The translations under genes were made by a program, and so were the position numbers. From assembly GCA_964036665.1 (NCBI GenBank), contig OZ038533.1, positions 15,806,575 through 15,870,574 on the forward strand: a stretch of DNA of 64,000 bases, read 5' to 3'. Shown piece after piece: positions 1 to 64,000 of the stretch; positions within the stretch are counted from its first letter, which is position 1, and the number at the start of each line of letters is the position of its first letter. The notes below the pieces were generated by a model that worked only from the letters and a program-made list of their open reading frames with translations, was not told the DNA's origin and ran no database searches. Origin of the DNA: Gordius sp. MW1. Taxonomy: Eukaryota > Nematomorpha > Gordioida > Gordea > Gordiidae.

Positions 1-1244
1 AAAGGGGCATGCATTTATCGGGACCGAGTTTTTTGGGGATGATATTGATATTATTTTAATAGCCACTGGGAAACTCTGTTTATTAGTTCCATATAGGGGT
101 CGGTAAAATTGACAATCGTTAGTTTTAACTTGCACAAAAGCAAACGCGACATGAGCGTGGTCAGGATATTAATTTGAGTGAGGTATAAATAATTTAGGGA
201 CGGGTCAAAGAATGCGACCTGTCTAAATTTTAACCATGATTAAATTTAAATTAAAAGAATCATTGGTTTTGATAGAAGGCCTTGCCTCCACTTGGCTACT
301 TCATGAAACGTGAAATAAAATCCTCAATCATACATCGTAGTTAAATTTGGCTTTGATTGCGATTTAATAATGCTCATCAAAGCTGGATTAAATACTTTTT
401 AAATTGTCATCTATAAACTCGCTTAAATCGATTTAAAATAAATATTTCTTACGTTTTTTTACAAATACTTGTTATTGTTAAACACATTAGAAGTGGGTCC
501 ATATAAAATGCTGCCGGGGGAAGCGTATATTAATGAGGTTGGTTTAAAAATTCGTAACTTTAATTTATTTCTCAAGCAAGCGTAATAAATAAATTTTAAT
601 TATATCTTATTTAGGTCATTATGACCCAAGACAACTAGGATTATGTTAAGAATTTATCATGTACAGGATTAAATGAGAAGTGGTCAGTCACATTATAATG
701 CAAAGTATTATCTATGTAGGTTAACCTATCATTTCCCTTACTCTTATAATGGGATCTGTTCATATCAACAAATTTTGTGCGCTGCAAAAATGAATAATAG
801 TAAATATTGAATGTAAAATTTTGCTTTTCACTTTAGGATTAAAGATCTTTGAACTCTCAATTAAGCCTCTGAGGAATGGGTGAACATTGCAGTGCAATCG
901 TTGTTTGGTATTAAACCTTATGGTAATATCAAAAAAGGTAAAGCTAAAACGCAATGGAGATTAGATGGATTATATTTCAATTTTGTTGGTGCAAATAAAT
1001 ATCCTTTGCTACGTACCTACATAGTAATGATTTAGTATCCATGCTTATGTGCACATCACTTTCGTAATGTTAAAACCTGTTTATTTTAAGATTAGATTAA
1101 TCTATGTATTGAATTTGCACAGTTAAACGACAAATTTATAAATAAATATTTGATAAATTAAAGAATGACAAATATGGAGATACGATTAATTTGAGATATA
1201 ATAGTTATATTGCCCTGAGTTATTTCAATATTTAATAATAAGTA
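1..1244. other. AT-rich flank downstream of frizzled
   Basis: I see no supported gene here; the only open frames are short and unlike any family I know. The stretch lies downstream of the minus-strand frizzled gene, so it should include its 3' UTR. A minus-strand AATAAA (plus-strand TTTATT at 1080-1085) lies about 160 bp past the stop codon and is a candidate poly(A) signal, but such hexamers are frequent in DNA this AT-rich. Confidence 0.5.
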
Positions 1245-3440
1245 CTAAGCCGAGCTTAAATCATGTTTACAACTACTACCACTCAACAAGTTTACCCTTG
1301 TCGAACGCGTACGGTCTGACTGGGAAGCGGACGTGATGGAAAAGGATTTATCGTGTAAAACATTACCACCAACTTTAACAGGTTCGATGCTAGAGAGGAT
1401 CGAAAATTTTTTACCCAAACCCTTAATTTTAGTGCGAGGTATTTTGGATATAATCATGGTATCTACACCGCTCTGGAAATTCTTGGGATCGCGAGATCTG
1501 ACGATAATGTCTTTAAGTGAAGGCGAATCTGTCAATAAGGGTTTACGTTGAGTGGACGCTAAACATTCTTTCTTAGTCCTTAGCCTTTCAGGTGGTACAA
1601 ACGTCTTTCTCATGTACCTGCGCCATGTTGTTAGGGTTTTTCCCGAGCAAACCCATACTCCAGCTGTCACTGTACCTATGGAAAGGTCCATAAAATAACG
1701 AGTGGCATAGACCCAAAACGGCACTCCCGCCGAGTCTTCACAATCTTCCAAATGGCAACCAGAATTAGAGGGAGTCCGATATATGGATTCGTAAACGTAA
1801 CAAGAGAGGACGGTCAATGCGGGTACGGTATAACACACGGCATATACACCTACCCGACGGATAAGTAAATCTAATCGGTCCATTTCTTTCCACCCCTTCA
1901 AAACCGATTTCAATCTCATCATGGCTCCTAGACCGGTTAATAGAAAGATCGTTCCTATGAGCAGATAGCCGGCCATCGGATAAATAACGAGCACTTTTAA
2001 GTGGGTTACATTGAGGCGCCCGACGGAGCAAATACCGTAGAGGTCGTCATAGTCCATGGCGTTTAAGATGAAAACGGCAAAAACTTGAACCGATGGCAAA
2101 GACCATGCGAGGCCGTGAAAATAAGGAGCTACTCGAGTTAGACCCTCCTCGGTCCATTTCATCCCAGCAGCTAAAAACCAGGTTAACGTAAGTATTATCC
2201 ACCAAGCATAGCTAGCCATCCCAAAATAATAGATCAAACCAAACTCGGCGTAGCATTTCAATGTATTTGGAGTTTCGTAAATATATGACGTCTCGGAGTC
2301 TTGACTCGCGTTATGCATAAGAACGACGTCGGAATGATTGCTCCTCGTAGAGTTACTTTTGAGATCATTGGATGGGCCGAGGAATACGGGTAAAATGTAA
2401 CCGATTGAAATGAAAAGATAGCACAGGGCCAAGTAAACGACAGGTCTTTGTGGATAGGTAAAACGTGAAGGCTCTACCAAAAATGTTGCCAGGGTAATTA
2501 GGGTGGCAATTAAACAGGCGATTGCCCAAACGCGAACCCAAAATATTGCCGTGTTTCTTTCTTCTTCACTAAAGCTTTTTCGCGAAAATTTATTAGTATG
2601 ATGACGATCAACGTTGCTGGTGTCGTACCAAGTGTCTAGATTAATTTCCTTGGCTACTTTTACAGAATTTTTTGGCCTAAAAACCGAAGCAGAATTATCC
2701 TTCCAATTTACGGATTCGTTCGCTTGATGAACCTTCTTATCATTGTGGTCAACTTTGGTTTTGGAGTTTGATATCATTGATAAATCTAAACATAATTCCC
2801 CACTTTGAAAGCTAGCTGAGGGTGAGGAGGGGCCTAGAGGTAGAATATTGCAATCCATTCGTGCTGGCCAAGCGAAACCGAAATGTCTCATCAAAGGACC
2901 ACAGCCGGCTCGAGCTCTTTCACACACCGAACGACAGACCGGTAAGCTGGGCTTGTGATAACCTTCCACGCATATTGGGGCGTACAGGCTGCATAGCAAA
3001 AGGCGTAGCTCGGGTGAGCATCTTATTTCCACCAAAGGCCAAAATTGATGAACTTCGAGTCCGGCTTCGGCCTGATTTTCGTGATTAAACATATTGGGTT
3101 CGGCCGATGTCATATTGTATCCCAACCCTTTGCACATAGGTATGGTGAGTGGTTGACATTTGGCAAATGCTTTATCCGAACTATCCCGACTCGATACTAA
3201 CTTGCTACCCATAGAGTCTAAGTCTTGATCGTAATATCGGCTATCGATCCCCCAAAGCTCAGTCGTTGTGTGATCCGATTTTGATGTAGACATTTCAATG
3301 AGCCGGCCTTTTTTACCAGCTCGCCTCTGGTCGTTATAGAAGCGTCCGGGTAAAGATTGATAGGGGTCGGGTAGGAGTGACAAGATTGTAAATATTATAA
3401 TATATCGTTTTCGTTGAAGGTTCATTGATAATTTTGGCAT
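1245..3440 (-). CDS. Frizzled receptor, Fz5/8-like
   Basis: Wnt receptor of the Frizzled family, expected in the plasma membrane and signalling through Dishevelled. From the ATG at 3440 it has 731 residues; the open frame extends upstream only to GTG codons, and a second ATG lies at 3425. A hydrophobic stretch at residues 13-23 is a likely signal peptide. The cysteine-rich domain spans about residues 95-217 with ten cysteines (95, 103, 141, 150, 157, 169, 173, 180, 197, 217) and motifs close to Fz5/8 (GLEVHQFWPLVEI, PLPVCRSVCERA-like). A linker of about 80 residues leads to seven membrane segments (about 300-600). The first extracellular loop is long and has N-glycosylation sequons. The Dishevelled-binding KTxxxW motif is KTLTTW at 601-606, followed by a 125-residue tail ending in SSA, at best a weak PDZ ligand. 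No intron interrupts the ORF. Assignment to Fz5/8 rather than another Frizzled rests on my reading of the CRD. Confidence 0.95.
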   Translation of the reverse strand: MPKLSMNLQRKRYIIIFTILSLLPDPYQSLPGRFYNDQRRAGKKGRLIEMSTSKSDHTTTELWGIDSRYYDQDLDSMGSKLVSSRDSSDKAFAKCQPLTIPMCKGLGYNMTSAEPNMFNHENQAEAGLEVHQFWPLVEIRCSPELRLLLCSLYAPICVEGYHKPSLPVCRSVCERARAGCGPLMRHFGFAWPARMDCNILPLGPSSPSASFQSGELCLDLSMISNSKTKVDHNDKKVHQANESVNWKDNSASVFRPKNSVKVAKEINLDTWYDTSNVDRHHTNKFSRKSFSEEERNTAIFWVRVWAIACLIATLITLATFLVEPSRFTYPQRPVVYLALCYLFISIGYILPVFLGPSNDLKSNSTRSNHSDVVLMHNASQDSETSYIYETPNTLKCYAEFGLIYYFGMASYAWWIILTLTWFLAAGMKWTEEGLTRVAPYFHGLAWSLPSVQVFAVFILNAMDYDDLYGICSVGRLNVTHLKVLVIYPMAGYLLIGTIFLLTGLGAMMRLKSVLKGWKEMDRLDLLIRRVGVYAVCYTVPALTVLSCYVYESIYRTPSNSGCHLEDCEDSAGVPFWVYATRYFMDLSIGTVTAGVWVCSGKTLTTWRRYMRKTFVPPERLRTKKECLASTQRKPLLTDSPSLKDIIVRSRDPKNFQSGVDTMIISKIPRTKIKGLGKKFSILSSIEPVKVGGNVLHDKSFSITSASQSDRTRSTRVNLLSGSSCKHDLSSA

Positions 3441-3996
3441 TTTTTCATTCACCACGGCGATTTATTTAGCCAAAAATTAATACATACTAGCCTATAATAA
3501 TATTTAATCAAATTATAAATAATAACGAAAATATATAAAATCAATAAAAAATGATATTGTAAAAGGGTTAAATATAAATGAATTAACTTATTTAAAGTTA
3601 CTTTATGTATTATCATTATACTATGATGATATAAATGAAAGCGAGTGGATATAAATGGACTTAAAATTTGCTCGCGACAAATATTTTATCGGAATGATGG
3701 AGAAAAGGTAAATGTAAATTATATGGGGAATTTGGCGTTAATTCTTTTATCAAAAAATGAGGGGCGGTATTCCTTTCATCTCATAGGTGGTCGAGTTAAT
3801 TTAAATTTTATATGGTAGGCGTGAGGAGTAATAAATGCGTAAAAGATCAAAGCAAATATATATACGCAAACGCTTTAACATTTTAACATCTATGAATAAA
3901 ATTAGTCAAGGTACAAATTTAAACCTACAAAAACAAACATTAAAATTTCCCTCTTCCCCTCCTCTGTTCGCTAACATTTAGTTAAAAAAATATATA
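3441..3996. other. frizzled upstream region
   Basis: This AT-rich stretch holds the presumed 5' UTR and promoter of frizzled. I recognise no clear TATA box, splice site or repeat in it. A non-coding first exon cannot be excluded. Confidence 0.4.
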
Positions 3997-4143
3997 CATG
4001 GGCGTAGCCAGGGGGGGGGGGGGTGAGGGGGGGGGCTGCCTTTTCTAATTCGGGAAAAATGGTAAAATTTATTAAAATTAAGGTTAAAATTTTAAAAATT
4101 GATCACTATTGCCCCCTCTAATTCAAATGCTGGCTAGGCCCAT
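3997..4143. mobile_element. short G-rich MITE (GGGCGTAGCCAGG family)
   Basis: It starts CATGGGCGTAGCCAGG, runs into a long G tract, and ends with the inverted, decayed counterpart GCTGGCTAGGCCCAT. The flanks suggest an 8-bp duplication AATATATA, compatible with hAT, though such AT-rich matches are weak evidence. Related copies lie at 8069-8224 and 9275-9421. Confidence 0.6.
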
Positions 4144-4978
4144 TAATATATATGTTTAAAATCGTGAAAATAAAATAATGCAAATATAACAATATTGATA
4201 ATAAATTACTTGATTAAATATAAAGGGAGAATAATGTAGGAGAATGGCATGATTCTTTATTGATAAGATTCATTATATAAATATTAACTTCTGGAATACT
4301 AAAATATAAAGAAAAACGATAGAAAACTTAGAAGTATACTATTACGAAATGAAAATGTTATGCGGTGGTGGGATATAATGTATTATATATTTTCTCTAAT
4401 TACTGGTTGCTGTATGCAAGAGGAGTGGGGGGGGTGTGGGTGGGTTCTGACAATACTACTATTGTCATAATATTGACAATAATAAATTGCAGAGGAGGCA
4501 GAGCACCCTCTTGTCGGACTAAGTGGAATTTGGTTTAGGGTTAGTCTTAGTATGCTGCATTATGGGGTAATGTGGTCTCTAATTACACTTATATAAATTT
4601 CCTATCTACCCCCCCCCCCCTTATTACTATTATTTTGTCGTAAATTTGTAAGTGGTCATAAATGTTAACAATTTTATATACATGGGCAGTGGGGTAATAT
4701 AATACTGGTGGGCTATCAAATTACTAGTGTACTTATTATTCGTTGGTTTTGATTGCTCTTCTGCAAATTTAATGTATACACTTAATTTATTATAAAAAAA
4801 TATATGTGCTATATAAATTAAAGATGTACAAGAGCTACTGTTTAAAAGTTCGTAATAGTGCTTCGTAATTACTCCGAATCTGAAAAACCTACTAAAAACT
4901 TTAACTAAGCGTATATAAAACCAGAGACCAGACACGGTCCGTTCGGCGTAAATTTGGTACAATAACATCTGGACTTAA
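4144..4978. other. intergenic, homopolymer tracts
   Basis: AT-rich sequence with G and C homopolymers near 4425 and 4608. A 112-codon open frame on the minus strand (4630-4968) has biased composition and no recognisable domain, so I do not call it a gene. Confidence 0.4.
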
Positions 4979-5212
4979 CAGGCACGTAGCCAGGATTTTC
5001 CCCCGGGGGGGGGGGAAAATTTTTAAAATTTTTTCTATAACATTTTTATTTCAACATCAAAATTATAAAATATGGTATAAAACATAAAGAAAGTCATTCA
5101 TAGCAATTAATAAGTGTCTTACTTGGTCAGTTTCGTTGCACAACTATAAAATATAAACTTTAGATCTAAAATATTTTTTTTCCGGGGGGGGGGAACCTCA
5201 TTTACGGCACTG
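4979..5212. mobile_element. non-autonomous hAT MITE with 8-bp TSD
   Basis: A 234-bp element flanked on both sides by GGACTTAA (4971-4978 and 5213-5220), an 8-bp duplication typical of hAT. The left end reads CAGGCACGTAGCCAGG and the right end, inverted, CAGTGCCGTAAATGAGG; both run into C or G homopolymers. It has no coding capacity. The right-end type recurs at about 13318. Confidence 0.8.
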
Positions 5213-7818
5213 GGACTTAATGAGACTTTGTTATATAATGCATTATTTTGTCACTTCTTGATCAAATTATTTTGTCACTTCTTGATCTGATTAAATAATA
5301 CTGTTAATTATATTTCTTAACCAAAAAAATCCATATAATGATGTTCGTGCTAAAAAGTTAAAAAATTATCTATTCGGGCTGAGCGACTTTAATTATTCGA
5401 GCATTTGGACAGATTCAGGCGCCCCTGCGGACATTGTAGTTATACAATCGGTCCCAAAAATATTGACAAATCCTATCTCTATAAAAAAAAGGTTAAACTG
5501 GGTGCGTTTTATTACACGATATATTTATAAAAAGGCTACAAAAAATAATTCTCTATAGGGAGGTTTTCAAAAAAACTTGTTAGAAGAATGACGATTTAAT
5601 CCACCTAAATCATGGGAAGCCAAGGAGGCTTACATCCAGTTGACAATTTGACTTATAATCAAATTAAGAAATCGACAATTCCTTTTGAGTAATGAAATTA
5701 ATGTAAAGTACATTGGACTCCATACCATAGCCCTAATGGCCTCTACCCCTTCCCACTTCCTTTTAAGTTATATTGCCATGAATTCATTCATATGACAAAA
5801 TGCGTAATTTAATAGCTTATAAATGGTCCTTATACTTGATATCTCCGTATAATAAGTATATATGCATATAGGGTTGCAATTTATATTTGACTTTAAAATC
5901 TAGCGCCTACCAAAAAGCTTTTAACGAATTAGACCCATTTAAACTTCCTGTAAAAGGAGGTCAAGTGGTCATTAAATGCAAAACACCTGAGGATTTAAAA
6001 TAAGGGTATGCAAGGATTTATTAATGAATCGTACTTAAACCCCCGCCATGCACACTTTTTCAAAGAACGTTTAATATTTAAAAAAGCAATTTTAGATCGG
6101 GAATATTTTACCAAAATCTTTATTTAAATTTTAAAAATTAAGCATTTTGCACCCCCCCCCCCCCACCTTTACTATTAGGTGAATCAAATATTAACTTAAT
6201 TGTAAAAAAATAAAAACTTAAAACTCTTGATTTTAACCGTGATTTCTATGAAAAGAAAAATAAAGGAGGGGTTCTTATCCCCCCACACCTTAGATTAAAA
6301 AACTAACAAATAACTGATCTGTATATTGCAGATTTTCCGTCCCCCCCCCATTTTAGCAAAAAAAATGAGTACCCAACCCTACCCAGCTCAGACCGAATGA
6401 AAGGTCCGAAATTTAATTAATATTTTGTATTTTTAACATTGACCCTGTTAGCTTGCCCATACAAAAAATCAGAGACCAAAAATGCCGGGCCCGCTGTCCG
6501 AACCTGCCGGGCCCGGCCTAATTAGATTTTCGGGCGGGCTCTGGCGGGCACCATCGTAAGATTCGGGCAATTCGGGCTCAATGCTAATTTCAAATAATGT
6601 TTTATTCTGTTTTCGTGTATTAATTTGTCACTTTTTATTTGATTGTATAATCTTTGTTAATCCTAGATTTTATCCAAAGAAATCGGAAAATAAAGATAAA
6701 TTTGTTGATAAAATATAACGAAATAAGTTCTACAAATTTTAAAAATTTCATTTCGTGCATGGTCGGGTGGACACTTAAAAGGGTTCGGGCGGGCACTTAG
6801 TTATAAAATCGGACCCGGGCCGGGTTCATGCAGAAAATTTTTAACAAATCTGCCTCTGCAATGCATAGAAGACCAGCTTGATGCTCATTAAGATTCAACT
6901 CCCATCTGCTCCACTTGAGACTGACCTTTGTATGACCACGTTCCTTATAAATGGATTGTTAACCCATCATTATATTAATGATTTCAACACTACCAATTTC
7001 CAATGGTAAATATTAAGTATACATAAACGGGTAATTTTTAATTTTTTTATATATAATTTCATCCACCTATGGCATCTTACCTATTAAACCTTATTAAAAA
7101 GGGCAAATAACGATGATACGAGAGTGAGATCCCGCTGTTAAAATTGCTTGGTGACAATGTTATGACAAGACTTGTGGACAATGTGTGACAACACAATGTC
7201 ATATATAATTAGAAATCAACTGGGGGGGGGGGGGGGGGTGGCGTCATACTAAAGGGCAATGGGTCATCTAGCGAACCTCATTAAATTATCAAATATATAA
7301 TTATTTTAACTTAGTATAAAAACCAGACACATTTATAAATCAGTGAATTTGAGTAAATATAATAAATAATTTTTCATAGTTTTTTCATTATTTTTTTTAT
7401 ATTTGAATAATCGCATATAAAATCGAAATATCCATCTGAATGCTGGTATAAATTAAAGAATAATTTTAATTATAGGAAAACAGGTTGGTGATGAGAGTTC
7501 CACTTAGAGATAGTCAAGAATAATCACCTGCAAAAATTGTCGATCTCAAGTGTTGCCCAAGTGTCGTGAATGCAATTAAAATGTCGCAAAAAATTAATTG
7601 TATTGTCCTCGCATTGCACTATTTTACATTTTGTAATGGGCACTTGATTTGAAGATGACACAACTGTACAATGATGATTATTTTATGCAATTTTATTAAT
7701 TAAGTAATTGAATAAGTTCTCCTAATTGAATAATAATAACATTATTGGCAAAACATATTTATAGTATAGTTATAAATAATATATTTATATTTCCGTCATA
7801 CTTTCTAAATCATTATAC
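5213..7818. other. intergenic with GC-rich repeat fragment at 6469-6835
   Basis: No gene is visible. At 6469-6835 lies a GC-rich patch of reiterated GGGCCCG/CGGGCGGG motifs starting near CAGAGACC, whose inverted counterpart appears at 26590-26742; this looks like the end of a hAT-type element. C and G homopolymers occur near 6155, 6343 and 7212. The rest is AT-rich. Confidence 0.5.
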
Positions 7819-8022
7819 TAGTGTTGTAAAAAAGGCTTCATTTTGTTTGGTCGACATCTGGTTTTAGCTCACTAAACATAAACAAACCAAAAGTTTTTTG
7901 GTCTGTTTTTCTTATTCGACCTCTAAGCTTAATCGAAATTTGAATAACATGCCAGACTCGATCGTTAGTCGTAGTAAAACCGAAGGTCCACCTAACAAAA
8001 TCCAGCCGTTTTTACAACACTA
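7819..8022. mobile_element. hAT MITE, TAGTGTTGTAAAAA TIR
   Basis: A 204-bp non-coding element with terminal inverted repeats TAGTGTTGTAAAAA and TTTTTACAACACTA. Its flanks CATTATAC (7811-7818) and CCTTATAC (8023-8030) are an 8-bp duplication with one mismatch. TIR start and TSD length both fit the hAT superfamily. Confidence 0.8.
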
Positions 8023-8068
8023 CCTTATACACTTATATTAAGGTATGTCACAAGCAAAAGCAAGCAAA

Positions 8069-8224
8069 CATGGGCGTACCCAGGTTTTAAATTAGGGGGG
8101 GGGGGGTAAAACGTTTAAAAGTTCATTTAGAGGGGGCAAAACATATTTTTTTTTAATCTTTCAATGTTTTTGCATTGAAATTTTTTTTTTCGTAAATTAG
8201 GGGGGGGGCCTGCGTACGCCCATG
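8069..8224. mobile_element. G-rich MITE (GGGCGTAGCCAGG family)
   Basis: It begins CATGGGCGTACCCAGG and ends with the inverted CCTGCGTACGCCCATG. Two G tracts flank a central AT-rich part. It belongs with the copies at 3997-4143 and 9275-9421. Confidence 0.7.
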
Positions 8225-9274
8225 CAACGGAAGCTTAAAAAGGTTCAGCTATGTATATATGGCTACCAAAATAATTAGTGTGGCGAATATAACCACGATT
8301 TTGAATGTTAAAATTTCCCTGTTCTTGGACTTTACCAAATTTGGGGGGGGGGGGGGGGGGCGGGTAGTGGAAACAGACACCAAGCCCAGATAGCTAAATT
8401 CTGATATATTTAATAAAATTACTGATAAAATGTTTGAAAATCATCCTTTTATTGTCAAACTTTTTGCTCCCCCCTCTACACTTCAAACCTAGGTTGCTCG
8501 CCATTATAATAATAATATATATCATAATAATGAATGATATCTGATGATGACACCGATTGGATCCTTAAAAGTCATCTAAACAAATTTTATTATTTGTGAA
8601 GTTCAAAACATCCAATCCAATGCATGAGATTCAAATTAATAAGTAAATTTGTAGAAGGCAAGGCACAAAAATAAAAATGGAATTTGGCCTTTAATTTTTT
8701 ACACAAATAGTTGACTTGATTTTGTGAGAGACATTTTTCAATAAGGGCCTGCCTGACACATACAGCTAGAAGTTGTTCGGCTAACGCCGTTTGAAATTCA
8801 AACTAAGAATTTTAGTGAATATAGTTAAGTTCAATTCAATAATCCGAAGAGAATTTTGTTTAGCCCCTGCTTTGTAAGAACCACGGAGATGAGATTTAGA
8901 GATATGCAACGAGCCGTTTTTAGGAGGTCGGCCCGTCGGTACCTATTTTGAAAATTTTAAGCCCGCCCGAGCCCATTCCTAATTATTTTGTGCAGTCAGG
9001 CCCGCCAGAAGCCGTTTGAAAAAATTTCAAGCCCCCCCCCCCCCTCAAACCCGTTCGCATTTTACTCAATGCACTTCAGGCCCGCCCCCCCCCCTACCAA
9101 GATCGGCCCATTAGGCTCAATCCATTAAAAAATCGAGAATTTATGCAACATTTATTGCTATTTTACCAAAAATTAGATATACCGATTTAATCGATGGATT
9201 TTATTGTGGTTTTGACTATAAAATATTGGTTCATCTAACATCACATTTTTGATATTCAATCCTGATTTGGGGTT
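8225..9274. other. intergenic with GCCCG-rich repeat at 8897-9120
   Basis: No gene is seen. A long G tract sits at 8342-8360. From about 8897 (TAGAGATATGCAACGAGCCG) a patch rich in GCCCG/CCCGCC with C homopolymers resembles the subterminal region of a hAT-type element; I could not find a matching opposite end. Confidence 0.4.
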
Positions 9275-9421
9275 CATGGGCGTAGCCAGGTTTGGAATTA
9301 GGGGGAGGCAGTAATGATTTAGGCAGGGACAAAATGATAATTTTCTAAAATTATAGCCATCATTTTATGAAATTTTAAAGAATTGCTGAATTTAGAGGGG
9401 AACAGCCGCCCTACGCCCGTG
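9275..9421. mobile_element. G-rich MITE (GGGCGTAGCCAGG family)
   Basis: It starts CATGGGCGTAGCCAGG and ends with the inverted CCCTACGCCCGTG. It is about 147 bp and non-coding, similar in size and layout to the copies at 3997 and 8069. Confidence 0.65.
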
Positions 9422-10590
9422 ATGGGTTAGTAAAAAAGATTTTGATTATTTTGTTTATAAAATCAGATGAATGCTAAGCGTTAGAGATCATATGCCCATA
9501 ATTGTCTCGAATATTCTTACTAATGTTAAATTAATTTATGAAAATTGGTAAAGTAAATTAAAATGCAATAAACCCCTAAAATAGCAAATTTAATTAGTTA
9601 GCAATTGGTTTTAAAAACTTAATTGGTTTTAAATAAAGGAGCTATTTTGATAATTTATGTGAAAATGTAGTCATAGACTTGATAGACTGCTCATCGTTAA
9701 ATATAAGTGTATTTTTCCGCCATTTTTAATTATGCACAAAAAAGGTAAGGTTATATGATTAAAGTAATTTTGGTTAATTAAAGTGTTTATAAAACGATAA
9801 AAAAAATATTAAACTAGTTAAACGTTAAAAACAACATTTTAAAATATACAATGTATCATTTACACAATTATGAAAATATTCTGATGATGTGATGTTAAAG
9901 AATAATCATTTATTAACATCTTTTTTATTAATTACTTATGACGAAGGCTAATTCACTTTTCCGTTTCAAAATAGGGGACATTGCATAAACATATGAGAGA
10001 TTGTCAAATTTAAAATAGTGGATTTAATAGTACAGATTTCACCATGTGAAACTTATGGCATGAGCAGTCTATTATTCTATGAGTGTAATCATAAACTAGG
10101 AAATACAATGATTATGTTATGAGCAATTAATAGACCACGAAATGCAAAATTAATGAATTTGACAGGAAGAATGTTTCAAAATGCATTGATTAAATATGTA
10201 TAAATATTATTTTCATATACGGATCAAGGCCGTCTAATTATATTTTTTCATAAAAAATATTTGTTTTAAATACCAAGAATCCATATTAAAAGAATTATAT
10301 GAAGGTAGTATTAAATTTAATAAAAATTTCAAAGTATAAAAAATTTCAGGCCCGTTATCAAAATTTATTTAGATCGTCTGAGCCCATTATTAAGCTTTTT
10401 TGCCCGCCCGAGCCCGGCCCGTTGAATTATTTTAAAGCCCGTCAGTACCGCCCGCGATCACAGCTTTTAGGACCGGGCCGTTTTAGGCCTTTCAGCGAGT
10501 AAGGCCCGCTCGGGCAGATATATAATGAGAATTGGAGCGTGGGGTATGCTAAGCTCGACTATATGACGAATGACTATCTTAGGACAAAAA
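9422..10590. other. intergenic with GCCCG patch at 10345-10520
   Basis: AT-rich with no supported gene. At 10345-10520 there is a GCCCG-rich patch like those at 8897 and 26590. The 15-bp ATCTTAGGACAAAAA at 10576-10590 is the upstream target duplication of the retrotransposon that follows. Confidence 0.5.
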
Positions 10591-10596
10591 ATCTGG

Positions 10597-11230
10597 AGGA
10601 TTAGGAATTCGCCCTCCCGGCAGTATATCGCTAGCCGCTTTTATTTCCTCTTTTAAGTAGGTCAAAACTTAATTTTTAATCTCACAAAACATGACTCAGA
10701 CCCTCTGCTAACTCAAGCCTTGGAGCTTTGGAATTTGAATGTCACACCCGAGACCATTCAACCTCAAAGTACGAGACAAAAGGATTGGGATTCTGGACTA
10801 GTATCGCGCTCCGTTTATACCCTTTTATCGAGCAGCGATGATAGCCAGCATTACAACCTTAGGTCCCTCGCTTTTGATGGTTCCGGTCACGAGTGGCTTG
10901 AAGCCTATCCCAGCAAACTTTTGGGAATGCTGCTTGAAGACTTTGAGCTATCATATTCCATAGCTTTAAGGATGGGGATTAGTTACAGCAAAGAATTCAA
11001 CTGTCAAAATTGTCTTACCGTTGTAGACGAATATGCTAGGCACCCTCTACACTGCCTAGCAAACAAATATAATATGTTGGGCACACTAAAGCTAATTTAT
11101 TAATTTAAGCTGCCCTTAAAAAGGCAAAAATCCCCTCAATCCTTGAGCCTTCAGATCCCTCAAGGTAGTGCGCCCTGACGGCTCTTCTCTAGTCCCCTGG
11201 CAAAATGGCCTATCTAGTGAAGGGAAAACC
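10597..11230 (+). pseudogene. retrotransposon RT C-terminal region, upstream part
   Basis: Remnant of the region that follows the reverse transcriptase in a widespread animal retroelement ORF. Visible landmarks, in order, are GGLGIRPPGS near 10597; a stretch like the family's SGAWLHALP..LGL..DD (here GHEWLEAYPSKLLGMLLEDF) in the open frame 10720-11103; a putative zinc-binding NCQNC...H....C; and, after a frame change near 11103, a segment resembling LEPSG..R.DG..LVPW. Early stop codons and frame changes show it is dead. The family relation comes from remembered motifs, not a search; the exact clade is uncertain. Confidence 0.65.
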
Positions 11231-11319
11231 TCAGGTTTTGTCAACCTAATAGGTGCTAACTTAAAACCGTAAGGTCTTTTTAAAACGCTAGCATGTCAAA
11301 ATAAAAACTTACCCAAACA

Positions 11320-11505
11320 ATAAAATGCTTAGCAAAATTCATTTAAATACTTAGAAAATGAATAAAATACTTAGCATTTGAATATAAAACTTACAATTAA
11401 TTAAAAAACTTAGCAAACGAATTAAGTACTTAGCAAATGAATAAAATACTTAGCAACGACGCTAAAAATACTTAGCAATTTGAATAAAATACTTGGCAAA
11501 TACTT
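11320..11505. repeat. CTTAGCA short-period array
   Basis: About eight loosely spaced copies of AAAATACTTAGCA-like units with a period near 20-25 bp. The same motif forms the inverted arms at 14229-14640 and 15590-16272. It lies within the truncated retrotransposon, between its two coding remnants. Confidence 0.7.
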
Positions 11506-12009
11506 TTTTGTGAAATACAACCACTCTCAGTCACGCTACATTGCACACAAAGAGAATATGTTACAAAATGGTGGCAATTAAAAATAAAACCCTCGATAGA
11601 GGTAGGTATGTAATAAAAACCCAAATCGCAATTTATTTCTTAAAAATTAAAGAATTAAAATAAATTAAAATTATATTATATTTTTAGTTTGATTTGCCTT
11701 ACTTTTACTTGGAATAAATTTTAAAATTTCTATTATTTATTGTATATGTAAAAAAAAAAGCAGTCAAAGTGCTAAAAGACCGTAGTTAAGTTGAAATTTT
11801 ATAGTATATAAAAAAATATTGACCTTAGGTGAATTAAATTAACCAAAAGCTTTAGGCTAGCTCTATTTAACCTAAGTGTTTAGGTTAATTTTGCGCTCTA
11901 ACCTATGCTATGACCTTCTAATTGACCTCAAGGTTTAATATTGACCTCTAACCTCGTGGCAAATGTTAGCGTTTCTAAAAGAATGTATTTATGTACTAAT
12001 CCATTATAA

Positions 12010-12284
12010 TTTATAAAATTAGTTTCCAATAATGGTAGTTTAGGATTGATAAAATGCGAGGGTGGAAATGGGTTTAGATATTTCGGTCGTCCAGCGACCA
12101 TTATCAATAAAAAAGAAAAAAAAGGTAACTTACAAGATTCACATCACTTGTAACTTACCTTTTTTTTTCTTTTTTTTTTCTTTTTTATTGATAATGGTCG
12201 CTGGACGACCGAAATATCTAAACCCATTTCCACCCTCGCATTTTATCAATCCTAAACTACCATTATTGGAAACTAATTTTATAA
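12010..12284. mobile_element. near-perfect 275-bp palindromic MITE
   Basis: Left arm 12010-12136 and right arm 12147-12284 are almost exact reverse complements around a 10-nt loop (12137-12146). The outer ends are TTATAAAATTAGTTTCC and its complement, with a possible TA target duplication. A larger relative with the same roughly 100-bp termini and a different centre lies at 35938-36467, so this is a foldback-like element rather than an isolated hairpin. The transposase class is not determined. Confidence 0.8.
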
Positions 12285-12384
12285 GTTTCTAAAAGACCTT
12301 AGAGGTTTTCAAGGAGCCTCTAGCCTAGCCTAAGGTTGGCCTGGGCGTGACTCACGCCTAACTTTTTCCCACCACTAGGCCTAT

Positions 12385-12715
12385 CCCTTAAATGGGATTT
12401 TGTATTGACCTATTTGCCCCTTCCCATTTTAATTACGACCCTATCGCTACAGCAGAAGGGCGTAAAATTACAAAGTACTCTGCTCTTTTGGCATCCAATA
12501 TTTTTATTCCTGTCGTTGCCTCGTGCTCCGGTTCCTTTGGCAAACAGGCAATAGGGTTTTTTAAAGAAATCGGAAAACGCACCCCGAAATCTAAAATTTC
12601 TGCGTCATTTTTACTCAGGCAACAACTAGAGATTCTTGTTGTACGATACAACTTAAAATCCTTTGCCGAATCATGGCCCATTTTAGAAGATAATAATATA
12701 GATCTTTGTATTTAA
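12385..12715 (+). pseudogene. retrotransposon RT C-terminal domain, downstream part
   Basis: The terminal domain of the same retroelement ORF as the remnant at 10597-11230. It contains DLFAPSH, an AEGRKITKYS segment, FIPVVASCSGSFG and a SFLLRQQLEIL-like end. These correspond to the family's DTLAPS ... AE..K..KY..L ... F.PVA.ETLG..G ... LL.RI. A second copy of this domain lies on the minus strand at 35071-35514. A short 3' UTR with AATAAA and an A run follow. Confidence 0.65.
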
Positions 12716-12809
12716 TGAATATGTCTTTATTCTTGTATTTCGCTTATTTATGTAACTTTGTTTCGTGAAAATAAACTTTTTAATCAAAAAAAAAATCTTA
12801 GGACAAAAA

Positions 12810-14228
12810 GGGGTATTCAAGGCGGATTTTAATAATAAAAATCGGCTAATGTTATACACTAAGAGGGAGACAAATGATAGCACGGAAAGTATTGGACATG
12901 GACGTGCCGAATAGAGGAAATGGACGACCTCGTGTTAGGTGAAAAGGTCTAGAGGACAGAGTTATATGAACTAATAAGATAAACGAAACATGGTCCCTGC
13001 CGGACTAAAATGAACAAAAAGTAATCAAAATAAACACCATTACTGTGCGACAAAATACATGATATAATAGAAGTAGAGTAGAAGATTTTAATCAATTGCT
13101 TACCTTTGATACATTGTGCAAAGTAACAACAGTGTCTTTATAATTAATGACTCTTAAAATAAGTAAGTTATAAAATAAGTATGGATGGGCTAGATGCTAC
13201 TAAAAGGGACTTCTCTTATAAGGAATCATAAAATAAGCATAGTAACAGAGCATCATTAATAAGTAAGTGAAGGTAGGGTCAACCAGGACAGAACTGAATA
13301 AATGTGCTTGGAGTCGGGCAGTGGCGTAAATGGGGGGGGGGGGGAAATCCCCCCCCCCCCCATAACTTTAACCAACAATTTAAAACTAATAAGGCTTTAA
13401 TTGAATAAAATTTTAATTTTTAAGGGAAAATAATTTTTGTAATTGACAATCAATTATTTGGGAACCGGTCAAAGTAGCACAGAAATAGGAGCGAAACTCG
13501 TCATGATTGCTCAGATTTGCTCAGGGTTTTTTGATATGGTGAATTTGTAACAAGTAATATATACATAAATTTTTAGAGAATTTATTGGAACTTATCTCAT
13601 ATTATTCATCAGAATTTAACATATAGTCTTAGCACAAAATATTTTATATTAACATGTCCTAGTGAAATCATAACAAGTAAATATATGAATATATAAAGAT
13701 TGCATTGGAACATTTCTCATCATGTATATCAGAATTTAACATATTGTTTTAGCAAAACCTTATCCTGATGTTATACTTATAATAAAAGTCATTTATGTAT
13801 GGAAAGATTTTATTGTATAATTTAGCACTTATATTTTTTAAATACCAACTATGGATTTTTATAAAATTACATATTTTATTTATCCTGATGTTTTTTCATA
13901 CTTATAATAAAAGTCAATCATGTATGAAAAGATTTTATTGTATCATTTTGTTTATATACATGTGATATAATTGCTTGATGTATATTGACATTTTATGAGA
14001 TAATATGTTTTTTAAAAAAAATGAGGGACTGATTTCTTGATTTGGGTTAGGGTTATTTTAAAATTAATACACCCTTCTTTGTGCAAATTCTTCTTAGAAT
14101 TGGGCTTGATATTTTTTCCTGATGAGCTCCTTTGACCCCCACTCCAATTATTTATTTAGTATGATATGCTCGTTAAATTTTGTATGATGCAAATTTTACA
14201 TGTATTTAAATTTTATACACAAAAAATT
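12810..14228. other. intergenic, degenerate ~120-bp repeats
   Basis: No gene. At about 13318 a CAGTGGCGTAAATG end followed by G and C tracts resembles the right end of the MITE at 4979-5212. Between about 13540 and 13990 segments recur with a period near 120 bp, for example AGAATTTAACATAT at 13611 and 13730, and TATCCTGATGTT at 13767 and 13881. Confidence 0.45.
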
Positions 14229-16272
14229 ATTTGCTAAGTATTTTATTCGAATTGCTAAGTATTTTTAACGTCAAATATTTTATTCATTTGCTAAGTATTT
14301 AATTCGTTTGCTAAGTTTTTAAATTAATGCTAAGTTTTAAATTCAAATGCTAAGTTTTTTATTCATTTGCTAAGTATTTAAAAAAATTTTGCTAAGTATT
14401 TTATTGTTTTGCTAAGTTTATTTATTAGCTAAGTATTTTATTTATTTGCTAAGTATTTTAATGTTTTGCTAAGTATTTAAATTATGTGCTAAGTATTTAA
14501 ATAAATTATGCGTATTTAAATTATTGCTAAGTATTTAAATAAAATGTGCCAAGTATTAAAATTATTTGCTAAGTATTTAAATAAATTATGCTAAGTATTA
14601 AATTATATGCTAGGTTTATAAATATATTGTGCTAAGTATTCAAAAGATTGGTGAAGTCGTCAAAATTATCGTTTGTAGAGCTAAATAAATTCTCTAAATG
14701 AAAATTGGTGAGCTAGATATATCATAAATAAATTAAGAACTTTGCCCCCCCCCTCCCTTTTTTTGTCCCGTTAATTTCCCCTCCCCCTTATTTTTTGCAC
14801 TCTTTCTTACCAGGGGGGAGAGGGTGATTTGCCCCCTCCCCCATTTTTTACACTCTTTCTCATCCGGGGGGGGCCTATTTTTTGCCCTCTTTCTTACCCG
14901 CTTTTTTCACAACTTCGTTTATTTTTTACCCTCTTTCTCACCAGGGGGTTAGGGGGGGGGGGGGGGGTGATTTGCCCCCCCTTTGTTTCACATCTCCCCT
15001 TATTTTTTCCTCTTTCTCATCGGGTAGGGGGGGGGTGATTTGCCTCCCCTTCTTTTTCACCTGCCCCCCCTTATTATTAGCCCTCTTTCTCACCCGGAGG
15101 GCCGCCCGGGTAAAAAGGGGGGCCCAAATCACTCTCCCGCCCGGGTGAGAAAGAAGGTTAAAAAAGTGTGGAGAGGGGGCAATCACCTCCCCCCTGGTGA
15201 GAAAGAGGGTAAAAATCAAGGGAAGATGTGGAAAAAAGGGGGGGGGGAAGCATATCACCCTCCCCTCGGGTAAAAAAAGGGCAAAAAATAGGCCCCCCCC
15301 CCGGATGAGAAAGAGTGTATAAAAATGGGGGGGCCGGTGACAAAAAGGGTAAAAAAAGGGGGGGGGCCACCCCCCTCCCCCCCCCCCTGATGAGAAGGAG
15401 GGTAAAAAATAAGGGGGGGGGGCAAATCACCCCCCTCCACCCTGGTGAGAAAGAGGGTAAAAATAAGGGGGGGGGGGAGAAGGGAGGGGGGCAAAGTTCT
15501 TAATTTTTTTAAAAAAATTGTATACCAATTAAAATATTATTTATAAAATATAAGCGCAAAATAAATTAATATCACAAATTATGAATTTATATTACTAAGC
15601 ATCTTAGCAAAAATACGCATTATTAATTTAAAGCTGAACATTTTAAAATTAATTTACTGAGCAATTTTGAATTTTTAACTGGGCACTTTAATAAAATACT
15701 GAGCACATTTTACTGAGCATTTTTTAATTTATTACTGAGCATTTAAATAACATCCAAATAAAACTTTGAATTAAAAAAACGTAGTAATTTAAAGTAATAA
15801 CTTAGCACTATAAAATAGAAAACCTAGCATTATAAAAAAAAATACCTAGCATTTCAAAATAAAATACCTAGCATTTTTAAAAATTAAACATTTTCTTTGA
15901 AACAAAAACTTTGCCCTTCTTAGCTTTTTATATATTATTTATTATCCTATATTTTTTTAATACTCAGCATTTGATAATAGCTCATAATTTTTTTTAATAA
16001 AATCTTAGCATTTTAGTAAAAACTTAGCGTATCAAAATAAAAACCTAGCATATCAAAATAAAAACTTAGCAATTTAATATAAAAAACTTAGCATTTAAAA
16101 ATAAAAAACTTAGCATTTAAAAATAAAATACTTAGCATTTCCTTTAAAATACTTAGCATTTAGATTAAAATACTTAGCATAAAATACTTAGCGTTTTTTA
16201 ATAAAAAACTTAGCACTTTAATTAAAATACTTAGCATAAATTACTTAGCAATTTGTAATTATTTACTTAGCA
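14229..16272. repeat. 2-kb foldback: CTTAGCA arrays around G/C tracts
   Basis: The left arm (14229-14640) is an array of TGCTAAGTATTT units; the right arm (about 15590-16272) carries the inverted AAATACTTAGCA units. Between them lies about 750 bp of C- and G-homopolymer sequence in which a unit containing CCCTCTTTCTCACCAGGGGG recurs and inverts near 15115. AAGAACTTTGCCCCCC (14738) and its complement (15489) mark the edges of the core. The open frames here are by-products of the tracts, not genes. The layout resembles foldback elements with tandem-repeat arms, but no transposase or clear TSD was found. Confidence 0.7.
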
Positions 16273-16777
16273 GTTAAATAACACCCAATTTTATATATCT
16301 CAAACTGTAATCTTCTATATATATAAAAATCTAAGTCCCGTTTTTTTGTACGCTAATAACTTTTAGAGTTCTCAACCGATTGCCACCAAATTTGGCCAGA
16401 TTATTGCCTTAGCATTGTAGATGGTTTATAGATACTTTTTATCAATCTGCGACAGCGGGAACCATGTTTTTTAATTTGGTTACCGCCATCTAGCGGACGT
16501 CAGCTACAACGCTTATCTCGATTATTATTTTATGTTAGAGTTGTGCTCATAGTTTTAAATGTTTTTCTACTAATCTTTTGTCACATATTTCACTATTTTT
16601 ATTCACCTTTGGGTTATTTTTTACATTATATATATATCCGTTGCAACTAAATAATTAAAAACCGTAAAACATCGAAAATTTTATAATATAAAAAAGACGC
16701 GTGCTCTGTTAAAGGTTTACGTATCTAAACGTTTGACGTGACAATATCGTTATAATAATCGAAGCGCGCATCAAGAG

Positions 16778-17330
16778 TACAAAGTTTCATTTAGTAAAAA
16801 CAGCCCACTTCAAGATATTACGAATAATTTCTCCATATGTTGCCTTATATTTCTGAAAAGTCTAAACCCAAGAACACAACACATCATTCATTAGAAACAA
16901 CTGAAATCACTGCTGTTTAAGTAACCTCAATTTTATTACACTACATTTTTACTTTAATAATTTTTTAGCATACAAAGTTTCATTTAATAAAAACAGCCCA
17001 CTTCAAGATATTACAAATAATTTCTCCATATGTTGCCTTATATTTCTGAAAAGTCTAAAAAGTCTAAACCCAAGAACACAACACATCATGCATTAGAAAC
17101 AACTGAAATCACTGCTGTTTAAGTAACCTCAATTTTATTACACTACATTTTTACTTTAATAATTTTTTAGCATACAAAGTTTCATTTAATAAAAACAGCC
17201 CACTTCAAGATATTACAAATAATTTCTCCATATGTTGCCTTATATTTTTGAAAAGTCTAAACCCAAGAACACAACACATCATGCATTAGAAACAACTGAA
17301 ATCACTGCTGTTTAAGTAACCTTAACAATT
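16778..17330. repeat. three ~195-200-bp tandem repeats in Helitron H1
   Basis: Units starting TACAAAGTTTCATTTA begin at about 16778, 16972 and 17174 and run through CATCACTGCTGTTTAAG-like sequence; a fragment recurs near 17533. They lie between the Helitron 5' end and the Rep ORF. Units 1 and 2 are nearly identical, with one small duplication of AAAAGTCT in the second. Confidence 0.8.
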
Positions 17331-17631
17331 TTATATTAGAAATATTTTTCCAAACTAAGACCATTTCTATGGTATTTTTTACCCCACATTTAAATTTGTT
17401 ATATCTTTTTAACCATATTTGATTAAAACTTCAAACTTTAAACTTATCTTTGTAAAATACTATTGAATATTTTTAATACATAGGGAAACATTATACTATT
17501 ATTACACTACATTTTTACTTTAATAATTTTTTAGCATACAAAGTTTCATTTAATAAAAACAAGTTTTACTTTAAAAAAAATTCGACTTATTTATGTATTT
17601 TTCATTTTCTTAGTATATCGACTTTAGATTC

Positions 17632-17685
17632 ATGCGCCCCAAGAAAACATCTATTGGACGTAAAACACGAAATACGGATCGAGTG
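17632..17685 (+). pseudogene. Helitron Rep ORF, N-terminal exon split by insertion
   Basis: An ATG at 17632 opens a basic N-terminus (MRPKKTSIGRKTRN) typical of Helitron replication proteins. The frame is cut after 18 codons by the hAT MITE and resumes in the same phase directly after the second target duplication at 18805-18812. The disruption is therefore a clean insertion. Confidence 0.75.
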
Positions 17686-18804
17686 TAGTGTTTCGATCTC
17701 GTCTCGGTCTCGAAAACAAAATCTCGTCTCGTCTCGGGAGCGATTAAGAAAATCTCGTCTCGGTCTAGAAAAATCTCGGTCTCGTCTCGTCTCGACTTTT
17801 AAAAAAAAATATATTCGGAATTAAAATTTCTCCTGTTTTATTAAAAATATAAATAAGTGTTCAAAAATCCAAATGGCAAATTTTATATTTTTCGAAAAAC
17901 TTTAATACACAAACTTTTTAAAGATTTAGTGGGACACGACATCTCATTGACAATAAAAAGATATGAATTAACTCATAAAGATAACATTATCTATAAAAAG
18001 TGCAGACTAAAAAAACTATAAATAAATTTGAAATATAAAAAATTAAATTTTATTGTTCTAGCAAATTATAATATTTGTAGTAAATTCACTGTGTCTGTCA
18101 ACTATAAATGGACTTCGAAAATTATAAGTTCGCTTATAGTTGATTTAGTTGTATAATTGAGCAAAATGAGACCCTTTATTAACCTTTGCTAATGCTTCAA
18201 AGTAGACCTTAACATATTTAAGGCGAATGTTTAAGTCCATTAATATAACCATCATTAATTTAGCCCATAGTGTTTATTGCATGTTTACTATAGCGCTATA
18301 AACCACAAAGTGAGAGTGACATTTAATGATGTTATTATTATTTACAGAATTGATAACTAGTTGCACAAATTAAAACGTTGTAAAAACAACAATAAAAGCA
18401 GTATTATTATAGAATTAAGAACATAAGGTTTAAACTTTAAATTAATGAGTACGTATTTAAATGTATGACAAAAATCAACCATACTTAGGTAAATGATTGC
18501 CAAATTTTAATTTTTTTGCAAAAATATATAATATTAACTACACTTGGGATTTTTTTTAATATCAAATATATTCCATACATATTAATTTACACTTAATACC
18601 TTAAATGTAAATTAAAATACACAATAATTTACTAAAATCTAACGATCAATAAAAAGTCGAGATCTCGTCGAGAAAATCTCGTCTCGTCTCGACCTCAAAA
18701 TTCTCGTCTTGATCTCGCCTCCATTTTTCAAATTCTACTCGTCTCGTCTCGGTTTTTCGAGACGAGACGAGACCGAGATTTTTCTCGGTTTTCCCGCATC
18801 ACTA
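17686..18804. mobile_element. 1119-bp hAT MITE inserted in Helitron Rep
   Basis: It is flanked by perfect 8-bp duplications ATCGAGTG (17678-17685 and 18805-18812) and has ends TAGTGTTTCG and, inverted, TAGTGATGCG. Both subterminal regions are arrays of CTCGTCTCG/GAGACGAGAC motifs (17690-17807 and 18653-18790). The middle is AT-rich and non-coding. TSD length and TIR start place it in hAT. Confidence 0.9.
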
Positions 18805-20769
18805 ATCGAGTGCGCCGATTGCGTGCTCTTGAGCTTGAAAATGAACTACAACAGTCTGCAACTCTGCCTCAGCCACCTTCACGTGCTCAGCCATTACCCG
18901 CAGGCAACCGCCTAGCATTTTCTTACCCATCTAATATTGAAAGTTTACGTCGCCATGTTCTCATTGGTACTATGTCTATTGTGTGTCCTCATTGCAATGC
19001 CTTGAAATTTGCTGGAGAAACGACTGGAATGTGTTGCGCAGCCGGAAAAGTTAAACTGCCTCACCTTGCAGAACCGCCTGAGCCATTAAAACATTTCTGG
19101 CTGGTTATACCACTGATTCTAAACATTTTCTATCTAACATCAGGAAATACAACTCCTGTTTCCAAATGACGTCGTTTGGCGCTGATGTTGTAACCACACA
19201 ATTCATGCCTACATTCAAGGTAAAAGGTCAAATTTATCATAAAGCCGGCTCCCTCCTTCCATTGACAGAAGGGCAACATAAGTTCCTACAACTATATTTT
19301 ATCGGAGATGATGAGATAGAATTAGGTGCACGCCTCGACATTTTTAGCGGTTTAAAAAGATCCATCGTTTCACAGCTTCAGTTGCTGCTTCATGCTAATA
19401 ATAATTTAGTGCGTTTATTCAAAACTGCACTGGAGATAATGCCTTCAGATACCCACAAAATAGTCATTCATGCTGACAAATCTCCTCCGGGAGAACATGG
19501 GATAGAAAAAAATGCCCCAACTATACATGAAGTCGCCATTGTTATAGTTGGGGATCAATTTCAACCTAGAGAGATTGTGCTTCATAGGAGAAACAATGCT
19601 TTGACAAAAGTTTCTGATACTCATCGCTGCTATGACCCCCTACAATATCCAATTATATTTTGGGATGGTGCTGACGGATATCACTTTAACGTTAAGATGA
19701 TAAATCCAATCAATGGCGAACCTACAAACTCAAAATGCAGCGCTATGAACTATTATTCATACAGAATAATGATTCGAGCGGACGGGGACAATTTTATTTT
19801 AAAATGCCGGCAATTATTCCACCAATACATCGTGGATATGTATGCCAAAATTGAATCGGAGCGTTTGCTATACATCCGCTTAAATCAAACTAAACTTCGC
19901 TCAGAAGAATATATCCATTTGCGAGATGCTCTTCGTAACGACTCTAATACCATTAACGTTGGGAGATTAACCATTTTGCCTTCATCTTATACAGGAAGTC
20001 CACGCCATATGCATGAATACGCTCAAGATTCAATTGCGTATGTTCGTAAATACGGGTCCGGACCTATTTATAACTTTTACGCAACCCAGCGTGGGACGAC
20101 ATAAAAGACCTTTTGTTTCCTGGTCAATTACCTCTCGATAGGCATGACATTACCGCCCGTGTTTTCCGGCAAAAACTTAAATCAATGATTAATCTCATTG
20201 TTAAGCATGAGGTATTTGGGTCTGTGCGTTGCTGGATGTATTCAGTCGAATGGCAAAAGAGAGGTTTGCCTCATGCCCATATACTCATATGGCTATATAG
20301 CAAGACAAACCAAATCGACGCTTTAATATCTGCTGAAATTCCCGACCCCAACTTAGATAACGATTTGTACCAAATTGTTGCAAAAAATATGATACACGGC
20401 CCTTGCGGAACACTTAATCCAAGATCGCCATGCATGATAGACGGCTAATGCTCAAAGCGATACCCTCGAAGCTTAGTATGCAATACAATTACCGGCAACG
20501 ATGGATACCCTTTGTACAAAAGAAGATCAATAGAAGATGGTGGTAACGTAGCAACCATCCCCATACGCAATGCAACGGTCGAGGTGGACAACCGATGGGT
20601 TGTTCCATATAGTCCTCTGCTCTTAAATTTATACAAAGCTCACATCAACGTTGAGTATTGTAACTCCGTTAAATCCATCAAATATATTTGTAAATATGTA
20701 AACAAAGGCAGTGTTTCACTGGAGAAGATGTCCTCATACCACGGATCCTGCCGTTTTTTTGTGCGCTAA
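18805..20769 (+). pseudogene. Helitron Rep domain, frameshifted
   Basis: Remnant of the HUH-endonuclease (Rep) part of a Helitron Rep/Hel protein. The frame from 18810 carries basic and CxxC-containing N-terminal sequence, then shifts near 19100. The frame 19166-20104 has the conserved MTSFG start of the core; after another shift near 20100 the frame 20113-20448 carries the catalytic motif LPHAHILIW (HUH = H-A-H). After a stop at 20446, 20512-20769 carries KYICKYVNKG with two tyrosines, the expected Y2 motif. The helicase domain is missing. Confidence 0.9.
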
Positions 20770-21015
20770 TAACTTTTGAAGTTCTCAACCGATTGCCACC
20801 AAATTTGGCCAGATTATTGCCTTAGCATTGTAGATGTATTAATAAATATTTTATATCGCTCTTCAATAAATATTATGGATATTTATTTGCATTAGCCTTT
20901 CACATTATAAATTATTTCATATATGACCTTATTTTAGATAAGTCTTATTAATAGGTTATACTTATTTAACCACTTAAGGACTGAGCCAAAGCAACGCTTG
21001 GCCGGGCACAGCTAG

Positions 21016-21387
21016 TGTTAAATAAAATACTAAATGCTATGTAGCGAAAAATGTATTATAGATGGCGCTATTGTTACGGTTAGCGATAATATACTGTATC
21101 CGAAAATATGTAAATTCTCTATACAATTTCAACTCTTTCTAATGTAGTTTTAATTTACTTTTATCTTATCTTAAGTTTTACATTTTGTTACGGCTTTTGT
21201 TAACTGCTACAATTTTGATATAAATTACAAATATGATTAAGTATAATGAATATACAAGTAATAAGGATTAAAATGAAAGATAAATAGTCTCTTAGGGCAT
21301 AAGCAAATGCCCGCCCGAAATATTACATGTGTCCATTAAGCCCGAATTTTTTATTTCATCCAAATTATTTCAGTGAGTATATTAATT
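21016..21387. other. flank of Helitron H1
   Basis: No gene. AT-rich sequence with ATAGATGGCGCTATT (about 21058), a motif that also lies downstream of Helitrons H2 and H3. Confidence 0.4.
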
Positions 21388-22740
21388 GCTATGCAATTTA
21401 TGGGCTCGCTTTTTGTTGTCCGTCCGTTGTCCGTTGTCCACCAAGTTATGGCGCCAGCTTTATGACCTGGAGGTCTTGAGTTCAAGCCAGGGAGAGGACG
21501 AATTTTTTTTTACTTTTTTTTAAATTAAATTATATTAATTGCTAATAACATTGATAATATGACTTTTTGACCGTCCGCTGGCTACTGACCAATGAAAAAA
21601 ATGACCATTGGCCAAATAAATCGAAATTTTTAATTGCTATATGCAATTTATGGTATTTTTTTGTATTTGAACAGGTTAACATTGATAATTACCCTATGCC
21701 CTTTCCTACAAGGGCCTACGCCTTTACTGATATGGGTCCCTGTGCCCCTTACCAAAGCCTATGCCTCTACTGATACGGGTCCCTGTGCCCCTACCAAACC
21801 CTATGGTTTTACTAATGTGGGTTCGAATCCCGGAGAGGGCAAAATTTTTATTTATTTTTTAAATTAAATTACTATATTGTTCTTGGTAATACCATTGATA
21901 ATATGGCTTTTTGGTCGTCCACTGGCTACTGACCAATGGAAAAAATGACCATTTGCCAAGATGTGAATCGAAATTTTTTTGTTCTCGTTTTTTTGACTCG
22001 TATGTATATATAGACCGTATCTTGGTGCTGACTGAAAACAAAAATGACCATTGGCCAAATTGTTTTTTACAAGGGCCTATGCCTATACTGATACGGGTCC
22101 CTGTGCCCCTACCAAACCCTATGCCTTTACTAATGTGGGTTCGAATTCCGGAGAGGGCAAAATTTTTATTTATTTTTTAAATTAAATTAATATATTGTTC
22201 TTGTTAATACCATTGATAATATGGCTTTTTGGTCGTCCACTGGCTACTGACCAATAAAAAAAAAATGACCATTGGCCAAATTGTGCATCGAAATTTTTTT
22301 TCCGTTTTTTTTTTAGTCTTATGATTGTTCCTGTTAATACCATTGATAATATGACTTTTTGGCCGTCCGCTGGCTGCTGACCAATGGAAAAAAATGACCA
22401 TTGGCCAAAGTGAGCATCAAAAATTTTTTTTCGTTTTTTTTGGCTATCATTGACTTATAGAGTATCTGTTGGTACTGACAAATGAAAAAAATGACCATTG
22501 GCCAAATTGTGAATCGAAATTTTTTTTTCCGTTTTTTTTGACTCTTATGATTGTTCCTGTTAATACCATTGATAATATGACTTTTTGGCCGTCCGCTGGC
22601 TGCTGACCAATGGAAAAAATAACCATTGGCCAAAGTGAGCATCAAAAAATTTTTTCCCGTTTTTTTTGGCTATCATTGACTTATAGAGTATCTGTTGGTA
22701 CTGACCAATGGAAAAAATGACCATTGGCCAAATTTTATAA
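21388..22740 (+). repeat. composite repeat cluster with tRNA-like modules
   Basis: It starts ATTGCTATGCAATTTATGGG. It contains a tRNA-like 3' half (GGCGCCAGC ... GAGTTCAAGCC, about 21450-21502) and a GTGGGTTCGAATCCC B-box-like sequence (about 21821, repeated in slightly altered form at 22136), each followed by an AT-rich tail. From about 21560 to 22740 a unit with CCAATGG-AAAAAATGA-CCATTGG hairpins recurs six or more times. Related sequence in inverted orientation lies at 31610-32650 and 59630-60565. Open frames on either strand merely follow the repeats. Confidence 0.65.
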
Positions 22741-25479
22741 ATAACCTAAAAATTTATTATAGATGGTCTAACAGACAGCCAACTATGTAATATATTTTTA
22801 ACCTTATATATGCATATATATTTTTTTATTGGGATTAATATATTTCATTTAATTAGATTGTGATTTCATAGAAAACCTAAAAAGTAATAGTTAAAAAAAT
22901 ATAGGTATTAGATTCTAATTTACGATACAATATATTGATAGAAACTAACACAAAATTTGAAACCTCCTTCAAAGGTATAATCATAGCCCGTTCTTTCTAA
23001 TTAAATTCAATCTTATATTAAACTATTAAAACACGAATTGTACTTTATTAGATGGCGCGCGTAAGTTTATATAATTAGTAAAAATTTTCTACGTGTCATA
23101 GATATTACACCGCACGTGAATAAGTCAAAATGCATAATAGAATTTTTAATAACAATTTTAAAATAAAAATAATATTTGCTAGAGATAACCCATCTTCGAA
23201 GTCTGTCAGGTAGTTAGCTTATATCATTATTAATTTTGCCTGTGTATATACTCCTTTTTGTTTTACTTGAATATTTTAGGAAGATCGAAAGGTATACTAA
23301 AAAACTTTATCCTAAAATAAACATACAAAATTTGCATAGTGGCTACAATGAATGGATATAGTAAATAATGATTGTCAAATTTTTAAAACATAAACAAAAT
23401 ATTTATTTGTTGTTGAAAATTATTGTTCATTATTTATAAATAACTATTTTAATCTAACTATTCAAAATAATTTTTATAGCAATTGTCAAGTTGCCAAATA
23501 ATTACCGTAAATTGATGCATTCTTTTACTATCAATACGACTTATAAGATTCTAATATTTTTTAACTATTTCATTTTAACTTATAAGGTGCTGTAATCACG
23601 GCTAAAAAAAGGTGTAAGTAATGTAAACAAAAATTTTAAAACTAAGCATGCTGAGTTAAATTCTTTAAATTTTAAATCCTTGAAAAATATTTTAATTGAT
23701 TAAAATGGTACACTAATAAATTAATGTTTACAATATAATATTTTTGCACTTTAGTAACACCTGCCGAAGGTAGTGCTAACAATTTTAATGGGAATTAAAA
23801 TTTTCATTATAAATCTATTTTATATTGGGGATAAATTAATCGATCAACTCGGACGTAACGATATGTTTTGAGTAATACACCTAAGGAACTTTAAAATATT
23901 TAAAATTTGTGTATATTTATTACATATACATATAAAATTATAGTTGATTTCATGAAAGAAGATAAAAAAATTATTAATTTATTAAAACATTGCTATACTA
24001 ATCCCACGAACCAAGAAGCATAAATTTCGGAATTTAGTTATATAAGTATTTTGTAACATTTTCTTAATTATTAACTGAATAAAATATAAGTGAATGGTGA
24101 ACAACTTGTCAACATAACTTTAAATTCTAATGATTTTAATAACTTTAATTAATTTATAGATCTTAATGCTACCCAATCAATAAGCAATTTACAAAGTAAG
24201 AATTATTTAACTTAAATTCTATTCACAATTTTATGAATTTGAAATTAAATGTCATAAGTGTTTTTCATTGCAATTGATTATTAATTGATTATCGATTATT
24301 GATCAAAAAACCATAATATACCTCCTTCTATTCACCCCCTCCCCCCGCCCTTCTCAATCAAACGTTATAGGCGATAGTAGCGCTTAGCTAGCTAGTATTC
24401 CTCAATTTAACCTTGGACGCGTGAGTGGCAAACATACACTACTACCCTGCCGCGATCTCAGTAAAAGTCAACCTTAGTATTAATTGCTGTCATTTTAACA
24501 CATATATTCTCAAAGATTTCCTCTTTTAATTATAATTACTACTTTAATTATTTAACTAGTTTTTGGTATTTTTATTCATTTAAAGGGTTGCGAAGTTTTT
24601 AGGAACAAGATGCACCAAATTTGAGTAAATAACGCATTAATTGTTAAAAAAATGTTAATTTTATCCCTCCTTAAATCATTATTGCCCCCCCCTTTAATTG
24701 CAATGGTGGCTACGCCTACGACTTATTATAATTAATATTGCAAAATTTTTGGTTAGTTTTATTTAATAACAATTTAAGATATTTGCAATATTTGACTGCA
24801 CTTCGTTTATGCTGTAATTAATTAAAAATTAACAAAAAGTTCAGCTTTGTCCGTTTATTTATTCAATATTTAATATTAAATATTGTATATTCACGAGGGG
24901 GGTGGGGTAAATGGAATTGGAAATTAATTATAGGGTAAATTGATTTTGGTAAATATTTTAATCCTAGGTTAGGTTAAATCGAATTTGCAAATGATAGAGG
25001 TCTCTTCTTTATATTTTTATCAATCTTTAAAACATACTTAAGGGTTTGGTTTTAATCTAAATTTATAATTAGTGTAGGGCAGGTAAATCTTTAGCCGTAA
25101 AAAATGACCAACAAGGCCTTTTGGGTGAATAATAATGATTTCAAAATTTTGTCAAATCCCCCTGACAACTCTTTTTTTCCTTTTTATTATTCTGATGGCT
25201 TACTAAGATATTGACATATTTATTTTATATATGCATGAGCATAGGCCAAATATAATGATTTTTACGAAAGTAATGTATATTCTTTACTAATTTTGGGAGT
25301 TTATATACCACATATATAGGAGAGGCCTACTATATTTAAAGGGAAAAAGATTAAATCAATAATTACCTCTTCCTACGTGTTCCTAAAAGCTATTTTACCC
25401 CTGGCCACCCTGGGCACCTACGGGTAAAGTTTCGAGCGAATCGGGCGGGTAGTTTCAGAATTAAGCCCTTTTCTAAAAC
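22741..25479. other. AT-rich intergenic region
   Basis: I see no gene, structured RNA or bounded mobile element in these 2.7 kb. There are a few C or G tracts (24330, 24684, 24897). Confidence 0.5.
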
Positions 25480-25835
25480 TAAATATGGGCTCGTTTTTGG
25501 TTGTCCGTCGTCCGTTGTCCGTTTTTTTTAATTTTTTTTTAATTAAATTAATACTTTGTTCTTGTTAATACCATTTGACTGTCTGCTAACCATTAGAAAA
25601 TATCACCACTGGCCAAAGTGATGGAAAATTTGTATAAATAATTAATTAATCATTAGGCATTTAATACCCCCTATAGGCATTCTCGCCCCTTCCCACCTTT
25701 CTCGCCCATAAATTGCATAGCAAATATGAAACATTTATACGGAGTATAGATGAGTCGTCCCCCCTTCCCTTCCCCTCCTCCCCTTCCCCTCCCTTCTCCC
25801 CCTTCCCACGAGGGCCGAAGGCCCGAGTATATATT
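25480..25835 (+). mobile_element. short copy of the TATGGGCTCG TIR element
   Basis: It begins TATGGGCTCGTTTTTGG and ends with CCCATAAATTGCATAGC, a pyrimidine tract (CCCTTCCC repeats) and GGGCCGAAGGCCCGAG. The last part is the reverse complement of 59525-59640, so this is a deleted copy of the longer element at 59525-60565. Confidence 0.6.
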
Positions 25836-26278
25836 ATATATAAACATCTATTTTATTTTTTATAGTTATTATTATGTAAGAATAACAAATCATCGACAAT
25901 TTCAAGAGATAGTTGAGTTCGTCTTTCTTCTATAGAATGAAAATGAATATGAAAACGTTTTTAAGAAGGTTGGATGTTTCTCTAGACTGCACGTGCACGC
26001 ACATGCACGCACAGCACATGCGTTCGTTTGTTAGCAATAAAAAAAGGAAAGGACGTAAAAGTAATAATAAAGTAAATATTGATACTCTCAACAAGGGTTA
26101 AATAAAGGGTACAGACAGAGATCAGAATCAGAAGAATGCCCGGCCCTTAATAAAGCACACTAAAAAAATAGAATTTTAAATGGCATTTCGAATCAATCAA
26201 AGGTTGTGTTGAGCCCACGGGACCGGGAGGGATAAAAAATATGCATCTTTCATATTACTATAAGTGTAGTTTGGTTAA
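25836..26278. other. intergenic
   Basis: No gene supported. A 62-codon frame (25913-26101) has no recognisable features. The TTAA at 26275-26278 is the left target duplication of the next element. Confidence 0.4.
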
Positions 26279-26518
26279 CACTTCAGAGATTGGGTCAAAA
26301 ATGTTAACACGGATGATATTTGGGGTATTAATTACACCAAACTAATAGCTATAACTTAGATATTATATAATATAAACTTGTCAAAATTTGTTAATACATT
26401 AATTTGTCTATTTGATCAAGTGGTTTTAATTTTGTGCCTATAATTATAGAAAACGAATTTATTTTGCACAGCATTTTTAAACGGCTTGGGGTTATAACCG
26501 CACCCGACCTCTGAAGTG
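26279..26518. mobile_element. piggyBac-type MITE with TTAA duplication
   Basis: A 240-bp element with ends CACTTCAGAG and CTCTGAAGTG, flanked by TTAA on both sides (26275-26278 and 26519-26522). TTAA target sites and C-starting TIRs fit a non-autonomous piggyBac element. No ORF. Confidence 0.75.
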
Positions 26519-26589
26519 TTAAAGGTGAAGCTGTGTAAGGCAATTCAATCTAGCTAGAAATTTTCAAAAATAATCCATTTTATATAAAA

Positions 26590-26742
26590 AGCCACACCCT
26601 ACCCTAGCCCTACAATAATTTAATTATGCCCGAATTGCCCGAATCTTATCAAAGCGTGCCCGCCCGGGCCCGCCCGAAAGGTAAAATTTCAGACAGTTGA
26701 CCGGGTCGGGCAGCGGGCCGGGCAATCTGGTCTCTGTTAAGC
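26590..26742. repeat. GCCCG-rich hAT-like end
   Basis: Reverse-complement relative of the sequence at 6469-6620: both contain CGGGCGGGC, ATTCGGGCAATTCGGGC and end in AGAGACC. I take it as the terminal fragment of a hAT-type element. Confidence 0.5.
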
Positions 26743-27057
26743 ATTGAGCAAATGAGCACTTTTATTACGAATAAATTTTTTTTTTAGTTTCATATTGTAA
26801 AAGGTGGGGTCCTGGAAGACCTCGGGCATCTAAAACACGTTGTAACTATTTGAAAAAAACAAGCCAAATTTCGCAAAGATATTCTAGGATAAATTTTATT
26901 AAGTTACTGAAAAAGTTAAATTATAACAATCACTAACTTAATCTGTACAACATTTATAAACCGCTTGGGGTCCTCATTAACCCCACCTAGCCAACAAAGT
27001 TTTAAATATAACAAATTAATAATTACGTGTAAAAATTATTAATTTTATTAGTATTTA

Positions 27058-27335
27058 TGTTATGTATTCAAATTAGATGTTATAGACTAAACTCTACTTT
27101 TGCTCGTATCACCCCACTATCATGAGGAGCGCCAGCATAAGACTTCACTAGAATATTCAAATTCTACTTTAGCGCGTTCATTCTACTATCACCCCACTAT
27201 GTAACGCGTTCATTCCACTATCTCCCCACTATGTAAATGTCTCACCCCACTATCACATATATATACAAAAATTGTACTATTAAGATAGTCTCTTAGTATT
27301 TTGAATAAAGGCTTCACCAGAACCAAGACTCAACA
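27058..27335 (+). repeat. 5' LTR of Ty3/gypsy element
   Basis: 278 bp, TG...CA. It contains tandem ACCCCACTATGTAA-like units. About four differences from the 3' LTR by eye, which implies a fairly recent insertion. Confidence 0.95.
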
Positions 27336-27374
27336 ATAACGCGGTCTCCTTCTTCGATTAATTTCCACCCCTAT

Positions 27375-28016
27375 GTGCCTTCCGATAACATTGACCATTA
27401 TCTCTCACAGTTTAATCATTATCATCTAGTTGTAGGCGGAGATAAAAAATCTCTGCTCCTTACGGTGATTGGGTCACAGAATTATGAATTATTAATAAGT
27501 CTTCTCTCACCATCGGATCCGTTGCAGGAGACATTCGAAGAGATAGTGTCAACCCTGAAAAGTTTCTTCTCCCCCACGTTGAGTCCAATTGTACATAGGT
27601 ATAAATTTCATAAATGTGTTCAGTTGGACGGTGAAAATATTGATGTTTTTTCGGCAAGATTAAAAGGTATTTCTATCCATTGTAATTACGGTTCAACTCT
27701 CGAGGTCGAGGATAATCTACGAGACCAGTTAGTAGCTGGACTGCTAAATGGGAAGATTGTAGAACGTCTGTTGATTGTGGAAAATTTGACCTGGCAAGGG
27801 GCTTTGGATGTTACCTGGTCCATGGAACGAGCGAGTTTTCAAAGTCATTTATTGACGCAACAATTGGAAAACAGCCGATACCGAATGTCAAATGCTTCGC
27901 CTGCGGAGGTAATCATTTTCGTTCTAATTGTAAATTCCGATTTGCAACATGTTACAAATGCCATACCCAGGGTCACATCGGGAAAATATGCCGCTCCAAC
28001 AAGGTCTCGTCATTGA
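27375..28016 (+). pseudogene. Ty3/gypsy gag
   Basis: Gag-like alpha-helical region with the family's LLTVIGS..Y.LL..LLSP and HRYKFHK...GE..D.FSARL motifs, then an LT...ALD..W.MERA segment. Two zinc knuckles are encoded near 27887-27980 (CFACGGNHF and CYKCHTQGHI), but in a frame different from the end of this ORF, so an indel separates them. The start lies just after the 5' LTR. It would package element RNA. Confidence 0.85.
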
Positions 28017-28057
28017 ACTATTTTCATCTAGGATAAAATTCCCGGCCATATTATGGG

Positions 28058-28400
28058 TTGAAGGTAAACAACCATATTTTAAAGTTTGAAATCGACACTG
28101 GCTCAGCAGTTACCTTAATAAATTCCATCAATAGGGCTCACCTGGCCATTCAACCTTTTAATATTATTCTAAAGGGACGAGGGGTCAACTATTCCGATAA
28201 AAGGAATGGCAAAAGTCATGGTGCAAGAACAGGACGCCACCCACCAACTTTTTCTTTACATCGTGGAAGGGAATGGTCAAAACATTTTAGGAAGAGATTG
28301 GTTGAGAATCTTTCCTCACATTTTACGGCAGCTAGCTGGAGATTGGGAGCTTAATAAACCTTTCCAACTGCGCGAGATTAATCATACTGACGATGATGTT
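28058..28400 (+). pseudogene. Ty3/gypsy protease
   Basis: Aspartic protease motif FEIDTGSAVTLIN near 28084-28125, followed after a frame change near 28200 by the second-half motif ILGRDWL. The expected position between gag and RT supports it. It is frameshifted. Confidence 0.8.
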
Positions 28401-28434
28401 GTAACCTATAATATTATTAAAAAAATATCCGGGT

Positions 28435-29509
28435 TTGTTTGAAAATAAATTGGGAGGGGTAGTCGGTTATGAAGCAAAGCTTAAACTAAAATATGAGTTA
28501 TGCCCTCGGTTTTTCCGTCCTAGACCTATTCCCTATATGTTAAAACCTAAAATTGACGAGGAATTAGATAGGTTAGTTAAAGAAGGTGTTTTAAAACCGA
28601 TAAAATATGCTGAACACGCTGCACCTATTGTAACAGTTATTAAGAATAATGGACAGGTCCGTATTTGCGGCGACTTCCGTGATTTAAATAAACACCTTTT
28701 AATTGAAAAATATCCTTTACCACGTATTCAAGATATATTTGCACAATTAGGTGGGTTTAAATATTTTTCCGTATTGGACTTTAAGGACGTCTATTTTCAA
28801 AAAAAGGTTAGCGGAAATTCTCAAAACTTATTAGCCATTAATACGCATAAAGGTCTTTTAATATACTAAGTTACCTTTTGGGATAGCCTCGGCGCCAGCC
28901 ATTTTTCAGCGTTTTATGGACTCTTTATTTAGAAATGAGAAAGGAATAGTAGTTTACCTAGATGACATTATTATAGCAGGTAAAACAGTAGAGGACCACA
29001 ATCAAAAATTAGATAGAGTTTTTAAGGAATTGGAAAAAACAGGCCTAAAACTTAAATTAGAAAAGTGTAAATTTTTGGGAAAAAAAGTGGAATACTTAGG
29101 ACATACCATTAGTAAGGACGGAATTTATACAACCGACAAGAACACTAAAGCAATTTTATCAGCACCATTCCCAACTAAAATAAAAGAATTACAATCTTTT
29201 TTAGGCATGGCTACATATTACGCGAAATTCATAAAAAATTTCTCGACTTTAGCCGAACCACTTTATAAACTCTTAAGGAAAACGGTTGCTTGGGAGTGGT
29301 CCATAGACTGTACAAAGGCATTCAATAACATTAAAAAAGCAATTGTCCAAGCCCCGATATTAAAACATTTTGATCCTAACTTACCGTTAATACTCTCAGC
29401 GGATGCTTTATCTGAAGGACTCGGCGCAGTACTTGCACATAAAATAAAAGGGTATCAGCACCCAATTGCATTTACTTCCCGCACCCTTAACGCTGCAAAG
29501 GAATTATAG
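28435..29509 (+). pseudogene. Ty3/gypsy reverse transcriptase and RNase H
   Basis: The frame 28435-28869 has the RT finger and palm motifs VRICGDFRDLNK and FSVLDFKD. It ends at a stop or indel near 28869, and 28916-29509 continues with the catalytic VVYLDDIIIAG and the connection LGMATYYAKFI. RNase H begins at LILSADALSEGLGAVL, where the usual catalytic aspartate is present. A further frame break at 29509 separates the rest of RNase H (to about 29780), which has TDHKSL in another frame. Confidence 0.9.
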
Positions 29510-29677
29510 TCAAATTGAAAAAGAAGCCTTAGCCATCATTTATGCTTTAATAAATTTAAGGAATATTTATATGGCCTCCATTTTACATTAATAACAGATC
29601 ACAAATCATTAATATCACTTTTCAACCCTAATAAAAATGTACCACAAGCCGTTTCAGCGAGACTTCAGAAATGGACC

Positions 29678-30772
29678 TTGTTAACAACACCCTATCAATA
29701 TACCATAAAATATAAAACTGGCAAAGAAAATACACAAGCTGATATGTTATCTAGACTTCCAATACAAGCTGAAGAATCACAACAAAAGGAAGAAGAAGAT
29801 ATATACACCATTTATGAAGAACCATTTCAACATTTCCCTATTACCTCAGCCGACATAGAACGTCATACTCGTAAAGATCCTATCCTGGGACAAGTCTATA
29901 ATTATGTACTCCATGGCTGGCCCAAGAAAGATACTCCAGAACTAATCATGTACCAACAACGGCAAAAAGAACTCACCACCTTAAAGGGCTGTATATTTTG
30001 GGGATATCGAATTATTATTCCTCAAGGATTAAGGCAAACTATTTTAAAACTAATCCACTTAGGACACCCAGGCATGAGTCGCTCAAAAATCTTGACTCGT
30101 CAACATCTCTGGTATCCGGGTATTGATAAAGATATAGAAGGTTATGTTCAAAACTGTACGGATTGTCAACAATGGTTCACTGGGACAACAAAATTAGCCG
30201 TTCAAAAATGGGAAAACCCTGGGAAACCATGGTCTAGGTTGCATGCCGATTTTTGTGGACCCCTTAATGGGTATTATTATCTAATTGTAATTGACGCCTA
30301 CAGTAAATGGCCTGAGGTAATCCCCATGACCACGATCACAACGGCAAGCACTATAAACGCTCTCGAAGCTATTTTCTCAAGGTTCGGAGTACCAAACAAC
30401 CTGGCTACAGACAATGGACCTCAGTTTACAAGCGCCGAGTTTAAAACATACTGCAAAACAAATAATATTCGTAAAGCATATTCCAGCCCGTATCATCCTC
30501 GATCCAACGGAGAAGCTGAACGTTTTGACCGAACATTCAAGGAGTTTTTGAACAAAACTAGGAATTTTAAAAACGATAAATTATATAACTTTCTGTTTTC
30601 TTATAGGAATACCATTCACCCAACAACTGGATTAACTCCAGCCAATCTATTAATCAAAATTCAACCAATCGGTCCATTAAACTTACTCAAACCACATGTA
30701 AATGGTCTTGACAAAGACGAGTTGGCACCTATCAAACGGAAATTTGTAATTGGAGACAGAGTATGGGTTTAA
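29678..30772 (+). pseudogene. Ty3/gypsy integrase
   Basis: The frame begins in the RNase H tail and carries an HHCC zinc-binding region (HLGHPGMSR...CTDCQ). The integrase core follows with the DDE residues in HADFCGP, TDNGPQF and NGEAER. A stop after WV at 30772 precedes the GPY/F-type C-terminal module at 30773-30900 (LGPVSYMIEM, HGDHLRKS). The tail to 31195 ends in the STRIRNPIERYG motif common to this group. Confidence 0.9.
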
Positions 30773-30841
30773 CCTTTCACAACTAATGATCAATTATGGG
30801 TAACGGGGAAAATAGTAAAAATCTTAGGCCCAGTATCATAC

Positions 30842-31195
30842 ATGATAGAAATGGATAATGGGGCATTATGGAAGAGACATGGTGATCATCTTAGAAAATC
30901 GTTAGATAACGCAGACACGCTAAACAATAAAGATCAATGGGCTGACATTTCGCATGCAATACCGGGTGATCTGCCACAAAATGATCCCGGTGATTTACTT
31001 GACGCCACCATGCCGCAACAGCCTAATTTACCACATGATGAGGATAGCGATAACATGCCAGTTTCCAACACACCCCCGCCCTCACCTCTACCCCATCGTA
31101 TGGACTCCCCTCATTCACCTATACCCTCACCAGAAATAATGGTCCGGCGATCTACACGAATCCGAAACCCTATAGAAAGATATGGAATCACTTAA
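30842..31195 (+). pseudogene. Ty3/gypsy integrase C-terminal tail
   Basis: Downstream of the stop at 30770-30772, this frame contains the end of the GPY/F module, a proline- and serine-rich linker, and a closing RRSTRIRNPIERY motif. Its stop lies just before the polypurine tract and 3' LTR. Confidence 0.8.
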
Positions 31196-31206
31196 GGGGT
31201 AAGAGA

Positions 31207-31485
31207 TGTTATGTATTCAAATTAGATGTTATAGACTAAACTCTACTTTTGCTCGTATCACCCCACTATCATGCGGAGCGCCAGCATAAGACTTCACTAG
31301 GAATATTCAAATTCTACTTTAGCGCGTTCATTCCACTATCACCCCACTATGTAACGCGTTCATTCCACTATCACCCCACTATGTAAATGTCTCACCCCAC
31401 TATCACATATATATACAAAAATTGTACTATTAAGATAGTCTCTTAGTATTTTGAATAAAGGCTTCACCAGAACCAAGACTCAACA
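31207..31485 (+). repeat. 3' LTR of Ty3/gypsy element
   Basis: 279 bp, TG...CA, nearly identical to the 5' LTR, and followed by the ATTTA duplication at 31486-31490. Confidence 0.95.
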
Positions 31486-31609
31486 ATTTACCTTTTAAAT
31501 TGAATATAAGGGAATTGGGTAAATAAAATTATTGTAGCGTTGTTGGATAAGGGGATAAAATTGAATATAAGGGAATTGGGTAAATAAGTATGACTCATTA
31601 GATGCCGCC

Positions 31610-32655
31610 CTAATCAACGAAATATATACAATTTGGCCAATGGTCATTTTTTTAATTCGTCAGTAGCTAGGACACGGTCACAAAGGATATAAATACATAA
31701 GAGACGAAAAAAACGAAAAAAAAAATTCCAATCACAATTTGGCCAATGGTGATTTTTTTCCATTGGTCAGCAGCCAGCGGACGGCCAAAAAGCCATATTA
31801 TCAATGGTATTAACAAAAACAATATACTAATTTAATTTAAAAATTAATAAAAATTTTGCCCTCTCCGGGACCCACATGAGTAGAGGCATAGGCCGTTGTA
31901 GGGGAGGGCATAGGGTTATTGTCAATATTAACCTAATATACCAATTCAAAAACAAAAAAAAATTTTAATTTATACTTTGGCCAATGGTCATTTTCGCGTT
32001 AGCACAATCTGTGCTCGCTGTTCGGTGCACTAGGCAGAGCAGTAGCATATAAAAATGCTCAAGCGGCGAGTCGAAACAGCGAAATCTGTTCAATCATTAA
32101 GCAGATTGCCCGAGCAGAAACTCGAGCAGATAGCAAACATGTCGAGAATTCTCGTGACGATGCCGTTTGCTTATCCGAGGCATTGGTAAGTAGCCCGCCG
32201 ACGGCCAAAAAGTCATATTATCAAGGGTATTAACAATAACAATATATTAATTTAACTTAAAAAAAATAAAAATTTTGCCCTCTTCTGGATTCGAACCAGC
32301 AATTAAGAATTTGCCCTCGCCGGGATTCGAATTCACATCAGTAGAGGCATAGGCTTTTGTAGGGGCACATGGACACATATCAGTAGAGGCATAGGCCCTT
32401 GTAGGGGAGGGCATAGGGTAATTATCAATGTTAACCCAATATACCAATTCAAAAACGAAAAAAAAAATTCAATTTATTTGGTCAATAGTCATTTTTTTCA
32501 ATGGTCAGTAGCCAGCGGAAGGTCAAAAAGTCACATTATCAATGGTATTAACAAGAACAAAATATTAATTTAATTAAAAAACAAGCCAGAACGTTGAAAG
32601 GACGGACAACGGACACCAAAAAGCGAGCCCATAAATTGCATAGCAATTAATTATA
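31610..32655 (-). repeat. inverted copy of the tRNA-like composite repeat
   Basis: Minus-strand relative of 21388-22740. It has CCAATGG/CCATTGG hairpins, TTCGAACC and GGATTCGAA B-box-like sequences (about 32290 and 32324), and ends CCCATAAATTGCATAGCAAT. It is interrupted at about 31993-32185 by a different sequence with GCATATAAAAATGCTC, which recurs after the LTR element at 54743-54815. No gene. Confidence 0.6.
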
Positions 32656-33297
32656 AAAACTTTCTTATCATGGCCAAAAGTCTGTTGAATTAGCTCAGAA
32701 ATGTTCAATCCATTATGTAGATATTTTGTAATAAACTTAATTTTGATATGTGAGTAAAAATGAAATCGGTCAGAAATTGTTCGTTTATTCAAAATTAAGA
32801 TATTTTAAAGAAAAAGTTATATTTGTGTATTCCCAACGAGGGCACGGATGAAGAACCCCTTCCTTCAAGTTAGCTCTCCTACAAATTAAACTAAGCTATA
32901 ATCTGAATAAAAACCACCAATAATAAAAAAATGCCGAAATTCTACAATCAAATTTTATAACATGTATTTAATATTGATTTTATCTGACTTAAAAATGTTT
33001 AAAACATATAATAAATTTATATGAGTTTAAAATTTTTTTCTAAATTAATGCGAGAAGAGATAAAACCGATAATTATATCGAATCTACCACATCATTATTC
33101 ATGATAAAAGTTATAACATATTGATAGATTCGTCACCAACACCATATAGTCAGGCACGATGCCAATTTTTCAAGGAGGGGGTGATTGTCCAAAATCGTTT
33201 TAAACGTTTTTGTTTATAATTATTTATAATGTATGAAATATAAAGGGTTGTAAAAATAGTGTTTATATAACATTGCTGACTTTTCTTTTACCCAGCG
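32656..33297. other. intergenic
   Basis: AT-rich; I see no gene or bounded repeat. Confidence 0.4.
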
Positions 33298-33689
33298 ATA
33301 GTATATAAACGACGTTATGACACACTATTACTATATGCAAATATATTAAATGTTTATTTTTAGGGAATGGTTATAATATAATTTTACGAGCTAGAATAGT
33401 GTCGAGCGTTCTAATGATGAGAAGAATCTTGGGATGGTAGAGTCTGGGATTTTGGCAGGTAAGGAATGCGGAATCAAGTTACCTTTCATGACAATAGTAT
33501 ATAAACGACGTTATGACACACTATTACTATATGCAAATATATTAAATGTTTATTTTTAGGGAATGGTTATAATATAATTTTACGAGCTAGAATAGTGTCG
33601 AGCGTTCTAATGATGAGAAGAATCTTGGGATGGTAGAGTCTGGGATTTTGGCAGGTAAGGAATGCGGAATCAAGTTACCTTTCATGACA
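33298..33689. repeat. perfect 196-bp tandem duplication
   Basis: Two head-to-tail copies (33298-33493 and 33494-33689) of a unit starting ATAGTATATAAACGACG and ending CCTTTCATGACA. I found no mismatch on reading, so the event is recent. The unit is non-coding. Confidence 0.9.
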
Positions 33690-34890
33690 AGCAAATAAAT
33701 GAATGTGAAAGGATAAAATAACGGGTTAAAGCTTTTTATCTAAACTTTAATTTAACAAAAATATATACTTAAAAATGTCTAATCCATAATATAAGAAATG
33801 TGGTTTTATTAATGATCTAATCGGATAAAGAAAGTGGGAGGAAAGGGGTTCTAATGTTTCAATCCGCTTGGGACCATTATCGAGGAAAAAAGAAAAGAAA
33901 AAAAAGTGTTTTAAGGGGAAAGAGGTAACTAATATAATTGATAAAACTGGACTAAAGAAAAGTGTTAACGGGACGATAGTAAATAGTTCATAATTAGTTA
34001 TAAGACAATAGCGAGTATTAAAAGAACTGGTGACGTAATTGTAGTTGGTAAAACAGGTTATGATGCAATAAATTTTGTCTAAAAAAGCGATATGTAAAGA
34101 AGGGTGTTGACAATTGGAATTGTCAACATATAAGGTGAAGTTAAAAGGTAAAACAATAGGAAGGAGTTGTTATAGAGAAGAGATCTATTGTTGATATAGA
34201 AAACTCTATAAAGATAGGACAACAATGAATAAGTTAAAAACAACGTAAGAGTAAATATGAAGGGAGGGGGGGGGAGTTTTTTAAATACACCGCAATTGTT
34301 TACGCCGTTATTGTATCTAATATATATAGTTCTTTTCAAAACTAAACACTCCAAATGTTTCTATAATATAGGGGCTATAATTATACTTTTATTTATATAC
34401 AATTATCTTGGGTTATAGGCAGGGTTTCTTTCAGGGGAGGAGCCCAGGGGAGGTATTACCACCCCCCCCCCCAGAAATTTCAAATACCTCCCGTTGATTG
34501 AAGCATGAACTCAAGTTCCATCATGATGTCAAAAATTATATTAATAGGCTAAAATTGAAATTCAATAAATTATTTTAATTTGTCTATAAAAAAATATAAA
34601 ATTGGCGAAATTAAATTTTTTTTACAAATAAGGTAGAAATCATTCATAGACATCGTTTTTTAACATCTGTGAACCCTAATTTAACGAGTTTTAATAGGCA
34701 TTTTCACAATCTAGAAAGTTACAAATTATCTATTAAAAAATATCAATAGGTAAATAAACATAAATAAATGTTTTTAGAATTATTAAATCACTATCTTATT
34801 TATAAACTTAAAAAGAATTATTATTAATAATAGATTCTATTGTTTGTTTTTTATTGATATAATATGCTTATTTTGAATTGCAGTTGTCAG
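33690..34890. other. intergenic with G and C tracts
   Basis: No supported gene. Homopolymer tracts lie at 34264 and 34461. A minus-strand 91-codon frame (34079-34354) is low-complexity and hydrophobic, without family features. Confidence 0.4.
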
Positions 34891-34985
34891 GTAAATATAA
34901 AAGTACTCTTTTACACTACTTTAGTAAAAAGGAAAAGCCTAATAAAAAAGATGGTAAATATGATTTAATTTGGAATAATTGTAAT

Positions 34986-35514
34986 TTTTTTTTTTTTTTT
35001 AAATTTTTATTAGGTAAAATCTATATATAAAAAATATGAAACACGATCAATAAATAAATAAAAAGCGTGACTACTCGTCATCTTCATCGAGGGCCAGAGG
35101 CCAGGTGTCGGAAAATGCCTCATAATTGTATTTGGCTATTAAAATTCCAATTTTTTGGCGTAAAAGAAAACTTGCTGAGTATTTTCCTTCGGGGGATCTC
35201 TTTCCCATCAATTTAAAGAAGGCTAATGCCTGTTTGCCAAAAGTGGCAGAACAAGAAGCCACGATAGGGATAAAAATTTTAGAAGGAATTATATCACGGT
35301 ATTTATGAGTTTTGCGTGCTTCCGCAAGAGCTAATGGGTCAGCGTTATTGTTAGAGGGTGCAAATACGTCGATGGCTAAATCTGGAATAATGGCTCCTGG
35401 CATTACATTTTCAAGCCATGATGTTAAAGCAGTTTGAGTTAAAAAATCTTCCGTATGGGTGGTCAATGAAGATGTGAATAATCGTTCTGTAGAAAAAACT
35501 CTGGTTTGTTCCAT
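34986..35514 (-). pseudogene. 5'-truncated retrotransposon, RT C-terminal domain
   Basis: Minus-strand ORF (35071-35514, 147 codons) related to the domain at 12385-12715. It has AIDVFAPSN, ALAEARKTHKY, FIPIVASCSATFGKQA and SFLLRQKIGIL. A short 3' UTR and a run of T on the plus strand (about 34987-35004, a poly(A) tail on the element strand) mark its 3' end, so it is a 5'-truncated insertion. I could not define a target duplication with confidence. It appears to cut an exon-like block whose tail ends at 35537. Confidence 0.7.
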
Positions 35515-35937
35515 TCAATGTTATAATGAAAAGGATGGTATTTATATTTATATTACTAACAAAATATTGGTCATTTTAAATGTATATTAACTAATGATAA
35601 TTTGCTTGCAAGCATATAAAATTTTTTTTTGTCTAATCAATTATGTATTACGAAAAGGTAAGGATAATTCTGCGGGGAAACTGGTTTATTCCATAGGTTG
35701 TCAAAATAAAAAAGATGGTATTTACATTTATACACACAAAATAATGTTTATAACTAATAATAATTATCTGTCATGCATTTAAATTCTGATATAGATAAAA
35801 TATCTTTTTTATCAATTTGATTTTGAATTAGAAAAAGGCGAAAAGAGATGTGTGGGGAATACTATGGGTATTTGTGTTTATATAAAATAAGGCATGAATA
35901 TTTAATTATAAAATAGCAATCCTTTGAAATTTATAAA

Positions 35938-36467
35938 ATTTGTTTCCAATAATGGTAATTTTGGATTGATAAAATGAGAGGGTGGAAATGGGTTCAAATA
36001 TATCGGTCTGTTTATGTTTACTACTTATGCCTTATTTTGTAATTGCCATTGTTAATACTATTCTTATAATTGCTATTGCTTCATTTTTATAATCCCTCTT
36101 GTATTTTACCTTATCCTTTATCTTAAAGTTGTTTACCCCACTATTTAAATAAGTGTTAACTCTCTTGTTCCAACCAGTGTTCGCTATTATGCACGCTCCT
36201 GTTCCAACTGGTTTTTAATACTTTTGTTTATAAATTAAATCTTGTCGACACCTTATATATACCTTCATTTATAATTTCCCTTCTCTACTTAATTTAACCT
36301 CGTCATTCGCTCATTTACCTCCTTAGTTGTAATTCACCTCACTTGTAATTTACCTTTTTTTAATTATTGATAATGGTTGCAGGCCGACCGAAATATTTAA
36401 ACCCATTTCCACCCTCTCATTTTATCAATCCAAAATTACCATTATTGGAAACAAATTCTATAAAGGC
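35938..36467. mobile_element. MITE related to the 12010 palindrome
   Basis: Termini TTATAAAATTTGTTTCCAAT and the complement at 36447-36467 match those of 12010-12284 for about 100 bp each. The 350-bp centre (about 36010-36360) is different and T-rich, with no ORF. This suggests a family with exchangeable cores. Confidence 0.75.
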
Positions 36468-36990
36468 ATGAATATGTTTGTTTGTAATAGGTAAAGATGG
36501 GACTGAATTTAAAAAAAACTCTTGTTTTATCCCTTACTATGGGAAATTATGGTAATTATTTTTAAGCATTAGATATTTTAAATATATATAAGTTAAAGGC
36601 AGAGATTATTCTGCTCCCAGTAGTGAAATTCACATGAACTTTGAAAGAGGCAAGAAATTTTTGGTTTAATATAGAAGTATTATATATATTTTCATGTTTT
36701 AGGTCAAGATGAAAATTGTAATTCTGCTGGAGTGGGGAAAACTGTCTCTTCTTTTTCTTATGATAAAAATGATGGTAATTAAAATTATGCAAGTTGTTTT
36801 TATTTTATTAATATATATTGATAAAGATGAGTGTATTGGCAGCTCTACCAATTGCTCATTCTCTGAAAGTGAAAAACATGGGCAAAATTTACAACTTAAA
36901 CCATCATATAAATTTATGATTTCATGGACATCTAAATACAAATGGCTAATTTTTGATAAAGCCTTAATCGGTAAATATTATACAAAATGG

Positions 36991-37396
36991 TTTAGCAGTT
37001 AAAAAAATTTTTACCCCCCCCCCCCGAAAGTTGAAAATACCCCCCCGGAGCATTTTTTCTGAAAAAAACCCTGGTTATAGGAACTTTAAATCCCCAAATT
37101 CTTGATATTAGATTAAAACGTATTATTTAAATATGAAATATGGTTATGTTTTTTTTATTTAAAAATTAAAATAAACAATGTCGCAATAATATTTAAAATA
37201 AAATTGGATTTCTCAATTAACAGTATGTTTAGTCAAATCTTTAGAATCTCAATAAAAATTTACATATTATGCCATTGTTCGAAATGAGTGCTAATTCAGT
37301 GTAAGGCGGCTGTGTTACAGCACCCTTATTAAATCTTTACCCCCTCCTGCGTCAATCTATTTAGTTCGACTTCGACCTAATGATCGCCATCATTAA
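36991..37396. other. intergenic, C tracts
   Basis: C homopolymers at 37014 and 37040, otherwise AT-rich. TTAA at 37393-37396 precedes the presumed left end of the piggyBac element. Confidence 0.4.
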
Positions 37397-39505
37397 CCCA
37401 TTGAGACCGGACCATGTGAATCTTCGACAGATTTTGTCACCAAAAGAAAATATCGAGAAAAATTTGAAAAAAAATACATTACTGCCATTTTTAAGGTGTC
37501 GTTTATTTCATACGATAGGAATCCGCTGTTTATATTACAATAAAAAATGCAAATTTTAAGCAACAGCTCAATCAAAAATTATTTAATTATGAAATAAAAC
37601 TGATTATAATATAAATTATTTATTGACAAGTTAATTTTAAGTCATATATTTAAAAATTTATTGCAAAATTTAAAATCACAAAAATATGAAAATATAGTGT
37701 TAACAAGTTACGGAGTATGATATTAAATAAAACAATTAATATGTAGACCGATGTTGCATTTAGTGCATATGATTTTCGCTGATTTATGGCAAAGGCCACA
37801 CCTCCTTTGTGTGGGGTTCTTTGCGGGCCAATGCTCTTGATTATCAAACCGCACCTCGGCATAAACATTGCTTGTACGCCTTGGATATACGGTCCTCAAT
37901 CGCGGAATGTTCGGAACAGATAGCAAAGGGACTGTAATCTTCCGCAAAAAATTTAAAAGGGAAATCTCTTTATGAACTTCCCGGTATAACAGCCACGAAT
38001 TAACGACTGCAGCGTTAAGACAAAAACGTATTAGGGGCCAATACCATTTATTTGATCGTATTCCGACACGATATGAGCCACGAAACTGGTCGAAAAGGTC
38101 AACACCCCCCATTCCCTTATTGTATTCGCTGATCAGGGTTGGTTGAGGAATGGTAATCCTACTCTTGGCTGATCTGCTATACCTAGTGCACTTCGTGAGT
38201 GTACTTGCTAGGCTATCTGTTCGATTTGTTGCCAGGGTCACCTGGCTATTATCATTCCATCTATACAATTGCATATTTGTATCCTTTGCCCTAAGAACTT
38301 GCCAGGCTCCCCTAGGCGCTCTTTTTAGATCTTGGAGAGGGGCCTTTTGAATCCTGTCGGCTCGTATTGTTCCTGTTAATTGAATTGAATCTATCGCCAA
38401 CTCTTCCAATAATGGTAAAGAATTAAAAAAGTTATCAATAAATATGTGACTATTTGATGGGACAAACCCTGTAACCAGCTTTTTTACAAAGGCGGAACCA
38501 AGGGGTACTCCTGGTTCTCGTTCCTCACGTCCTTCATATAATTTAACGACAACAATAACCATTGGGCTTGTTCAAGCACCAAAACTTATACCCAAATCTT
38601 ATGGGCTTACCACGTATAAATTGCTTTAAATAAAACCTACCATAGTATAGCCATGGCTTCATCTAAAAAATATATTGTGGGATTAGGTTCAATATATTTT
38701 TCGATTTTTTTGTTCATATAATCCATCAAAACATCGACCTTTTTCAAGCTTCCATTTCCCAGGTTGCAAGTGTTATCCGAAAAATGAAGATATTTGAAGA
38801 TCGCTTGAAAGCGATCTCTGGAAATACAATTAGCAATGGCTATGTTATTAACATCTGCTTGCGTTTCCCTATACAGACGTTTTTTAGGTAGTTTAGAGTA
38901 GCCTGATACTAGTAAAACACCAAGCAATTTATACATTTCCTCACAAGTCACTTCAAAGGTTTCATCACTATATTTATATTTGGCATATTTTTCACTCTCT
39001 TTGCATATGAGCTCAATTAAGTCAGTATCCCAAAACAAATGAAAAACTTGTAAGGGTGTAAGAGAAGATTTTTGTATTTCAGTTAAAATGTTAGGAGCCT
39101 TCTCTTGTAAATTCTGTAATTTAAGTTTTGCATGTTCCTTTGTTTCTAGCACAAGTTTAAATGATTTCCATGTTAAGAGTTTTTGCTTTTTATATGGATT
39201 TTCTTTTTTAGATGTGGACACTTTGTTTATCGATGGTAACAGCATTTCAGTGTCAAGGTGATTTATTTCATTATCATTGTTTTTTATAAGCACCTCAGCT
39301 TTCTTTGATAATACACCAGGTCCTAATTTATGAGGATCATTAATAAAAACTTCAGTTTCATCTACTGAAATTTCATCATAATCTGTATCATAACCATCAA
39401 CAGGTGGAATAAGGGCTAAATCAATGGCTTGAACGTTGCTCAATAAAGTACTATCTGATTCTAAAAGTGTAAGGACTTCTTCTGTATTTAAAAACCTATT
39501 GTGTG
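37397..39505 (-). mobile_element. piggyBac element, 3' part
   Basis: A TTAA (37393-37396) followed by CCCATTGAGACCGG is a plausible piggyBac terminus, about 330 bp beyond the transposase stop. The other end is not identified. On the N-terminal side the element is cut at 39505 by the LTR composite, and sequence beyond 43111 should be its continuation, but I saw no coding match there. Confidence 0.7.
37723..39505 (-). pseudogene. piggyBac transposase (DDE_Tnp_1_7), frameshifted
   Basis: Cut-and-paste transposase of the piggyBac family. The N-terminal frame (39505 down to 38637) has the domain start with HLFWDTDLIELI, YKLLGVLLVSGYSKLP, DRFQAIFKYLHF and ends LDEAMAILW, containing a catalytic aspartate. 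A frame break between 38637 and 38562 is followed by the second frame with FIDNFFNSLPLLEEL, ATNRTD and MGGVDLFDQFRGSY, and a C-terminal cysteine-rich motif (CGLCHKSAKIICTKC, 37750-37800) typical of the family. The intact upstream N-terminus is replaced by inserted LTR sequence, so the first codons of the open frame beyond 39505 are not native. Non-functional. Confidence 0.9.
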
Positions 39506-39899
39506 TGTGGTGTCCTTGCACCCGAGAATTTATATTTTATAACACCCCCCCCCCCCCCCACATTCGATAGAAACTTACTTTACGCATAGTCATGACAGTT
39601 TATACCACTACGCTAAATATAGATTGTTACCACTTCGCTTTTTATTACCATCGCGATCGCAAATAGAGATTAGGATTACGATGAGTTAACATAATATATT
39701 TTGATAGTTATCGAAAATTAACTACCATAGAATTATTATATTTTTGGTGTGTCGATAATAATAAAAGAAGGAAAAATGTAGAAAACTAAAATATATCTCT
39801 AAACTTATTTTCGTGTATATTTTTTCGTCGCGTCTTTAGATTAGAATTTATAAATAAGACGATAGATCGTTAATAATCCCTTCGTATAATGGGATAACA
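39506..39899 (+). repeat. LTR copy 1 (plus orientation)
   Basis: 394 bp, starts TGTGGTGTCC and ends GGGATAACA, with a C tract near 39544. It is followed by tRNA-Sec-complementary sequence. Its left edge is the left end of the whole insertion. Confidence 0.85.
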
Positions 39900-39901
39900 A
39901 A

Positions 39902-39973
39902 TGGGCGCCGGAAAGGTGGAATCGAACCACTTCGCCGTTAAGCGACTACAGGTTTGAAGCCTGCACCCCAGAC
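39902..39973 (-). pseudogene. tRNA-Sec (TCA) 3' portion, retro-copied
   Basis: On the minus strand it reads from GGGGTGCAGGC through the anticodon arm (loop CTTCAAA, anticodon TCA), a long variable arm, T arm (GTGGTTCGATTCCAC) and acceptor CTTTCCGGCG; the CCA is altered in this copy. This matches eukaryotic tRNA-Sec. The 5' acceptor strand and most of the D arm are absent, so it is not a working gene. It abuts an LTR exactly where a primer-binding site belongs. Confidence 0.85.
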
Positions 39974-40027
39974 TCAAGTTCTGGTCCTCGAATGAGGGCG
40001 TGGGTTCAGATCCCACTTCTGACACCA
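39968..40027 (+). pseudogene. tRNA-Leu (CAA) 3' portion with CCA
   Basis: It reads CCAGACTCAAGTTCTGG (anticodon arm, CAA), a variable arm, GTGGGTTCAGATCCCAC (T arm) and CTTCTGACA, then CCA at 40025-40027. This matches tRNA-Leu-CAA from its anticodon stem to the 3' end. The D arm and 5' acceptor are missing. It is joined head-on to the tRNA-Sec copy through the shared CCAGAC. The encoded CCA suggests copying from a mature tRNA, though three bases can match by chance. Confidence 0.8.
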
Positions 40028-40285
40028 CTAAGATGGCCTCCAAATTTCTGTGTATAAACGAGCTAAGTATTTATTTAGTATTATATCCTTTCAGAACAAA
40101 AAACGCAATGAATTATAATGAATGTGCTTTACTCCTTTTTATAATGGTGCGATGATAAGAATGAATTCGCTTTTTTCTAAAGCTCAAAATAAGTGATTGC
40201 AAACTACGCGAAAATGAATGAATTATTTTATAATAATTTTATAATAACGATGAATGTGCAATTACACTAACTAACGCGAAGGCCA
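40028..40285. other. unassigned sequence inside the LTR composite
   Basis: No LTR, tRNA or coding similarity was recognised. It separates the tRNA-Leu copy from the first leader segment and occurs once in the window. Confidence 0.4.
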
Positions 40286-40830
40286 TCAAAAGGCTGTACC
40301 GTTTTACTTCTATTTTATACCTATACTTTAACCTGCCATTTTTAAATAATCATTTCTCTCGCCACCCCTTCCTAATTTTATAGAAACATGCGCAAACCGC
40401 CAATAATAATAATAATAAAAGAAAACGGGGGGTTTGGTTTAATATTGGTTAATAACAATAATCGCCATATCATCATTAATATATGTGAAAAAAAAGGTAT
40501 ACTATCTTACATAATATTTAAGTATTGAATAATTGGTGTGAATATATTTTTCATTTGTTGACACTCAGGTATGCTCCAGTTTGGGCGGGTATTTGCTTAA
40601 GAATTTTTCCCTTTCGTTAGGCGTATTCGTGTCTGATATTTCTTGCACTGAATTAAAGAACGGAATAGTTAAGTGGTTCGGTATTTTTATTCGTTTGAAG
40701 AATTTAGCCAATATTTTGTCTTAGTTAGTGGTTCAATTGCTTTTTAATCCGGCGAAGTGGTTCGATTGTTTTAGTAAATTGCTTTTTAATCCGGCGAAGT
40801 GGTTCGATTTCCACCTTTCCGGCGCCAATT
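40286..40830 (-). repeat. leader (5' UTR) segment, copy A, with extended primer site
   Basis: Nearly identical to 41595-42141. On the minus strand it starts at the LTR edge with TGGCGCCGGAAAGGTGG and continues complementary to tRNA-Sec through the T arm (about 37 nt). AATCGAACCACTTCGCCGG is then repeated with a spacer, so tRNA-derived sequence appears reiterated within the leader. The distal part contains an AAT microsatellite and GAAAACGGGGGG. Confidence 0.7.
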
Positions 40831-41219
40831 TGTTATCCCATTATACGAAGGGATTATTAACGATCTATCGTCTTATTTATAAATTCTAATCTAAAGACGC
40901 GACGAAAAAATATACACGAAAATAAGTTTAGAGATATATTTTAGTTTTCTACATTTTTCCTTCTTTTATTATTATCGACACACCAAAAATATAATAATTC
41001 TATGGTAGTTAATTTTCGATAACTATCAAAATATATTATGTTAACTCATCGTAATCCTAATCTCTATTTGCGATCGCGATGGTAATAAAAAGCGAAGTGG
41101 TAACAATCTATATTTAGCGTAGTGGTATAAACTGTCATGACTATGCGTAAAGTAAGTTTCTATCGAATGTGGGGGGGGGGTGTTATAAAATATAAATTCT
41201 CGGGTGCAAGGACACCACA
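40831..41219 (-). repeat. LTR copy 2 (minus orientation), PPT and PBS on either side
   Basis: 389 bp. On its upstream side is a polypurine tract (minus strand AAAGGGGGAGG, plus 41220-41230), and on its downstream side the tRNA-Sec primer site. A normal LTR has only one of the two, so this is a junction like that of a one-LTR circle or a tandem element. Confidence 0.8.
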
Positions 41220-41230
41220 CCTCCCCCTTT

Positions 41231-41594
41231 AACGAGAAGAAGACTTAATGTCCTAACGTTCTGATAAAGGTATGGGATTCAGTGTTGTTGAAAACCATTT
41301 AAAGGTCGAGGCGGCGATTTACCTTATTTCTTAATCAAAGTTCAAATAAATCATAGGTATAACCAACAATATAATTTTTAAAAATTGCTGACATCTAGCC
41401 CATTCATTTAATTTATCGTTCTGCTTTTGCCATCGGAACTGATTCATGGACAACTGATTTCAATGAAATCCTGCCCTCTGAATTAGTTATAAAATGGGGT
41501 GCTTCACGGCTACAAGACTCAGCGTCCCCGCTCTCTAAAACACCACTGGGCAACAGCTTCAACCAAAATTATAATCAATATATACTAAATTATC
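41231..41594 (-). other. element internal 3' region beside the polypurine tract
   Basis: Single-copy part of the composite lying upstream (element sense) of the polypurine tract. It has no recognised ORF. It should derive from the 3' end of the parent element's internal region. Confidence 0.5.
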
Positions 41595-42141
41595 ATCAAA
41601 AGGCTGTACCGTTTTACTTCTATTTTATACCTATACTTTAACCTGCCATTTTTAAATAATCATTTCTCTCGCCACCCCTTCCTAATTTTATAGAAACATG
41701 CGCAAACCGCCAATAATAATAATAATAAAAGAAAACGGGGGGTTTGGTTTAATATTGGTTAATAACAATAATCGCCATATCATCATTAATATATGTGAAA
41801 AAAAAAGTATACTATCTTACATAATATTTAAGTATTGAATAATTGGTGTGAATATATTTTTCATTTGTTGACACTCAGGTATGCTCCAGTTTGGGCGGGT
41901 ATTTGCTTAAGAATTTTTCCCTTTCGTTAGGCGTATTCGTGTCTGATATTTCTTGCACTGATTTAAAGAACGGAATAGTTAAGTGGTTCGGTATTTTTAT
42001 TCGTTTGAAGAATTTAGCCAATATTTTGTCTTAGTTAGTGGTTCAATTGCTTTTTAATCCGGCGAAGTGGTTCGATTGTTTTAGTAAATTGCTTTTTAAT
42101 CCGGCGAAGTGGTTCGATTTCCAACATTTTCGGCGCCAATT
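41595..42141 (-). repeat. leader segment, copy B
   Basis: Duplicate of 40286-40830, with altered T-arm sequence beside the LTR (ATTTCCAACATTTTCGGCGCC instead of ACCTTTCCGGCGCC-type). Confidence 0.7.
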
Positions 42142-42531
42142 TGTAATCCCAAGATACGAAGGGATTATTAACGATCTATCGTCTTATTTATAAATTCTAA
42201 TCTAAAGACGCGACGAAAAAATATACACGAAAATAAGTTTAGAGATATATTTTAGTTTTCTACATTTTTCCTTCTTTTATTATTATCGACACACCAAAAA
42301 TATAATAATTCTATGGTAGTTAATTTTCGATAACTATCAAAATATATTATGCTAACTCATCGTAATCCTAATCTCTATTTGCGATCGCGATGGTAATAAA
42401 AAGCGAAGTGGTAACAATCTATATTTAGCGTAGTGGTATAAACTGTCATGACTATGCGTAAAGTAAGTTTCTATCGAATGTGGGGGGGGGGGTGTTATAA
42501 AATATAAATTCTCGGGTGCAAGGACACCACA
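42142..42531 (-). repeat. LTR copy 3 (minus orientation)
   Basis: 390 bp, ends TGTAATCCC and GGACACCACA on the plus strand. It is directly followed on the plus strand by a tRNA-Sec copy (42535-42592). Confidence 0.85.
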
Positions 42532-42534
42532 CCT

Positions 42535-42592
42535 TTCAAACCTGTAGTCGCTTAACGGCGAAGTGGTTCGATTTCCAACATTTTCGGCGCCA
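42535..42592 (+). pseudogene. tRNA-Sec 3' half, copy with altered T arm
   Basis: Plus-strand tRNA-Sec sequence from the anticodon loop (TTCAAACCTG) through the variable and T arms to GGCGCCA. The T-arm/acceptor part differs (TTCCAACATTTTCGG), as in leader copy B. It begins at the anticodon and is followed by a partial LTR. Confidence 0.8.
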
Positions 42593-42595
42593 ATT

Positions 42596-42654
42596 TGTTA
42601 TCCCAAGATACGAAGGGATTATTAACGATCTATCGTCTTATTTATAAATTCTAA
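42596..42654 (-). repeat. LTR copy 4, 59-bp 3' fragment
   Basis: Only the last 59 bp of the LTR (plus strand TGTTATCCC to AAATTCTAA), cut off where the next tRNA-Sec copy begins. Confidence 0.8.
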
Positions 42655-42710
42655 TTCAAACCTGTAGTCGCTTAACGGCGAAGTGGTTCGATTCCACCTT
42701 TCCGGCGCCA
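42655..42710 (+). pseudogene. tRNA-Sec 3' half with CCA
   Basis: A 56-bp copy running from the anticodon (TTCAAACCTG) through a variable arm with TCGC/GCGA pairing, the T arm GTGGTTCGATTCCAC and acceptor CTTTCCGGCG to CCA at 42708-42710. Three bases (ATT) separate it from LTR copy 5. This is the best-preserved tRNA-Sec copy in the window; it lacks the whole 5' half. Confidence 0.88.
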
Positions 42711-42713
42711 ATT

Positions 42714-43106
42714 TGTTATCCCATTATACGAAGGGATTATTAACGATCTATCGTCTTATTTATAAATTCTAATCTAAAGACGCGACGAAAAAATATACAC
42801 GAAAATAAGTTTAGAGATATATTTTAGTTTTCTACATTTTTCCTTCTTTTATTATTATCGACACACCAAAAATATAATAATTCTATGGTAGTTAATTTTC
42901 GATAACTATCAAATATATTATGTTAACTCATCGTAATCCTAATCTCTATTTGCGATCGCGATGGTAATAAAAAGCGAAGTGGTAACAATCTATATTTAGC
43001 GTAGTGGTATAAACTGTCATGACTATGCTTAAAGTAAGTTTCTATCGAATGTGGGGGGGGGGGGGGGTGTTATAAAATATAAATTCTCGGGTGCAAGGAC
43101 ACCACA
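42714..43106 (-). repeat. LTR copy 5 (minus orientation)
   Basis: 393 bp; its outer end GGACACCACA is the right end of the composite and touches the GTGTG duplication. Confidence 0.85.
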
Positions 43107-43111
43107 GTGTG

Positions 43112-43435
43112 AAAATTACTACATCAATTTTTAAAAGCTTATAAATATGAAAATATGCTTAATATTGTATAAATTATATATCATTTTAAAAAGCATTTTT
43201 GATTAAGAATATGCAAATGTAATTAGTTAAATGTTTATTATATAGAAGTTTATTAACATATACTTACAAAGAGTCTGAATTTTTTAAATTTTCAAAAGTA
43301 CGCATTCTAAGCCATTTAATAAGGAAACAAAATCATAATGATCCACCAGGAAGGTAGAACTCAGTTTAAGCTTTAATAAAAACTACGTTTGATAATATAA
43401 TAAGGCCTTTGAGGTTTAAAATTAATAGACTGAAA
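43112..43435. other. TANGO6 upstream region
   Basis: AT-rich sequence between the composite insertion and the TANGO6-like ORF, also the expected site of the remaining piggyBac 5' part. I recognise neither a promoter nor transposase coding here. Confidence 0.4.
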
Positions 43436-46141
43436 ATGGTATATTTTGCGTATGATAAATACGACGATGGTCCTGAATGGGTTTTAAACACCAAAATATT
43501 TAAGGTTAAAAAGTACTCTCTTGTCAGTGATTCATTATTACACATAATGAAAAATGATTTTTTTGATAATTTAAAAATTCTTATTAACTTTCCAAATAAT
43601 ACCATTGATTTGCCTTCGATTAAAAAAAATCTATCAGCTTATTATGACGTAGCTTTAAGTATAACTAATCATACTAATTCTGACATTAATATCGTTGATC
43701 AATATGTAGTTGAATTGTTTGATTATTTGTTATTATTGGATTCTTTGCTATTACATGATCCAGATATTCTATTAGATGATCCTACCTTAATTAAACACTT
43801 TATATTTATTTTATCAATATTAACATTTTCTCTAAATTTTCCCAAAAACATAGGTATGCCACTTAATATTAAATCCAACAAGTTTAATGTGGTATTGGAT
43901 ATAAAGGACACGTGTGATGATAATTCTAAGCATAGGCTTGTAAAATATGTTCAAAAACTATTACAAATTAAAAGCATGCAATTGAACAAGATTATTTTTA
44001 ATGAATTGTGCATTGACATTCTTGCTGCATTCATCTACTTATCACCTGTACAAGGTTCTCTGTTTCTAAAACTTAACAGAATTGTAAAAGCAGAAAAAAT
44101 TATTTCATCATTAATTATTTTGAGACAAGAATGTTCATTGATATCATTCAACAATATATCTCAGAATCCATTTAAATTAAAATGTAGTCAATATATAACA
44201 TTTCAAATCTCTAAACCCATGGGTATATTTAGTCTAAAAACAGCAATTTTAAAAGATCAAATTAATGTATCACAACCAAAATTGCTTGCAATATGTCAAA
44301 TCATTAATAATCCTGTATTAAATGACATAACTGAAGAGAGCTATTTTTCATCTATTTATTCTCAAATCTACACATATATTCATAATGAATCATGTATGGA
44401 TTCAGATAATAATTTGTACATTGGAATAATTCTTTCAAGCAACTATGAAAAGCAAAAAACATATATTGATATCTGGCTTCCAAAAGCTTTAACCACTTTT
44501 TCTAGTTTAGATGACGATTGTAATGAAAATAATCTTATAAAGGCACTTGAACTTATAGATAAAATTTTTATTCAACATAGATACAATCTAAAACTTGATT
44601 TGTTATTAAAAACATTTAATTTGATCATTAATTTTGCATCAAAAATTAGCATGATTAATGTGACAAGTCTACTAAAGATATTTAAAGATTATTTTGATTT
44701 ATCAGATATTCCATGTCACATTATAATTAGTTTATTTTTAAATGATGAAGATTTTATTAATTTTTGTCAAAAACACTATAACTTTAAAGAAGTATCAAAT
44801 TTTAAGGACTTAATTATGATTAAAAATAAAATAAATATATTAAATGACATAATACAAGCCATAGATAACATAAAATTAATTGATGGATTCTTAATTTTAT
44901 TGGTCAAAGATATATGTTTCGCTGTAGAAGAGTTGCCAAAATATATCAACAATTTTGAAAAGTATACCAAATATATGATTAAATTAATTTTACACTTACA
45001 ACTATATGAAAAGTTGTTGGAAAACAAAATGAATTTTACAGATTTATATAGTTTACTTTCAATTATTATAAAATCACTTAAAACTATTTATTTAAATGAA
45101 AAAATGCCACAAAGCCTAAATGAAATTTATATTCAAGTATATGGTACTTTTTTGGATTCAATAAGTCTATTAGTAACCAAGGACACGGCTGATTATGGAT
45201 CTTTACAAAATGAATTGTTTGAACTTTCATTGGAATGTGACAATTTAATTCCAGACACATTACGAAGTAAATTACTTTGCATAAAAAATGCCATTCAGAG
45301 TTGTACAAATGAAACATACAATAAAATTTGTTACAACGAATTAACTCAATCCAAAAATAGTATATCCCAGGATCTATGGAAAGATCTGTCTAGTGATGTT
45401 CCTCCAATAAAGGGTGGCTCTATAATCTTATTGTTGAAATTAATCAAGGATAATCAAATTTCTATTCAAGGTTTTATGAAAGATATAATTTTTATTTTAA
45501 CAAATAGTTTGCATCATTCTGACACTTACGTATATACAGCTGCAATTAATGCCCTAGTTTATATGTGTAAGTATGATTCAAAAATTGTAATACCATCTTT
45601 GATAACCAAATTGCAAATTCCATTTAATCATGATGTAATTGGCACAGATGATGTCCATATTATGAATATTAAAATTGGAGAATTGTTCAACAAAGTATTA
45701 CAACAAAATGATATAGATACAGAATATTGCTTAATGATCTATAAAAAAAGCATTTTCATTTTAGAAAACATTGATAAAGTTATGTGTAATTTAGACATTT
45801 TAACTTCAATGGTTTCTATTATTGGAACTTATATCAAAAATCAGGATTTAACAAAAATCAGTATAGATCAAAATTTTGTTCACCTCATGAAAACTCTAAT
45901 AACTTCAGAGGAATTACAAGATTTACCACTTCAGAATGGAATAATTATGATTATAAGAAATTTATTTGCCCAAAGACTAAATACATTGAATACACAATTA
46001 TATATAAATGATTCGATTTTCAAAAGTTTATACACTCTCTTGAGAAGTCATCTTGATAAATGCTCAAACCAAGCTGTTGTTGAACACTTGATATTAGCTT
46101 TGCAAGAAATTGATGAACAAATGGACTCATATCTACTATAA
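43436..46141 (+). CDS. TANGO6/RTP1-like HEAT-repeat protein
   Basis: A 901-residue, leucine- and isoleucine-rich helical protein encoded without introns. I start it at the ATG at 43436 (context GAAAATGG); the open frame extends 9 codons upstream only to a TTG. The C-terminal third carries the family signature: VPPIKGG (655-661), an LL.LIK..... helix, then HSDTYVY (694-700) followed by AAINALVYMCKYDSKIVIPSL. This matches the RTP1_C1 region of TANGO6 (TMCO7), whose yeast relative Rtp1 acts in nuclear import of RNA polymerase II; the animal protein was named for a role in Golgi organisation. The N-terminal two thirds are divergent. It is shorter than vertebrate TANGO6 (about 1,090 residues). The assignment rests on the C-terminal motifs. 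Confidence 0.8.
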   Translation: MVYFAYDKYDDGPEWVLNTKIFKVKKYSLVSDSLLHIMKNDFFDNLKILINFPNNTIDLPSIKKNLSAYYDVALSITNHTNSDINIVDQYVVELFDYLLLLDSLLLHDPDILLDDPTLIKHFIFILSILTFSLNFPKNIGMPLNIKSNKFNVVLDIKDTCDDNSKHRLVKYVQKLLQIKSMQLNKIIFNELCIDILAAFIYLSPVQGSLFLKLNRIVKAEKIISSLIILRQECSLISFNNISQNPFKLKCSQYITFQISKPMGIFSLKTAILKDQINVSQPKLLAICQIINNPVLNDITEESYFSSIYSQIYTYIHNESCMDSDNNLYIGIILSSNYEKQKTYIDIWLPKALTTFSSLDDDCNENNLIKALELIDKIFIQHRYNLKLDLLLKTFNLIINFASKISMINVTSLLKIFKDYFDLSDIPCHIIISLFLNDEDFINFCQKHYNFKEVSNFKDLIMIKNKINILNDIIQAIDNIKLIDGFLILLVKDICFAVEELPKYINNFEKYTKYMIKLILHLQLYEKLLENKMNFTDLYSLLSIIIKSLKTIYLNEKMPQSLNEIYIQVYGTFLDSISLLVTKDTADYGSLQNELFELSLECDNLIPDTLRSKLLCIKNAIQSCTNETYNKICYNELTQSKNSISQDLWKDLSSDVPPIKGGSIILLLKLIKDNQISIQGFMKDIIFILTNSLHHSDTYVYTAAINALVYMCKYDSKIVIPSLITKLQIPFNHDVIGTDDVHIMNIKIGELFNKVLQQNDIDTEYCLMIYKKSIFILENIDKVMCNLDILTSMVSIIGTYIKNQDLTKISIDQNFVHLMKTLITSEELQDLPLQNGIIMIIRNLFAQRLNTLNTQLYINDSIFKSLYTLLRSHLDKCSNQAVVEHLILALQEIDEQMDSYLL

Positions 46142-46199
46142 TTACATATTATATAACTGCACCATATTTTTTAAAATTCAATTATATAGAATATAGTTA

Positions 46200-46205
46200 A
46201 ATAAA
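46200..46205 (+). terminator. poly(A) signal of the TANGO6-like gene
   Basis: AATAAA, 59 bp after the stop codon and before the hAT insertion at 46250. Position and sequence fit a cleavage/polyadenylation signal. Confidence 0.55.
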
Positions 46206-46904
46206 TGTATCAAATAACTAGTGGTATTAAAATGCTAAGTAGCTTCAACTAGAGGTCTGCATGGGCCGAAATTTAAGGTTCAGGCCAGGCCCATACTCGC
46301 ACAAATATTATTTTTTGGCCCGGACCCGGCCCGCAAAAAAAACGCAAAAATTGTGCCGCATTAGGCCCGGAATCCCATTCATAATGCCAATCATCCACAA
46401 CGCCAAAAACTATAATTTAAATGGCAAAATTGTAATATATTAAAAAATTACTAAATATAAAGCTATTAATAAAAAACATAAATAACATATGCATAGGCTT
46501 TTAATGCATATTCATTTGCACATAAACTAATGAATACATATAGAGAGTAAGATGCACACGACCTTTTATAATGTACTACACCCTCTTACCTATTTTGAAT
46601 GATAAGCCATATGCCATTATTTTTAAATAATAACTCATTGTACAGTTAATTTTATTATAATGATTATTTTATATCTATGTGTACATGTAATATTTTAATA
46701 ACAGTAGAATAAGGACTATGTTTTAAATTAATTTTGCATTATAAAAATACATTTGCATTACAATTATGGCTTGTTATAGACTAAAATATATTCACTTTAT
46801 GATAAAATGCATAAGTTAATGACACTTATATATAGTTGGATATTAGCAAGTTTTTAATTTGAAAGTTTGCCATCTGATTAGTTCACATTCTTGAATTTAT
46901 TGAT

Positions 46905-47830
46905 ATTGTCGAAAATATGGATGACATTTATAAAATATGGTAAACTTTTTTTTATTAATTATATATTTTTGGGTGACAAATGAATTAATATTAAATTTTC
47001 TTGAGTTACAGAACTCTACATCTCTGAGGATAATATTGATAGAGCATAGACTTTTATGAAGGATACTTTAAATTAGTAAATACATAATCATTTGCATAAA
47101 GCTATTAAATAAACATATTATAAGCATAAACAAAACATATAAGTGTCTAATATTTTTAAATAAAATATTATTTAAATTGACATTTAAATAATATAAAAAT
47201 GAAATGTAAAATTGGGATATACATTGCATTGCTATGAAGATTTATATATTAAATATATGGAATTTAAAATATGATAAACTTTCCTAAAATTATAATTATT
47301 TATTGTTTGGGGTTGACAGGTAAATTAGTATTAAATTTACTAATGTTATACAACTCTAAAACTCTGAGGATAATATTTAAACAACATAGACATTAATAAT
47401 GATATTTTAAATTAGATTTTGAATAATCATTAAAATTGCTAACATTAAAATAAATATAATAAAACAAAACATATAAGTTATTGTTTTTCTTATTGTATAA
47501 TATTGTTAAATGAATTGGTATTAATTGCACTTAAGTCTTACAATTTAAAAGATATAAACTTGAAATTAGAATTTGAGATAGCATCGCATTGCTATAAAAA
47601 TTTAATTATATTAAATATATGGATTTAAGATATGATGAACTTTCCTAAAATTGTAATTATTTATTGTTTGATGTTGACAAGTAAATTAGTATTAAATTCA
47701 TTGTTAAAAGACTCTAAATCTCTGAGGATAATAGTTAAATAACATACACTTTATTAATGTTTAAAGATATTGTAAATTAGATTTTAAATGATCATATATA
47801 TCAAATTATTATCAATAAAATAAATACAAT
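46905..47830. repeat. degenerate ~340-358-bp tandem repeat, three units
   Basis: ACTCT...CTCTGAGGATAAT recurs at about 47011, 47351 and 47709. TTTCCTAAAATT.TAATTATTTATTG recurs at 47280 and 47639. The units are diverged and non-coding, within the hAT element. Confidence 0.65.
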
Positions 47831-48474
47831 AAAACAAAACATATAAGTTGTTGTTTTCCTTATACTATTATTGAAAAATGCTTTGATATTAATTTGATTT
47901 ATGCCTTATAACTTTACACGTATTTGTACAATTTTCCTGTCTCAGATGCATTAAAAAATATAAACAGCAAATCACAAATAAAGATATACATTGAATTGCT
48001 ATGAGAGAACACTCTGATTTTACATAATAATTATGTTTTAAATTTAAACAATGATCACAATGCCATTTTATTATAAAAATGAAACTTTTTTTATAAGAAT
48101 AATTGTAAATTTCAACAATCACTTCCATCATGCCCTTAAGTATGTATGTATTTTTTGCCCCGAAGACGCCCAAGAGCTTAGTAAGTGCAATCTAAGGTTG
48201 AGCCCCTTCTCACGCCAAATGGCGCATAAGGCCACGTTATTGCTAACGTGTGATTTTATTCCTGCAACAAATGTATGGATTATGCAATGTAAATATGTAT
48301 TTGCCCGGATGAAATTCTAGAACTTAGCTAAATCGGCAAGCTAAGATTGAGTTCCATCTGACACCTACTTGTATTGGACTAGAAGTCACAATAGTGCAGG
48401 CATAGGCATAGAGGTGACGCAAGTTTGTAGGCATCACACTCGGTTTATAAAAATCATAATTGAAACATCATCTA

Positions 48475-48540
48475 CGGCGATTACTGGAGCTAAGCGATAG
48501 TTTGCCTAGTTAGGTTGTACACTGGTCTCTGCTTGAGAGA
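48475..48540 (+). repeat. possible 5S rRNA-derived fragment
   Basis: It contains TCTACGGC, then GGAGCTAAGC, nine bases, and CCTAGTTAG. In 5S rRNA GCTAAGC and CCTGGTTAG are separated by exactly nine bases, and TCTACGGC resembles the 5' end. About 30 bp between them would be missing, and the following 20 bp match poorly. It could be part of a 5S-derived SINE or chance. Confidence 0.35.
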
Positions 48541-48756
48541 GAAAGAGAGAAAAAAACCGTTCTGGAAGGAGTTGAAAAAGTTTCCAATGCAACTCCTTGA
48601 ATATTGTCAGACTGCGAGAAGAGGGTTTGGTGGTTTATGGATAAAAAAAAAATCCGTGCTGGAAGGAGTTGAAAGAGAGCTAAATTGCATGGCTTGGCCG
48701 TAACAGACAGATGATACAAGTTAGGATAATAGTCGTACCCATATTTCTTTTCCTTT

Positions 48757-48957
48757 CTATTGTTTATACGGCATAGTGGCCAGTTCTACGTGGTAAAGGG
48801 TGTAATCGGAGCTGTTGTCGATTCTAGAATGAGGAATCCGCGTCTGTTGTAGGCATAAGATGTCGAGTTTATGGTTTCTTGCGAATGTTAACATCATCTG
48901 TTGTTTGCCTTGGATCATAAGGGAATTGATATTTATTGAGGCTATTTTGATCTTCAT
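48757..48957 (-). pseudogene. non-LTR retrotransposon endonuclease fragment
   Basis: The frame starts MKIKIASININSL and continues LDILCLQQTRI, the N-terminal motifs of the apurinic endonuclease (EEP) domain of LINE-type ORF2 proteins. Only about 66 codons remain, lacking the catalytic H and most of the domain. Upstream (48958-49154, minus) is an open frame without recognisable domains that may be its leader. Confidence 0.75.
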
Positions 48958-49212
48958 TAGCGGTTAAGATAGTGGACGAGGTTGGGGAAGAAATTAAGGT
49001 CGGATGAGTTAAACCCTTTCTTAAGTGTTATATATTTTGAGATGTCGAGTTGTAGACTAACCCTAACCCTTAACCCTTCTCTAAACTCATCAAAACAAAC
49101 CCCACCAATGTGGGACCAAATAACTGATACAGAAGAAGGATATATTGAAGCCATAACCTTGACGCAAGCTTTTAAGTTCTATAAGACAGTTCGCATTAAC
49201 TGCACTCTTTAG

Positions 49213-51879
49213 AAGATAGGGGCAGGGCGAGGGAAACATAGAGTTAAATAACTATATCATTCATAAAATCCTTACCTCGGTTCAAAAAAAACAAATAATA
49301 AAGTGGAATAGGGGGGAGAGAAATAGAAGGTGGAAACACTTATCTAGTCTCAAGGCTAAATAGCTTGTGCTAAATCAGTTTATTAGCTTCTTGGCGGGCC
49401 CTTGTCAAGATAGGCGCCGGCCATTCATGGTAGTAGGAGTAGGCGTCTGCTTCCGGAGCAGATTAGAAATGTCTAGTTGCACTATTTTTATATACTTACA
49501 ACACTCTATTCCTAGCAAATGTAAAGTGAAGGCTATTGGGGAGGACGGAATTTTTTATATATGCTGTATGTCTGACAGTGGGAAGAGTTTTCTGTTACAA
49601 GAAATCTGGGGTTTGGGAGGTCTCGCAATAATAATGAGGATATGGAGGCATGTTAATAAATAAACGTTTCAAGTTGTTTAATTCTGACTACATTACTTTA
49701 TAGATTATTCTATCTGAGTAATTGTGGTAAAAAAGTAGTCAATATAGGCATATAGATTTCTAACTTAGCTTTTACTGTAAAAGGTGGAGGTTGATATAAA
49801 TATATGACTTGCTTAAAATATTTAGAGGTTAAAAGAATATAGATAAGAATGCAAATTGTAATTTTCTGCATTTAAAAACGGTTATTTTGTTAGAGAAACG
49901 GAACTCCAAATATGTTATTTTATATCCTTCTGTTTTTGCTATCCAATGGATAGTTTCTTCTATCTTATCAAATATTGAGGAAAAATAATAATGATCTGAT
50001 GGTAAGGCAAAAATGTACAAATCACACTTTAAATAATTTTAATCTTTAATGATGTTTTTATATAGGACTATGGTGAATTAAATTACAAATTAAATTTACA
50101 CTTAAATATCTACAAATTATACATTTATTTTAACTAAATGGGGGCATTTTTGACAAATGCAGATTTAATGTTAAAAACTCAAAAATAACACTTATTAATG
50201 ATTATTTTGAATTACACTTTTATTTAAGCATGTGCAACAAATGGAAAAAATTTTAATGGGTCAAATCATGTTAAAATTTAAGCTGTTTTAACTTCTGCAC
50301 TAAGATCTAGAGTTATCAAATTTAAATCCCAATAAGGTTGAAATTAATCAATCAATAATCAAGAATTAAGTTTGAAACATTAAAGATTATTTAATTAAAT
50401 TGTGGTCTTGTGTAACAAACACAAAAGTATTTTCCTTATACATTCAGGAAAGTTAGATTTTTATATGTATGTAATTATAAAGTAATTAGACAATTTGAAT
50501 CTTAATTAAATAGAAAGCTTAGAGACCCTTAGATAAATATGTATTTATAAGTAATAATGGTGTTTTTAGTTTCAAACATAATAACTGAATAAACATAAGA
50601 GTTATTTGACTATTATCTCAAATACATTGTGAGTGATATTAAATCAATTTGCCAGATTTTGACACATTCCAAATTAAATTTTGTTTTAAGTGATAGAAGA
50701 TTAATACACTTAAATATAAAAAAATGTAGATTAAGCTTGTCAAAATCCAAAAAAACAAATACTTGAAACAATAGTGATTATTATAGTAATACCCTAAATC
50801 TATTTTGGCTTGAGTTCTATATTTAATTTGACATTAAATTACATTAAAGCTATTCAATCCGCACTCCTGCATTTTAATGTAATAGTTTAAATATAAACAG
50901 GAGCAAATTTATTTCTAATTGTAGGGGATAATTGACGAAATGTAACTTACGCTTAAGTTCTATCATACTGGTGGAGTAAAAGACAACGCAACAGATGGCA
51001 TTATCTTCCTTATCGCGTGATATCGCCTGATATTTCCTTATCGCGTGATCTATATAGTTTTTATCGCGATTATTCTCGTTGTTATATATATTTCCTCGCG
51101 GACATATATTCGCATGTCTCTCGCGTTCCTGGTAAATGTAATTGGTGTTCTAATAAAAGTTGTGTAGAACCACAACACTAATATCTGATACAGCTTATGC
51201 ATTAATAAGTAGATTAATCAAATTTTAAAGATAATCCTTCCATAATCATTAGAGGATGTACAACAAATTGAAACATAAATTAATCATATAAATGTAATTG
51301 ATAGTAATCAATATTTTGTTGTAATAAATTGCTCTTATCTTTTAGAATACAATCATATAAAATTGACCACAGTAGTTATATAAGTCAAATAGTATGGACC
51401 ATTATGCTCAAACAATGATAAATTATGGTTTTGAATATATGAATGTATCCATTTAGATGCATAGCTATGCAATTTTAATATAATAAATCATTTCTTATAA
51501 ATATAAAAACAGCTTATGTAATCTCTTTTATGTTTAATTATTTTAAATTTTATAGTAACTTTATAACAGATAGTTTTAGTATAAATTCCAATTTTAAAAA
51601 TTTTGTATTATATTTTCATATGCTTTTTTGTCTTATTTGTGGAAAAGTTGTAAATGTCAATATTAGACGTTATGTCACATACCTCCCACTTTGGTAACTT
51701 TTAAATGGTTTGGCCATTGGCTTTCTGAAGCATTGGCATTATGGACGATTGTCTTAAGTAAAAACCAATTTCGTTTAAAATTATTTATTTGTATAAAAAT
51801 AATTGTATTTTTCAAAAAATAACGCTATAGCATAAATTGGTTTTGATTGAAAATTATAATTTAATATTGTGATTTAAAA
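49213..51879. other. non-coding interior of the hAT element
   Basis: AT-rich, no gene recognised. The open frame at 49367-49663 has no family features. TATCGCGTGATAT-like short repeats cluster near 51015-51070. Confidence 0.4.
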
Positions 51880-52260
51880 TTTTGAGACTATCTGTTCTTT
51901 CAGGGAATAATTTCGTTCTTCTCGGCTCTTTAAGGCGACTTGCCTTATTGAATGTGCGTTCACTCGTAGCACTGGTGGCTGGAATTAACAAAAACTCAAT
52001 AGCTAATTTTGTTAAGTTTGGTAGTGGTAGCGTAAGTTGGTGGTGGTGTTCTTTTCACCATATTATTACATGTACATCTTCAGGTTTTAGATTTAATTTA
52101 AGATGAGTATCAACTTAATTGAAAACTTGAAGCTTTCCAGTTTCATCATCATCCCAAACAGAGATATACATTTTTAAAAATTCTTTTACCGTAGTTTTTA
52201 CGAAGCTTCTTTCATCTTCGGGTAGCATTTTTAGCGTGCAAAACTTAGGAACATGAAAGG
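51880..52260 (-). pseudogene. hAT transposase C-terminal remnant
   Basis: On the minus strand, near 52200-52250, KFCTLKMLPEDERSF resembles the DPRFK.L.FL..EE region of hAT transposases. After a stop, 52105-51880 encodes a stretch with WWKEH and LTKLAIEFLLIPATSATSER, the hAT C-terminal dimerisation region (usual form IPATSAPSERVFS). Stops and the missing N-terminus show it is dead. It is consistent with the hAT termini and TSD of the surrounding element. Confidence 0.75.
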
Positions 52261-52852
52261 TTGATATGATATTTTATGATTAATATCGATATTTTACTTT
52301 AAAATTAGCATAGTTTTGGCTCTTGAGTTCAATTAATAGATCTCTAAGTCAACAGTACATGTAGAAGGTAAAAACAAATTTGTAGTAGATGGAAACAAAT
52401 TTGGTATTATAAATGATGTATAAAAGAGTAATATTTTAAGAGTGTTGTTGTCTTATCCGCTTCTAACTCGAAGCTTGCCTTTTCATAAGGTGAACGCATC
52501 TTATATAATAGCTTGATATATTTTTTTCAAATTTTCTATTAAATCTTTGCCGGTTAAAAAACTGATTATTTCATCCTACATCACTTGCAAACCTTTTAAA
52601 ATAAGGATTTTTAAATTCCACCAGATTTCTATTAATTTTTTGTTTCGATAATATAATTATAGTATAAAGTTAAATAAATTCAGATTTTTTAACTTATCAA
52701 ATCCCAGGCCCGGCCCGCACTTTTTTATTGCTCTATTTTAGGCCCGGCCCGCGGAGCGGGCTTGGGCCTGCGGGCCGGCCCGGCACATGCAGACCTCTAT
52801 CTTCAACTACAAACGCGAGCACGCACACTGAGCTTTTTAATATGCTAGTTAG

Positions 52853-53006
52853 TGATACAATTGAGAAACTAATTTATTTGATAGTAAGTTATATATGATA
52901 CTGTTGGAAAAACAACATGGCGAAATGGAAGTCAAACTAAAATGCGAAACGATTAATCATCTCGTCTGGGAATTGATATTAAAATACAATATTCAAATAT
53001 ATAACA
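52853..53006 (-). repeat. 3' LTR of the KLC-carrying element
   Basis: 154 bp; on the element strand it starts TGTTATATATTTG and ends TTGTATCA. The GTTAG duplication lies outside it and the polypurine tract inside. Confidence 0.85.
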
Positions 53007-53031
53007 TATCTCCTCCCTTTGTTTTTGGCTT

Positions 53032-53289
53032 TTAATTATATTTCCTCGATAAGTATTGAAGGTGGGTTAGGCTTAACTGACGGTTGTACACTTGCACCAG
53101 CTCTTGTGTATCTAAGAACATCTTCCTTAGTTGGTCAACTTGCTTCCGTAATAGCCTTCCATTTGCTTCCACTGAGTAGGACAACGGTTCCATTCTTGTT
53201 GCAATGAAACCTTCATGCCACCCTTGACTCGATTTCTTTCTCACCAATCCCTGTTGCTCAGGAAGGAATACTCCTGCCTTTAATTCCTT
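53032..53289 (-). pseudogene. integrase C-terminal (GPY/F-type) module
   Basis: Residues of the fused open frame corresponding to a Ty3/gypsy integrase C-terminus: ELKAGVFLPEQQGLV, GWHEGFIATRMEPLSYSVEA and RKQVDQLRKM, comparable to the family pattern W..G.I...GPLSY.V...G...RHVDQL. It continues in the same frame as the upstream kinesin light chain sequence. Confidence 0.7.
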
Positions 53290-53321
53290 GTCATGCGCCA
53301 AGTTATTGACATTGGTTGCAG

Positions 53322-53873
53322 ATTTATGCCAAATCCCGTACACGAACACAGAAACGGCAGTATCGGTAGGGCCATCACCACTCTTGCAATTTTTTTGCCT
53401 CTCTTTGGCCACTTTCCATATCGGCCTGGCTTCTTCGTTGGTGGCTTCATGCCTTTTGTCGTGGGCCCTTGTATTTATTTGCTTGTACAATGTCTCGGCT
53501 TCCTTGTAGTTGCCCTGTTTCCCATATAAAAGGGCTAGATTGTTGAGTGTGGGAAGTATTTCGTAACCCGAATTTAAGATGGAACCCGACCCATTGCTGC
53601 TTCCCGATTGGTCGTTTATACTAGTTCCGTTATTAGCACCGTCTGAGTCTGCCTGGTTATCTTCGAACCCGAAATCTCTCAGCGTTAGGTTTGATGCCCT
53701 ATGGTCGGTGTTAATGGCAGAAATGTATTCATCGTATTTCTTAATCGCCATGTATTCCAAGTGCTTGCCCATTTCTTCCAACGCAGCCACGTTTCGTTCG
53801 CTAGCCATCAGATTTTGTTGAGTCTTAGCCAACTCGTCTCGTAGCCAAGCATTTTCTTGACACGTAATCGAGG
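53322..53873 (-). pseudogene. captured kinesin light chain fragment (sense, intronless)
   Basis: Cytosolic cargo-adaptor subunit of kinesin-1, here a fragment. The frame opens after a stop at 53876-53874 and reads CQENAWLRDELAKTQQ, then ALEEMGKHLEYM and IKKYDEYIS: the end of the KLC heptad region and the following linker. A serine/glycine-rich segment leads to GYEI, then one TPR-like unit, LNNLALLYGKQGNYKEAETL, then TRAH...PIWKVAKERQKN and VYGIWHKSA, matching KLC sequence after its last TPRs. About five TPRs between GYEI and TRAH are missing, as is the KLC N-terminus. No intron interrupts it. The frame continues into integrase C-terminal sequence. Likely captured from a processed mRNA. The identity rests on clear motif matches; no search was run. 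Confidence 0.85.
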
Positions 53874-54561
53874 TTTATTGTTTAAACTACTTACATTATG
53901 AACTTCAACCATTGGGGGAAGTGATAAATTAAAAGCTAAACTCCATGGTAACCCAAAAAGTGGTACCTCCTTACCCTTGCTAACCACCACTGTTAAAAAT
54001 TTCGTTCGCTTGCCCACTTGAACTTTTATCGTTGATTCACCCAATATCTCTAGAAGTGTACAACCGTATACTAGAGGTGATATGGCCTTTCTAAGTTAGG
54101 GCTGGCCGATTTCTTTCCATAACGATGCATCAATTACAGACACCTGCGCCCCTGTGTCAAAATCCATCACTGTCCAGAGATCGTTGATTTTCACCCTAAT
54201 CGTGGCACGACGCCCTCGACGATTAATCCGGCATATTGAATCCATAGAACCGGCATCATTATCTTCTCCGGTTATATATACTTGCTGTACCTTGTAATCG
54301 TCTTTACAACACCGATAGTAGTGTCCCCTCCTATTACACTTCCTGCAATACGCCATGAAGGCGGGACACTGATTTGGGCGATGATTTCCGTCGCAACGTT
54401 GGCATTTAAATCTCTTGTCGGTTTTAAAAGACCTGTCGTCTTGCGTCCTCGATATCTTATGAACCATAGGAATATTTTCCTGAGTCTCCTTCTCAGCTCT
54501 TTCTATCGTTAGTGCCATGTCTAGCACCTTCTCCAATGTGAGAGAGTCATCGCAGCGCCAA
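53874..54561 (-). pseudogene. gag C-terminus and protease of the KLC-carrying element
   Basis: Frame 54644-54096 crosses the LTR edge at 54562 and carries an LTLEKVLDMALTIERAEK segment. Two zinc knuckles follow (CQRCDGNHRPNQC and CRKCNRRGHYYRC), then the protease active site MDFDTGAQVSVID. A frame break near 54090 leads to 54044-53863 with VGKRTKFLTVVVSKG and LFGLPWSL, the second half of the protease. The KLC sequence starts directly afterwards. Gag begins in the middle, right at the LTR, so there is no leader or primer-binding site. Confidence 0.85.
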
Positions 54562-54742
54562 TGATACAATTGAGAAACTAATTTATTTGATAGTAAGTTA
54601 TATATGATACAGTTGGAAAAAGAACATGGCGAAATGGAAGTCAAACAAAAATGCGAAACGTTTAATCATCTCGTTTGGGAATTGATATTAAAATACAATA
54701 TTAAATTATATAACATAAAATACAATATTCAAATATATAACA
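54562..54742 (-). repeat. 5' LTR of the KLC-carrying element
   Basis: 181 bp, TG...CA on the element strand. It matches the 3' LTR except for about five substitutions and a 27-bp internal duplication (AAAATACAATATT repeated). It is joined directly to mid-gag sequence. Confidence 0.85.
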
Positions 54743-54747
54743 GTTAG

Positions 54748-55885
54748 CACAATGAGTACTCGCTGTTTGGTGCAATAATTTTAACAGTAGCATATAAAAA
54801 TGCTCGAGACCTCCTATAGAAGCAAAAAATGTATTGGTCAAAGCATATATCATACACAATTATTTGGAAATAAACCTCATTAGTTAAAAAAAAATCAAGG
54901 AAAGTTGAAATAAATTACTGGGTTGTTATAAATTTTAATGTATTTAATAAAGGATTAAAAAAACATTTTGTTTAATTTTAATATAGTTAGATTAAAATTA
55001 AGTACTTAATAAAAAAAATATATTTATAAATATACAAAATTAGAGTATTAACAAAAAATGTGAAGTAAATTATAGAACTCAGTAGGTCTCACACAACCCA
55101 ATTATCATTTTTAAAACAAACCTTTTAGTCCTTCATAACAATAACTAACTCTGCAGAAAATGCTGAACATTCTTGAATAATCTTATTAAAATGCTAAACT
55201 GTTTAAATAATATTTTCAATAAAAACTGAGCATATTTAAAAAAATATGTATATTTTTTTAAAAGATTACTGAACATTTTATCACATCCTTAAGATGTCAA
55301 TTTAACGTCTTAAGGATACGATTTAAAATGATTTGAAGGGAAATCAGGAATATATTGTAGGAATTGAGGAATAGAAATAAGGGGATATATCGGGCTGGGA
55401 AAGGATAAACTATATCGGGCCGTAAAAGGATAAACCTTGCCCCACCCCCCTCAAAAGGAGACTCACTTTTATTTATTTCTTTACATACTGTATATATATT
55501 TTATTGGCAATCAAATCACAGAATTAAATTAATGATTTAAAAATCAAACAACACTCGATACAGTACGTTGTGTATAAAATTCAATGATGCGTGTTCGTGT
55601 TGATCAATAATCATATATGGGGGGGGGGGGGAAGAAATAACAAACACGTATAAGCGCGTGGGGGGGGGAATTCACTCACACGTAAGTAAAATTAAATGTA
55701 AAGGAAAAGACGTGCATGAAAAGAGTGTATATTTCAGTATACCACACATTTTTTATAAAAAACTGAGAAAAATTACTAAGCATTATAAAATTTTTCATTG
55801 TGCATTTAAATAATACCCATAAAAAACAATTGTATGAGGAATCTCTGGACAATTTAATTAGTATTATATATTTATGAGTTGATAA
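54748..55885. other. intergenic with diverged CTTAGCA-type units and G tracts
   Basis: 54748-54815 matches 31998-32080 (GCATATAAAAATGCTC) and is a repeat fragment. From about 55150 to 55810 there are units such as ACTGAGCATATTT and TTACTAAGCATT around C and G tracts (55439, 55620, 55661), a weaker version of the 14229-16272 layout. No gene. Confidence 0.5.
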
Positions 55886-57380
55886 CCTATATATACATGA
55901 AAATCTAAGTCCCTTTATTTGAACTCTAATAACTTTTAGAGTTCTCAACCGATTGCCACCAAATTTGGCCAGATTATTGCCATAGCATTGTAGATGGTTT
56001 ATAGATATTTTTTATCAACCTGCGACAGCGGGAATCCTGTTTTTTGGAGTCCATACCGCCATCTAGCGGAATATTTATACTACGTTTTTTTTTACTTATT
56101 TATCGTTATGGTGCTACTTATTCTCTTAAAATCTTTTCCACGATAGCTTTATTTTTTTTATTTTTTACTCAACTACGCCCGTTTTTTCTACAATATATAA
56201 AGCTGTAACAAATAAATATTCTCGATACCGTAAAACATCACCATTTTCTTAAATAAATATAACGCGCGCTTTTAGAAGGATTCCCACGTTTCGTGCTTTT
56301 TTGCTATTTTTAATAAGTTCGGTAATTAATTATTATATTTATAAAAATGTAACTCCGTTTTCTTCGGCCTCTAATAACTCCAAAAGTTCTCGACCGATTG
56401 CCACCAAATTTGGTTAGATTATTGCCCTAGCATCCTAGATAGTTTATATATACTTTTTATCAACCTGCGACAGCCTTAACCCTGTTTTTTAGTAGTCTCT
56501 ACCGCCATCTAGAGGATTATTTATACTTGACTGGACCTTTCACGGAAGAAGATGTCCTCATACCACGGACCCCTTTAATTCCAACAGATATGCTCTTTGA
56601 ATTTAAAATTGCAATTTCCTTTCAAACTCGCATTTGCTTAAACCATTAACAAAGCTCAAGGCCAGTCCCTTGCAATTTGTGAAATCGATTTAGAAACAGA
56701 TTGTTTCTCACATAGACAATTATATGTTGCATGTTTGCCCGTCGGCAATCCACTAAATCTCTATATCTACACATAAAATAACATGACTAAGAATATTGTC
56801 TATCCCCCAGCATTATAGCAATTTGTTCCTTTCTAAGGCAGAAGTAAAGCTGAGAAGCATCTCTTACCCGAACCTACAACCCTCTTTATAACGCCTCACT
56901 GCTTTTCTGCATGAATAATTAAAGTGAGTATTATTTCTATTTATCCACTCATAACTTTTAGCAATTACCATTAAGCCCATTGATTTTACTCACGTAATCA
57001 CCTTTTAAATTCAATAATTTTATATTTATTTTAGCATTTCACCCCTTTTTATTATGCCAGAGTATTATAACCAAATTTGACAAGACATTCACAAGAAGCT
57101 ATAATACTGTACGTGTATTACCTTATTCTTCATAAGACCTATCTTTGATTTACCCTTTATCCATCAACTTTCCCTTGCAGGTTTTATTTTACTATTTACA
57201 TTATTTTTTACATTATAGTTTCAGCCAAAATCTGCAGCTCTTTATTACCCTTACATTATTATAAGCTATCTATATTTTATTTCATATATGACCCCATTTT
57301 AGATAAGTCTTATTAATAGGTTATACTTATTTAACCACTTAAGGACTAAGCCAAAGCAACGCTTGGCCGGGCACAACTAG
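55886..57380 (+). mobile_element. Helitron remnant H2
   Basis: The 5' end CCTATATATACATGAAAATC is followed by TAAGTCCC and GATTGCCACCAAATTTGG as in H1. The 3' end has the hairpin GCCAA...TTGGC and CTAG (57377-57380) before T. A second 5'-like end lies at about 56337. A piece of the helicase C-terminus remains. The bulk of Rep and helicase is deleted. Confidence 0.8.
56533..56775 (+). pseudogene. Helitron helicase C-terminal fragment (H2)
   Basis: It encodes DVLIPRTPL, a frame-broken FPFKLAF-like segment, TINKAQGQSLAICEIDLE and QLYVACLPVGNP, the last motifs of the Helitron Pif1-type helicase (family pattern TINKSQGQ...QLYVA.SR). A TAA follows in the ACATAAAATAA sequence. One or two single-base indels break the frame. 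Confidence 0.85.
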
Positions 57381-57566
57381 TTGATTAATATAATTTTACG
57401 TGTGAAAATTTACAGGTGCCCTATATTATTTATGTAAAATTGAAACTCCAATTAAAATATTATATTTATGGAGTAGATAAAATATACTATAGATGGCGCT
57501 ATTTATATTTATCTTAATCATTTTATTTGTATAAAGTTTTCATAAATTCTATTACAAATATGAGTC
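57381..57566. repeat. Helitron 3' flank shared by H2 and H3
   Basis: It matches 61712-61900 almost throughout (TTGATTAATATAATTTTACG ... AATATGAGTCT), which means more than the Helitron was duplicated. Confidence 0.8.
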
Positions 57567-58767
57567 TGTAGAAGATTAAATTTCTACTTTATTATAACCC
57601 AAAAGAAAAGTGATTCAAGTGAAAAAAATTTAGTTAAAACATCGCGTTTATATACACATCTGGCGAGGTTATAATAACGGTGAATTACAAGACATTCAAA
57701 TACTTGAATGCATTACTTTTATGAATAGGTTGCGTTGCGTTAATACTTGAAAGAGATTAGTTCTTGCATAGGTAACCAATGATCGCGTTGCTATATTCAA
57801 ATTTTTGCCAAGGTAACCATAAAAATCCCGTCCTATTTGCAAGGAGTGCTAAAAATGAAAGTTAGAATACTTAGTTGACCAATGTTTTAGTGTGCACTAG
57901 TGTTTGCTGGTGTGGTGACCGAGGTGTAAGTGATGATTGGGAGTTGATGTGTTATCCAATATAATAGTAGATTTGTCGGAGCAGACATATCTATTTTGGA
58001 AACGCATTCTTCCCTCAGTTCAATCGGTCAGTATTGGTTAGAACTTTGTTAGTAAGTGTTTGCTTTGTCCCGTCCTTGCTCGTTGCAATATGTCATGTGA
58101 TGTTGATTATTGTGCATATGTTTTGCAGTTGGGCCATTGACAGGGCAGTGGAACATTTTTACGTTCGGTAGTTGATGTTGTTGCTTGTGTAGAGGTGTAA
58201 TATGGTAACATGGTTTTCTTCGTATTAACAATCAGATAAGTAGGTGGTTTGTATCTTTCACAGCAGCCACATGTTTCGAATTTAGCATTAAGGTCGAAGT
58301 GTTTGTTGCAGCTTGATTGTATGCCGGATTGAAAAGATAATGCCCTATATCTGAATTGTTTAATTTTAACTAAGAAAAACCAAACACCATTACTCAAGGG
58401 ACTCTTATGGGGAAGAAAAATTATGTTTTTCCCGAAAGTCGGGGTCAATGTGGACCTGGGTTATAAATTTTTAAGGGGGAGGGAGAAAAAAAATTCCGCT
58501 CCCCCAAAAATGCGGGGTCACCAATTTGTTGCGTCTTGGATACCTATAAACTGTTAATAAATATAGTATTTTATTAAACAAGGAATCAATTAAGAACGAA
58601 TTGAATTTTAGTTAAAGCAACGCGTTTATATACACATCTGGCGAGGTTATAATAACGGTGAATTACAAATATGAATAAGTTGCGTTAATACTTGAAAGAG
58701 AAAGGTTTTTTGCGTAGGTAACCAATGATCGCGTTGCTATATTCAAATTTTTGCCAAGGTAACCATA
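57567..58767 (-). mobile_element. small non-autonomous LTR-type element
   Basis: Two direct repeats (57567-57821 and 58527-58767) share CGCGTTTATATACACATCTG, ACCAATGATCGCGTTGC and AAGGTAACCATA. AGTC flanks both sides (57563-57566 and 58768-58771). On the minus strand the right copy is followed by AAT and TGGTGACCCCGC, a primer-site-like sequence. AGGACGGGATTTT near 57825 could be a polypurine tract. The 0.7-kb interior codes for nothing recognisable. The two repeats are diverged at one end, so the boundaries are approximate. Confidence 0.6.
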
Positions 58768-58772
58768 AGTCT

Positions 58773-59075
58773 AATTATAATTTTCTTTATATAACGTATA
58801 AATATAATTTATTGCAACCTAATTTTTTCAAACTACAATAGATGAATATTTATTATAATATATTTTATATGCAATAGATTTGTGTTTTAAAGCAACATAT
58901 GATTATTACTATATACTCAGTTCTTGGAAGTAGTCAGGCGCCGTTAAATTATGATATTATATATAATTATATCATAAATATTAATTTTTACCTTTTATTT
59001 ATCGAATTCTAATGTTTTAAAATTTGTCAAATATATTATTTATCCTTATAACATGTGTAGAAAACTGAGAACTAA
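58773..59075. repeat. ~300-bp direct repeat, copy 1
   Basis: It matches 62967-63258 (CTTTATATAACG, ATAGATGAATATTTATTATA, CAGTTCTTGGAAGTA, and more). Copy 1 is followed directly by Helitron H3, copy 2 is not, so copy 2 serves as an empty-site reference. Confidence 0.8.
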
Positions 59076-59524
59076 AGTTTTTATATAAAAATCTAAACCC
59101 TTTTTTTGACGCTAATAACTTTTGGAGTTCTCAACCGATTGCCACCAAATTTTGCCAAATTATTGCCTTAGCATTGTAGATGGTTCATAAATATTTTTTA
59201 TCAACCTGCGACAGCGGGAATTCTTTTTTTTTGGAGTCCATACCGCTATCTAGCGGAATATTTATACTACGTTTTTTGTACTTATTTATTGTTATGGTGC
59301 TACTTATTGTCTTAAACTCTTTTCCACGATAGTTTTTTTTGTCTCAATTTTTTACTCAACTATGCCCGTTTTTTCTACACTATATAAAGCTATAACAAAT
59401 AAATATTCTCGATACCGTAAAACATCACCATTTTCTTAAATAAATATAACGCGCGCTTTTAGAAGGTTTCCCACGTTTCGTGCTTTTTTGCTATTTTTAA
59501 GAAGTTCAGTAATTAATTATTAAA

Positions 59525-60565
59525 CTCGGGCCTTCGGCCCTCGTGGGAAGGGGAAGAGGGGAATGGGAGTAGGGGAAGGGAAGGAGGCAAGGGAAGGGGG
59601 AACTCTTCTATACTCCGTATAAACGTAGCATATTTGCTATGCAATTTATGGGCGAGAAAGGTGAGAAGGGGCGAGAATGCCTATAGGGGGGTATTAAATG
59701 CAAAATAATTAGTTAATTAGTTATAAGCCCTTGTAGGGGAGGGCATAGGGTAATTATCAATGTTAACCAATAAAAACGAAAAATAAATTTCGATTTATTT
59801 GGCCAATGGTCATTTTTTTCAATGGTCAGTAGCCTGCGGACGATCAAAAAATCATATTATCAATGGTATTAACAAGAACAAAATATTAATTTAATTTAAA
59901 AAAAATAAAATTTTGCCCTCTCCGGGATTCTAACCCACATCAGTAGAGGCATAGGCCTTTTGTAGGGGCACAGGGACCCATATCAATAGAGGCATAGGCC
60001 CTTGTAGGGGAGGGCATAGGGTAATTATCAATGTTAACCAATTCAAAACGGAAAAAAGAAGTTCGATTTATTTGGCCAATGGTCATTTTTTCATTGGTCA
60101 GTAGCCAGCGGACGGCCAAAAAGTCATATCATCAATGTTATTAACAAGAACAATATATTAATTTAATTTAAAAAAAAAAAAAATTTGCCCTCTCCGGGAT
60201 TCGAACCCACATCAGTAAAGGCATCTGTTTACAAGCCGGCGCTATAACCCGTCACACCATGCTGGTTTTAAAATCGTAGAAGTTTTTATGTTATTTATAT
60301 AGATAATGAAATAATACCATAAATTGCATAGCAATTTAAAAGTTGTGTTTTATGTTTAGAAAATCAATATATTTCATCGGGACGGTTAAAAAGTCATATT
60401 ATCAATGGTATTAACAAGAACAAAATATTAATTTAATTTAAAAAAATAAAAAAAATTCGTCCCCTCCCTGGCTTGAACCCGACACCTCCAGGTCACAAAG
60501 CTGGCGCCAATAACTTGAAGGGTAACGGACAACGGACAATCAAAAACGAGCCCATAAATTGCATA
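59525..60565 (-). mobile_element. TIR element with tRNA-like modules
   Basis: Inserted into H3, where H2 shows the uninterrupted sequence. ATTTGCTATGCAATTTATGG (59628) and the inverted CCCATAAATTGCATAGCAAT (to 60565) form terminal repeats. A purine tract and CTCGGGCCTTCGGCCCTCG (59525-59545) extend the left side. On the minus strand it contains a tRNA-Thr-like module and a second tRNA-like 3' half (GGCGCCAGC...GGGTTCAAGCC, about 60462-60512), each followed by a T/A-rich tail, plus CCAATGG hairpins. No ORF of note. Confidence 0.7.
60187..60262 (-). repeat. tRNA-Thr(TGT)-like SINE module
   Basis: On the minus strand: GCATGGTGTGACGGGTTATA (A-box-like), CGCCGGCTTGTAAACAG (anticodon arm with TGT), then GTGGGTTCGAATCCCGG (perfect B box), followed by a T tract. 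Arms are incomplete for a functional tRNA. Diverged copies of the B-box end occur at 21821, 22136, 32290 and 59930. Confidence 0.65.
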
Positions 60566-60769
60566 GCAATTAATATATATAAAAATGTAACTCCGTTTTC
60601 TTCGGCCTCTAATAACTCCAAAAGTTCTCTACCGATTGCCACCAAATTTGGTCAGATTATTGCCCTAGCATCCTAGATAGTTTATATATACTTTTTATCA
60701 ACTGCGACAGCCTTAACCCTGTTTTTTGGTAGTCTCTACCGCCATTAGCGGATTATTTATACTTGACTG

Positions 60770-61016
60770 GACCTTTCACGGGAGAAGATGTCTTCATACC
60801 ACGGACCCCTTTAATTCCAACAGATATGCTTTTTGAATTTAAAAGATTGCTATTTCCTTTCAAACTCGCATTTGCTATAACCATTAACAAAGCTCAAGGC
60901 CAGTCCCTTGCAATTTGTGAATCGATTTAGAAACAGATTATTTCTCACATGGACAATTATATGTTGCATGTTCGCGCGTCGGCAATCCACTAAATCTCTA
61001 TCTACACATAAAATAA
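60770..61016 (+). pseudogene. Helitron helicase C-terminal fragment (H3)
   Basis: Same sequence as the H2 fragment at 56533-56775 (DVFIPRTPL, TINKAQGQSLAICE, LYVACSRVGNP-like end), with independent indels. Confidence 0.8.
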
Positions 61017-61181
61017 CATGACCAAAAATATTGTCTATCCCCCAGCATTATAGCAATTTGTTCCTTTCTAAGGCAGAAGTTAAGCTGCTGAACATCTCTT
61101 ACCCGAACCTACAACCCTCTTTATGACGCCTTATTACTTTTCTGCATGAATAATTAAAGTTAGTATTATTTCTATTTATCC

Positions 61182-61260
61182 CTACGCGACTCAGATGGAA
61201 GAGGCTGCTGAAAACTTACCCCACGTCTGTGGGATTTTCAACACTATAAAGAAGAAGAAG
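61182..61260 (+). mobile_element. 79-bp retrotransposed insertion with (AAG)n tail
   Basis: It is flanked by 14-bp duplications ATTTCTATTTATCC (61168-61181 and 61261-61274). The sequence ends ACTATAAAGAAGAAGAAG. H2 has the empty site near 56930. This is a very short 5'-truncated non-LTR (LINE or SINE) copy. Confidence 0.85.
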
Positions 61261-61711
61261 ATTTCTATTTATCCACTCATAACTTTTAGCAATTACCATT
61301 AAAGCCCATTGATTTTACTCGCGTATAATCACCTTTTAAATTCTATAATTTTATATTTATTTTAGCATTTCTCCCCTTTTTATTACGCCAGAGTATTATA
61401 ACCAAATTTGACGAGACATTCACATGAAGCTATAATACTGTACGTGTATTACCTTATTCTTCATAAGACCTATCTTTGATTTACCCTTTATCCATCAACT
61501 TTCCCTTGCAGGTTTTATTTTACTATTTACATTATTTTTTACATTATAGTTTCAGCCAAAATCTACAGCTCTTTATTACCCATACATTATTATAAGCCAT
61601 TTATATTTTATTTCATATATGACCCCATTTTAGATAAGTCTTATTAATAGGTTATACTTATTTAACCACTTAAGGACTGAGCCAAAGCAACGCTTGGCCG
61701 GTCACAGCTAG

Positions 61712-61900
61712 TTGATTAATATAATTTTACGTGTGAAAATTTACAGGTGCCCTATATAATTTATGTAAAATCGTAACTTCAATTAAAAGAATACATTAAT
61801 GGCGTAAATAAAATATACTATAGATGGCGCTATTTCTATATTTATCTTAATCATTTTATTTGTATAAAGTTTTCATAAATTCAATTACAAATATGAGTCT
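61712..61900. repeat. Helitron 3' flank, copy after H3
   Basis: Copy of 57381-57566 with minor differences. Confidence 0.8.
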
Positions 61901-62966
61901 AGCTTTCTAAAGGATGGATTATCCACAATTGAAAGAGGCTGAATTGTGTTGATGACATAATTCACCAAGGCTTCTTCCCGACTTACCTCTTTAGTAAAGT
62001 TTACGATATTCTGGGTAGATTTATCTAAGACTTTCTTTTTCTTATTGTCATCTTTTATATTTTCTAAAGAGGTCCTTTGAAATCTCTATCAATTTTTTAT
62101 AATATAAATAACAAGATAACCTTTAGATGCCTAGTCAAATTGAAACAAGATCTAGAAGAAGTCTTGAGTTGGGCATTGCATAAAAGACATTGCACCTCAA
62201 AATTAAGTGTATTGATGATTATCTTTAAGTTTAAACATATTAGCATATTTTGGAAATGGAAAAATTTTTATTGTGCTTGCTATAATGCTTGATTCTTCTA
62301 TTTCCATAACTCACTATCATATTAAAAAAGTGTTATATATATACAAGCAGTGAGAAAAGAAAAGAGTAAAAAATTGGATAAGGAGTACTATGCCAACCAA
62401 TACAATAAATAATATAAATTATTAACTAATTTAATATATTTTAATGAAAATTAATTGTAATTAGATCATTATATGTGATTAAACTTACGATAGCAAAGAT
62501 AGGTTTAAAAGTGTTTGAAATATTAAGATAGTAACGGGAGATGAAAATATTCCAAAAAACGCATTATTTAAATATTTTATTGTAATTCTTTAATCAAATT
62601 ACCTATCTGTGTTTTTAACCTTCTAATCTTATTAACCTTCAACTTCAATCGTATTAGATTTCCCGCCTTGTTATCTTCTCCACCAGGAACATTGATGTAT
62701 GTTATATATAGTAAATCAGTAGAAATTTAATTTGTGAAATATGCGATATAATTTTCGAATAAATTAATAAATTGTAAAACTCTTAATGTGCGCAAAACAG
62801 GAGCGCAATTGCGCACCCGCACCGACTTAATCAGGTGCGCGCACCCGCACTCGCTTCGTTATAATAAAGTGCGCGCACCAGCACGTCGCACCGCAAATCC
62901 GGTGCGCGCATCCGGTGCGCGCATCCGGTGCGCGCTCTTGATGTGCGCGCTCCTTAACAACTCTGT
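61901..62966. other. intergenic with GTGCGCGC-rich patch at 62785-62955
   Basis: No gene. 62785-62955 is a GC-rich array of GTGCGCGCATCCG/CACCCGCACC motifs with inverted symmetry around AT-rich spacers, resembling the subterminal arrays of the hAT-type elements here. The frame through it is a by-product. Confidence 0.45.
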
Positions 62967-63258
62967 AATTTTCTTTATATAACGTTTAAATATAATTTAC
63001 TTCTCATTGCAACCTAATTTTGTTCAAACTACAATAGATGAATATTTATTATAATATATTTTATATGTAATAGATTTGTGTTTAAAGCAACATATGATTA
63101 TTATTACTATATACTCAGTTCTTGGAAGTAATCATGCCGCCGTTAAATTATTATATTATATATAATTATATCATGAATATTAATTTTTACCTAAATATAT
63201 TATTTATCCTTATAACATCTGACGAAAATAAATAAATTTTCCGGAAAATTGAGAACTT
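62967..63258. repeat. ~300-bp direct repeat, copy 2 (empty-site paralogue)
   Basis: See 58773-59075. It continues GAGAACTTAAATTTTATAAA where copy 1 enters Helitron H3. Confidence 0.8.
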
Positions 63259-63456
63259 AAATTTTATAAAAAAATCGCCATTTTATAAAATAGGGTTTTA
63301 ATAAAATGCGAAAATAAAAATATATAATAGGTCACGTGGGCCATATTAACATTCGAATCGAAGATTTGGGTTATGGCTTCAAATACACACCATGCACTTG
63401 ATTTAAAATTATTTATATAATATTTATTATATAATTTGTGGTATGTGTATTGAGAT

Positions 63457-64000
63457 TAGAGGTGTGCACGGATCAAATTTTTTTGATCCAATCCGAGGGG
63501 TTTTTAAAAAATTTTATATCCATCCGATCCGATCCGATTTTGTAAAATCTAAATCCGATCCGATCCGAGTTTTTTAAAATCTAAATACGATCCGATTCGA
63601 TCCAAAATTTTTAAATTAAAATTTTACGAACAGAACTTTTTATTGATGATTAAATTCAAAATACATGAAAATAAGGTATAGCAATTTTAATAGACCTGAA
63701 ATAAATATAAAATTTTATTTGACTAATTCCATATTATCATATAAAAATAATAAAAAATCCAAATCTTCTGGTTTAATGCGGGGAAAGGAGCTACGCGTCT
63801 GCTTTAAGGAAAGGGGAGATTGTGATTGATAATTTTCGGAGTTGAGTTGAGATAGAAAGAGATGCGTGTGCTAAAAAGGAAACGGGAGATGCTGATTTAT
63901 CATTGACACTAGCTCCTTTCTCGCCAAACAAGAAAGTTTAGCTAGGGAAAAACGCTAGGGAAATACTGATAAAAATATATTAGGGTAAGTAAGGTGAGAG
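63457..64000 (+). mobile_element. hAT-type element, left end (truncated by window)
   Basis: It starts TAGAGGTGTGCACGGATC and continues with reiterated GATCCGATCCGA motifs to about 63605, the same design as the other hAT ends in this window. No right end is seen before the window stops. Confidence 0.55.

Follow-up and report, generated by a model that had tools for sequence, protein, structure and literature searches.

In oncogene-capturing retroviruses, coding sequence from a spliced host transcript is fused downstream of gag, replication genes have been lost and a helper is needed. Among LTR elements, maize Bs1 is described as carrying fragments of three host genes within a chimeric coding sequence (PMC5408686, PMC13317346), and metazoan LTR-mediated retrocopies are described as host mRNA joined to an LTR element by template switching (Tan et al. 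2016, via PMC5408686), with joins at short microsimilarities (PMC5408686). LTR-mediated transduction of host genes is already known from Bs1 and the metazoan retrocopies; what is new is an amplified, in-frame kinesin light chain (KLC) family in an animal Ty3/gypsy-type element, found in the genome of Gordius sp. MW1.

By sequence comparison, the KLC family resembles oncogene retroviruses in having spliced host sequence behind gag, in having lost replication genes and, presumably, in depending on a helper. It is like Bs1 in being an LTR element that bears host gene sequence as chimeric coding sequence. However, Bs1 is described as a plant element with three host genes, whereas the KLC family is an animal Ty3/gypsy-type family with one gene, KLC matches at no fewer than 23 places and nested in-frame deletions. 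With metazoan LTR-mediated retrocopies, it has in common host mRNA-derived sequence joined to LTR-element sequence, but the cases of Tan et al. are described as retrocopies, and the KLC chimera is a mobile multicopy family whose frame was seemingly maintained. The vaccinia protein F12 is described as another KLC-like protein on a mobile genetic agent, no relationship being implied, and as having repeats without heptad repeats (PMC2829069), whereas in the KLC elements the last part of the heptad region is retained and repeats have been lost. No report of KLC in an LTR element was found in the literature covered, most subscription papers lying outside that coverage. A protein-database search with the chimera gave 132 matches at E ≤ 0.001, with only proteins of 154–490 aa as candidates. 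Among the matches listed (120), the named ones are mostly KLC, some are hypothetical or other repeat proteins, and none spans more than 68% of the query.

The window, which is the whole 64,000-nt stretch of DNA that was analysed, contains a minus-strand LTR element at 52853–54742. Its features are as follows (L numbers denote individual copies and relatives).

52848..52852, no strand: left copy of the TSD GTTAG, read directly in the sequence
52853..53006, minus strand: 3' LTR, repeated in direct orientation as the 5' LTR, from which it differs at 7 of 154 aligned bases
53007..53028, minus strand: polypurine tract (PPT) adjoining the 3' LTR, in the same place and of the same sequence type in relatives
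53032..53302, minus strand: integrase C-terminal remnant, 54% identical across 78 aa to the 3' portion of the L024–L026 open gag-pol frames
about 53304..53863, minus strand: captured KLC fragment, intronless and in the sense of gag, from the KLC1 match and alignment to the spliced host sequence
53877..54550, minus strand: gag C-terminal portion containing zinc knuckles, followed by the protease region, with an in-frame stop at 54096–54098
54551..54561, minus strand: primer-binding site (PBS), the identical sequence following the 5' LTR in relatives
54562..54742, minus strand: 5' LTR, with an additional 27-bp unit at its outer end (54716–54742)
54743..54747, no strand: right copy of the TSD GTTAG, read directly in the sequence

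The complete element frame proposed in the first-pass annotation, made from the letters alone, is borne out: GTTAG lies at both ends, direct repeats at 52853–53008 and 54562–54717 are 96% identical, and PBS and PPT are supported because the same sequences sit at the same places in relatives. The LTRs are 154 bp (left, 3') and 181 bp (right, 5') in length, and similarly doubled LTR ends are visible in L010 and L011. A 280-aa minus-strand ORF (53032–53874) spans both KLC and the integrase tail. Its match to human KLC1 (E = 4.3e-44) rules out chance similarity, and agrees with the earlier reading of an intronless, sense KLC between gag/protease and an integrase C-terminus. Domain models alone give weaker support: the best TPR score in this ORF is under the Pfam curated cut-off (26.3 versus 27.5 bits), protease matches are weak and also under cut-off (E of 0.009 and 0.021), and the integrase C-terminus of the window element has no Pfam match. 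At the DNA level, the gag/protease part is 80–92% identical to that of three elements lacking KLC (L024, L029 and L030). The window copy is damaged by the stop in the protease region and by a change of frame between protease and KLC, and lacks ∼480 bp directly after the PBS that are present in the copy at C7:15433848 (C7:15.43 Mb).

Elements without KLC provide a view of what KLC displaced. L024, L025 and L030 have the same PBS and PPT as KLC copies; LTRs of L024 are identical over 145 bp and enclose an open frame of 1365 codons, and the LTR pair of L025 has one mismatch. When searched in pieces, L024 matches models of protease, RVT_1, RNase H, integrase H2C2, and rve, in the pol order protease-RT-RNase H-integrase. 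On the basis of paired LTRs, 5-bp TSD, PBS, PPT, and this pol order, the host element is classified as a Ty3/gypsy-type LTR retrotransposon. Relative to L024, KLC starts after about codon 446, where RT begins, and integrase sequence picks up again at about codon 1200. KLC has taken the place of RT, RNase H and integrase core, as was proposed; L024 carries these domains in the corresponding region. Older KLC copies preserve the reading frame across both junctions, and in the window's group a further stretch between protease and KLC has been lost. Junction microhomology is 2–3 nt per side, as judged against relatives that do not include the true parent element. The notion of an older KLC pseudogene between unrelated flanks fails because KLC-less relatives show the RT-to-integrase-core replacement, and the same element parts flank KLC in copy after copy. 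Separately, at L026 (C5:14953000–14962900), a KLC-less element is arranged head to tail with 99.8% identity over 4467 bp, and genome matches suggest three units about 5.4 kb apart.

A search of the genome (212 Mb in 12 contigs) with the KLC part yielded matches at 23 or more places, counting the window and excluding the host gene; matches within 10 kb were pooled and the number is a lower bound. A single-copy artefact is ruled out. We examined 15 of the 23 (the window, L009–L021 and L028), and chimera copies sit at separate genomic places with their own LTRs, the different flanks anticipated for an element that moved. A credible LTR pair is present in nine (the window, L009, L010, L014–L017, L020, and L021), all nine with a PBS-like sequence. 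An exact 5-bp TSD was found at the LTR ends of three (the window, L014, and L015), and the scan found none in the other six. Jukes-Cantor divergence between LTRs, measured for eight KLC copies, ranges from 0.027 (L021) to 0.115 (L020). None of the 15 copies has a single open frame across gag, KLC and integrase tail.

On C1, four KLC relics counted among the 23 places, at 10.099, 10.128, 10.158, and 10.193 Mb, have identical match scores and a spacing of about 29–35 kb. The first is L028, in which gag matches are on the opposite strand, and the set looks like repeated duplication of one rearranged copy. Several KLC-element scraps on both strands occur within about 50 kb at C8:4504801–4551447, possibly a mobile-element graveyard. 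Near the KLC copy in L018, a 383-bp direct repeat (5171–5553 and 9514–9896; 99.5% identity) surrounds long plus-strand ORFs and may mark a recently inserted LTR element from a different family.

The gag-protease part may have a history of its own. The window piece is 92.0% and 90.5% identical to KLC-less L029 and L030, respectively, compared with 80–82% to older KLC copies L017–L021. With L014 as reference, positions 1001–1400 are 89–94% identical to KLC-less elements versus 71–87% to older KLC copies, although in KLC and the integrase tail L014 groups with the older KLC copies; the contrast is not clear toward the 5' end, and L016 is intermediate in the gag-protease comparison. The higher identity to KLC-less elements points to recombination, in either direction, that would have joined KLC and KLC-less lineages in the window's subfamily, in keeping with particles shared between them.

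The intron-containing KLC gene predicted from the window was found, and at one place only, C2:1.48 Mb (L022 and L023). Nine exons interior to the gene (a–i) have AG/GT borders and when joined give an open KLC frame. Among the best 120 of 1490 database matches to the host KLC, the best-scoring named relative is from the hairworm Gordionus sp. (72% identity), and crustaceans and others score nearly as high, some with 73% identity. In 11 of 15 copies, KLC starts 57–63 nt into the spliced host sequence, and it starts later in L010, L015, L020, and L028. At the 3' side, KLC stops exactly where exon h does in 12 of the 15 and at most 2 nt away from that point in the other three. Seven exon borders fall inside the fragment, of which four are in deleted stretches; the three that are testable (a/b, d/e, and g/h) are joined without an intron. 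The source of KLC was apparently a spliced mRNA. All 15 copies have a 261-nt deletion (430–690), and further deletions are nested: one of 39 nt occurs in 13 copies, one of 126 nt is found in the older group, deletions of 252 and 18 nt belong to the window's group, and four copies have a loss of 15 nt. Because they have a common exon h end, no intron, and one 261-nt deletion, the copies are interpreted as the products of one capture that was then copied repeatedly into subfamilies.

We suggest the following scenario. In an ancestor of this animal, the RT of a Ty3/gypsy-type element would have switched from element RNA to spliced KLC mRNA and back, a double template switch inside a particle holding both RNAs. 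KLC would thereby have taken the place of RT, RNase H and integrase core with both joins in frame. Because KLC copies lack RT and integrase core, the resulting gag-protease-KLC-integrase-tail element would have depended on mobilization in trans by relatives whose gag-pol is open. Candidate helpers of this kind exist: they have PBS and PPT in common with the KLC copies, and the two LTRs of one of them are identical. As the family spread, successive in-frame deletions would have removed tetratricopeptide repeats from KLC, and the window's subfamily would have come to have a gag-protease part in common with a KLC-less lineage via recombination. The KLC part seems to have remained in frame and mildly constrained while mobile, with copies decaying later. 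We assign this whole scenario a probability of about 0.9. Intronless KLC, common ends, and many insertions support the original proposal of transduction by an animal Ty3/gypsy-type LTR element.

A further question is whether KLC was kept for its coding capacity. In the main count, the 15 copies were kept as unjoined rows, and changes were divided into those that are shared (mostly from the mobile phase) and private (mostly post-insertion). All 9 shared KLC indels have lengths divisible by three, compared with 14 of 47 private ones (p = 1.1e-4). N:S is 64:34 for shared versus 194:49 for private changes (p = 0.0077), such that shared changes are less often amino-acid-changing, and there is one shared stop compared to 16 private. 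Changes found in every copy, or missing from just one (12:49), were excluded from N:S because they may belong to the host's branch. Restriction to 12 uninterrupted copies gives similar outcomes (indels in frame, 9 of 9 shared versus 11 of 36 private, p = 1.9e-4; N:S of 50:27 versus 134:36, p = 0.027). In an alternative count, the N:S difference has p = 0.0029, or 0.0015 with CpG sites removed, and p ranges from 0.0005 to 0.018 as each copy is dropped in turn. Constraint is strong in the gag-protease control (N:S of 87:89 shared versus 269:77 private; indels in frame, 4 of 4 versus 21 of 59). The integrase-tail control shows no N:S difference (38:16 shared versus 88:31 private, p = 0.71), with 3 of 7 shared and 5 of 21 private indels in frame. 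KLC is under less constraint than gag (p = 0.02). The N:S signal in KLC is modest, and together with the in-frame shared indels it provides moderate evidence that the KLC part was maintained as coding sequence during spread of the family. With its frame seemingly kept under mild constraint, Gag-KLC was probably of some use as a protein, or at the least needed to remain translatable.

The strongest competing explanation accepts the same capture but has KLC as a passenger without a role, its in-frame bias arising from recombination between repeats and from less copying of transcripts with early stops. We consider its chances to be somewhat below even. KLC and the integrase tail, compared directly, do not differ significantly (p = 0.59), no single domain is significant when the N:S test is split by KLC domain, and every examined copy has decayed. 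Moreover, repeat-sized deletions, which make up 3 of the 9 shared KLC indels, are expected to be in frame because they are structural losses of repeat units. Yet with repeat-sized indels removed from the alternative count, 6 of 6 shared versus 12 of 48 private indels are in frame (p = 7e-4). The shared-private difference in N:S, which the integrase tail lacks, also stays in that count when stops are excluded (p = 0.007).

That KLC ends exactly at exon h allows for a start based on splicing, in which an element resident in the intron after exon h had exon h spliced to an AG in integrase, leaving one template switch for the 5' junction. Relatives have an AG at the corresponding place, as this would require. 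However, purine-rich sequence precedes this AG in L024, which makes it a poor acceptor, and the 19.8-kb region of the host gene has no significant element relic (best E of 0.034). We view a spliced origin of the 3' junction as unlikely. It is far less probable that KLC RNA, rather than protein, served as a self tag to shield the element from small-RNA silencing; sense KLC sequence was indeed retained in a mobile family, but what is constrained is the reading frame and the amino acid sequence, neither of which matters to an RNA tag. Lastly, insertion of a LINE-made processed pseudogene into an LTR element would explain the intronless KLC and is ruled out, as the disrupted pol does not continue on both sides (the equivalent of L024 codons about 447–1200 is missing), KLC breaks off at its 3' side within coding sequence, and no poly(A) was seen at the junction.

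Returning to capture by template switching with KLC maintained as coding sequence, what remains of KLC hints at potential functions. The N-terminal heptad repeats of KLC are described as binding kinesin heavy chain and the tetratricopeptide repeats as binding cargo (PMC2829069, PMC9481135). Older copies retain the last portion of the heptad repeats, starting near position 93 of human KLC1 chain 9pmb_C, as well as the stretch beyond the TPRs, and have lost repeats stepwise and in frame. A speculative reading, to which we give low odds, is that Gag-protease-KLC acted as a built-in kinesin-1 adaptor, which would have kept the heptad end, shed the cargo-binding repeats in frame, and been under selection as a protein during spread.

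Host gene capture by LTR elements is documented best in plants and retroviruses. Here, a single animal genome has the host gene, open-frame helper candidates, and more than 12 datable chimeric copies in nested subfamilies. The question of whether captured KLC was a passenger or was used is therefore directly askable, and the same system allows the order of capture, repeat loss, and backbone exchange to be examined.
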